Origin: a virus
DNA length: 36,618 bases
IMG/VR virus record: IMGVR_UViG_3300042691_017939
Span: 1-36,618 of that record
Reading direction: 5' to 3' (one strand)
Shown here: piece after piece, positions 1-36,618 of the stretch
Layout of the letters: every line of letters starts with the position of its first letter
Numbering within the stretch: the first letter of the stretch is position 1
Notes under the pieces: generated by a model
Seen by the model: the letters and a program-made list of their open reading frames with translations, nothing else
Database searches by the model: none
What the model was told of the DNA's origin: nothing
Position numbers and translations under genes: made by a program

Positions 1-296
1 GCTATTTAAAGACAGCGGCCGTGCTTGCGGCGTATGTGGATCAAAGTATTAGTACTAACACTTTCTATAATCCAGCACACTTCGCAGATCGCAAAGTTCC
101 AACGACATTAATTGCTAAGAACTTGATGCAAGCTCATATGTGGGGATTAAAAACATTCTACTATAGTTTGATTAATAAGGCAGGAAGCAAAGCTATTCAA
201 GAACCTACACCAGAACAAACACAAATAAATGGAGTTCAAGTAAACGGATTCCATTTAGAAGAATTAGAAGATGACTGTGAGGCATGCAAACTATGA
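1..296 (+). CDS. nrdA: Ribonucleotide reductase large subunit, C-terminal part (gene starts upstream)
   Basis: This is the C-terminal end of the class Ia ribonucleotide reductase alpha subunit, which makes dNDPs from NDPs. The frame (read from base 3) is open at the window edge, so about 97 codons are seen of a much longer gene. DQSISTNTFYNP followed by AHMWGLKTFYYSL fits the end of the NrdA barrel. The tail CEACKL holds the cysteine pair that is re-reduced by glutaredoxin or thioredoxin. Its stop overlaps the likely nrdB start (ATGA), and a glutaredoxin follows nrdB, so this is a complete reductase cassette. An internal GTG at 21 is not the true start. Confidence 0.9.
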   Translation, partial: YLKTAAVLAAYVDQSISTNTFYNPAHFADRKVPTTLIAKNLMQAHMWGLKTFYYSLINKAGSKAIQEPTPEQTQINGVQVNGFHLEELEDDCEACKL

Positions 297-1393
297 GCCA
301 AGCTCAATACAATTTAAAAACAAAAACAGACTATCTTAATCGTAAGATGTTCTTGGATCCAGCTGGTCCAGTTACTATCCAACGCTTTGAAGAAGTTAAG
401 TACAAGAAGATTGCAGACTTCGAAGCAACTGCTCGAGGCTTCTTTTGGCAACCAGAAGAAATTAGTCTAACTAAAGATAGCAACGACTTTAAAGATGCCA
501 GTGATGCTATTAAACATATCTTTACTAGCAACTTGCTTCGTCAAACAGCATTAGATAGTTTACAAGGTCGTGGACCTAGCCAAATCTTCATGCCTGTTAT
601 ATCATTGCCAGAGTTAGAAGCACTAGTATACAACTGGACGTTCTTTGAAACTAACATTCATAGCAAGAGTTATAGTCACATCATTCGTAACATTTACAAC
701 GTGCCTAAGGATGTATTCAATACAATCCACGATACCAAAGAAATTATCGACATGGCATCTAGTGTAGGTAACTATTACGAAGACTTGCATATGGTTAACT
801 GCCGTAAGCAAATGGGTGAGAAGATTAATGAACGTACACACATCAAAGCAATCTATATGGCACTACATGCCAGCTATGCACTAGAAGCGTTCCGTTTCAT
901 GGTTAGCTTTGCTACTAGTTTGGCAATGGTCGAGAACAAAATCTTTATGGGCAATGGTAACATCATTCAATTAATCCTACAAGACGAATTATTACACAAA
1001 GGTTGGACAGCTTACTTGATCAATCAAGTAGTTAAAGAAGACACTAGGTTTGCTGAAGTAAAGACAGAGTGTGAACAAGAAGTGTATGCTCTCTATATGG
1101 ATGTTATACGTGAAGAAAAAGCATGGGCGGATTACTTGTTTATCAAAGGTCCGGTTATTGGTCTTAACGCAAACATTCTTAAAGACTTTGTAGATTACAC
1201 GGCAGTTGCTGCATTGAAAGATATTGGAATCAAATATAACAATCCAGCACCAAAATCAACACCTATCCCTTGGTTTAACAAACATGTGGATACCAGTAAA
1301 AAACAAACAGCACTACAAGAAAGCGAATCGACTAACTATGTTATTGGTGTAATGTCAGATGCTATTGACTACGATGAGCTACCAAGTTTATAA
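293..1393 (+). CDS. nrdB: Ribonucleotide reductase small subunit (class Ia, NrdB)
   Basis: This is the beta subunit, which carries the di-iron/tyrosyl radical cofactor and feeds the radical to NrdA. It has the family landmarks PEEISL, KHIFTSNL, LLRQTALDS, ISLPELEALV and ETNIHSKSYSHIIRNIY; the last contains metal ligands and the presumed radical tyrosine. It ends in an acidic-hydrophobic tail (DYDELPSL) of the kind that docks on NrdA. The length of about 366 residues is normal. I prefer ATG 293 to ATG 284: it overlaps the nrdA stop, and a GAGG lies about 10 nt upstream, whereas 284 is too close to it. Confidence 0.93.
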   Translation: MSQAQYNLKTKTDYLNRKMFLDPAGPVTIQRFEEVKYKKIADFEATARGFFWQPEEISLTKDSNDFKDASDAIKHIFTSNLLRQTALDSLQGRGPSQIFMPVISLPELEALVYNWTFFETNIHSKSYSHIIRNIYNVPKDVFNTIHDTKEIIDMASSVGNYYEDLHMVNCRKQMGEKINERTHIKAIYMALHASYALEAFRFMVSFATSLAMVENKIFMGNGNIIQLILQDELLHKGWTAYLINQVVKEDTRFAEVKTECEQEVYALYMDVIREEKAWADYLFIKGPVIGLNANILKDFVDYTAVAALKDIGIKYNNPAPKSTPIPWFNKHVDTSKKQTALQESESTNYVIGVMSDAIDYDELPSL

Positions 1394-1412
1394 TAGTATT
1401 TTAGGACAATAA

Positions 1413-1655
1413 ATGATTACAATATATTCAAAGAACAACTGCCCATTTTGTGATAGAGCAAAGGCATTGTTAGAAAGTAAAGGCATTCCATTTAAAACTA
1501 TTAAGATGGAAGATGAGCCGGATGCACGTGAGTTTTTGATGGAGCAGGGCTTGCGTAGTGTACCACAAATTTTTAAGGACGGCGTTCTCCTTCCAGGCGG
1601 CTATCAAGGCCTAGCTGGAAAAGACGAAGAATTTTTTAACACACTCAAAGGATAA
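1413..1655 (+). CDS. Glutaredoxin
   Basis: A small thioredoxin-fold protein of 80 residues with the CPFC active site at residues 10-13, cis-proline motif SVPQIF and a C-terminal GG(Y) region, all typical of glutaredoxins. Directly behind nrdA/nrdB it is most likely the electron donor that re-reduces the NrdA tail cysteines, like NrdC of T4-like phages. Only 1 nt separates it from the next gene, so these form one operon. Confidence 0.92.
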   Translation: MITIYSKNNCPFCDRAKALLESKGIPFKTIKMEDEPDAREFLMEQGLRSVPQIFKDGVLLPGGYQGLAGKDEEFFNTLKG

Positions 1656-1656
1656 T

Positions 1657-1947
1657 ATGTTAATTGACAAAGGTGTATCAGCAGGTGAAGTAATCACTTT
1701 AAAACTAACAAGCGGTGAAGAGCTTGTTGCTAAACTAGTAGAAGAAACAGATACGTATTATAAGTTATCACGTATTCAAGTAATTGGTATGGGTCCTAAA
1801 GGTCCTGGACTAATGCCATACTTGTTTACAGTAAATCCAGACAAGGATGTAAAATTGCTAAAGACTACAGTAACAGTATCCGAAGCAACAGATGCTGATT
1901 TTGCTAAACAATTTTTAGAAGCTACATCCGGCATAAAACTGGTATAA
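1657..1947 (+). CDS. Small conserved phage protein, possibly Sm-like fold
   Basis: A 96-residue protein of unknown function. The N-terminus (VITLKLTSGEELVAKLVEE, then YKLSRIQVI) has the alternating pattern of a small Sm/SH3-like beta barrel in which a strand-turn-strand SGEE motif recurs. That resemblance is by eye and weak. No signal peptide or membrane segment is seen. It starts 1 nt after the glutaredoxin stop and is probably co-transcribed with the reductase genes. Confidence 0.55.
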   Translation: MLIDKGVSAGEVITLKLTSGEELVAKLVEETDTYYKLSRIQVIGMGPKGPGLMPYLFTVNPDKDVKLLKTTVTVSEATDADFAKQFLEATSGIKLV

Positions 1948-1950
1948 ATA
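1943..1950 (+). promoter_or_regulatory. Candidate T4-type late promoter (TATAAATA)
   Basis: TATAAATA matches the T4 late -10 element. It lies 22 nt before the start at 1973 and overlaps the stop of the preceding gene. Functional assignment is by analogy only. Confidence 0.45.
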
Positions 1951-1972
1951 TTTAGAACACTAGGAGACAAGT

Positions 1973-2584
1973 ATGTCAACAGTAATAACAATGACAGGTC
2001 CAGGAACAACGACAGTTAATCTTGATCCGGTTGCCTTGGCAATTGGTACTGCCAATTTGGCAACTGTTAAACAACTAACAGCCATCCAAGCGGCATTGGT
2101 GGAAGTTAACAAAGCAGTACGCGAGTTAAAAAATAATACTGGAGTTAGCGCCAAAGCATTAAAAGATTTACAAATTGCAGTTTCTAGTGTTGCTACAGCT
2201 ACAGCCAGTCAAACTGTTATTCAAGCGGCAGCAGCTTCTAATCAAATTAAAACTAATAATTTTCAAGTCCAAGCAACTAAAGATGCGCTTATAGCAACAG
2301 GACAACCAGTTCCAGTAGAACCTCCTATAGTAGACCAAATTACAACAACTATTAAAGATTCTATGCAAATGAATGCTATTGCAGTAGCCGAAGGTGCAGT
2401 TACAAACTTTATTACATCATCAGCAGCCTCTATTCAAACTATGATTACAAATACAGCAGTTTATAAAACAGTATCGGCGTATATTGAAGACGCCATTAAT
2501 ACATTAACAACTGCAATCTTTCCACCAACGGCTTCGGATGTTGTATCAACTGCAACTGCGGTAGCCGGCATACCAAAACCTTAA
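1973..2584 (+). CDS. Unknown protein, paralogue of the next gene
   Basis: A 203-residue Ala/Thr/Val-rich protein that I do not recognise. It shares several blocks with the next gene: VEVNKA(V/I)RE near residue 45, AANQIKTNNF-like (here ASNQIKTNNF) near residue 85, ITNT..YKTV near residue 160, and an ending of the type ATAVAGIP. The two arose by tandem duplication. The candidate late promoter upstream and the PAAR-like gene two places on hint at a virion (baseplate or tail) role, but this is inference. AGGAG before ATG 1973 supports the start. Confidence 0.6.
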   Translation: MSTVITMTGPGTTTVNLDPVALAIGTANLATVKQLTAIQAALVEVNKAVRELKNNTGVSAKALKDLQIAVSSVATATASQTVIQAAAASNQIKTNNFQVQATKDALIATGQPVPVEPPIVDQITTTIKDSMQMNAIAVAEGAVTNFITSSAASIQTMITNTAVYKTVSAYIEDAINTLTTAIFPPTASDVVSTATAVAGIPKP

Positions 2585-2589
2585 TAACA

Positions 2590-3258
2590 ATGTCAACACT
2601 AGGCGGAACATACGTTTCTATAGCAACACCACAACCGGGAACAACTAATACACCGTTTCCAGCTGGGCCGGTACCTCCGTTTGTTCCTGTAGTAACAACT
2701 ATCGTAAGCGATCATGCTTTACTAATTACTAATCAGGCTGTATTAATTAATGCAATACTAATAAAGATACATGCAAACCTTGTTGAAATAAACAAAGCAA
2801 TTAGAGAGATCGATGCCCACCAAAAAGGAATGCCAGAAGCAGTTATTAACATCATTCCAGATGTTAGTCATTGGGCTGTAAAAAAGAACGTACAATCTAT
2901 AATAACTTCTGCGTCTGCGGCTAATCAAATTAAAACTAACAATTTTTCAGTAGCAATGAAAAAACAATCAGGAGTTGATCCAAAATTGCCTCCACTTATC
3001 GAACAGTTAACTACCGAAACAATAGGTGCTCGATTATTTACTAGCACCGGAGAAGCAGTAGACGCAATTTCACGTTATGCGTCATCTGGGGCTAGTTCCA
3101 TAGGTGCATTAATAACTAATACTGAAACATATAAAACAGTTTTAAAATACTTTGAAATTATAAAAAAGAGATTGTTAAACGTTATCCTTCCACCTAGGCC
3201 AGAAGATGTAAAATCTAGTGCCACGGCAGTTGCGGGAATACCGATACCAGGAAAATAA
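2590..3258 (+). CDS. Unknown protein, paralogue of the previous gene
   Basis: A 222-residue protein not recognised by family. It is a diverged copy of the gene at 1973: both contain an EINKAIRE-type helix, the AANQIKTNNF block, an ALITNTETYKTV block and a terminal SSATAVAGIP. A proline-rich N-terminal stretch (residues 12-35) is not shared. It is separated from its paralogue by only 5 nt and from the PAAR-like gene by 2 nt, so all three should be made together. Confidence 0.6.
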   Translation: MSTLGGTYVSIATPQPGTTNTPFPAGPVPPFVPVVTTIVSDHALLITNQAVLINAILIKIHANLVEINKAIREIDAHQKGMPEAVINIIPDVSHWAVKKNVQSIITSASAANQIKTNNFSVAMKKQSGVDPKLPPLIEQLTTETIGARLFTSTGEAVDAISRYASSGASSIGALITNTETYKTVLKYFEIIKKRLLNVILPPRPEDVKSSATAVAGIPIPGK

Positions 3259-3260
3259 TT

Positions 3261-3524
3261 ATGCCAGGTGTTGCAAGAACTCTTAAAGATATTGGTTTGG
3301 ATTTACTCAAAGTAACCAAACAACAAACAGTATTCATTGGGGAACAACCGTGGGTAGCCGCCACAGAAGGAACTGTTTCGGTTTTAGGAGATGTGGTAGT
3401 AGCCAGCAATGTAACAGTATACGTAGAAGACGTACGAATAGCAGTAGCCGGAGCAATGATGGCGTCTGGCGTACCTATTAGTAGCTCAAGTCCGGACGTA
3501 GAAGCTGGAAATGTTGGTCCGTAA
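3261..3524 (+). CDS. PAAR-like small protein (possible tail-spike tip)
   Basis: An 87-residue protein with repeated short beta-type units: TVFIGEQPWVAATEGT, then VYVEDVRIAVAGAMMASG and a final SSSPDVEAGN. This pattern resembles PAAR proteins, which cap the membrane-piercing spike of tailed phages and type VI secretion systems (T4 gp5.4). The usual PAAR residues are not all present, so the call is tentative. It follows the two paralogous unknown proteins with 2 nt spacing, which would suit a baseplate operon. Confidence 0.4.
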   Translation: MPGVARTLKDIGLDLLKVTKQQTVFIGEQPWVAATEGTVSVLGDVVVASNVTVYVEDVRIAVAGAMMASGVPISSSSPDVEAGNVGP

Positions 3525-3533
3525 TCAATTCCT

Positions 3534-3562
3534 TTGACATAGCTATTGTGTTCTGCTAAATT
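3534..3562 (+). promoter_or_regulatory. Sigma70-type promoter for the Hc1-like gene
   Basis: TTGACA (3534-3539), 17-nt spacer, TAAATT (3557-3562). It precedes an AAAGGAG ribosome site and ATG 3607. Confidence 0.7.
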
Positions 3563-3606
3563 AGTAGTAGAGTGAATAACTCACTCACCATTAAAGGAGA
3601 ATCAAA

Positions 3607-3801
3607 ATGGCAAATAATAGACACCCAGAATTCACAGCAATCGTAGAAGCAATGGAAGGCGATTTCGAAAAGTTTTACGATAAAGAAGTTGGTGCCGCTG
3701 GCACTCGTGTTCGCAAACACTTACAAGAACTGGCCAAACTTTGCAAAGATGTTCGCAACGATGTAACAGCAGTTAAGAACGCTCGTAAAGAAACTAAATG
3801 A
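3607..3801 (+). CDS. Histone H1-like (Hc1 family) nucleoid protein
   Basis: A 64-residue basic helical protein resembling bacterial Hc1-type histone H1-like proteins. It has the characteristic FEKFYDKEVGAAGTRVRKHLQEL core, followed by a lysine/arginine-rich coiled stretch ending KNARKETK. Such proteins bind DNA without sequence specificity. In a phage it could compact phage DNA or disturb the host nucleoid. It has its own consensus promoter and a strong Shine-Dalgarno sequence, suggesting high expression. The stop is 3 nt from the next start. Confidence 0.7.
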   Translation: MANNRHPEFTAIVEAMEGDFEKFYDKEVGAAGTRVRKHLQELAKLCKDVRNDVTAVKNARKETK

Positions 3802-3804
3802 TAA

Positions 3805-4662
3805 ATGATCGAGACTTACCCATATCTCTTAAAGAAAGATAATCACTTTAATCTGGAATCTATTCCAATTAATAGTGTACAGAAAAATATAAACTTTTTT
3901 TATACTTACAAGCGTTCGTCAGAAAATTTGTATCGCGGAGAGATTGGTAAGGATCATCTTTTATTAAAACCCTCTAGTTCGTTATTGTATGAGATAATAC
4001 CATTCTTAATTAACTTTGAAGAATATTTTCGAGTTATCGACATACACGAAAGATCCAGAAGAATACTTCCTAAAATATGTTGGTTAGCTGATTCGTTTTT
4101 TAAAAACGGATTGGCTCAACCTATTTGTGTACACTATAATCCAAGGATACAACAAAATGTTATACATCCTGGCGGAATTAGAAATCATCTTATAAAATTG
4201 TTTCACGACTTACCTACTGTTGATTGTTTTTATTTTAACACAGGTGGAGTTAAGTTTGATTTTATGAAAGAATTACAAGTTGTTAGTTCTGAGGAACTAT
4301 TAAGTTGCAAGGAAACTATGTACATACATTTAGTAGCAGATCATTGTTCAATTATTCCGCATATTAATCTTGATCCGTGGTCTGTTAACTCGAATGTAGA
4401 AAAATGGACAGAATTTATCTATAGACGATTATCAAATCCAAATTTTAAAATTTATAGCAATAAAACTATTACGCACATGGAACCATGGACTACAGTCAAT
4501 GACGAACATGCTATTGAAATAACAATAAGCGAAAATTTAAATGAATGGGATCCTGAATGGAACGATGTTGTCTGCAAAAGTATAATTTTATCAATCATTG
4601 GTAAATCGTACAAATCAGATTTATTAACAGTTGTTCACAAAATTGCAGTCACTACACCATGA
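3805..4662 (+). CDS. Unknown protein with HPG-R motif, paralogue A
   Basis: A 285-residue protein not assigned to a family. It shares with the next gene an N-terminal FFYTYKRSSENLYRG-like block, a central PICVHYNPRIQ(Q/K)NV(I/M)HPG..R(N) block at residues 110-135, a H(L/F)VADHCSIIPHINLD block near 185 and a C-terminal IIGKSYKSDLLTV. The central block faintly recalls ParB/sulfiredoxin-like motifs (a short basic strand, then HPG..R), but I would not name it on that basis. It overlaps the next gene by 4 nt (ATGA). Confidence 0.6.
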   Translation: MIETYPYLLKKDNHFNLESIPINSVQKNINFFYTYKRSSENLYRGEIGKDHLLLKPSSSLLYEIIPFLINFEEYFRVIDIHERSRRILPKICWLADSFFKNGLAQPICVHYNPRIQQNVIHPGGIRNHLIKLFHDLPTVDCFYFNTGGVKFDFMKELQVVSSEELLSCKETMYIHLVADHCSIIPHINLDPWSVNSNVEKWTEFIYRRLSNPNFKIYSNKTITHMEPWTTVNDEHAIEITISENLNEWDPEWNDVVCKSIILSIIGKSYKSDLLTVVHKIAVTTP

Positions 4663-5480
4663 GCTGGCCATATTCTATAAAACCGACTAGTGCGTATGAA
4701 TTACACCCACTACCTATTCAACCCCAATATGAACGATTAGATTTATTTTTTAAGTATAAACGGCCATCTGAAGATATTTACATTGGTAGTATCAGTAAAC
4801 ACGAAAATCTGTTATTTGAAGGAGTTGGAGAAGTTAAGCAACAGTTCAATCGATATTTTAACGAGAAATTATATCTTCAAGCTGCCGATGAACGCTCTGA
4901 CGTATCTATAAAGTTGTTTCCAAAGATGTGTTGGCTATCTAGAAGTTACTACAATACTGGATTTAAGTACCCAGTCTGTATTCACTATAATCCTCGAATT
5001 CAAAAAAATGTAATGCATCCTGGTTCAACACGAAATTATATTATTAACTTGTTTCATAAATTAAATGACATCAATTGTTTGTATTATAATACCAGTGGCG
5101 TACAATTTGAATTCATGAACCAAATGAAAAAAATGACTAGATCAGATTTTGATAAATGTCCTGACTTACATTTTAATCTAGTAATGGATCATTGTTCAAT
5201 GATTCCCCACATTAATTTAGATCGCCAGGCAGTTAGAGATAACATACCTCAATGGCAAGTAATTGTTAAAAAGCGATTAATTGACCCATCATTTAAAATT
5301 TACATAAACAACTATATAGAAGAATTGGCACAATTTACAACCAACGATATAAATGAAGCAGCTGTAAAAATTTGGATTAAAGATCCAACTAACGAGGAAG
5401 ATATAGTTAGGTCATGTATACTTGCCGTAATTGGGCAGTCTTATAAATCGGACACGTTGACAGTTCTAGCGATATCATGA
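4659..5480 (+). CDS. Unknown protein with HPG-R motif, paralogue B
   Basis: A 273-residue paralogue of the preceding gene, with the same order of blocks: FFKYKRPSEDIYIG, PVCIHYNPRIQKNVMHPG..R, LVMDHCSMIPHINLD and IGQSYKSDTLTV. The conservation of the YNPRIQ-HPG and DHCS-IPHINLD segments across both copies marks the likely active or binding surface. It is translationally coupled on both sides (ATGA overlaps at 4659 and 5477). The glycosyltransferase downstream suggests the three may work in one modification pathway, but no function can be proven from sequence. Confidence 0.6.
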   Translation: MSWPYSIKPTSAYELHPLPIQPQYERLDLFFKYKRPSEDIYIGSISKHENLLFEGVGEVKQQFNRYFNEKLYLQAADERSDVSIKLFPKMCWLSRSYYNTGFKYPVCIHYNPRIQKNVMHPGSTRNYIINLFHKLNDINCLYYNTSGVQFEFMNQMKKMTRSDFDKCPDLHFNLVMDHCSMIPHINLDRQAVRDNIPQWQVIVKKRLIDPSFKIYINNYIEELAQFTTNDINEAAVKIWIKDPTNEEDIVRSCILAVIGQSYKSDTLTVLAIS

Positions 5481-6142
5481 TTAACATATTTGTAGGATAC
5501 GATACCAAGGAAACTATAGCATATCACGTATGTACTAATAGTATTATTCGCAATGCAACTGTTCCGGTTAGTATTAATCCATTATCGCTAAACTTGTTAA
5601 AAGAGTACACTGAAACACACACTGACGGTAGTAACCAGTTTGTCTACACACGATTCCTAGTACCTCATTTGATGAACTATCAAGGTTGTGCCATTTTTAT
5701 AGATGGAGACATGGTATTACAAGAAGATATTACAAATTTATATAAATTATTTGATTCTAAGTATGCTGTACAGGTAGTTAAACATAATTATAAAACTAAA
5801 ATGTCTACTAAGTATTTGGGTGCAAAAAATGAAGACTATCCAAGAAAGAATTGGTCCAGCGTTGTCTTGTGGAACTGTGCTCATCCAAAGAATAAAACGT
5901 TAACTCCTGCATTTGTACAAACAGCATCAGGATCTCAGTTGCATAGATTTACGTGGTTAGATGATTCCGATATAGGAGAACTACCTATTGAATGGAATTG
6001 GCTAGCAGACGAATACGGTGAGAACCCTAATACTAAACTAATACATTATACATTAGGTACACCTTGTTTTGACGAATTTGCTAACACTCCAATGAGCAAA
6101 TATTGGCACACAGAATTAAAATTAGCCGGATTTTTTAAATAA
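5477..6142 (+). CDS. Glycosyltransferase, family 8-like
   Basis: A 221-residue protein with a GT-A fold signature. The N-terminus INIFVGYDTKE matches the start of GT8-type enzymes. FIDGDMV at residues 75-80 supplies the metal-binding DxD (D76, D78). LIHYTLGTPCF near the C-terminus supplies the His of the third ligand motif. It would transfer a sugar from a nucleotide-sugar donor to phage or host surface material; the acceptor cannot be told. It is coupled to the preceding paralogue pair by a 4-nt overlap. A short gap of 7 nt precedes iscU. Confidence 0.75.
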   Translation: MINIFVGYDTKETIAYHVCTNSIIRNATVPVSINPLSLNLLKEYTETHTDGSNQFVYTRFLVPHLMNYQGCAIFIDGDMVLQEDITNLYKLFDSKYAVQVVKHNYKTKMSTKYLGAKNEDYPRKNWSSVVLWNCAHPKNKTLTPAFVQTASGSQLHRFTWLDDSDIGELPIEWNWLADEYGENPNTKLIHYTLGTPCFDEFANTPMSKYWHTELKLAGFFK

Positions 6143-6149
6143 ATATAGT

Positions 6150-6536
6150 ATGGCATATTCAGACAAAGTTATCGATCACTACGAAAATCCACGCAACGTA
6201 GGATCTTTTGAAAAAAACGACCCAACAGTTGGCACAGGTATGGTTGGCGCACCTGCGTGTGGTGATGTTATGAAATTACAGATAAAGGTGGACGATGATA
6301 CAGGTATTATTACAGATGCAAAATTTAAAACGTATGGCTGCGGATCGGCTATTGCGAGCTCGAGCCTCGTCACAGAATGGCTCAAAGGCAAAACCCTTGA
6401 CGAGGCAGGAACAATCAAAAATTCCCAAATCGCCACAGAACTAGCTCTACCACCAGTTAAAATACATTGTTCAATTCTAGCAGAAGATGCTATCAAGGCG
6501 GCTGTAAATGATTACCGTAACAGACACAGCAGCTAA
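6150..6536 (+). CDS. iscU: IscU-type Fe-S cluster scaffold
   Basis: A 128-residue scaffold on which Fe-S clusters are assembled. All ligand residues are in place: C37 and D39 in GAPACGD, C64 in YGCGSA, and H106/C107 in IHCSILAEDA. The length equals the cellular protein. No IscS cysteine desulfurase is present, so host sulfur donation is implied. It overlaps iscA by 29 nt in another frame, an unusually deep overlap that forces coordinated translation. Candidate clients in this window are few, so it may repair host or reductase-related Fe-S proteins. Confidence 0.93.
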   Translation: MAYSDKVIDHYENPRNVGSFEKNDPTVGTGMVGAPACGDVMKLQIKVDDDTGIITDAKFKTYGCGSAIASSSLVTEWLKGKTLDEAGTIKNSQIATELALPPVKIHCSILAEDAIKAAVNDYRNRHSS

Positions 6537-6834
6537 GAAAGTTAAGCAAAATTTAGAACGCCGAGGCAAAGGCGTAGGTATTCGTTTGGGTGTACGGACT
6601 ACCGGATGTAGCGGATTAGCTTACACAATAGAATATGTAGACGAATACACAGCAGAAGTGGGTGTTACTAATTTTGGGCATCCAGATTTCGTAGTATTAG
6701 TTGACGCAAAAAGTTTGGCCTATCTAAACGGGCTAACTGTAGATTGGGTCCGCAACGGACTTAATGAAGGATTCGATTTCGTTAATCCTAATGAACGTGA
6801 TCGCTGTGGGTGTGGCGAATCATTTCGTATATAA
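6508..6834 (+). CDS. iscA: IscA/ErpA-type A-type Fe-S carrier
   Basis: A 108-residue A-type carrier that receives clusters from IscU and passes them to apo-proteins. The three conserved cysteines are visible: C34 in RTTGCSGLAY, and C100 and C102 in CGCGESF near the C-terminus. Its start lies inside the end of iscU, so the two form one translational unit. A strong promoter follows the gene, and the operon ends here. Confidence 0.92.
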   Translation: MITVTDTAAKKVKQNLERRGKGVGIRLGVRTTGCSGLAYTIEYVDEYTAEVGVTNFGHPDFVVLVDAKSLAYLNGLTVDWVRNGLNEGFDFVNPNERDRCGCGESFRI

Positions 6835-6845
6835 ACCAAAAAAAC

Positions 6846-6874
6846 TTGACACTAGTACAGTATTATAGTATACT
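6846..6874 (+). promoter_or_regulatory. Sigma70-type promoter
   Basis: TTGACA (6846-6851), 17-nt spacer, TATACT (6869-6874), upstream of the gene starting at 6906. Confidence 0.75.
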
Positions 6875-6905
6875 ATTGAAATAGTTATTACTTTTGGAGA
6901 AAAAA

Positions 6906-7298
6906 TTGAGTATGCATTTAGAAGGTCCGTGGCTTAGTACCACCGGCAAAAAGAAAGGCAAAAAGAAATTCGCTTCAGCAGAACATGCAAGAAAAGCACG
7001 TGAGCAAGAAGAAAGCTGGAAAGATCTCCAAAAGAAATGGGGAATCGAAGCAGAGGAAAAGAAACGTAAACGTGCCTTGACTGCTGATGTTTGGAAACCA
7101 GATAATAAGCCTTATAGTAGGTACGGAACTGATGTTAAGCATCCGAGTTTGCCATTTACAGGTGGTCCATGTACCGTGGCCGCCCCAAAAGTTTATACAG
7201 GAACTATGGTAAAAGGCATCGCTACCATGCATAAAAGCAATGCTGTGCCTGTTTTTAGCAATGAACAAGCGGTAGATATTAGTAAAATGCGTAGATAA
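6906..7298 (+). CDS. Conserved-looking basic phage protein of unknown function
   Basis: A 130-residue lysine-rich protein with the N-terminal MHLEGPWLSTTGKKKGKKK run and a charged helix (HARKAREQEESWKDLQKKWG), followed by a proline-containing C-terminal part. The style is that of small T4-like phage proteins, but I cannot assign a function. The start is uncertain. TTG 6906 sits 6 nt after a GGAG site, ATG 6912 sits 12 nt after it, and the longer TTG at 6894 would lie on the ribosome site and is rejected. It has its own strong promoter. Confidence 0.6.
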   Translation: MSMHLEGPWLSTTGKKKGKKKFASAEHARKAREQEESWKDLQKKWGIEAEEKKRKRALTADVWKPDNKPYSRYGTDVKHPSLPFTGGPCTVAAPKVYTGTMVKGIATMHKSNAVPVFSNEQAVDISKMRR

Positions 7299-7448
7299 CT
7301 TAAAACTTATGTTTTTATCATCATCTTATAGGCATAACTATATATTGTACCTCGAAAAAAGGTACCATTTAACCAAGGAGATGCCAACGGCCAAAACTGT
7401 TTATTAACGGCACTAGCGATGCCTGTTCCAGCGTAAAGGAGAAACTAA
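7299..7448. other. Intergenic leader without a convincing gene
   Basis: A 150-nt gap before the SleB-type hydrolase gene. It holds a weak stem (GTACC ... GGTAC around 7349-7367). Two ORFs of 8 and 5 codons are also present; the first has its ATG touching the GGAG, which makes translation unlikely. No promoter of good quality was seen. Confidence 0.3.
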
Positions 7449-7979
7449 ATGATACGCATCATAAAATTTGTAGTATTTGCCCTAGCTATGCTAGTGGTAA
7501 CATTTGCAGGGTATAAAGCAGTTAATTACAAACTGGAAACCCTTAAAACAGCTCGTGAACAAGCGAGCCCGGTTACAGCACAATTAAGACAGAAGCAACT
7601 AGACTGTTTAGCTCGTAACATATATCATGAAGCCGGTTACGAACCTTTTGAAGGTAAAGTAGCAGTGGCACAAGTTACAATCAACCGTGCAGAAAGTGGA
7701 CAATTTCCCTCTGACATTTGCCAGGTTGTGTACCAGAAAAACGTTATATACGAACGTGTTCTTTGCCAATTCAGTTGGTATTGCGATAGTGCAAGTTTAA
7801 AGAAACCAATGAATGGTCCTGTATATACGGAAAGTATGGAAGTAGCCAAAAAAGTATTGTTGGAGGGATTTAGATTGCCTTCAATCAAAGATGCTCTTTA
7901 TTTCCACGGGGATTATATTAATCCAAAGTGGGGTAAAAAGCCTATAGCAAAAATTGGTAGACATATTTTTTATAAATGA
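7449..7979 (+). CDS. SleB-type cell wall hydrolase (putative endolysin)
   Basis: A 176-residue protein with an N-terminal hydrophobic segment (residues 4-22, signal anchor) and a C-terminal Hydrolase_2/SleB-like domain. CLARNIYHEAG with the catalytic-type glutamate, GKVAVAQVTINR, and a later DALYFHGDYINPKWG are typical of this muralytic family. It would cut peptidoglycan, most likely for host lysis. The membrane anchor suggests a signal-arrest-release type of export, which is inference. AAAGGAG precedes the start. The next membrane protein overlaps or follows directly, as in lysis cassettes. Confidence 0.8.
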   Translation: MIRIIKFVVFALAMLVVTFAGYKAVNYKLETLKTAREQASPVTAQLRQKQLDCLARNIYHEAGYEPFEGKVAVAQVTINRAESGQFPSDICQVVYQKNVIYERVLCQFSWYCDSASLKKPMNGPVYTESMEVAKKVLLEGFRLPSIKDALYFHGDYINPKWGKKPIAKIGRHIFYK

Positions 7980-7987
7980 GGAAAATT

Positions 7988-8323
7988 ATGAACATAGAAG
8001 TTGTTAAAAAATTCACACAAGATTTGTTTAATGCTGATCTGTGGGTTAAAAATGTAAAAGAACATGCACCTCATATTTCAGCAGAAACAGCAGGGTGGAT
8101 TGCCGTACTATTGCTACACATGGCAACCATTCCTACTATGATAGCTGTTCTTACGGGATTAACTGAAAAGATGCCACCTGTTGATATGGTGCTTTTCAGT
8201 TGGTTAGGTTTGTTCCTTTTGTTTATCAAAGCAACAATACAAAAAGATTTACTTAACATTGTTACTATTGGATTTGGCTTTTTTGTACAAGCGGCCTTTC
8301 TAGCTTTGATAGTTTTCAAGTAA
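7988..8323 (+). CDS. Small membrane protein with several TM segments (possible holin)
   Basis: About 111 residues with three predicted membrane segments (roughly residues 30-55, 65-85 and 90-110), short loops and a charged N-terminal tail. Its position immediately behind a cell-wall hydrolase fits a holin or other lysis accessory, but there is no diagnostic motif. ATG 7976 overlaps the previous stop. I prefer ATG 7988 because GAGGA lies 5 nt upstream. Confidence 0.55.
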   Translation: MNIEVVKKFTQDLFNADLWVKNVKEHAPHISAETAGWIAVLLLHMATIPTMIAVLTGLTEKMPPVDMVLFSWLGLFLLFIKATIQKDLLNIVTIGFGFFVQAAFLALIVFK

Positions 8324-8329
8324 AACAAC

Positions 8330-8337
8330 GATAAATA
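8330..8337 (+). promoter_or_regulatory. Candidate late promoter (GATAAATA)
   Basis: A one-base variant of the T4 late element TATAAATA, 22 nt upstream of ATG 8360. The spacing equals that at 1943. Confidence 0.4.
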
Positions 8338-8359
8338 TTAGATATAAAGGAGCATCAAA

Positions 8360-8968
8360 ATGCCATCAGGATTTCAACAAAATATTAACCAATTAGCACC
8401 AGGTATGTACAGGGCCGTTATTACTATGACCAGTACTACTTACTACCCAACAACTGGCGGTGCAGAAAACGACCGTGGTGGCGTTACACCAAACAGTTCA
8501 GATAGTTTTGCTACATTGCCAACTACACTAGCATACGGACAAAACCGTGCTCGTGGAAATATGCGTTTCCGCAACATTGTTAACGCACTAACAGGTCTAG
8601 CAGATTGCCAAATTATGGACATCGAAGTTGACTCAGACGAAACTAACGGCAATTCGCAAGCAACTACATTAGCGTTTACTGTTAGATTTGAAAGAGATGA
8701 TTTCATTCCTTCAACTGGCACAGACATTGCAGGCGGAAGCATTACAACTAAAGCGTTATATATTAAAAACGAAATTGCTAAAGCGATTCGTTTAGAAACA
8801 ACAGCTAATGCTCGTGTTTATAACGGTACAGCTGGAATAGACAGCCAACTGCCTATCACTGTTACTCACACTGGTGCAACAGCGTCTCAGACATTGGGAA
8901 CTGTTGGCGTTAACTTAATTGACGGCACTGAGTTGATTACAGCTGACTCATCTGGCGACGCAGAATAA
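8360..8968 (+). CDS. Unknown protein, possibly structural
   Basis: A 202-residue Thr/Ala/Asn-rich protein with no signal peptide, no membrane segment and no recognisable catalytic motif. The composition, the alternating beta-like pattern (ATTLAFTVRFERDDF) and a candidate late promoter resemble phage virion proteins, but no family is recognised. It has a good AAAGGAG ribosome site. The next gene follows after 10 nt. Confidence 0.55.
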   Translation: MPSGFQQNINQLAPGMYRAVITMTSTTYYPTTGGAENDRGGVTPNSSDSFATLPTTLAYGQNRARGNMRFRNIVNALTGLADCQIMDIEVDSDETNGNSQATTLAFTVRFERDDFIPSTGTDIAGGSITTKALYIKNEIAKAIRLETTANARVYNGTAGIDSQLPITVTHTGATASQTLGTVGVNLIDGTELITADSSGDAE

Positions 8969-8978
8969 TAGGCAATTA

Positions 8979-10274
8979 ATGATACTAGCCTGGTTACTAC
9001 TTTTAACTGGTTTAACAATATCCGCGGTAGCGATCTATTACTCAGTAGTAGGTCTTACCGCAATATTTTCTGCCGCCGCCATTCCTATTATTATAATGGG
9101 GTCGGCGTTAGAAGTTGGTAAACTAGTATGTGCAAGTTGGCTCAAAGCCAATTGGGAACGTGCTCCACGTTTTATGAAGTATTATATGATCATAGCAGTG
9201 ATGGTGCTAATGCTTATAACTTCAATGGGTATCTTTGGATTCCTTAGTAAAGCGCACAATGACCAAAACTTAGTCTCCGGCGATGTTCAAAGTAAGATTG
9301 CCATCTATGACGAAAAGATTAAGACAAGTAAAGATAATATTGAAGCTAATCGTAAAGCACTTAAACAGATGGATGAAGCTGTGGACCAAAGCATGGCACG
9401 GTCAACTGATGAAAAGGGTGCTAACCGTGCAGTATCGATTCGTCAATCGCAACAAAGAGAACGTGTTCGTTTACAAACTGAAATTACAGCAGAACAAAAA
9501 AACATTGCCAAACTTAACGAAGAAGCTGCACCCATTCGTGCTGAAGTTAGAAAAGTCGAAGCAGAAGTTGGGCCGATCAAATATATTGCCAAATTTATCT
9601 ACGGTGATCACGGAGCAGATGAAAACTCATTAGAACGTGCAGTAACATGGATCATTATCCTTATTGTTATTGTATTTGATCCGTTAGCAGTTATTATGTT
9701 GTTGGCCGCCCAAATGACATTCGGTTGGTACAGAAGGCAAGAACCAAAATATGAACCAGATAATGGTCCATTAACAGACACACAGGTAGAACAAATTAAA
9801 GAAGAGGCACCGCAAAGAGAATTCAACTGGCCCCAAGTAAGCTCATTTTGGCCATTCCCATCACAACAAGGAAACAAAACTGTTGAAGTTTCAAACGAAA
9901 CACCGTCGACTGCACTAGGAGGTGATATAACAGCGCCGGAGGAAACTACCATAGATTTAGAACCTAACTTTATTAAGCAGGCCGAAAATCGTGTTCAAGA
10001 CCGTTTGGAAAAAGTTAACCAGGAAGAAGTTCCAGTTCCATTAGATCAATGGAACAAGATGATTGAGGAAGCAGAAAAGGCAGTTGAAGACGAAAAGAAG
10101 GCACAAATAGAACCATCCCCGGAAGTAAACATAGTTGAAGCAGCACCATATCAACCTGGATATGAAGATGTTGCTGTAATAGACGATGCTGGAATGGAAC
10201 TTGAAGAATCAAAAAAAAAGACTTACATGACAAAGGACGAAACGGGCAAGATACAGATCAAAGACAGATCGTAA
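8979..10274 (+). CDS. Membrane protein with central coiled coil (phage type)
   Basis: A 431-residue protein. Two to three membrane segments lie in residues 1-90 (MILAWLLLLTGLTISAV, AIPIIIMGSALEVGKLV, YMIIAVMVLMLITSMGIFGF). A long charged coiled coil covers about residues 100-205. Another membrane pair follows at about 220-250, then an acidic, proline-rich cytoplasmic tail. I believe similar proteins occur in marine T4-like phages, but its function is unknown. The reading frame may not end here: the -1 frame is open through 10543 (see next entry), so the C-terminus given may be artificial or regulated. Confidence 0.65.
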   Translation: MILAWLLLLTGLTISAVAIYYSVVGLTAIFSAAAIPIIIMGSALEVGKLVCASWLKANWERAPRFMKYYMIIAVMVLMLITSMGIFGFLSKAHNDQNLVSGDVQSKIAIYDEKIKTSKDNIEANRKALKQMDEAVDQSMARSTDEKGANRAVSIRQSQQRERVRLQTEITAEQKNIAKLNEEAAPIRAEVRKVEAEVGPIKYIAKFIYGDHGADENSLERAVTWIIILIVIVFDPLAVIMLLAAQMTFGWYRRQEPKYEPDNGPLTDTQVEQIKEEAPQREFNWPQVSSFWPFPSQQGNKTVEVSNETPSTALGGDITAPEETTIDLEPNFIKQAENRVQDRLEKVNQEEVPVPLDQWNKMIEEAEKAVEDEKKAQIEPSPEVNIVEAAPYQPGYEDVAVIDDAGMELEESKKKTYMTKDETGKIQIKDRS

Positions 10275-10543
10275 CAGGTTATGTACAAAATGCAGAACAA
10301 AGTGAAGAAACTATTTGGTCTCGCATTAGTAAACCTAAAGACGACTTGTATAGGATCTATGACATAGCTCAATTCAATGATTTAATAATTGATAAATTTT
10401 CGGACCCTGCGCTTTATAATTTTGTAGAAGAAACAAAAACACGTGGCCCAAAATTTGCCAACTATTCGAGAGAACGACTACAGGAATTTGCAAGTAGGAT
10501 ATATGAACTTAGGAAAAATAACTCTAATAACACCGCCGGATAA
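10211..10543 (+). CDS. Continuation of the 8979 gene in the -1 frame (frameshift or indel candidate)
   Basis: The -1 frame is open from an A9 run (10211-10219) to a stop ending at 10543. It encodes TGYVQNAEQSEETIWSRIS and a further 75 or so residues ending [10 protein letters not shown]. No ATG or GTG with a ribosome site opens this frame; the first near-start is a TTG at 10346 without a Shine-Dalgarno. The peptide therefore probably continues the 8979 product by -1 slippage at the A-run, by another recoding event, or because one base is missing or extra near 10260-10275. It overlaps the next gene by 41 nt. Confidence 0.5.
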   Translation, partial: KKKDLHDKGRNGQDTDQRQIVTGYVQNAEQSEETIWSRISKPKDDLYRIYDIAQFNDLIIDKFSDPALYNFVEETKTRGPKFANYSRERLQEFASRIYELRKNNSNNTAG

Positions 10544-10916
10544 ATTATTCAATTTGAATCTAAGTTATCTTTTAGTTAAGCCTTCGAATTACATTAAACA
10601 ACAGTTCCAATCTATCTTGAGTAAAAGTATTGATGATTTAAATATTTTTATGTTTGATGAACAGGAAACTGATATAAGTTGGATGCTAAGTGTAGCCCAA
10701 CAAGTAGATGTAGTTATTGTAGACGTTGACAACTGTGACATTATAACTCAAAAGTTTGTCACATTCTTGTTGGCGCAACCTAATGCACACTATATAACTA
10801 AAGATGAAACAACTCCGTATAATCTAATATCTAAAAATAGGATTTGGGATTTGGATCAGATTGTAGAACAGTTTTCCGATAATAACCAAGAGGATGATGA
10901 TGAATCAGAAGAGTAA
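10503..10916 (+). CDS. Unknown phage protein with acidic tail
   Basis: 137 residues from ATG 10503 (AGGA 4 nt upstream); the longer GTG start at 10443 lacks a ribosome site. The protein has a Rossmann-like alternation ([26 protein letters not shown]) and ends in a run of acidic residues ([11 protein letters not shown]). This resembles T4-like conserved proteins of unknown role. Its end overlaps the bS21 gene, so the acidic tail is encoded by the same bases as the bS21 ribosome site and start codons. Confidence 0.6.
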
Positions 10917-11130
10917 AGGAACAGGTATTACCGTTAGAGATAACGAAAATATCAACCAAGCACTAAGACGTTTTAAACGTAAAGTGGAAGATGCTGGCAT
11001 TTTGGACGACCTACGAGCCAAAGAGTTTTACGAGAAACCAACAACTGCTCGTAAACGTGCCAAAGGCGCCGCCAAAGCTCGTTGGCGCAAGAAGCTCGAA
11101 AAAGAAAGTTTACCTAAGAAAATGTATTGA
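10900..11130 (+). CDS. rpsU: Ribosomal protein bS21
   Basis: A phage-borne copy of small-subunit protein bS21, which sits near the anti-Shine-Dalgarno region and affects initiation. The core is unmistakable: [19 protein letters not shown], then [28 protein letters not shown] codons occur at 10894, 10897 and 10900. Only the last is 6 nt from AGAGG, so I use 10900 (76 residues). bS21 is the ribosomal protein most often carried by phages; it may exchange into host ribosomes and favour phage mRNAs. Confidence 0.92.
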
Positions 11131-11155
11131 CATACTGATTACTATGTGTTATAAT
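11127..11155 (+). promoter_or_regulatory. Consensus sigma70 promoter
   Basis: TTGACA (11127-11132), exact 17-nt spacer, TATAAT (11150-11155). It overlaps the rpsU stop and drives the exonuclease gene at 11184. Confidence 0.85.
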
Positions 11156-11183
11156 TTAAGTTCATAATAAAGAAAGAACTTAG

Positions 11184-11768
11184 ATGGCAAATACAGACGT
11201 AATGATTGACTTAGAAACACTGGCGACATCCACCGATGCCGCCATTCTTACCATTGGAGCCGTAAAATTTGATCCATTTGGAAGAGAACTTTCCGAACCT
11301 GTTATGGATAGCTTTTATTGTAAAGTTGACCAAGACAGTTGCGACAAGCACGGATTGGTAGTTATGGATGATACTGTTGCATGGTGGGCTCAACAAAGTA
11401 AAGAAGCGCAGGAAGCCGCATTTGATCCAACGGATCGTATTTCCTTAGAAGATGCATTTCAACAACTATATAAGTTTTGCTGGGGAGCAAAGCGTGTATG
11501 GAGTAACGGATCAACATTTGATATTATGATCTGTGAACATGTATTCAAAAAAGTAGGCCGTGCAGTTCCGTGGAAGTTTTGGGAAATACGTGATGTGCGT
11601 ACAGCATTTGACATTGGCATCAATCCACAACGCCCACCAGTTACAGCACACCACGCATTAGAAGATGCTTGGAATCAAGCAGTTGGCATTCAAAATGTAT
11701 ATAACACATTGCGAACTAGCACAACAAAAGATGGCAACTACATAGCCCCATTTTCAAATCAAAGGTAA
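11184..11768 (+). CDS. DEDDh 3'-5' exonuclease
   Basis: A 194-residue RNase-H-fold exonuclease. The four acidic residues and the histidine of the DEDDh group can be placed: D9 and E11 in MIDLET, D113 in NGSTFDIMI, H156/H157 and D161 in AHHALEDA. Such phage enzymes trim DNA or RNA 3' ends; the substrate cannot be told. It has its own perfect promoter. The gene is 4 nt from a MazG-type gene, so it sits with nucleic-acid metabolism. Confidence 0.85.
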   Translation: MANTDVMIDLETLATSTDAAILTIGAVKFDPFGRELSEPVMDSFYCKVDQDSCDKHGLVVMDDTVAWWAQQSKEAQEAAFDPTDRISLEDAFQQLYKFCWGAKRVWSNGSTFDIMICEHVFKKVGRAVPWKFWEIRDVRTAFDIGINPQRPPVTAHHALEDAWNQAVGIQNVYNTLRTSTTKDGNYIAPFSNQR

Positions 11769-11772
11769 TACT

Positions 11773-12057
11773 ATGGACAGTCAAACTAAAGAAGTTATGG
11801 ACATTCTCCAAGAAGAATGTGCAGAAGTGATTCAAGCGGTAAGTAAAATTAGTCGCTTTGGACTAGATAATCTTAAGCCAGGAAAACCTAAAACTAATAG
11901 GGAACACTTGGAAGAAGAATTGGGCGATTTACAAGCTATGGTAGAAATTCTACAAGAGCTTGATATTGTAAGTTTTAGCAATATTGAACGTGCGGCCGAA
12001 GCTAAACGTGAAAAACTTAAAATCTGGTCCAATATCTTTAAAACAGAGAATATCTGA
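11773..12057 (+). CDS. MazG-like nucleotide pyrophosphohydrolase
   Basis: A 94-residue all-alpha NTP-PPase domain. EECAEVIQ supplies E14, E15 and E18; HLEEELGDLQ supplies the second acidic motif ending with D52. Together these give the EExxE-12to28-ExxD pattern of MazG enzymes, which hydrolyse (d)NTPs or alarmones to monophosphates. Phage MazG is thought to support nucleotide supply or blunt the stringent response. It is 4 nt behind the exonuclease. Confidence 0.82.
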   Translation: MDSQTKEVMDILQEECAEVIQAVSKISRFGLDNLKPGKPKTNREHLEEELGDLQAMVEILQELDIVSFSNIERAAEAKREKLKIWSNIFKTENI

Positions 12058-12065
12058 GATAAATA
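12058..12065 (+). promoter_or_regulatory. Candidate late-type -10 for dnaK (GATAAATA)
   Basis: GATAAATA lies so that transcription would begin about 12071-12073, exactly where the dnaK leader hairpin starts. No good -35 box is visible. T4-type late recognition is inferred. Confidence 0.35.
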
Positions 12066-12069
12066 AATT

Positions 12070-12117
12070 TGTAGAGCGCCGTAAGGGCCTACATATTCTT
12101 GCTTAATTAAAGGAGAA
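12070..12117 (+). promoter_or_regulatory. ROSE-like RNA thermometer in the dnaK leader
   Basis: The leader has a 5' hairpin (TGTAG ... CTACA arms, 12070-12093) and then TTCTTGCT (12096-12103), which can pair with the ribosome site AGGAGAA (12111-12117) with one G left over opposite the GG of AGGA. This is the pairing scheme of ROSE thermometers, in which a U(U/C)GCU motif masks AGGA until heat melts it. The hsp20 leader has the same two parts in the same order, which strengthens the call. Confidence 0.6.
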
Positions 12118-12121
12118 CAAT

Positions 12122-14023
12122 ATGAGCAAAATCATCGGTATCGACTTAGGTACAACAAATAGCTGTGTAGCAATTCTAGAAAACGGTATTGCTAAGGTAA
12201 TTGAAAACAGCGAAGGTGCTAGAACAACACCATCAATCATTGCGTATACAGATAAAGAAATTTTAGTAGGCGCAACAGCAAAACGACAAGCAGTCACAAA
12301 CCCAAAGAATACTATCTACGCAAGTAAGCGTCTTATTGGACGTAAGTTTGACGAGAAAGAAGTACAAAAAGACATTGACTTGATGCCATATACTATTGTC
12401 AAAGCAGACAACGGTGATGCATGGATTGAAGCCAATGGCGAAAAACTTGCTCCACAACAAGTGTCAGCAGAAGTACTTCGCAAAATGAAAAAGACTGCCG
12501 AAGATTATCTAGGCACAACAGTGACACAGGCTGTCATTACAGTTCCTGCCTACTTCAATGATAGTCAACGTCAAGCTACTAAGGATGCAGGTAAGATTGC
12601 TGGCTTAGAAGTTCTACGTATTATCAACGAACCAACAGCGGCTGCATTGGCCTACGGTGTAGACAAAGCAGACAAGCGTGATCGCAAGATTGCAGTTTAC
12701 GACTTAGGTGGTGGTACATTTGATATTTCCATTATTGAAATTGCCAACATCGACGGCGACAAGCAAATTGAAGTATTGTCAACAAACGGCGATACATTCC
12801 TAGGCGGTGAAGACTTTGACCAAGCTATTATGGATCACTTGGTTGCGGAGTTTAAGAAAGATTCAGGCATCGATCTTAAATCAGATATGTTAGCACTACA
12901 ACGTTTGAAAGACTCAGCTGAAAAAGCTAAGATTGAATTATCAAGCGCACAAAGTACTGACGTTAACTTGCCATACATCACAGCAGATGCAAATGGTCCT
13001 AAACATTTAAACGTAACAATCACTCGTGCTAAGTTTGAACAAATGGTTGAAAAACTAATTGAACGTTCAATCGAGCCATGTAAGATTGCTATGAAAGATG
13101 CCAAAGTTACAGCTGCAGACATCGACGAAGTTATTCTAGTTGGTGGACAAACACGTATGCCTAAGGTACAAGAAGCAGTTGAGAAACTGTTTGGCAAGGC
13201 TCCACGTAAAGATGTCAACCCAGACGAAGCTGTAGCCGCTGGTGCCGCAGTACAAGGTGCTGTACTAGCAGGCGATAAGACAGACGTTCTATTGCTAGAC
13301 GTTACACCGTTAACACTGGGTATTGAAACAATGGGTGGTGTGTTTACTAAATTAATCAATAAAAACACAACTATTCCAACTAAACACTCACAAACATTCT
13401 CAACAGCAGAAGACAACCAGCCAGCTGTAACTATTAAAGTTGCACAAGGTGAGCGTGAGTTGTTTAAGTATAACAAACTATTAGGCGAATTTAATTTGGA
13501 AGGTATTGCTCCAGCAATGCGTGGACAACCACAAATTGAAGTTACACTTGATATTGACGCAAACGGTATTCTTAATGTAAGTGCCAAAGATAAAAACACT
13601 GGCAAAGAAAATAAGATTACTATCAAATCCGATTCTGGATTAACCGATGCTGAGATCCAACGTATGGTTCGTGAAGCAGAAGAAAATGCAGAGTCAGATA
13701 AAAAAGCGGCAGAGTTAATCAATGCACGTAATCAAGCCGAAGGTGCTATGCATAGTATTAAGAAAGACTATGAAACACACAAAGCTGAATTATCTGAAGA
13801 AGAACGTACAACGTTTGACGAAGCCGTTAAAGCAGCAGAGGATGCATGTTCCGGAGAAGATACGGAAGCAATCCAAAAGTCTGTTGAGAAACTTTTTGAA
13901 TCCGCAGGCCCTGTATTTGCCAAAAAACAAGCGGCTGAGTCTGCCAAAGCAGAATCAGAAGCTAAAGGTGAACAAACAGTGGATGCGAGTTTCACTGAGG
14001 TTGACCCTACAGACAAAAAGTAA
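12122..14023 (+). CDS. dnaK: Hsp70 chaperone DnaK
   Basis: A full-length 633-residue Hsp70. The nucleotide-binding domain starts [15 protein letters not shown] and includes [37 protein letters not shown] and [11 protein letters not shown]. The linker [16 protein letters not shown] leads into the substrate-binding domain, and the alpha-helical lid ends in a short charged tail. No DnaJ or GrpE gene is in the window, so host co-chaperones are presumably used. Complete dnaK genes are rare in phages. Expression is probably controlled by the leader thermometer. The 3' end carries the -35 box of the hsp20 promoter. Confidence 0.97.
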
Positions 14024-14029
14024 TATAAT
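14001..14029 (+). promoter_or_regulatory. Sigma70 promoter for hsp20
   Basis: TTGACC (14001-14006), 17-nt spacer, TATAAT (14024-14029), at the end of dnaK. The predicted RNA start (about 14036) is the first base of the leader hairpin. Confidence 0.7.
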
Positions 14030-14035
14030 ACAAAC

Positions 14036-14081
14036 GTAGGATGCCTTCGGGGTCCTACAAATGTTCTTGCTAATAAGGAGA
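14036..14081 (+). promoter_or_regulatory. ROSE-like RNA thermometer in the hsp20 leader
   Basis: A 5' hairpin with arms GTAGGA and TCCTAC closed by a TTCG tetraloop (14036-14058) is followed by TCTTGCT (14065-14071), AATA loop and AGGAGA (14076-14081). The last two segments pair with one extra G opposite the ribosome site, as in rhizobial ROSE elements that control small heat-shock genes. The dnaK leader repeats this design with different hairpin bases. Confidence 0.65.
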
Positions 14082-14087
14082 TCTAAA

Positions 14088-14510
14088 ATGACACAATTAA
14101 GAACAATCGACACAGCCGCTCTAGCACAACTGAGCAAAGCACTAGTAGGTTTTGATCGCTATTTTACAGCGCCACATCACCAAAATGGTAATTATCCTCC
14201 ACATAATATTGTGAAGTATGATGACACGCACTATGGCATCGAAGTTGCCGTAGCAGGTTTCAGTAAAGAAGAAGTTACTGTAGAAGTAGATCAAGACCAA
14301 CTAACAATCCGTGGAGTTAAAACTCGACTAGATGAAAATACTGTAGAATATTTGCATCGTGGATTGGCAGCTCGTGACTTTGAACAAACATTTACTCTTG
14401 CTGAGTATATGGAAGTTCGTGGTGCTAAGGTAGAAAATGGAATGTTACAAATTGACATTCAGCGTATTGTGCCAGAAGCATTGAAGCCGCGTCAGATAGA
14501 AATTAAATAA
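14088..14510 (+). CDS. Small heat-shock protein (Hsp20/IbpA type)
   Basis: A 140-residue alpha-crystallin-domain holdase. It has the PPHNIVKYDDTHYGIEVAVAGF entry strand, the KEEVTVEVDQDQLTIRG core, a YLHRGLAARDFEQTFTLAEYMEV stretch and a C-terminal IQRIVPE motif resembling the I-x-I/V anchor. ATG 14088 follows AGGAG; the upstream ATG at 14061 lies inside the thermometer and is rejected. It holds unfolded proteins for DnaK, whose gene is just upstream. T4-like cyanophages also carry Hsp20, so the gene has phage precedent. Confidence 0.92.
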   Translation: MTQLRTIDTAALAQLSKALVGFDRYFTAPHHQNGNYPPHNIVKYDDTHYGIEVAVAGFSKEEVTVEVDQDQLTIRGVKTRLDENTVEYLHRGLAARDFEQTFTLAEYMEVRGAKVENGMLQIDIQRIVPEALKPRQIEIK

Positions 14511-14519
14511 CTGTAACCC

Positions 14520-14539
14520 GGGGGAGGTAACACTCCCCC
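14520..14539 (+). terminator. GC-rich hairpin between hsp20 and clpS
   Basis: GGGGGAG (14520-14526) and CTCCCCC (14533-14539) form a 7-bp stem with a 6-nt loop. There is no U-tract, so it may pause or protect RNA rather than terminate fully. Confidence 0.4.
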
Positions 14540-14558
14540 ATAACTTAAAGAGAACGAG

Positions 14559-14861
14559 ATGCCTAGTACCGATATCCAGCTAGATGAAAAAATTAAAGTA
14601 ACTGCCCAAGAACCACGTCGCTGGAAAGTTATTTTGCTTAATGATGATTCGACTCCTATGGAATTTGTAATTTCATTGTTGATTGAAATTTTTAAACACA
14701 CTACCGAAACAGCCAAAGATATAATGCTTCAAGTGCATGAAACGGGCAGTGGTATTGCTGGAGTTTATAGTTTTGAAATTGCCGAAGTAAAAGCAGTTGA
14801 AGCAACTCAACAAGCACGTACTAACGGATTTCCTCTTCAAATTAAATTGGAAGAAGAATGA
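14559..14861 (+). CDS. clpS: ClpS, N-degron adaptor for ClpAP
   Basis: A 100-residue adaptor that hands proteins with destabilising N-termini to ClpA. The family core is clear: RRWKVILLNDDSTPMEFVISLL holds the binding-pocket residues, followed by ETAKDIMLQVHETGSGIAGVYSFEIAEVKA and ARTNGFPLQI. The phage supplies the adaptor while the protease is presumably the host's, which may redirect degradation. It overlaps the heme oxygenase start by 4 nt (ATGA), so the two are translated together. Confidence 0.92.
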   Translation: MPSTDIQLDEKIKVTAQEPRRWKVILLNDDSTPMEFVISLLIEIFKHTTETAKDIMLQVHETGSGIAGVYSFEIAEVKAVEATQQARTNGFPLQIKLEEE

Positions 14862-15406
14862 GTCTAAAAGAACTTACACACGATGCACACAAAGAAGCAG
14901 AGACTAAACCTTTTGTAAAGGTATTGTTTTCAGGAAAGATTGATCCTAAGTTGTATGCATTGTATTTAAAAAATCAACATCCTTGCTATGAAATACTAGA
15001 AGTATGTGCTATGATGTATCCAGGCTTAATAGGTGGAGCAGATGCTCGACGTGCTCCTGCAATTAACTCAGACTTTCAAGAACTGTGGGACAAAGACGTA
15101 GACGGTGAGCCTACTATACTGCCCGTAGTTAAACGATATATTGATTATATCATGTCTATTAAAGACGATCCTAAAAAACTTTTAGCACACATTTATGTAC
15201 GACACTTTGGCGACATGGCTGGTGGACAAATGATTGCTAAACGTGTTCCTGGATCAGGACGTATGTATCAATTTGAAAATGCTGATGCGCTCAAAGCATC
15301 AATACGTGAAAAACTTAGTGACGACATGGCAGATGAAGCTAAGGTATGCTTTAAGTTTGCAGGCGAGTTATTTGAAGAAATGATGACATTGGTGCCTAAT
15401 GAGTAA
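14858..15406 (+). CDS. Heme oxygenase
   Basis: A 182-residue all-helical heme oxygenase, which opens heme to biliverdin with release of CO and iron. The proximal helix LTHDAHKEAE provides the heme-ligand histidine (H8 or H11). The distal helix FGDMAGGQMIAKR (117-129) has the conserved glycine-rich kink. It overlaps the next gene, a bilin reductase, by 8 nt, so its biliverdin is almost certainly channelled there. The pair matches the ho plus bilin-reductase cassettes of cyanophages and uncultured marine phages. Confidence 0.92.
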   Translation: MSLKELTHDAHKEAETKPFVKVLFSGKIDPKLYALYLKNQHPCYEILEVCAMMYPGLIGGADARRAPAINSDFQELWDKDVDGEPTILPVVKRYIDYIMSIKDDPKKLLAHIYVRHFGDMAGGQMIAKRVPGSGRMYQFENADALKASIREKLSDDMADEAKVCFKFAGELFEEMMTLVPNE

Positions 15407-16079
15407 AGTATGGGAAACGCTGATTGAAATTCAGCACCTTTTAGAAAGTAGTTTTGATGCAACAGGAAAAGAAATCTTTGAGCCGGGTATGGATCGCTTT
15501 AATCAGCCTGGTTGGGTTAATCGTGTTTGGACCAGTGACGCTTATCGTAGGGCTCACGTTGATGTTGTGGATGCTAGAGAATCCAAAGGACTCTGGATGA
15601 TGCATTGTTGCATCTTTCCACATACACATAATCCAGCACCAATTTACGGCTTTGACGTTATAGCTGGTAAGAACAAGATTACCGGCTGTTTTCACGATTA
15701 CTCAAAAGCAGGAGATGCTGAACATCCTATGATGGAATGGTTTGCTGGTGAAGTCAGCAAGTTAGAATGGCGCAGAGAACGTGCTTTACCAGAGTGGGCT
15801 ACTAACATATTCAGCAAGAGTATGGTAGCTGCAGGTAATGTACAAGACGAAGCAGAACTAGAACAAATTACAAATCTTGCTAAAACTACAGTATCGCACT
15901 ATCTAAGCACGGTAGCTGAAACAAACAATACAGCACAAGATACTACAGAAGCACAGAATTACTATGCACAAAATCAGAAATGTAACCCCCATACACCACG
16001 TGTAATGGTTAGTTTAGGGCTTTCTGAAGAAGACGTTAAACATTTCATACAAGAATGCCTCTTCCCTGAAATCGCATAA
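15399..16079 (+). CDS. Ferredoxin-dependent bilin reductase (PcyX/PebS-like)
   Basis: A 226-residue FDBR. It uses reduced ferredoxin to convert biliverdin to a phycobilin-type pigment. The core (GLWMMHCCIFPHTHNPAPIYG, then FDVIAG, then CFHDYS) matches the H...FP....PI(F/Y)G.D(I/V)(V/I)AG signature. H69 and D86 align with the catalytic His/Asp pair of PcyA. Product specificity cannot be read from motifs. Viral relatives include cyanophage PebS and PcyX from marine metagenomes. No ferredoxin gene is seen here, so host electron donors are implied. Confidence 0.88.
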   Translation: MSKVWETLIEIQHLLESSFDATGKEIFEPGMDRFNQPGWVNRVWTSDAYRRAHVDVVDARESKGLWMMHCCIFPHTHNPAPIYGFDVIAGKNKITGCFHDYSKAGDAEHPMMEWFAGEVSKLEWRRERALPEWATNIFSKSMVAAGNVQDEAELEQITNLAKTTVSHYLSTVAETNNTAQDTTEAQNYYAQNQKCNPHTPRVMVSLGLSEEDVKHFIQECLFPEIA

Positions 16080-16090
16080 ATATTGTTACT

Positions 16091-17632
16091 ATGCGATTTA
16101 ACGATTTTAAATATCTGACTCCTATTCTTGAGATGGCTGGCGAAGCCGTCGTTGATTTAAAAAATTACCTTGCAGGAAAAATCAAAGACCTACCTGCAGA
16201 CGAAGCCACTGTAAAAACTCTAAGAGAAATTGAAGACTTGCTTAGAGATGTCAATGCTGGCGGCCGCACAGGTAAACTCAATAAAGACCTTCAGAGCGTC
16301 AACGACCCAGTAGTTCGCGAAGCTCACATGTTACTGGCTAGATACATAAATCAAATTCTTTCATTTGGTAATGCAACTCCAGAGGATCGAAAAGAACTAT
16401 TCGATTTGTGGAAAGCAGATAGACTTGTTAATTTAGATACATTGCTTGGCGGTGATCTAGCAGGCTTCACTGAAATATTCAACGGCTACAACAGCAATCC
16501 ATTAATACAAGAACTAGTTGACGAACTTATGGTTATTGGTGCATTAGGGCATGGAAAGGGCGAATTTGGTCTTAGTGTATTAAGTAAAAGTATTAATAAA
16601 CCTGCAAGCGGAAAAGGCGATTTGTTAGTTGACTACAAAGGTGAAGAAGTTGCCGTTGAAGTTAAAACAGCCGACATGGGCAAGGATAAAAAAGTAGTTG
16701 ACCCTAAAACAGGTAAAACAGTAGTAAGAAAAGGTAAAATGAGCTCTGCTCGTTTTGGTGACCAAGAAGTTGTACCAGGTCCTGGTTATGAAGCTGCATC
16801 ACTAGCACTCAATAACTTTGTAAAGAGCAAAGGTAAAACAGTAGGCGACAGCGGACTAAACATCGGTGCTGCTATTGAACTATTAAAAACACTCAAACCT
16901 GCAGATGCTAACACGTTAATGGGTTTAATAAGAACTAACGTTAAAATTGTTTTTGGTAAGCAGTTTGAAAATCCACGTCCTGATTACAAAACTAAACTAA
17001 TCAAAAACATAAATGGAATTGTGTCTTCTATAGAAAAGGGAGATTTAAATTCCGCAATGCAGTTCTGGTCAAGAGCTAGTTTTAATTACTATATGGCGGC
17101 AAAACACGATGACGGTGTGTTGTTTATTAATATTCCAGCAAAGACCTGTGTATACTATAATAGCGCAGAAGATTTGCAGGGCAAAGGCTTACGTCTTGAT
17201 GCAGATACTACTTACCTAAGCGGTGGCGATCCTAAGAGAACAGTTTACCCACAAATTAAAGTTGTTCCAAGAGATTACGGAACAAGTGTTATTACACCAG
17301 AGTTAGAAAAAGTAAGTAAACAAGGAAAAGAAGTAAAAACTCCTGCGGCTGCTGCTAAACAAGTAGCTAAACAAAAAGAAAACTTTATGAACTGGGCTAC
17401 AAAGTTTGCTAACTTGCGTAATGTCACAGATCAGCGCATTATTCCAAAAATGGCTGATGCCGCTTATGAGATGAGAAAGGCAGGAGTTCCTATAGATGCA
17501 GTTATTTCCGAACTAGAAACTCAATTCCCACAACTGATTAAAAACGTTGTAAGAGCAAGACAAGTACCATCAGCAAATCGACTTTACACACCATACGTTC
17601 CTCCCGAAACATCCGACGAAGAAACAGTTTAA
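16091..17632 (+). CDS. PD-(D/E)xK nuclease-like large phage protein
   Basis: A 513-residue protein. Residues 150-195 carry a plausible PD-(D/E)xK core: E158 in GHGKGEFG, D177 in GKGDLLV, and E190/K192 in VEVKT. Long helical regions flank it, and the C-terminus is proline-rich. It could be a nuclease that degrades host DNA or processes phage DNA. It could also be a structural protein with a relic fold, since similar large proteins lie in phage structural blocks. It starts 11 nt after the bilin reductase gene and has no clear Shine-Dalgarno sequence. Confidence 0.55.
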   Translation: MRFNDFKYLTPILEMAGEAVVDLKNYLAGKIKDLPADEATVKTLREIEDLLRDVNAGGRTGKLNKDLQSVNDPVVREAHMLLARYINQILSFGNATPEDRKELFDLWKADRLVNLDTLLGGDLAGFTEIFNGYNSNPLIQELVDELMVIGALGHGKGEFGLSVLSKSINKPASGKGDLLVDYKGEEVAVEVKTADMGKDKKVVDPKTGKTVVRKGKMSSARFGDQEVVPGPGYEAASLALNNFVKSKGKTVGDSGLNIGAAIELLKTLKPADANTLMGLIRTNVKIVFGKQFENPRPDYKTKLIKNINGIVSSIEKGDLNSAMQFWSRASFNYYMAAKHDDGVLFINIPAKTCVYYNSAEDLQGKGLRLDADTTYLSGGDPKRTVYPQIKVVPRDYGTSVITPELEKVSKQGKEVKTPAAAAKQVAKQKENFMNWATKFANLRNVTDQRIIPKMADAAYEMRKAGVPIDAVISELETQFPQLIKNVVRARQVPSANRLYTPYVPPETSDEETV

Positions 17633-17649
17633 TCTAGATTAAACTCTGT

Positions 17650-17690
17650 TATAATTTTCGCTACATATCCTGTAAATACTATACAGGATA
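17650..17690 (+). promoter_or_regulatory. Promoter -10 and leader hairpin of the curli-like module
   Basis: TATAAT (17650-17655) without a good -35 box is followed by a stem with arms TATCCTGT and ACAGGATA (about 17667-17690), close to the GGGAG ribosome site of csgF. The hairpin could be an operator or a translational control element. Confidence 0.45.
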
Positions 17691-17704
17691 CCGGGAGCGA
17701 ACCA

Positions 17705-18172
17705 ATGTCCAAATTACCAGTAGTAGCATTTTTAGTATTACTGCCTTTAAACGTATTGGCAGCACCTCTTGCTGACTTTAGTTTCAAAAGCCCTGCGTTT
17801 AATGGCATAGGTTACAGTAGTCATGTGTTGACATTAGAAAACCAAGAATTTACACGACAGAAAGCTGCTCGTGATCAAATACAAGCGGCTTTAGATAAAG
17901 CTAAATCTGACGCTTCGAACACTAATATGTCTAAGTTTCTAAATAACTTAGAATCACGTATCTACGCACAAGTTAGTCAAAACTTAGCAGCCGCAATGTT
18001 TAAAGATGGCGGGTCTACAGAAGGTAGATTTGTTATGACAAAAGATGCTAATGGCAATCCATTAACATACATGGACTGGTATAAAGGTTTAGAAGGCATT
18101 GTTGTTACTGTAAACCAACCAGGTCAACCGCCAACAACAATTACCGTGCCGCTTGGCCAATTCCAGTTTTAA
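17705..18172 (+). CDS. csgF: CsgF-like curli assembly protein
   Basis: A 155-residue secreted protein. After a signal peptide (cleavage near LNVLA/APLA) comes the CsgF-type entry DFSFKSPAFNG, which in E. coli CsgF inserts into the CsgG pore as a second constriction. The middle is helical. A C-terminal beta part (GIVVTVNQPGQPPTTITVPLG) matches the CsgF end. The immediate neighbour is csgG, 9 nt downstream, as in curli operons. It is longer than E. coli CsgF by some 15 residues. Confidence 0.85.
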   Translation: MSKLPVVAFLVLLPLNVLAAPLADFSFKSPAFNGIGYSSHVLTLENQEFTRQKAARDQIQAALDKAKSDASNTNMSKFLNNLESRIYAQVSQNLAAAMFKDGGSTEGRFVMTKDANGNPLTYMDWYKGLEGIVVTVNQPGQPPTTITVPLGQFQF

Positions 18173-18181
18173 GGATAGACT

Positions 18182-19414
18182 ATGAAAAAGACATTAATAG
18201 CTCTATCAATATTAACATTGTTAAGTGGTTGTGCAATGATTCAAACTACTGGATTGAGCGAATCTGATCCAACAGTAACTACACAACGACCAACGGTTAA
18301 AAGAGAATTTGATACACTTCCAAGTCCTGCCGCCGGCAAACGTGTAAGTGTAGCAGTTTACAGTTTTACTGATAAAACAGGACAACGTAGACCACAAGCC
18401 AACGTAGCAAGTTTAAGTATGGCAGTTACACAAGGTGCTGATAGTTTCTTAATTAAAGCACTAAGTGATGTAGGCCGTGGAGAATGGTTTGAAGTAGTTG
18501 AACGTGGCGGCCTCGATAACTTGACTAAGGAACGATTAATCATTCGTCAAATGCGTGAAGCATATGAAGGAGCAAATGCTAAACCATTGATGCCAATGCA
18601 GTTTGCTGGCATTATTCTTGAAGGTGGAATTATTGGCTACGATGCTAGTACAACCAGCGGTGGCGCAGGTATGCGTATATTTGGTATTGGTAAACAAACT
18701 CAGTGGTCAACTGATACTGTAACTGTTAGTTTAAGAGCAGTTAGCGTAAACACGGGTAAAGTTATTGCCAGCGTTACAGTACAAAAGACAATATTAAGTA
18801 CAGCAGATTCAGCAACAGCGTTAAAGTTTTTTGATAACGCAACACAGGCATTTGAAGCAGAGGCAGGTTTAACAATTAATGAGCCAGGCACATACGCAGT
18901 TAAGGCCGCGACTGAAATGGCAGTAGTTGAATTAATTAAAGAAGGACAGCGTAAAGGAGTTTGGGATTTTAAACAAGAAGTTAAAGAGCCACCGGCAATG
19001 TCATTTGTACCAACACCGGCTCCAGCACCAGCTCCTGTAATTAGCAGTGAAATTAAACAGGAAGTTAAGCCAGAAGTTAAGCCAGAAGTTAAGCCGGAAG
19101 TTAAAGTAGAGGAGAAGAAAGATGTCTTGGTTCAACCACAAACCAAATCCGAAACGAAAACAGAAACCTTACCCGTTGCCGCCACAGAAGTAAAAAAAGA
19201 AGAAACTGATAAAGCATTGTTTGGACAACGCACATTAAAAGAAAATTCTTTCTTATATGTAAGAGAAAATGAATCAAGTACCCGCAGATGGTGGATGCCT
19301 AAAGGAACAGTAGTAGATGTAAAACAGCCCGGGATAGAAGGGTGGTGGAGAGTAACAGTTGCTGACGGAACTGGCCGCGGTGGTTGGATTCAAAGCAATA
19401 AGCTAGGTAATTAA
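18182..19414 (+). CDS. csgG: CsgG-like curli secretion pore with C-terminal SH3-like domain
   Basis: A 410-residue lipoprotein with lipobox LLSGC (C17). Residues 45-265 are a CsgG domain: RVSVAVYSFTDKTGQRR, GRGEWFEVVERGGLDNLTKERLIIRQ, GIILEGGIIGYDAST and a final GVWDFK. CsgG is the nonameric outer-membrane channel that exports curlin. Beyond the normal end is a proline/glutamate/lysine linker with repeated EVKP units (about 270-340) and a bacterial SH3-like domain (345-410, FLYVREN ... GWIQSN) that may bind peptidoglycan or partner proteins. That fusion is unusual. Confidence 0.88.
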   Translation: MKKTLIALSILTLLSGCAMIQTTGLSESDPTVTTQRPTVKREFDTLPSPAAGKRVSVAVYSFTDKTGQRRPQANVASLSMAVTQGADSFLIKALSDVGRGEWFEVVERGGLDNLTKERLIIRQMREAYEGANAKPLMPMQFAGIILEGGIIGYDASTTSGGAGMRIFGIGKQTQWSTDTVTVSLRAVSVNTGKVIASVTVQKTILSTADSATALKFFDNATQAFEAEAGLTINEPGTYAVKAATEMAVVELIKEGQRKGVWDFKQEVKEPPAMSFVPTPAPAPAPVISSEIKQEVKPEVKPEVKPEVKVEEKKDVLVQPQTKSETKTETLPVAATEVKKEETDKALFGQRTLKENSFLYVRENESSTRRWWMPKGTVVDVKQPGIEGWWRVTVADGTGRGGWIQSNKLGN

Positions 19415-19424
19415 ACAGAGGAGA

Positions 19425-19585
19425 TGTTAATTTTTTTACATGTTAATTTTTTTACATGTTAGAAAAATAACAGCAGAGTATAATTTTGTAGTAGATATAT
19501 TTAAATAAAAGAGGTAGAATAATAATAATAATGGCCATGGGCCAAGGAGCTATTAGGTAAACAATTAACCTAATTTGTAAACAAG
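19425..19585 (+). promoter_or_regulatory. Regulatory leader of the curlin genes: tandem repeats, -10, leader ORF, hairpin
   Basis: Two tandem copies of TGTTAATTTTTTTACA (starting about 19425 and 19441) are near-palindromes and look like operator half-sites. A TATAAT (19479-19484) follows without a -35 at normal distance, which suggests activator dependence. A short ORF (ATG 19531, MAMGQGAIR) overlaps the only Shine-Dalgarno (AAGGAG, about 19542). A stem ATTAGGT/ACCTAAT then separates that site from ATG 19586, and folding would bring the two close. Confidence 0.45.
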
Positions 19586-20434
19586 ATGGATAAAAGAATC
19601 AAAGGCGCTGGTGGGTTGTCGAGAAAATTACTCACAATTCTGGTGTTGTCTGGAATGGCATCACTGGGACATGCGGCTGATAACAGCATATACATTGACC
19701 AGTCTGGCGATTTCGCTAACGTCACTATTAATCAAGACGGGGCAGGTAACCAGGTAAAAGGCTTAACATCAGCGGTTGCTACTAACAGTCCAACTGATCC
19801 TGCTCTTATTAGAGGTGACGGGGTTAATGTTAATATTAATCAAACTGGAAGTAATAACAAACTAGGACTAGGAATTGATGCTACTATGGGTACTAGCAAG
19901 AGTGTTGATTTAACTTATAGTACCGTTAATAATGGTAACATAAGTGGAAGCAACAACTTGGCAACATTCCAACTAGGAACAAGTAGTGCAAGGGCTAGCG
20001 ATACTATCGTAAGTGTTATCCAGCTAAACGGCAACAACTTGGCAAACGTTAGTATGACAGGTAGTGACAATCAATTAACTGCTATTCAAAGCGGTGGCAG
20101 TGCTACATTGATTTCAACTGTTAATGCCAGTGGAACTAGACAAGATATTACAACAAGCGGTGGTACAGCAAACAGCGTTACTACTAACTTAACAGGCGAT
20201 AACGGTAATGTTTATGTAAAATTAGAAGGTGCTACTAATACTGTTGATATTGCTCAATCAGGTTCTGGAGGAGCAACGGGGCATGTTGCATGGATGGATA
20301 TCAACGGAACTGGCAATAGTGTAACATTAGCACAATCAGGCTCACCAAATGCTAACTTGTTTAATTTAAAAGTTGGAAGTGCAGGCTCTGCATCTAATAC
20401 TAACACATACAATATAACACAAACAGCAAGATAA
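19586..20434 (+). CDS. Curlin-repeat protein (CsgA/CsgB-like)
   Basis: A 282-residue secreted protein with an N-terminal signal (MDKRIKG... to GHAAD) followed by many imperfect curlin-type repeats of about 20-25 residues with N-x-(V/I)-x-(I/V)-x-Q-x-G-x-x-N character. Examples are SIYIDQSGDFANV, NVNINQTGSNNKL, NTVDIAQSGSGG and NSVTLAQSGSPNAN. Such repeats stack into amyloid beta-solenoids secreted through CsgG. It is probably a fibre subunit or nucleator. It lacks a close ribosome site; see the leader entry for a folding explanation. Confidence 0.8.
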   Translation: MDKRIKGAGGLSRKLLTILVLSGMASLGHAADNSIYIDQSGDFANVTINQDGAGNQVKGLTSAVATNSPTDPALIRGDGVNVNINQTGSNNKLGLGIDATMGTSKSVDLTYSTVNNGNISGSNNLATFQLGTSSARASDTIVSVIQLNGNNLANVSMTGSDNQLTAIQSGGSATLISTVNASGTRQDITTSGGTANSVTTNLTGDNGNVYVKLEGATNTVDIAQSGSGGATGHVAWMDINGTGNSVTLAQSGSPNANLFNLKVGSAGSASNTNTYNITQTAR

Positions 20435-20442
20435 GGTAACTA

Positions 20443-21549
20443 ATGAAAATATGGCCGGCGATATTGTTCTTACCATTGCTAGGTACATCGCTAAGTTACG
20501 CTGCGATTGGCAAGGTAACAGAACAAATTAACACACCTCCTAGTATCCAGAGAGCAAATCAAACGCTCTCTGGTGCTAAGGGTACCGGTGTGGAAATGAA
20601 CGATGCTATAAAAACACAAGCAGGCAAAGTAGGCATTACCTTTGAAGATGATACAAAGGTACAAGTCAACGAAAATAGTAAACTAGTCATCGATGACTTT
20701 GTTTATGATCCAAAAACTAAAGCAGGTAAACTAGGTGCTAAAATTGCCCTAGGTACTGTGCGCTATGCCAGCGGACAGATTGCTAAGAACAGTCCACAGA
20801 ACGTGGCACTGAACACTCCAACAGCAACAATTTCAGTACGTGGTACAGACTTTACAGCGTCGGTGGATGAGTTAGGCCAAAGTACTATTATTCTATTGCC
20901 TAGTTGTCCAACGGATCGCCCAACACGATCACTTAAAGATATAGAAGCAAATTGTAAGACTGGCGAAATTACTGTGGAAACAGATGCTGGCATTGTTATA
21001 CTCAATCAGCCATTTCAAGCAACACGGGCAAATAGTCGTAGTCAAGCACCCAGTAAACCGGTGACATTAAATCTCAGTGAAAATGCCATTGAGAGTTTGC
21101 TAATATCTACTCCTGAAGAAATGAAGTCTAACAAACAAGATGAACGCCGTACTATGAGAGGTCCATTGGATATAGATTTCTTAAAAGAACAAGGCTTAAC
21201 CAACGCATTAGATGATAGTGCTAAACAGTTTTTCCAAGACAGACTAAGTCAAAACTTTTTAGACAATAGTTTCTTAGCAAGTCTATTTGACATTATGGGC
21301 AATTCGCTCAATGAAAGATTACTAGATGAAGTCGATAGTATGTTGCCAGACTATAAAAAGTCTAGTGGTATTATAGTAGTTAAAGAAGATCCAACTGTAT
21401 CATTGTGTCGTGACAACGGTGCTGACCGTATGTGTATAACAACACCGCAAACTCAGAACTCTACATTGTACATGACACAGAATAACATTGAGTTTAAGAA
21501 CCGTATCAATCAAGGCGGCAACACAATTATTACAGTAACACAAAAATGA
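20443..21549 (+). CDS. FecR-domain exported protein
   Basis: A 368-residue protein with a signal peptide (cleaved after SLSYA) and a FecR domain at about residues 50-150 (GTGVEMNDAIKTQAGKVGITFEDDTKVQVNE..., then NTPTATISVRGTDFTASVD). FecR domains sit in the periplasm and often partner with signalling proteins. A CHASE2-cyclase lies two large genes downstream, and FecR/CHASE2 pairs are common in bacteria. The gene lies between two curlin-repeat genes and overlaps the next by 4 nt, so it is part of the module. Confidence 0.82.
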   Translation: MKIWPAILFLPLLGTSLSYAAIGKVTEQINTPPSIQRANQTLSGAKGTGVEMNDAIKTQAGKVGITFEDDTKVQVNENSKLVIDDFVYDPKTKAGKLGAKIALGTVRYASGQIAKNSPQNVALNTPTATISVRGTDFTASVDELGQSTIILLPSCPTDRPTRSLKDIEANCKTGEITVETDAGIVILNQPFQATRANSRSQAPSKPVTLNLSENAIESLLISTPEEMKSNKQDERRTMRGPLDIDFLKEQGLTNALDDSAKQFFQDRLSQNFLDNSFLASLFDIMGNSLNERLLDEVDSMLPDYKKSSGIIVVKEDPTVSLCRDNGADRMCITTPQTQNSTLYMTQNNIEFKNRINQGGNTIITVTQK

Positions 21550-23132
21550 TAAAACGCATATTGTTTATATTCATGTTGTTATTTTCACACTTGTCAGTGT
21601 CTGCTGGCATCACAGATGGTAAGTTTGGTATCAACCAAATTTTCGATGTACAGTACTGGTGGAACGGGACAACACTAAACGCCAGTAATTTTATTGCGCC
21701 ATACGATAAAAACTTTCAAACTGTAACTGCAACTAGTGGTCAATACTTTCAATTTTTTGCCAGTACAACTAATCCTGGAACATACGGTTTAAAATTAATG
21801 AATGCCGATGGGTCGTTTAATCGAATAGTTCATGATTACGGAGATATTACAGCACTAGGTAATGGTGCTATTTTCTACATTGGTTCTGGATTTTTTGGTA
21901 ATGTTATTACTACTGCCGCAGGTTACAACTACGGAGCCAGCGCACAGTTTACCAATATGGATACTGATGTAACTAGTACAGATCTAAACAACTATACCTA
22001 TGCTAGTTCTACACCATTATCGGCAGGACAAACGGCTCAATCGTCTACACCTACCGTTACTAGTACAGTAATAACATACACATGGAGACAGACAGTAACA
22101 GGCAATGTTACTAGACTGTATCGTACAAAAGTTACTACTACAAACTACAGTGATAATACAAGTACTAGCACAGCTGATCCTGAAATATTATACAGTACAG
22201 CGACCGCAACAGTTACTGAAGTTGTTTCATCAAACACACAGCAAGGTGTGGTTACTACTACAACCACACGAACTGACACAGTGATGGCCGACAACTCACA
22301 AACTACTAGTTATAGTAGTTCTAGTGTAACAACCCCATGGCCAAGTTATGTAACAATTGGCTCTGGCAGTGTGAGCCAAGACATAACTTTTGGAACAATC
22401 AACGGCCCAACGTTACCTCAGCAGACAAAAATCGATGTTTGGACTAACAAAACTATAACTGATGGCAATAAAATTTATATTGATCAAGTTAACGGTAGCA
22501 ATAATACAGTTACTATGGATCAGGACGGCAATAAAAATCTTATCAATGCCACAATAAGCGGCAATACTAATAGTGTGACAGCTAAACAAGGTGTGCCAGG
22601 TGTTGGGCAAAATGAAATTAAACTTAATCTTACTGGGGACAGTAATACATTAAATATTAACCAAGCACGTACAACACTAGGTAGTCCCTTAGGAACAAAC
22701 GGTCACTATCAAAGTGTAGAAGTTACTGGTTATCAAAACACAGTTACTACACAGCAGACTAATACTGGCGGTGTTGGTGGGCAATATATGGAAACAACTG
22801 TTAATGGTAATCAAAATAGTGTAGTTGCCCGCCAGACTGACAATGGTAATAAAATAATGTTCAACAGCATCACCGGCAACAATAATACTGTTGATGCTGT
22901 ACAGAAAGGTACAGGCCAACATTACTTAGAAAACAAACTAACAGGTAACGGCAATAGTGTTAGTGCGTTACAAGAAGGAAGCATTGCTAATCGAGCAACA
23001 ATAGACTTAACAAATAATGGCGGCCCAGCAAGTGTTATATTACAACAAACTGGCGGACAGAATGTTAGCATAACTACCGGATGTGCTACAGCAGGTGGAT
23101 GTGCGCCTGTTACAGTAAGACAAGGATACTAA
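21546..23132 (+). CDS. Large curlin-repeat protein with N-terminal domain
   Basis: A 528-residue secreted protein. A signal peptide (cleaved near SVSAG) is followed by a Thr/Ser-rich domain of unknown type (about 25-290). About ten degenerate curlin repeats follow (e.g. NKIYIDQVNGSNNTV, NTLNINQ, NSVVARQTDNGN, NTVDAVQKGTG, NSVSALQEG). The end has a cysteine pair (GCATAGGCAP) and VTVRQGY, similar to the end repeat of a curlin. It may be a capped or anchored fibre subunit that works with the 19586 product. Confidence 0.75.
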   Translation: MIKRILFIFMLLFSHLSVSAGITDGKFGINQIFDVQYWWNGTTLNASNFIAPYDKNFQTVTATSGQYFQFFASTTNPGTYGLKLMNADGSFNRIVHDYGDITALGNGAIFYIGSGFFGNVITTAAGYNYGASAQFTNMDTDVTSTDLNNYTYASSTPLSAGQTAQSSTPTVTSTVITYTWRQTVTGNVTRLYRTKVTTTNYSDNTSTSTADPEILYSTATATVTEVVSSNTQQGVVTTTTTRTDTVMADNSQTTSYSSSSVTTPWPSYVTIGSGSVSQDITFGTINGPTLPQQTKIDVWTNKTITDGNKIYIDQVNGSNNTVTMDQDGNKNLINATISGNTNSVTAKQGVPGVGQNEIKLNLTGDSNTLNINQARTTLGSPLGTNGHYQSVEVTGYQNTVTTQQTNTGGVGGQYMETTVNGNQNSVVARQTDNGNKIMFNSITGNNNTVDAVQKGTGQHYLENKLTGNGNSVSALQEGSIANRATIDLTNNGGPASVILQQTGGQNVSITTGCATAGGCAPVTVRQGY

Positions 23133-23133
23133 T

Positions 23134-23286
23134 ATGTTAGATAATATACAACCGATATGTCGTGTACCCAATTGCAAAGAAGGCGTTCAATTGTTATCAA
23201 AACAAGGCGATACTGTGCGTTACATGATAACGTGTAGAAGGCATTGGGTTGAATTAATACCAAATCAAGGATTAAAAACAGCATAA
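23134..23286 (+). CDS. Small Cys-rich protein
   Basis: A 50-codon ORF starting 1 nt after the curlin gene stop and ending just before the cyclase gene. The product has C-x4-C (CRVPNC) near the N-terminus and C-x2-R-H (TCRRHW) later, a possible zinc-binding arrangement. No family is recognised. The tight fit between two genes supports it being real. Confidence 0.5.
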   Translation: MLDNIQPICRVPNCKEGVQLLSKQGDTVRYMITCRRHWVELIPNQGLKTA

Positions 23287-23293
23287 ATATTTA

Positions 23294-25351
23294 ATGCTGA
23301 AAAAAATCTTATTAAGCCCGTGGACTGCTCTATTAACCCTAGCGTTAGTAGTGGGCATACGTATAGCAGATCCATCATTCGTTGAAAGCGTAAGACTACG
23401 CTACTTTGACACACTAATCACTGCCAAAGCTCCTACAGAGAATAATATCTATACGGTCAACATAGACGAAGCCGCACTAGACAAATACGGACAGTGGCCG
23501 CTACCAAGGGCAGAATATGCTAAAATTATTAAAGACTTGTATGATCGTGGTGCTGGCCTTGTCGTTCTCAATGTGCTTATGGCTGATCCTGATCGTACTG
23601 GTGGCGACGCAGTTCTCGGATCTGCTCTTAAAAACTATCCCGTAGTACTAGGAAGTGTACCTAGCAACAAAACAAAGAATACACCACGTGTACCAGGCAG
23701 TGCCGTAGTTAATTCAGACTACCTAAATCAAATTGTTACCTATCCTGGACTTATTGCCAACGTACCACAATTAGAAAATAATGCCGCAGGTGTAGGTATT
23801 GTAAACACACTGCCAGAAATAGACGGCGTTAATAGACGTATACCATTAATTGTTACAGTAGATGGAAAACTATATCCTGGATTGGCCCTAGAAACATTAC
23901 GAGTAGCAACTGCTAACTCAACGTTCCAAGTTAAATTGTTTGAAGGTGGCGTTGAAAAAATGCGCCTTGCTGGTGACATTGGCATTATTCCGACAGACGC
24001 ATTGGGTCGTGTTTGGATTGATTGGAGTCAAAAATCTAAATCAGCAAGTCTAACCAAACTACCAAAAGACTTTGGTGGTGCTATTGTTGTAGTAGGTCCA
24101 ACAGCCGCCGGCATTAGTAATCCAGTGCCAACAAGTCTTGGCGCAATATTCCCGCATGAAGTGCAAGCCGCAGTAATGGCAACTATGGTTAGTGGAACAA
24201 ACATACAACGTCCCGACTATGCTGATGGTTTAGAAATCATCGCTGTTGCTTTAGCAGGATTGTTATTATTATTTTTAACGAGGTGGACTTATGTTGGTCT
24301 TGGTGCAACGATTGTGTTGGCTGTTGGCGGCGTTGTTGCTAGTCGCTACGCTTTCGCTGACTTTTTATTCTTATTCGACGCTACTGCGTTTACCGCTGGA
24401 ACAATACTGGTCGCTTTGCATGCCTACGGTGTCAAGTTCGTTTCCGAGTTCCTCCAAAAACAAGCCATAAAGAAACAGTTTGCTGGCTATTGCAGTCCTG
24501 AAGTTGTTAGACTGTTACAGGAAAATCCAGACTTAATCAAGAAGGGTATTAAAAAGGACGTATCAGTTATGTTCAGTGACCTGCGTGGATTTACACCTAT
24601 TGGCGAATACTTCGACAAACCAGGCAACGGTGGTCCTCAAGGACTAGCAAACTACATGAACGGATACATGGATGCTATCACTATTCCTATTATTGATGCT
24701 AACGGTATGGTTCTCAAGTATGTAGGTGATGCTAGTATGCACATACACGGTGCTCCATTAGATGATGATCGTCACGCACATACTATCGTTGCTGTTGGAT
24801 TAGAAATGTTAGACCGTGTAGATGAGTATACTAAGATGATGGAAGCAAAAGGATTACCTCCTGCCGCAATGGGCTGGGGCTGTAACACTGGCGATGGCTA
24901 TATTGGTGAGATGGGATCAACAGCAAGACACGGCTACGATATTCTAGGCGATATGGTTAGTACTGCGGCACGACTAGAAGCACGTTGTAAGGCATATGGT
25001 GTGTTATGTATTATTGGTGCTGAAACATACAACAGAACTAAAGACGACTTCTTCTACTTGTTATTGGATAACTTACAACCAAAAGGTAAAACTGTAGCAG
25101 ACTTAATCTATACAGCATTACGTACACGTGGTGTTGATTACACTAGAGACAAAATAGCACACGATGTAATGCACGATTTATACAAACAGAAAAAGTTTGA
25201 CGAAGCGGCTGCTATGTGCAAAAAACTAATTGGCAACTTTGGTGGACAAATGGACAAGTACTACAAAATTTGGATCGAGCGTTGTGACTTTATGAAACTG
25301 CAAGACTTAGGTGATAATTGGAACGGCGAGTTCGTTGCACACGAGAAATAA
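23294..25351 (+). CDS. CHASE2-domain class III nucleotidyl cyclase
   Basis: A 685-residue sensor. A TM anchor (10-22) is followed by a periplasmic CHASE2 domain (30-305, with YTVNIDEAALDKYGQWPLPR), three membrane helices (315-380) and a class III cyclase domain (420-610). Metal aspartates are D429 (VMFSDLRGFT) and D479 (KYVGDASM). The transition-state arginine R560 is present in VSTAAR, but the usual catalytic Asn of VN-x3-R is Ser556, so activity may be altered. It would make cAMP or cGMP in response to a periplasmic signal, plausibly from the FecR/curli module. Confidence 0.87.
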   Translation: MLKKILLSPWTALLTLALVVGIRIADPSFVESVRLRYFDTLITAKAPTENNIYTVNIDEAALDKYGQWPLPRAEYAKIIKDLYDRGAGLVVLNVLMADPDRTGGDAVLGSALKNYPVVLGSVPSNKTKNTPRVPGSAVVNSDYLNQIVTYPGLIANVPQLENNAAGVGIVNTLPEIDGVNRRIPLIVTVDGKLYPGLALETLRVATANSTFQVKLFEGGVEKMRLAGDIGIIPTDALGRVWIDWSQKSKSASLTKLPKDFGGAIVVVGPTAAGISNPVPTSLGAIFPHEVQAAVMATMVSGTNIQRPDYADGLEIIAVALAGLLLLFLTRWTYVGLGATIVLAVGGVVASRYAFADFLFLFDATAFTAGTILVALHAYGVKFVSEFLQKQAIKKQFAGYCSPEVVRLLQENPDLIKKGIKKDVSVMFSDLRGFTPIGEYFDKPGNGGPQGLANYMNGYMDAITIPIIDANGMVLKYVGDASMHIHGAPLDDDRHAHTIVAVGLEMLDRVDEYTKMMEAKGLPPAAMGWGCNTGDGYIGEMGSTARHGYDILGDMVSTAARLEARCKAYGVLCIIGAETYNRTKDDFFYLLLDNLQPKGKTVADLIYTALRTRGVDYTRDKIAHDVMHDLYKQKKFDEAAAMCKKLIGNFGGQMDKYYKIWIERCDFMKLQDLGDNWNGEFVAHEK

Positions 25352-25352
25352 C

Positions 25353-25381
25353 TTGACAAAGTTATTAGCAGAGCATACACT
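25353..25381 (+). promoter_or_regulatory. Sigma70 promoter giving a nearly leaderless mRNA
   Basis: TTGACA (25353-25358), 17-nt spacer, TACACT (25376-25381). ATG 25388 lies at the predicted RNA start, and no Shine-Dalgarno is present. Confidence 0.65.
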
Positions 25382-25387
25382 AGACAA

Positions 25388-26122
25388 ATGCGTAGAATTA
25401 TATCTATATTGGTATTTCTTACCTTTCTACATAATGGGCAAGCAATCGCCACCACTACCAAACCTGTGTCTATTACCGCAAAAAGCTGGTTAGTTGCAGA
25501 CGGTAAAGGAAATATATTAGACGGCGAAAACACCAAACAACAACGTAGCATTGCCAGTATAACTAAACTTATTACTGCCATGGTTGTGTTGGATGCCAAA
25601 CAAGACTTAGACGAATATATTAAACCTTACACACGTAGGGAAATGATACAGTTGGCACTAGTTAAATCGGACAACAAATCAAGTTTAGATTTATGTAAAC
25701 ATTATCCCGGCGGGTCGTCATCGTGCGTTAAAGCCATGAACGATAAAGTAAGATCATTAGGGTTAACCAAAACTCATTTTGTTGAATCTAGTGGTCTTAG
25801 TGTAATGAATGTTAGCACTGCCGAAGAGCTAATTACTATTGTTACGGAAGCTGCAAAGTATCCAGAAATAATAATTGCCTCACGTACTAGTGCAGTTAAA
25901 ATTAAAATACGTAAAAAGTGGTTTGTTTTTCATAACACAAATCCTATAATAGGCAAGCGGCATGATTTTGTTGTTAGCAAGACTGGATTTATTAATGCAT
26001 CGGGCGGTTGTATTGTTATTATGATGGATACTGAAATTGGTCGCAGAATTGTTGTAGTACTAGGTAGTAAGAATACACATACACGAATACCCGAAGCTGA
26101 GTTTATTGCCACCAAAGAATAA
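25388..26122 (+). CDS. D-Ala-D-Ala carboxypeptidase/endopeptidase (low-MW PBP type)
   Basis: A 244-residue serine peptidase that acts on peptidoglycan cross-links or stem peptides. It has a signal peptide (residues 1-20) and all three catalytic motifs: S57-ITK60 (SxxK), S94-DN96 (SxN) and K198-TG (KTG). It lacks the C-terminal membrane-anchor domain of DacA-type enzymes, so it resembles PbpG-like proteins. A phage could use it for lysis, for wall remodelling during surface-fibre export, or to modify receptors. The start gives an almost leaderless message. Confidence 0.87.
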   Translation: MRRIISILVFLTFLHNGQAIATTTKPVSITAKSWLVADGKGNILDGENTKQQRSIASITKLITAMVVLDAKQDLDEYIKPYTRREMIQLALVKSDNKSSLDLCKHYPGGSSSCVKAMNDKVRSLGLTKTHFVESSGLSVMNVSTAEELITIVTEAAKYPEIIIASRTSAVKIKIRKKWFVFHNTNPIIGKRHDFVVSKTGFINASGGCIVIMMDTEIGRRIVVVLGSKNTHTRIPEAEFIATKE

Positions 26123-26125
26123 TTT

Positions 26126-26839
26126 ATGATAAAACTTGTCGAAGATTTTTTTAGTAATATAGAATGTAGTAATGCTATTGATGAAATAAATCAAGCTAGT
26201 TCGTTGTGGTATAAATGCGATGAAACAGACATGTATATATTAGGAAATAGTTTTTTAAGGAACCAAAATAACTACTTAAAAAACTATGACAATTTTAAAA
26301 CAGTTAACTTGTTTAAAGAAAAACTATCAACTATGTTTACTAAAGTTGAATTTTGCACAAACTTAGGAAAGCCAGGATTTCAAATAATTAAAAAGAATGA
26401 TACAAACAAACCTTGCGTATGGCACTACGATAGTATCTTAGTTTGTTTTCCATATCAGAATGAATTTTCTGATTACAATAATAATTTTAACGAATACTTT
26501 GACGAGTATTATATTTTCACATTGATGCTATCAGATAGCCAAGCTAGTTTTGATTACTTTCCAGAAACAACATCAAACTTTGGAAATACTGCAATTGAAG
26601 AAACGGAAACACCTATATGTAAACATCACGTTGACCTGATAGGAGATGATTGTAGCAACCCTAACTGCCAACTAACAAATTTTAAAACCGTTAACTACAC
26701 TCGGGGATCGTTGTTAGTACAGAATGAAAGAATGTTACACAGGGTTGGTAGCAGAGATATCGATGGCACAGACTCCAATCGAATAGCGTTACAAGGTTAT
26801 GGAGTTATTAAAGATGGTGTTATGTATCTTTGTTGGTAA
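26126..26839 (+). CDS. 2-oxoglutarate/Fe(II) oxygenase-like protein
   Basis: A 237-residue protein with the facial triad of this superfamily: H100 and D102 in VWHYDS, H205 in MLHRVGSR, and R219 (SNRIAL) as the likely 2-oxoglutarate anchor. The rest is Asn/Tyr/Phe-rich. The substrate is unknown; phages often carry such enzymes for hydroxylation of proteins, sugars or nucleobases. Codon use is AT-richer than the preceding gene. Its 3' end overlaps the convergent methyltransferase gene by 20 nt. Confidence 0.7.
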   Translation: MIKLVEDFFSNIECSNAIDEINQASSLWYKCDETDMYILGNSFLRNQNNYLKNYDNFKTVNLFKEKLSTMFTKVEFCTNLGKPGFQIIKKNDTNKPCVWHYDSILVCFPYQNEFSDYNNNFNEYFDEYYIFTLMLSDSQASFDYFPETTSNFGNTAIEETETPICKHHVDLIGDDCSNPNCQLTNFKTVNYTRGSLLVQNERMLHRVGSRDIDGTDSNRIALQGYGVIKDGVMYLCW

Positions 26840-27458
26840 ACACTACAAAAGTACATAAACCGTTTTCGTCTGCTTCTTTAACTATATTATAATTGTAGTT
26901 GTTGACTTGTTTTGTAACTTCTTCAACAGTATAAGCAGCCATAAAAGAATTTTTTAAATCTTCTGAAAATGAATCTTGAAAGTCATCTAAACTGTTAGGT
27001 CTTTCTAAATCACAAACTAGCACATTGTTAGATAAACTGTTAATAAGTTTCCAAAACTTTTCAGTATCATTCACATGATGCAACACTCTATTAGCAATTA
27101 CTAAATCAAAACGTCCAACAGCATTAAACAAATCGTCTTCTACAATAGTAATACGATGTTCTAGTTTTGCTTTGGCTATGTTTTGCCTTGCAATCTTAAT
27201 CATCTCTTTACTTGCTTCGTAACACGTGAATGACAGTTGAGAATATAGTTTACATAACTCTATTACAAAATTACAACTACCTGAGCCTAAGTCTATTACA
27301 TGTCCGTGGTAAACACCTGCAAATTTATTGTGTTGCTCAATAAATTCTGGAATCATCTCAGGATAGTCGATGAATTCTTGGTTGTAATACTCGCATTGAT
27401 CTCGACCCTCCATCAATGCTGGCTCAGGCACGCGGTCAAACATTTCTAAGTTTTGCAA
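26820..27458 (-). CDS. Class I SAM-dependent methyltransferase
   Basis: A 212-residue methyltransferase. Motif I is VIDLGSGSCNFV at 54-65, the post-I acidic residue is in YEASKEMI, and motif IV-like DLVIANRVLHHV follows. The substrate is unknown. It is the last gene of a minus-strand operon and overlaps the desaturase gene by 23 nt, so it may modify lipids or cell-surface material. It ends tail-to-tail with the oxygenase gene. Confidence 0.82.
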   Translation of the reverse strand: MQNLEMFDRVPEPALMEGRDQCEYYNQEFIDYPEMIPEFIEQHNKFAGVYHGHVIDLGSGSCNFVIELCKLYSQLSFTCYEASKEMIKIARQNIAKAKLEHRITIVEDDLFNAVGRFDLVIANRVLHHVNDTEKFWKLINSLSNNVLVCDLERPNSLDDFQDSFSEDLKNSFMAAYTVEEVTKQVNNYNYNIVKEADENGLCTFVVFTNKDT

Positions 27459-28140
27459 GCCCGACTAATTCAAATAGTTTAAACCACATCCAACCTATGT
27501 CAAACTCAAACCAACGACGGCTTAGTTTAGGGTTAGCAGGATCCAAGTGATGATTATTGTGTAGTTCTTCACCACCAATGAGTATTCCCCATGGGCCTAC
27601 ATTACGACTGTGATCATTTGTTTCACCGTTGCGATACCCCCACCAGTGTCCAATACCATTGATAAAGCCAGCGGCCCAGAATGGGATCCATATCATCTGT
27701 ACACCCCATACTAGAAAACCCCACAGCCCAAATAACAACAAGTCTATGACTAACATTAAAAGAATGCCATGGCGGTGATATCTAGTATAGAAAACTTCAA
27801 TACGATCTTTAGGAGTACCTGCTCCGTATTTGATAACCATGTTAGGATCTTTGGTTGCTTCGTGATATAAACTCCAACCACCAAGTAATAATCGTTTGAT
27901 GCCAAATACGTGTGGGCTATGTGGATCGCCTTCTACATCTGTATTTTGATGATGTTTACGATGTACTGCTACCCATGCTTTAGTAGTCATTCCAGTTGTC
28001 ATCCACAACCAAAAACGCATAAAATGACTGAGTATAGGATGAAACTCAATGCCTCTATGTGCTTGGTTTCTGTGTAGGTATAGTGTTACACACACTATTG
28101 TGATGTGCGTCATCACTAACGTTGCGATTATAATATTCAT
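27436..28140 (-). CDS. Membrane fatty-acid desaturase (acyl-CoA delta-9 type)
   Basis: A 234-residue integral membrane di-iron enzyme with the three His boxes HRNQAH (23-28), HRKHH (60-64) and HNNHH (near 190), and two membrane-helix pairs between them. It inserts a double bond into acyl chains and so changes membrane fluidity. It is shorter than plant or yeast enzymes but normal for bacterial ones. It overlaps its upstream neighbour by 4 nt and its downstream neighbour by 23 nt. Confidence 0.9.
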   Translation of the reverse strand: MNIIIATLVMTHITIVCVTLYLHRNQAHRGIEFHPILSHFMRFWLWMTTGMTTKAWVAVHRKHHQNTDVEGDPHSPHVFGIKRLLLGGWSLYHEATKDPNMVIKYGAGTPKDRIEVFYTRYHRHGILLMLVIDLLLFGLWGFLVWGVQMIWIPFWAAGFINGIGHWWGYRNGETNDHSRNVGPWGILIGGEELHNNHHLDPANPKLSRRWFEFDIGWMWFKLFELVGLAKLRNV

Positions 28141-28775
28141 GCAATATTTAGCTGGTTTACAAAGTCTAAAAGTAAATTATGTTTACTATTATATTTGCCC
28201 TGCAACCATGTATAACCATCGTACCAAAATTGTTCAGCTTCAGGATGGCATCCTATAAGCCCTATATTGTTTTGTATAATAGCCATTGGGTCACCATTGG
28301 CATAAGTTGCTATAGTGTTAAATTTATTAGTATCTCCAACTAGAGCACAACCGTCATAAAAAAACATCCTGTTAGGATGTCCTTGCCATACTATGTTTAT
28401 ATCTTTAGCATGTGGTCTACGAGTATCTGTGTTAGGCTGTGTAATATATTGAACAGCATCTACTTTATCTAATATATCAAAATAGTGGCTTCCTGCCCAG
28501 TACGCACCCATACAAATGCCTAAATATTTGCCACCGCGGGCAACAAAATCAAGTACGTGTTGTTTATTGGCTTTGAGTAATCTATGCCAGGATTCGCTAT
28601 CTCCATCGCCGCCTGGAAAAGCCACTATGTCTACGTCATCGAAAAAAACGTCCTCGACTTCGTTCGATCCAAAGATCTTAAAGTTATAATGTTGGCCTAG
28701 TGCCTTTATCATACCATTAACACATTGCGCTGAACAAAATGGATCTGCTACAAATAATGCTACTGTAGGTTTCAT
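28137..28775 (-). CDS. Class I glutamine amidotransferase-like protein (BPL_N-like)
   Basis: A 212-residue protein with a flavodoxin-like GATase1 fold: VDIVAFPGGDGDS, nucleophile elbow LGICMGAYWAG (C88) and a GCHPEAEQFW motif that could complete the triad. It resembles the biotin-protein-ligase N-terminal family, whose function is poorly known. It is the first gene of the minus-strand trio with the desaturase and methyltransferase, with a 4-nt overlap. Confidence 0.7.
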   Translation of the reverse strand: MKPTVALFVADPFCSAQCVNGMIKALGQHYNFKIFGSNEVEDVFFDDVDIVAFPGGDGDSESWHRLLKANKQHVLDFVARGGKYLGICMGAYWAGSHYFDILDKVDAVQYITQPNTDTRRPHAKDINIVWQGHPNRMFFYDGCALVGDTNKFNTIATYANGDPMAIIQNNIGLIGCHPEAEQFWYDGYTWLQGKYNSKHNLLLDFVNQLNIA

Positions 28776-28801
28776 GAAAATATTTAGTCGTAAAAAATGC
28801 T

Positions 28802-28890
28802 ACACTTTAGGAACTTGCGGTAGCGAATCGTTTGTCCCAGGGCAGTAGCCTCCCCACACTGTTCGGTAACAAGTACCGGTCCTAAGGTGT
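28802..28890 (+). ncRNA. Candidate structured RNA (strand uncertain)
   Basis: ACACTTTAGGA (28802-28812) pairs with TCCTAAGGTGT (28880-28890) over 11 bp. One pair is G-U if the RNA is plus-strand, but it would be an A-C mismatch on the minus strand, which favours plus. An inner hairpin CGGTA/TACCG lies at about 28864-28878, with further GC-rich pairing options. It lies between two minus-strand genes. It matches no riboswitch that I recognise. Confidence 0.4.
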
Positions 28891-28896
28891 GTTCTT

Positions 28897-29304
28897 TTAG
28901 CCTTCTCCTGCTGATGCTGTTTTAACATCGTCTGGGTCAACTTTTTTCTTGGCATCTGGCCATTGTCTGATAGGAGGTTCTTCATGCTTATCGTCCATGC
29001 GTACAGCTGCATCAAATTGTTTTGCAGCTTCGCGTTCAACTTTAACGCCTTCCATAACACGATCACTTTCAATCATTTTACCACGCAAATGTAGAACTGT
29101 GTTTACTTTTTGATTTAAGCGAATTAAATCGTTGTCTAACATACGTATGCGATCTATTAGTGCAATAAGAACTGTGTTTGCATCACTGATAACAGGTTTA
29201 ACTTCTTTTGTTGCCCATTCCCAAACATACTTGATAATAAAGCCCATTCCAACTGCCATGACAATTGGAAATCCATACTTGTTTACTAACTCTACAACAT
29301 CCAT
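28897..29304 (-). CDS. Small membrane protein with coiled coil, holin-like paralogue 1
   Basis: 135 residues from ATG 29304, overlapping the previous stop (TAATG) with AGGAG 10 nt upstream. One membrane helix (GFPIVMAVGMGFIIKYVW) is followed by a charged coiled coil (VLIALIDRIRMLDNDLIRLNQKVNTVL) and a charged tail. The layout repeats that of the 29643 gene. It resembles phage holin/BhlA-type proteins, but function is not proven. Confidence 0.55.
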   Translation of the reverse strand: MDVVELVNKYGFPIVMAVGMGFIIKYVWEWATKEVKPVISDANTVLIALIDRIRMLDNDLIRLNQKVNTVLHLRGKMIESDRVMEGVKVEREAAKQFDAAVRMDDKHEEPPIRQWPDAKKKVDPDDVKTASAGEG

Positions 29305-29462
29305 TATAGCATCACTCCTAGAACAAGTCCTATTACTAATCCGAACAATCCAGCTTTCCACATGTCACTGTCGTACCAAATAGCATGAGGCTGATCCATC
29401 CAATCTTTGATATGCTGCGGCTGTGAGTCGTACCATGCTTCCCATTTATTTTTCTTGAACAT
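29304..29462 (-). CDS. Small membrane protein (52 aa)
   Basis: A short ORF that starts inside the end of the 29446 gene and ends by TAATG overlap with the next gene. The product has a Trp-rich polar N-terminal part (KWEAWYDSQPQHIKDW) and a C-terminal hydrophobic helix (AGLFGLVIGLVLGVML). It may be a lysis accessory or assembly protein. The coupled layout supports translation. Confidence 0.55.
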   Translation of the reverse strand: MFKKNKWEAWYDSQPQHIKDWMDQPHAIWYDSDMWKAGLFGLVIGLVLGVML

Positions 29463-29643
29463 TTACAGCCTCTCCTCTAACAAATTGCTCCACTGGATCT
29501 AATTTAACTAACATAGCACGGCCATTAATATTAGTAACTTTAAAACAGTCACCATGTCGCCAACCTAGTTTATCTATATCTAACTCTTCGTCAAACAATA
29601 TTCGATTAGGTTCCAAATCCCAACTGTAGTCAATATATCTCAT
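29446..29643 (-). CDS. Unknown small protein
   Basis: A 65-residue soluble protein (MRYIDYSWDLEPNRILFDEEL...) with no recognised family. The WRHGDCFKVTNINGRAMLVKLD stretch suggests a small beta barrel. Its start overlaps the stop of the gene upstream (TAATG) and its end overlaps the 52-residue gene by 17 nt. Confidence 0.55.
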   Translation of the reverse strand: MRYIDYSWDLEPNRILFDEELDIDKLGWRHGDCFKVTNINGRAMLVKLDPVEQFVRGEAVNVQEK

Positions 29644-29924
29644 TAATCTCTCCTTGCATCGTTTTTACCGTCTGCGCGAGCAATACGATCCGTATCAGGT
29701 TTTAAACCCAATGCATTTGATACAATAGTATCAATACGTATAACGTCGTGATTCATAGTTTTTACACGATTATCAAGAGCTGTAATGATTCCAGCCATGC
29801 CTTTTACAGAGCCTAACACACCCTGTAATAGTAGTTTGATAGTTAGATATACAAAGTAGCCACCGGCTAATGCGGCTGCTACTGGAAGACCTAAGTCTCC
29901 AATAATTTTGAAGATTTCACCCAT
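29643..29924 (-). CDS. Small membrane protein with coiled coil, holin-like paralogue 2
   Basis: 93 residues from ATG 29924, which follows GGGAG; the longer start at 29972 lacks a ribosome site. A hydrophobic segment (LPVAAALAGGYFVYLTIKLLL) is followed by ITALDNRVKTMNHDVIRIDTIVSNAL, clearly related to the coiled coil of the 28897 gene. It is the first gene of the minus-strand set and has a TATAAATA late-type element upstream. Confidence 0.55.
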   Translation of the reverse strand: MGEIFKIIGDLGLPVAAALAGGYFVYLTIKLLLQGVLGSVKGMAGIITALDNRVKTMNHDVIRIDTIVSNALGLKPDTDRIARADGKNDARRD

Positions 29925-29950
29925 TGATTCGCTCCCGGATTTAACATTAA

Positions 29951-29958
29951 TATTTATA
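29951..29958 (-). promoter_or_regulatory. Candidate T4-type late promoter (TATAAATA)
   Basis: On the minus strand TATAAATA ends 26 nt before ATG 29924. The spacing is close to that at 1943 and 8330 on the plus strand. Confidence 0.45.
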
Positions 29959-29977
29959 CTAAAATTAGCCAAAATTG

Positions 29978-30006
29978 TTGCTCTACTAAATACAAGACAC
30001 TATAAT
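29978..30006 (+). promoter_or_regulatory. Promoter of the cold-shock gene
   Basis: TTGCTC (29978-29983), 17-nt spacer, TATAAT (30001-30006), 26 nt before ATG 30032. Confidence 0.65.
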
Positions 30007-30031
30007 AGTGTTTTATTAGGAAATTAAGTAA

Positions 30032-30235
30032 ATGGCATCAGGTAAAGTAAAATGGTTTAATGAAACCAAAGGTTTTGGGTTTATTACTCCAGACAACGGT
30101 GGTGAGGATTTATTTGCTCATTACAGCGCAATTCAAACTTCAGGTTTCAAAGTTCTACAAGAAAATCAAGAGGTAACTTTTGATGTAGTTCAAGGGCAAA
30201 AAGGCAAACAGGCGGCAAATATTCAACCACAGTAA
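30032..30235 (+). CDS. Cold-shock protein (CspA family)
   Basis: A 67-residue OB-fold RNA chaperone. [19 protein letters not shown] contains RNP1 (KGFGFI). RNP2 is DLFAHYSAI instead of the usual VFVHFSAI. It could melt mRNA structure during infection. It stands at the head of the segment that holds the split tmRNA. Confidence 0.94.
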
Positions 30236-30247
30236 TTGGGGTATAAT

Positions 30248-30319
30248 ATGGCATATAGAGCTAAAAAGAACAGTCCAAAATCAGCGGTACGTAGAGTATT
30301 ACGTAGACGCAAGGGCTAA
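30248..30319 (+). CDS. 23-residue very basic peptide
   Basis: A 24-codon ORF (MAYRAKKNSPKSAVRRVLRRRKG) with eleven Arg or Lys residues and only a weak GGGG ribosome site. It lies between csp and the tmRNA acceptor piece. It could be a nucleic-acid-binding microprotein or a chance ORF in the tmRNA precursor leader. Confidence 0.35.
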   Translation: MAYRAKKNSPKSAVRRVLRRRKG

Positions 30320-30324
30320 AAGAA

Positions 30325-30388
30325 TTGTTGTAATCCCTTCAAAGTGAAGGCATTCTGGACGCGGGTTCGACTCCCGCCAGGTCCACCA
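30325..30388 (+). ncRNA. ssrA: tmRNA acceptor piece (3' part of a circularly permuted ssrA)
   Basis: The segment ends GGACGCGGGTTCGACTCCC...CCACCA, almost identical to the 3' end of bacterial tmRNA. T-arm is GCGGG (30361-30365), loop TTCGACT, CCCGC. The acceptor strand CAGGTCC (30378-30384), discriminator A and encoded CCA follow. CAGGTCC pairs with GGGCCTG at 30863-30869 over 7 bp with G3-U70, the alanine identity pair. A hairpin CTTC/GAAG lies just upstream. The 5' boundary is a guess. No anticodon or D arm belongs to it, so it is not a tRNA. Confidence 0.85.
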
Positions 30389-30399
30389 TAAGGAGAGTT

Positions 30400-30504
30400 A
30401 TGTTAGGTTATGTTTTATTTTTAGCATTTTGGGTAGTATTTGGTGTAGGGTATCTTACACGAGATAAAAGCCTCGATGCTGAAAAACTACGAAACTATCA
30501 CTAA
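30400..30504 (+). CDS. 34-residue single-TM protein inside the split tmRNA locus
   Basis: It has a strong AGGAG ribosome site beginning only 2 nt after the CCA of the tmRNA acceptor piece. The product is one hydrophobic helix (MLGYVLFLAFWVVFGVGYL) plus a short charged tail. Its stop overlaps the start of the acetyltransferase gene (TAATG). Function unknown. Confidence 0.55.
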   Translation: MLGYVLFLAFWVVFGVGYLTRDKSLDAEKLRNYH

Positions 30505-30842
30505 TGTCAGATCATCGGTTAGTATGTTCTTTGATTAAAAACCGAGAACAAGTTATTTACGATTACACTAAAAATAAGTGCAGTCTCATTTTTACTGTGT
30601 CAACAGTTGAAAACAAAGTAAGGTCTCGAAAGATATCTACAGCAGTTTTCAAATACGACAGAGATAACAAATGGTACCCGCATCATATAGAAGTGTATTC
30701 AGGATACAGGCGCAAAGGCGTTGCTACTGTGATGTACGACATTGTTCAAAGTGAAATTGACGGTGTGTTAGTTCCGAGTGATGAACAAAGTGATGAAGCT
30801 CGAGAGTTTTGGTGTAATAGACTCTCAACACTTAGTAAGTAA
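30504..30842 (+). CDS. GNAT-like acetyltransferase inside the split tmRNA locus
   Basis: A 112-residue protein whose HHIEVYSGYRRKGVATVMYDIVQ matches GNAT motif A (acetyl-CoA loop R-R-K-G-V-A-T), with SDEQSDEAREFW as the usual following segment. The target is unknown. It is coupled to the 34-residue gene and ends 20 nt before the tmRNA coding piece, so it is encoded within the interval separating the two tmRNA parts. Confidence 0.7.
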   Translation: MSDHRLVCSLIKNREQVIYDYTKNKCSLIFTVSTVENKVRSRKISTAVFKYDRDNKWYPHHIEVYSGYRRKGVATVMYDIVQSEIDGVLVPSDEQSDEAREFWCNRLSTLSK

Positions 30843-30862
30843 CATTTAACGATTTTTATGAT

Positions 30863-31066
30863 GGGCCTGCCATGGTTTCGACAGGGTGAGATAATAGAGA
30901 CGGCAACACGGTAGGCGATGACCGTTAATCAAGCAAAACTCGTAAATGCAAACGCAAATACATTCAAGTTTTTCGAAGTTCCAGCTTCTGTAGCTAACGC
31001 TGCAAACGCTGAGCGTTTCGAAATCGCTGCCTAAGAAACAGCACTTGCGAGGTAGTTATACCTTGT
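30863..31066 (+). ncRNA. ssrA: tmRNA coding piece (5' part of a circularly permuted ssrA)
   Basis: It starts GGGCCTGCCATGGTTTCGACAGGG, the tmRNA 5' consensus, and includes a hairpin ACGGT/ACCGT (PK1 region). The tag frame opens at GCA 30948, encodes 28 residues beginning ANAN and ending ERFEIAA, and stops at TAA 31032-31034 inside a small stem (GCTG/CAGC). No T-arm or acceptor strand follows, only a GGTA/TACC hairpin and a terminator; the missing 3' part is the piece ending at 30388. The 3' end is estimated. Confidence 0.85.
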
Positions 31067-31080
31067 CACCAAAAATAGCA

Positions 31081-31107
31081 GAAAGGCCCTTCGGGGCCTT
31101 TCTTTTT
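31081..31107 (+). terminator. Intrinsic terminator after the tmRNA coding piece
   Basis: GAAAGGCCC, TTCG loop, GGGCCTTTC and a T5 tract. It also abuts the end of the minus-strand lipoprotein gene and can serve both directions. Confidence 0.9.
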
Positions 31108-31582
31108 ATCTTGGATATAATAACACGTCATCCTCGGTGCCAATAACTGGCGGAATTCGACCTTGTACTAAATCAACAATCATACCGTTGTTAGACTTTT
31201 GAGCTTCTAGTGAGTTATTGCTGTTGGTAATAGAAATCTCAGCATTTTTCTGGATGCTGTAGAACTGTGTCAAGCTAGGCACTAATAACGAAGCCCATGG
31301 TAATAGTTTATCAGCAGTGGATCTAGGCTGTAACATTTGAACATCACGAGATACAACATTGCCGCCGGCCATTGCTATGCCCATTGCCGCCACTGCGCTT
31401 GCGCCAGCATCGCCTTTGAGAGCGATCGTTTCTAGTGCTTTGTATTTTGCGGTTTCTGCTTCTGCTCGTGCAATAGCAATGTTTTCTTGAGCTTGAGCAT
31501 AGCGTTGATAATCGCTAGTACTGGCAGCACAGCCAGTTAGTAATAAGACGCCGATGGCGCTTGCGAGAATAGATTTTCTCAT
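31106..31582 (-). CDS. Outer-membrane-type lipoprotein of unknown function
   Basis: A 158-residue protein with a lipoprotein signal (lipobox LLTGC, C18) followed by an Ala-rich helix (YAQAQENIAIARAEAETAKYKAL) and a hydrophobic glycine-rich stretch. No enzymatic motif is seen. In phages such lipoproteins can act in lysis (o-spanin) or block superinfection, but this one is long for a spanin. AAGGAAA precedes the start. Its terminator is shared with the tmRNA. Confidence 0.65.
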   Translation of the reverse strand: MRKSILASAIGVLLLTGCAASTSDYQRYAQAQENIAIARAEAETAKYKALETIALKGDAGASAVAAMGIAMAGGNVVSRDVQMLQPRSTADKLLPWASLLVPSLTQFYSIQKNAEISITNSNNSLEAQKSNNGMIVDLVQGRIPPVIGTEDDVLLYPR

Positions 31583-31862
31583 AGTAGTTTCCTTATAAAT
31601 GATTTTATTTGGAAACTACTTAGATCAACTTACTCCCAATATAATATTGGCATATAAGGCTTAACAGCGAAAGAATTGCTTTAAGAAGTCTCAAATATAT
31701 TTATATTGAATAGACTTAACTTAAAAATTAACCAAATGGATTACTTCAAAATCTATTTGTTTTTTGGAGTCAAAATATTTGACCACCTTAGTAGAAGTAC
31801 TATATACTAGCACAATGTAGCTTGATGGCCAAGCTATTGTAAACAATTTAAAGGAAACTATA
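31583..31862. other. Divergent control region between lipoprotein and porin genes
   Basis: A 280-nt gap. It contains an inverted repeat CCAATAT-A-ATATTGG (31636-31650), a minus-strand TATAAATA (31698-31705) that could serve the lipoprotein gene, and a plus-strand promoter for the porin gene (TTGACC 31779-31784, 18-nt spacer, TATACT 31803-31808). Confidence 0.5.
31779..31808 (+). promoter_or_regulatory. Promoter of the porin gene
   Basis: TTGACC (31779-31784), 18-nt spacer, TATACT (31803-31808). The leader of about 50 nt ends in AAAGGAAA before ATG 31863. Confidence 0.6.
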
Positions 31863-32588
31863 ATGAAAAAGCTATTTTTAGCATTAATGATGTTGGGCGG
31901 CATTTCTGTCGCACAAGCACAGATGACAGGCAATTTGGGCTTGACCTCGGACTACAGATTCCGTGGTGTAAGTCAAACCCAAAATGCTCCAGCAGTACAA
32001 GGTGGCATCGACTACTCTCATTCAAGCGGTTTATACGTTGGTAACTGGAACAGTTCAGTTTCAAGCCAAATGTACTCAAATGGTTCGGGTGTTGAATCAG
32101 ATTTGTATGCAGGTTTCAAGAAAGACATTTATAAAGGTCTTACGCTTGATGTAGGCTCGTACAATTACTTTTATCCACGTGCTACTAACAACACATCAAC
32201 AAACTTTGACACAAACGAATTGTTTGCTGGCCTAGGTTATGGTCCAGTAACAGTTAAGTACAGCCAATCACTAAGCAACTACTTTGGCACTGCTAATAGT
32301 AAAAATAGTCAGTACTTCCAAGCTGACTTTGCTCAACCATTGATTTACATTAGTAAGAATTTGAGTTTGCTAGCACACGTTGGTCGTACAGAAGTTAATA
32401 ACAACTCAAATTTAAACTATACCGACTACAACGTTGGTTTAGGTTACAATTTAAAAGGTTGGGATTTGGCTGCTAAGTATTACACTAACAGTGGCACTAC
32501 TTCTGTATTCCAAACAGCTAACACCATTAATGGTCAAAGATTGTATAAGGATACGGTAGTTGTTTCAGCAACAAAAACATTTAACTAA
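31863..32588 (+). CDS. TorF-family (Gcw_chp) putative outer-membrane porin
   Basis: A 241-residue beta-barrel protein with a signal peptide (cleaved at VAQA/QM). The entry GNLGLTSDYRFRGVSQTQNAPAVQGGIDYSHSSGLYVGNW is the hallmark of the Gcw_chp/TorF family of proteobacterial outer-membrane proteins. Amphipathic strands continue to a terminal TKTFN with the C-terminal aromatic typical of BAM substrates. A phage copy could change nutrient uptake or replace a host receptor. It has its own promoter and terminator. Confidence 0.85.
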   Translation: MKKLFLALMMLGGISVAQAQMTGNLGLTSDYRFRGVSQTQNAPAVQGGIDYSHSSGLYVGNWNSSVSSQMYSNGSGVESDLYAGFKKDIYKGLTLDVGSYNYFYPRATNNTSTNFDTNELFAGLGYGPVTVKYSQSLSNYFGTANSKNSQYFQADFAQPLIYISKNLSLLAHVGRTEVNNNSNLNYTDYNVGLGYNLKGWDLAAKYYTNSGTTSVFQTANTINGQRLYKDTVVVSATKTFN

Positions 32589-32604
32589 TTTAGTTAAATT
32601 ATTC

Positions 32605-32634
32605 AAAGGGCCTTGACGGGCCCTTTCTTTTTCT
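32605..32634 (+). terminator. Intrinsic terminator of the porin gene
   Basis: AAAGGGCC (32605-32612), loop, GGCCCTTT (32619-32626), then CTTTTTCT. Confidence 0.9.
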
Positions 32635-32661
32635 GTATAATCAGATTTTTAAGGAACTTTT

Positions 32662-32886
32662 ATGAGTATGGATCAAGCGGCAGTTTGGTTGGGTGGCAGT
32701 ATTTTAACAGCCCTTGGATTTGTTGTTCTTATTATTGCTATTGTAGTAGTTAATAATATTATTCACAAATTTTGGAAACCTGTACGTATTTTTACGTCAG
32801 ACAGTTGGAATTTAAATCCTCCAATCCGATATGCTACTCCTGAAGAATTAGAAAAAATTGAACCTGCAATAGAAAAGAAAAAATAA
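32662..32886 (+). CDS. Small single-TM protein
   Basis: A 74-residue protein with one N-terminal membrane helix (LTALGFVVLIIAIVVVNNII) and a polar C-terminal tail with YATPEELEKIEPAIEKKK. It is not recognised. AAGGAAC precedes the start. It sits alone between the porin terminator and the ahpC promoter. Confidence 0.5.
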   Translation: MSMDQAAVWLGGSILTALGFVVLIIAIVVVNNIIHKFWKPVRIFTSDSWNLNPPIRYATPEELEKIEPAIEKKK

Positions 32887-32892
32887 TTATTA

Positions 32893-32933
32893 ATTTTTTC
32901 AATAAGCATAATAGAAATAATTATTGAAAAAAT
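32893..32933 (+). terminator. AT-rich inverted repeat (terminator or operator)
   Basis: ATTTTTTCAATAA (32893-32905) and TTATTGAAAAAAT (32921-32933) form a perfect 13-bp stem with a 15-nt loop, just before the ahpC promoter. Confidence 0.5.
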
Positions 32934-32945
32934 CTATTAAATAGG

Positions 32946-32974
32946 TTGATTTTCAAGTTAAATACTATTACAAT
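32946..32974 (+). promoter_or_regulatory. Promoter of ahpC-ahpD
   Basis: TTGATT (32946-32951), 17-nt spacer, TACAAT (32969-32974). AAGGAG precedes ATG 33031. Confidence 0.65.
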
Positions 32975-33030
32975 AACATATCAGTACAAACACTGAGTTA
33001 TTAGTTTTCGAACACACACAAGGAGATATT

Positions 33031-33570
33031 ATGAAAACAGTTGGACATAAATTAGAAAAATTCGCAGTAACAGGCGTTAAGCCAGGACAGCCAGAAGATG
33101 CGTTCTTTGAAATCACAGACGAGTCATTCGCTGGCAAGTGGAAAGTAATTGTTTACTATCCAAAGGACTTTACATTCGTTTGCCCTACAGAAATTGTAGC
33201 ATACGATAAATTAGCAGGTGACTTTGCAGACCGTGACGCAGTATTGCTAACAGGTTCAACAGATAATGAGTTCTGTAAAGTTAGCTGGCAAAATGCTCAC
33301 GCCGATTTGAAGAAAATTACTCACACACAATTTGCTGACACACAGCGTGGTGAGTTGAGTTTGATTGAACAGTTAGGAGTATTTTATGCTCCAGCAGGTG
33401 CGGCATTACGTGCTACATTTATTGTTGATCCAGAAAATGTTATCCAACACGTTACAGTTAATAACTTGAACGTGGGTCGTAGCCCAGAAGAAACACTTCG
33501 TGTATTGGATGCGTTACAAACTGGCGAACTATGTGCATGTAACCGTACAGTTGGCGGAGAGACTCTATAA
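33031..33570 (+). CDS. ahpC: Alkyl hydroperoxide reductase AhpC (2-Cys peroxiredoxin)
   Basis: A 179-residue peroxiredoxin that reduces H2O2 and organic peroxides. The peroxidatic C51 lies in YPKDFTFVCPTE. C-terminal cysteines C168 and C170 (ELCACN) supply the resolving function. The partner AhpD starts on the last base of the stop codon (TAATG), which implies coupled expression. No AhpF is present; AhpD is the expected reductant, as in mycobacteria and many proteobacteria. Confidence 0.94.
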   Translation: MKTVGHKLEKFAVTGVKPGQPEDAFFEITDESFAGKWKVIVYYPKDFTFVCPTEIVAYDKLAGDFADRDAVLLTGSTDNEFCKVSWQNAHADLKKITHTQFADTQRGELSLIEQLGVFYAPAGAALRATFIVDPENVIQHVTVNNLNVGRSPEETLRVLDALQTGELCACNRTVGGETL

Positions 33571-34076
33571 TGGCATTCATCGACGCTATCAAAGAAGCGT
33601 TGCCAGACTACGCTAAGGACACCAAGTTAAATCTTGATGCTGTTCTTTTGCGTAGTACTTTAGATGCAGATGTGGCTATGGGGTGTGCTGTGGCCGCACT
33701 CGCCGCAACTGGCAACGGAAAGGTACTGGCTGTATTACTAGCTGATGCTCCTGTTCACGCAGACTCAGCAATGACAGCTGCAAGTATTATGGCGCAGAAC
33801 AATGTATGGTACCCATATGTTGAAATGGCTGATGATCCTGCACTAAAAGGATTGCCAGCCCAGTTACGCATGAATGCAATCGCAAGTCATGGTGGAACTA
33901 CCAAGGCAAACTTTGAAGCATTCAGTCTTGCCGCAAGCATTGTTGGTAAGTGTCACTTCTGTGTTAAGGCACATTACGAAACATTGAAGACAGAAGGCTA
34001 CACTGTAGAGAACTTACGTGACATTGGACGTATTGCCAGCGTAATGAACTCAGTAGCCAAGGTATTGAATAGTTAA
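33570..34076 (+). CDS. ahpD: Alkylhydroperoxidase AhpD
   Basis: A 168-residue all-helical AhpD. The redox site is CHFC (C128, C131) followed by H135 in the E-x11-C-x2-C-x3-H arrangement of the family. It accepts electrons (through lipoamide systems in mycobacteria) and reduces AhpC. It is coupled to ahpC by TAATG. Confidence 0.92.
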   Translation: MAFIDAIKEALPDYAKDTKLNLDAVLLRSTLDADVAMGCAVAALAATGNGKVLAVLLADAPVHADSAMTAASIMAQNNVWYPYVEMADDPALKGLPAQLRMNAIASHGGTTKANFEAFSLAASIVGKCHFCVKAHYETLKTEGYTVENLRDIGRIASVMNSVAKVLNS

Positions 34077-34193
34077 AAGCACGATACGTCTTTAATGATT
34101 TTCACTATGTACTTTAGGTGGTTTTCCTGTTAATATGTTTATAAGTACTAATGCAACACCAGTACTTAATTTTGTTAACAAAGGAGAACTACT
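34077..34193. promoter_or_regulatory. Leader region upstream of pqqA
   Basis: A 117-nt gap with an inverted repeat AAGTACT (about 34143-34149) / AGTACTT (34161-34167) and an AAAGGAG ribosome site. No consensus promoter was found. Confidence 0.35.
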
Positions 34194-34265
34194 ATGTGGA
34201 CTAAACCAGAAGCAACAGAAATGCGTTATGGATTCGAAATCACAATGTACGTGATGAATCGTTAA
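34194..34265 (+). CDS. pqqA: PqqA, precursor peptide of pyrroloquinoline quinone
   Basis: A 23-codon gene with a strong AAAGGAG site. The peptide begins MWTKPEATEMRYGFEITMY and ends VMNR. It matches the PqqA form MWTKP....(R)..GFE(V/I)TMY..NR. The Glu and Tyr of E-I-T-M-Y are the two residues cross-linked to make PQQ, the cofactor of methanol and glucose dehydrogenases. No pqqB-E is nearby, so host enzymes must process it. Its own strong hairpin terminator follows. This suggests a PQQ-using, perhaps methylotrophic, host. Confidence 0.85.
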   Translation: MWTKPEATEMRYGFEITMYVMNR

Positions 34266-34274
34266 GAACTAAGG

Positions 34275-34309
34275 TGTGGCGAAAATATCATTTATTTTCG
34301 CCACATTTC
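34275..34309 (+). terminator. 13-bp hairpin after pqqA
   Basis: TGTGGCGAAAATA (34275-34287), loop TCATT, TATTTTCGCCACA (34293-34305), then TTTC. A perfect stem, likely terminator and 3' stabiliser of the pqqA message. Confidence 0.75.
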
Positions 34310-34319
34310 AATATATGTC

Positions 34320-34348
34320 TTGACACAAAGACTAAATAAACGTATAAT
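34320..34348 (+). promoter_or_regulatory. Consensus sigma70 promoter upstream of the tRNA array (1)
   Basis: TTGACA (34320-34325), exact 17-nt spacer, TATAAT (34343-34348). Confidence 0.85.
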
Positions 34349-34380
34349 AGAAACAAGTTAGCAAACAATGTGTCAGACGC

Positions 34381-34398
34381 TGTTGTAAAAATACAACA
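34381..34398 (+). repeat. Small hairpin between the two promoters
   Basis: TGTTGTA and TACAACA, 7-bp stem with AAAA loop. It could be a weak terminator or protein site. Confidence 0.35.
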
Positions 34399-34418
34399 AA
34401 AGAAGATTTCAAAAGTTG

Positions 34419-34447
34419 TTGACAAGGGTGTTGAAAGACACTATAAT
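34419..34447 (+). promoter_or_regulatory. Consensus sigma70 promoter upstream of the tRNA array (2)
   Basis: TTGACA (34419-34424), exact 17-nt spacer, TATAAT (34442-34447). It doubles the input into the downstream small-ORF/tRNA unit. Confidence 0.87.
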
Positions 34448-34505
34448 TAACACAAGACACTAGCATTCCGCTAGTAAATTTTAAGAAAGTAAAAAGAGAA
34501 ACAAA

Positions 34506-34655
34506 ATGCAATCTAACTTTAGACATCATCAGTTTAATACGATGCCCAAACAGGTAGGCGTTATAGCCTCTTATTGGTCAGCGATTAATTGCGGAAGTCT
34601 ATCATCTTTAGATCGCACACCAGAGATTCAAAGGGTCCGGAGGACTGTCGTGTAA
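34506..34655 (+). CDS. Small ORF (49 aa) downstream of the tandem promoters
   Basis: Starts MQSNFRHHQFNTMPKQVG and has no recognised motif. The ribosome site is weak (AGAG). The position right after two consensus promoters and before a terminator is that of a highly transcribed early phage gene, but it may also be untranslated leader. Confidence 0.4.
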   Translation: MQSNFRHHQFNTMPKQVGVIASYWSAINCGSLSSLDRTPEIQRVRRTVV

Positions 34656-34695
34656 CACACAAGTTAACACAACAAACTTCAAGGACCCTAGGATT

Positions 34696-34720
34696 AAAAA
34701 CCCTGGGGTTTTTTGTTTTT
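34696..34720 (+). terminator. Intrinsic terminator
   Basis: AAAAACC (34696-34702), CTGG loop, GGTTTTT (34707-34713), then GTTTTT. Confidence 0.7.
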
Positions 34721-34733
34721 CGCAAGGAGAACA

Positions 34734-34889
34734 ATGATTGTAAGAGATCAAACTGAAAAGCAAAAAGAGTGGACAAGCCAATACACTTTGTCTGAACAGG
34801 ATTTTAGGAAACTAATTCTTGAGAAAATGGAGAGAAATGGTTTAAAAGCTCGAATAGCAGAAGAGCGTAAAGTCAAAGAAGTTGACTAA
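34734..34889 (+). CDS. Small charged protein (51 aa)
   Basis: An ORF with a strong AAGGAG site, starting MIVRDQTEKQKEWTSQYTL. The product is a charged helix (DFRKLILEKMERNGLKARIAEERK). It is typical of small early phage proteins, with unknown function. It is the last protein gene before the tRNA array. Confidence 0.6.
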   Translation: MIVRDQTEKQKEWTSQYTLSEQDFRKLILEKMERNGLKARIAEERKVKEVD

Positions 34890-34999
34890 CGCAAAGTGTG
34901 AAGTATACCGGAAACGAGGTCCGGGCCCTGCACTTAAAACATGGGGCAAACGGGCGGACTAGTGGATGGCTTATCCTTTTGTGGATAAAAAAATACTAG
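34890..34999 (+). other. Non-coding start of the array with several stems
   Basis: No gene. AAGTG/CACTT with inner CCGG/CCGG (about 34893-34935), and TTATCC/GGATAA (34971-34988) bounded by two ACTAGT hexamers (34958-34963 and 34995-35000). No complete tRNA could be folded here. Confidence 0.35.
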
Positions 35000-35072
35000 T
35001 TATTAAAGCAAATTGGTACCTACTGACTCTGAATCAGAACAGGACGCATAGCGTAACAGTTTGTTTTAATAA
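35000..35072 (+). tRNA. Degenerate tRNA-like element with CUG (Gln) anticodon arm
   Basis: Exactly 73 nt closed by TTATTAAA (35000-35007) and TTTAATAA (35065-35072). An anticodon arm CTGA-CTCTGAA-TCAG (35023-35037) reads CUG. A GGTA stretch recalls a D-loop. No T-arm of the TTCGA type, no discriminator and no CCA are present, so it is probably a decayed tRNA or tRNA mimic. Confidence 0.4.
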
Positions 35073-35073
35073 G

Positions 35074-35091
35074 CACTTTCTAAAGAGAGTG
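35074..35091 (+). repeat. Hairpin
   Basis: CACTTTC, loop TAAA, GAGAGTG; a 7-bp stem between the degenerate element and the Tyr-like tRNA. Confidence 0.4.
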
Positions 35092-35101
35092 TTAACAAAT
35101 T

Positions 35102-35188
35102 GGAGGATGTTCCCTATTGCCGGCTGTAACCCGGTAGGCATAACAAGTAGGGTGGCGCCAAGTGGTTCGATTCCATCATCCTCCACCA
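35102..35188 (+). tRNA. tRNA-Tyr(GUA)-like, unusual fold
   Basis: 87 nt with acceptor GGAGGAT/ATCCTCC, encoded ACCA and T-arm GTGG-TTCGATT-CCAT. The anticodon arm GCCGG-CTGTAAC-CCGGT reads GUA. The length fits class II tRNA-Tyr, but the D arm is almost missing (about 10 nt between acceptor and anticodon arm). CCCTA instead pairs with TAGGG in the long variable region. Confidence 0.6.
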
Positions 35189-35194
35189 AATTAT

Positions 35195-35271
35195 GTGGGT
35201 GTGCCGCTGAACGGTTAGGCTCCGGATTGCAAATCCGTTTTATGCAGGTTCGATTCCTGTCACCCACTCCA
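35195..35271 (+). tRNA. tRNA-Cys(GCA)
   Basis: Acceptor GTGGGTG/CACCCAC, anticodon arm CCGGA-TTGCAAA-TCCGT, T-arm loop TTCGATT, discriminator T, encoded CCA. A complete cloverleaf. Confidence 0.9.
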
Positions 35272-35276
35272 AATAT

Positions 35277-35350
35277 TCCCGGATAGTTAAATGGTATAAC
35301 AATCGGCTGATAACCGGTCATTACAAGTTCGATTCTTGTTCTGGGAACCA
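35277..35350 (+). tRNA. tRNA-Ile(GAU)
   Basis: Acceptor TCCCGGA/TCTGGGA, anticodon arm ATCGG-CTGATAA-CCGGT, T-arm ACAAG/CTTGT, encoded CCA. Confidence 0.9.
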
Positions 35351-35355
35351 AGTTT

Positions 35356-35418
35356 AGGATAGCAACAGCAAATAAAAACTTACTTTCAATTGGTGAAAAA
35401 AGATGCTATCCTGTTTTT
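35356..35418 (+). ncRNA. Array element 1 (AACAGCAAA/CCTGTTTT family)
   Basis: AGGATAGCA (35356-35364) pairs with TGCTATCCT (35404-35412); the 5' strand is followed by ACAGCAAA and the 3' strand by GTTTT. The interior can form a weak anticodon-like arm ACTTA-CTTTCAA-TTGGT reading UUC (Glu) with one U-U mismatch, or instead TTTCA/TGAAA. No D or T arm and no CCA. Paralogues at 35583, 36253 and 36402. Confidence 0.6.
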
Positions 35419-35421
35419 TAC

Positions 35422-35497
35422 ATCGCGGTGGACTTCTGGGTTAGGTCATCAGGCTTTCAACTTGACTAGGCGGGTTCGATTCCCGTCCGCGATACCA
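35422..35497 (+). tRNA. tRNA-Glu(UUC)
   Basis: Acceptor ATCGCGG/CCGCGAT, anticodon arm TCAGG-CTTTCAA-CTTGA, T-arm GCGGG-TTCGATT-CCCGT, A73, encoded CCA. Confidence 0.88.
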
Positions 35498-35501
35498 ATA
35501 T

Positions 35502-35577
35502 GCCGGTGTAGTCCTCTGGGTAGGGCACTTGATTGTCTATCAAACTTAGGCGGGTTCGATTCCCGTCGCCGGCGCCA
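35502..35577 (+). tRNA. tRNA-Asp(GUC)
   Basis: Acceptor GCCGGTG/CGCCGGC, anticodon loop TTGTCTA, T-arm GCGGG/CCCGT, discriminator G (as in tRNA-Asp), encoded CCA. Confidence 0.9.
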
Positions 35578-35582
35578 GTTTT

Positions 35583-35716
35583 AGGATACTAACAGCAAAC
35601 AAACTTCGCCTTCTAAGCGAGAGGTTACAGGTTCGAATCCTGTTTTACGATCAAGCCTAAAAAGCAGTCGTGAATAGCACAATTGGTAGTGCGCTATAAA
35701 ATGTATCCTGTTTTTT
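35583..35716 (+). ncRNA. Array element 2, enclosing the permuted tRNA-Arg
   Basis: The family stem here is AGGATAC (35583-35589) with GTATCCT (35703-35709), followed by TAACAGCAAA on the 5' side and GTTTT on the 3' side. Stem bases differ from elements 1, 3 and 4 in a compensated way. The interior holds both parts of a tRNA-Arg in inverted order. Confidence 0.65.
35605..35693 (+). tRNA. Circularly permuted tRNA-Arg(UCU)
   Basis: The 3' part comes first: anticodon arm TTCGC-CTTCTAA-GCGAG (35605-35621), T-arm ACAGG-TTCGAAT-CCTGT (35627-35643), acceptor strand TTTACGA (35644-35650). After a short spacer comes the 5' part: acceptor strand TCGTGAA (35668-35674), TA, D-arm GCAC-AATTGGTA-GTGC (35677-35692) and G26. 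The acceptor strands pair over 7 bp with one G-U. Joining 35693 to 35604/35605 rebuilds a normal tRNA. CCA is not encoded, unlike in the other tRNAs here. Confidence 0.8.
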
Positions 35717-35720
35717 CTGT

Positions 35721-35794
35721 TCCCGGATTGTGTAATGGTAGCACAACAGACTTTGACTCTGTTAGCCTAGGTTCGATCCCTAGTCCGGGTGCCA
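35721..35794 (+). tRNA. tRNA-Gln(UUG)
   Basis: Acceptor TCCCGGA/TCCGGGT with an open first pair typical of tRNA-Gln, anticodon arm ACAGA-CTTTGAC-TCTGT, T-arm CTAGG/CCTAG, discriminator G, encoded CCA. Confidence 0.88.
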
Positions 35795-35799
35795 AATTT

Positions 35800-35874
35800 A
35801 TCGCCATCGTATAATGAATAATACACTACGCTACGAACGTGGGAATAGAGGTTTGATTCCTTTTGGCGGTACCA
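35800..35874 (+). tRNA. tRNA-Arg(ACG)
   Basis: Acceptor ATCGCCA/TGGCGGT, anticodon arm CTACG-CTACGAA-CGTGG, T-loop TTTGATT, A73, encoded CCA. A34 would need conversion to inosine by host TadA. Confidence 0.85.
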
Positions 35875-35882
35875 AAATTTAT

Positions 35883-35960
35883 TGTCCGAGAGCAAGCATG
35901 GTGTAGGCGCTTCGCTGTTAACGAAGAATGAGCTAGGTTCGATCCCTAGTCGGACAGCCA
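35883..35960 (+). tRNA. tRNA-Asn(GUU)
   Basis: Acceptor TGTCCGA/TCGGACA, anticodon arm CTTCG-CTGTTAA-CGAAG, T-arm CTAGG/CCTAG, discriminator G, encoded CCA. Its last base touches the next RNA. Confidence 0.9.
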
Positions 35961-36088
35961 TTATAGAAATACACTTTCAATCTGAATTGACAGATACAAA
36001 CAACCAAGGGGATCCGCTGGGTTCATTCCAGGTACATCCTGAATTGACAGGAACAAGGTTGTAAGGGGAGCCAAGTGTGTTTCTATAA
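35961..36088 (+). ncRNA. Novel structured RNA with 16-bp closing stem
   Basis: TTATAGAAATACACTT (35961-35976) pairs with AAGTGTGTTTCTATAA (36073-36088) over 16 bp including one wobble. Inside are two hairpins with the same AATTGA loop: TCTG/CAGA (35981-35994) and CCTG/CAGG (36038-36051), whose outer pairs differ but both pair. Helix ACAACC/GGTTGT (36000-36005, 36057-36062) and CTGG-GTTCATT-CCAG (36017-36031) are also inside. It is flush with tRNA-Asn and 1 nt from tRNA-Ala. No match to a known class is apparent; a Y-RNA-like molecule is one possibility. Confidence 0.7.
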
Positions 36089-36089
36089 T

Positions 36090-36164
36090 GGGGGAAGTAG
36101 TGGGCTACGGTATGGGCTTGCACCCTGTATGACTACAAGAGTTCGATTCTCTGGTCCTCCACCA
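36090..36164 (+). tRNA. tRNA-Ala(UGC)
   Basis: Acceptor GGGGGAA/GTCCTCC with the alanine G3-U70 pair, anticodon arm ATGGG-CTTGCAC-CCTGT, T-loop TTCGATT, A73, encoded CCA. The seventh acceptor pair is a mismatch and the D arm is short. Confidence 0.78.
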
Positions 36165-36171
36165 ATTTTAT

Positions 36172-36247
36172 CTCTATGAAGCGTTATCAGGTTGCGTACA
36201 CGGTTTGGGGCCGTGTGGTCTAGGTTCGAATCCTAGCATGGAGACCA
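36172..36247 (+). tRNA. tRNA-Pro(UGG)
   Basis: Acceptor CTCTATG/CATGGAG, anticodon arm CACGG-TTTGGGG-CCGTG, T-arm CTAGG/CCTAG, A73, encoded CCA. Confidence 0.9.
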
Positions 36248-36252
36248 GTTTT

Positions 36253-36319
36253 AGGATAGCAACAGCAAACATTAAAAATCTTTTCTTGAAAAAAAGCCAA
36301 AAAATGCTATCCTGTTTTA
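36253..36319 (+). ncRNA. Array element 3 (UGA/Ser anticodon-like arm, no T-arm)
   Basis: AGGATAGCA (36253-36261) pairs with TGCTATCCT (36305-36313); ACAGCAAA and GTTTT flank as in the other copies. The interior forms CTTTT-CTTGAAA-AAAAG (36280-36296). Counting from the first stem G, UGA falls exactly at positions 34-36, as in a tRNA. There is no D stem, T-arm or CCA. Confidence 0.6.
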
Positions 36320-36322
36320 TTT

Positions 36323-36396
36323 GCCCTTTTCGTATAATGGTATTACACCTGTTTTGTAATCAGGCTACGGCAGTTCGATTCTGTCATGGGGCACCA
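36323..36396 (+). tRNA. tRNA-Thr(UGU)
   Basis: Acceptor GCCCTTT/ATGGGGC with one mismatch, anticodon loop TTTGTAA, T-arm GGCAG/CTGTC, A73, encoded CCA. Confidence 0.85.
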
Positions 36397-36401
36397 AGTT
36401 A

Positions 36402-36466
36402 AGGATGTTAACAGCAAATTTTATACACTAGACTTTTAATCTAACCAGTAAAATACATCCTGTTTT
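36402..36466 (+). ncRNA. Array element 4 (UUU/Lys anticodon-like arm, no T-arm)
   Basis: AGGATGT (36402-36408) pairs with ACATCCT (36455-36461); TAACAGCAAA and GTTTT flank. The interior has ATTTTA/TAAAAT and the arm TAGA-CTTTTAA-TCTA (36429-36443) reading UUU. The stem differs from copies 1-3 at two positions that change together on both strands. Confidence 0.62.
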
Positions 36467-36470
36467 ATTT

Positions 36471-36546
36471 GCCGCTTTAGCAAATGTGGTCATTGCACCG
36501 GTTTGAAGCACCGAGGAACTAGGTTCGATCCCTAGGGGCGGCACCA
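36471..36546 (+). tRNA. tRNA-Phe(GAA)
   Basis: Acceptor GCCGCTT/GGGCGGC, anticodon loop TTGAAGC in CCGGT/ACCGA, T-arm CTAGG-TTCGATC-CCTAG, A73, encoded CCA. The outer anticodon-stem pair is C-A. Confidence 0.82.
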
Positions 36547-36568
36547 ATTTTATTTTTAGGAGAATGAT

Positions 36569-36592
36569 ATGAAACGTTCAGGTAAACGTTAG
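36569..36592 (+). CDS. Seven-codon minigene after the tRNA array
   Basis: ATG 36569 follows TTTTTAGGAG, a strong ribosome site, and encodes MKRSGKR then TAG. The window ends soon after. It may be a translated minigene or the leader of a downstream gene. Confidence 0.3.
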   Translation: MKRSGKR

Positions 36593-36618
36593 TGTCATCT
36601 TTGACCCCCGTATGGTCT

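Follow-up and report, generated by a model that had tools for sequence, protein, structure and literature searches.

A permuted phage tmRNA gene with two protein genes between its pieces, and its intervening sequence as a probable slot for protein genes

The DNA analysed here, referred to as the window, is a virus record of 36,618 bases from IMG/VR. The Rfam model of permuted tmRNA (tmRNA_permuted, RF04321) matches it once, on the + strand at 30326-31034, with both pieces of a two-piece tmRNA in a single match and the 474 nt between them as an insertion. The match extends over the whole model (positions 1-213 of 213) and, at 120.0 bits (E 4.2e-23), passes the curated cut-off of 47. The acceptor piece, which bears the CCA (30326-30388, + strand), lies 5' of the coding piece (30863-31066, + strand; the Rfam match reaches 31034, and the 3' end is approximate, taken from the interval given by a first-pass annotation of the sequence). 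The acceptor stem is formed by GGGCCTG (30863-30869, + strand, inside the coding piece) and CAGGTCC (30378-30384), with all seven pairs present, including G3-U70, and each at a probability of at least 0.94 in a fold of the full precursor; A73 and CCA follow directly at 30385-30388. The T-arm (30361-30377) is perfect, and GGTTTCGAC is found at 30875-30883 of the coding piece (+ strand). The tag reading frame (30948-31034, + strand), placed by its conserved resume context, runs from GCA at 30948 through 28 codons, reads ANANTFKFFEVPASVANAANAERFEIAA, and ends in Ala-Ala (..EIAA) before a TAA stop at 31032-31034. An intrinsic-terminator-like hairpin with a 10-bp stem and a T-rich tail lies 3' of the coding piece (31080-31103, + strand). 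Upstream, the list of open reading frames (ORFs) contains a cold-shock-like gene (30032-30235, + strand), and in locus L321 a C-terminus similar to it lies immediately 5' of the tmRNA.

The first-pass annotation had proposed a two-piece, circularly permuted tmRNA whose pieces are separated by two protein genes, with this acceptor pairing, a perfect T-arm and a 28-codon tag ending in Ala-Ala, and the covariance-model search that it suggested recovered exactly such a gene across both pieces. The outcomes that it had named as contrary to its reading did not appear: Rfam gives no further tmRNA for the window, and thus no one-piece tmRNA using other 3' sequence, and 30326-30388 does not belong to an ordinary tRNA. 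Readings as an ordinary tRNA or a one-piece tmRNA are disfavoured. No intron family was matched in the window, and the T-loop of the tmRNA is continuous, which leaves no group I intron there. Standard tools miss such genes because the intervening sequence (IVS) is coding: ARAGORN did not call the window tmRNA, and a search of the genome record recovered it solely as two partial matches. The beta_tmRNA model (RF01850) is not listed for the window at its gathering threshold, a score that the long insert may have lowered; the related locus L004 passes RF01850.

The IVS comprises the 474 nt between 30388 and 30863 and holds, as the annotation had it, a transmembrane microprotein gene and a second gene named there as GNAT, both on the + strand. 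It opens with the 3' trailer of the acceptor piece (30389-30400, + strand), in which a Shine-Dalgarno (SD) sequence, AAGGAG, begins 2 nt after the CCA, again as annotated. The first nested gene (30400-30504, + strand) encodes a 34-aa transmembrane microprotein and overlaps the second (30504-30842, + strand; 112 aa) as TAATG. Only 20 nt separate the stop of the latter from the coding piece, and the 5' leader of that piece (30847-30862, + strand, ..TTTTTATGAT) lies within them. Homologues of the microprotein occur in L003-L006 and inside the IVSs of L321, L352, L368, L369, L388, L411, L420 and L422. The second protein shares 87%, 70% and 61% identity with its relatives in L003, L004 and L005, respectively, and dN/dS against these three is 0.07-0.13; the ORF is therefore a real gene under selection, and the ratios indicate strong purifying selection on its product. 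Its name is less firm. Pfam matches have E-values of 0.02-0.1 and lie under the cut-offs (PF00583, 13.4 bits against a gathering cut-off of 20.7; PF14542, 15.4 against 30), and the predicted model (pLDDT 71.6) gives weak fold matches, several of them acetyltransferases and none at E <= 0.001. We call the protein GNAT-like, its membership of the GNAT family being weakly supported rather than established. A profile search with its alignment returned no further loci.

The same gene pair is also found outside tmRNA genes. In L004 and L005 it follows an ordinary tRNA, starting about 10-14 nt past the CCA, and L004 has a separate permuted tmRNA as well, with an IVS of 66 nt. In L003, which holds the closest relative of the GNAT-like protein, the pair lies 5' of an intact permuted tmRNA and not inside it; a short repeat of the first bases of the tmRNA (4124-4143 and 4617-4640 of L003) is found 5' of the pair, the intact tmRNA following after it. 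This repeat looks like a trace of the gene pair moving around the tmRNA. From the three placements, the pair tends to adjoin tRNA-like sequences.

The two ends of the IVS pair with each other. Across the phage loci described below, the first ten bases past the CCA pair with the ten bases preceding the last four of the leader, which are TGAT in 105 of the 132 distinct trailer/leader pairs listed. Each of the ten positions is paired in 110-128 of the 132 distinct sequences, exceeding all 500 shuffles in a comparison uncorrected for relatedness, and position 1 alone occurs as T-A (53), A-T (40), G-C (14) and C-G (2). The helix was not a criterion in finding the loci, though two of the patterns used fixed parts of one strand. 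The perfect acceptor-stem pairing, by comparison, is not independent evidence because that stem was a search criterion. Judged from these sequences, the trailer/leader helix covaries across phages and extends the acceptor stem. In the window the trailer and leader sequences typical of the class, TAAGGA and TTATGAT, are retained at the two junctions. Beyond the acceptor stem the helix runs on as UGAU/ACCA, which includes an A-C mismatch, then six pairs, then a GA/GA internal loop and lastly another four pairs. Bases 30389-30400 pair with 30847-30858 at probabilities of 0.9-1.0, save for the GA/GA loop and A30400-U30847 (0.53).

The helix contains the ribosome-binding site of the nested genes. 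In loci listed from scans run without SD selection, 17 of the 23 long IVSs have an SD-like motif within their first 11 nt, compared with 1 of the 42 IVSs under 80 nt. When 48 loci with coding IVSs were folded, the mean probability of the SD being unpaired was 0.04 in the precursor, 0.13 in the excised IVS and 0.59 in nascent RNA ending before the leader; for the window the values were 0.04, 0.08 and 0.63. The folds thus predict that the SD is open while the RNA is nascent and becomes closed once the precursor is complete. At the other end, the ORF stop is the TGA of the leader TGAT in 30 of the 53 ORFs listed, and in most others it lies a few bases earlier.

These loci were collected by pattern scans of IMG/VR and piece-pairing scripts, and all counts of loci are lower bounds and not frequencies. 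At least 246 permuted tmRNA loci were found. After removal of redundancy they have at least 165 IVSs between 11 and 492 nt long, at least 46 of them 150 nt or longer. Among the loci listed, 41 of these 46 long IVSs are filled by one ORF that starts within 16 nt of the CCA and covers at least 75% of the IVS, against 1.1 expected when the start region was kept and the core of the IVS shuffled. An SD and ATG were selection criteria in one scan; among loci listed from the other scans alone, 22 of 23 long IVSs are filled in this way (0.6 expected). In IVSs under 80 nt, ORFs are no commoner than in shuffles among the loci listed. The five exceptions have tandem or internally started ORFs: two tandem ORFs in L321 and L399, the microprotein and a second short ORF in L352, an HNH-like ORF starting further in in L402, and the window itself. 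Only L402 and L424, at 492 nt, have longer IVSs than the window among the loci listed, and all 13 further long-IVS loci tested (IVS 211-492 nt) pass RF04321 in one match. The window is one case among others: environmental phages commonly have coding IVSs. A second pattern scan added IVSs of 159-186 nt with a short first ORF (L446, L442, L444, L488, L462); in these examples, an ORF for a short acidic peptide overlaps one for a membrane microprotein that ends at the leader stop.

The cargo of these IVSs is varied, including thioredoxin (L074 and L284, Pfam E 4e-21), HNH-like, GNAT-like and membrane proteins, the rest being without a named family. The HNH-like match of L402 (E 0.003) and the GNAT-like match of L357 are below cut-off, and L341 encodes a PGDYG protein (3.4e-6). 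The HNH-like ORF in the IVSs of L402 and L424 raises the possibility that the tmRNA locus is a homing site. Most dN/dS values between members of a cargo family are under 0.3, as in L305/L364 (0.08), L257/L322 (0.14) and L357/L366 (0.25), certain short pairs reaching 0.8; L305/L395 and L387/L332 were left out of these comparisons for mismatched offsets. Nearly identical cargo is found in tmRNAs that differ in their T-arms (L305 and L364; L357, L366 and L378), so cargo and tmRNA have probably been exchanged through recombination. The cargo proteins of L357 and L305 gave no match among cultured phages.

Many loci with coding IVSs have canonical tags (ANDxxxALAA). Among the readable phage tmRNAs listed, about 50 of 160 have tags of 23-34 aa, not the usual 10, examples being the window (30948-31034), L074, L127, L013, L253 and others. 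Long tags in different contigs share blocks such as TFDFSAMSFTGNTV and TFKFFEVPASV, as if they had been extended by a module. Some variant tmRNAs (L364, L343, L395, L342 and others) have the T-arm GCGGGGGCAGTGCCCGC, without TTCRA, and in their coding piece GGATCGATTGG replaces GGTTTCGACAG; L364 and L343 still pass RF04321.

The annotation had described known intervening sequences of permuted tmRNA genes as short and non-coding, which agrees with the available part of a bacterial survey (PMC11915505), the source of the bacterial IVS lengths used here. RF04321 merges RF01849-RF01851 and represents the permuted two-piece tmRNA of Alpha- and Betaproteobacteria and Cyanobacteria, which the window resembles in piece order, G3-U70 acceptor stem, T-arm, tag frame and the predicted absence of the IVS from the mature RNA. 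Among 11,946 permuted genes surveyed, one IVS holds a tRNA and another, in the longest gene (1152 bp), a repetitive element, and the part of the survey available mentions no protein genes in IVSs, in contrast to the protein-coding IVS of the window (PMC11915505). When 84,980 bacterial and archaeal genomes were scanned for a T-arm, CCA, SD and ATG motif, no coding IVS with exactly that motif was found; the only matches were two tRNA genes with a dnaX-like gene 3' of them. Among cultured phages, BLAST with coding pieces gave no match, and BLAST with the acceptor piece gave ten records, of which the four examined have short IVSs with no apparent gene. XacN1 (L425), SM1 (L426), QDWS595 (L427) and BUCT628 (L428) carry short-IVS permuted tmRNAs that are unannotated in their records.

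Phage Melnitz and other aquatic phages encode a two-piece tmRNA, and Melnitz-like phages share with the window both this RNA and curli genes; the available part of that report describes no genes within the IVS, whereas the window has two (PMC9004378). The curli-like operon of the window (CsgF, CsgG, FecR, curlin repeats), followed by a CHASE2-adenylate cyclase, occupies 17705-25348. Host-like genes for DnaK, heme oxygenase and fatty-acid desaturase lie in 12122-15403 and 27436-28137, together with small heat-shock-like and ClpS-like ORFs recognised from sequence. A nested protein gene is likewise present in tmRNAs with a group I intron carrying homing-endonuclease genes, of which the HNH-like cargo of L402 is reminiscent, but there, according to the available part of PMC11915505, it sits in a self-splicing intron of the T-loop, unlike the IVS of the window. 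Circularly permuted tRNA genes also have their 3' half before the 5' half and the intervening sequence at the acceptor end, as in the window; their intervening sequences, however, are 1-74 nt long and the halves are ligated (PMC3978253). Permuted tmRNAs are thus already known in phages, and the protein-coding IVS is, provisionally, the new part: the literature searched, mostly without subscription papers, yielded no description of protein genes in the IVS of a permuted tmRNA.

We consider it likely that the locus is a working permuted tmRNA of a phage, with the IVS as a protein-gene slot, and that a single transcript has its cargo translated before the two pieces are released. Such a transcript would take in the acceptor piece, the nested genes and the coding piece and end at the terminator. 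The nested genes would be translated from the nascent RNA by means of the trailer SD directly past the CCA, ribosomes in most members of the class stopping in the leader, just 5' of the coding piece. Once made, the leader would pair with the trailer, so that the acceptor stem becomes longer and the SD is closed; this translation-first order is the one that the modelled folds suggest. RNase P, with a predicted cut after 30862 (30862/30863), and a tRNA 3'-end nuclease would then release the two pieces, which would remain base-paired. We infer these tRNA-processing enzymes because permuted tmRNA precursors in general are known to be cleaved by them, according to the available part of PMC11915505. 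More tentatively, and with somewhat more doubt than belief, we suggest that cargo can be exchanged at the IVS and that the site contains its own switch, in which the trailer/leader helix that offers the precursor to tRNA-processing enzymes also closes the cargo ribosome-binding site, so that translation of the cargo delays tmRNA maturation and its lack favours it.

The annotation had left open whether the RNA is cut from an mRNA or made from separate transcripts. With two transcripts, the acceptor piece would be the last part of an upstream operon, and a separate promoter within the nested genes would serve the coding piece, an arrangement to which a long, coding IVS lends itself. A sigma-70 scan found neither a promoter-like site on the + strand of the IVS nor a consensus promoter upstream of the locus, other phage promoters being outside its reach. 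The stop of the GNAT-like gene lies so close to the coding piece, and the trailer and leader covary as an extended stem, which matters only if both are in one RNA or anneal before cutting, that we favour cutting and regard separate transcripts as unlikely. Still less probable is that a recent insertion of the two-gene cassette broke the tmRNA and left a pseudogene in this contig. The pair does follow ordinary tRNAs in L004 and L005 and adjoins an intact tmRNA in L003, and a 26-nt search, from which near-identical records may be missing, found the exact junction of the window in the window contig only; yet acceptor stem, trailer/leader helix, tag frame and terminator are all intact, many independent tmRNAs with coding IVSs have canonical tags, and microprotein homologues lie inside the IVSs of L321, L352 and L368. 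That a junction known from a single metagenomic contig is an assembly chimera is the most improbable reading of all, given that TAAGGA and TTATGAT are kept at both junctions, where they pair with each other, and that many other contigs also have long coding IVSs.

Taken as a working tmRNA with a gene slot, the locus indicates that the IVS, regarded as waste, recurs as a home of protein genes in phages, for which it would be a compact gene slot. Proteins and a ribosome-rescue RNA probably both come from one transcript, and direct conflict or coupling of translation with RNA processing is predicted at one helix. The coding IVS may thereby offer a testable reason for the presence of permuted tmRNAs in phages.
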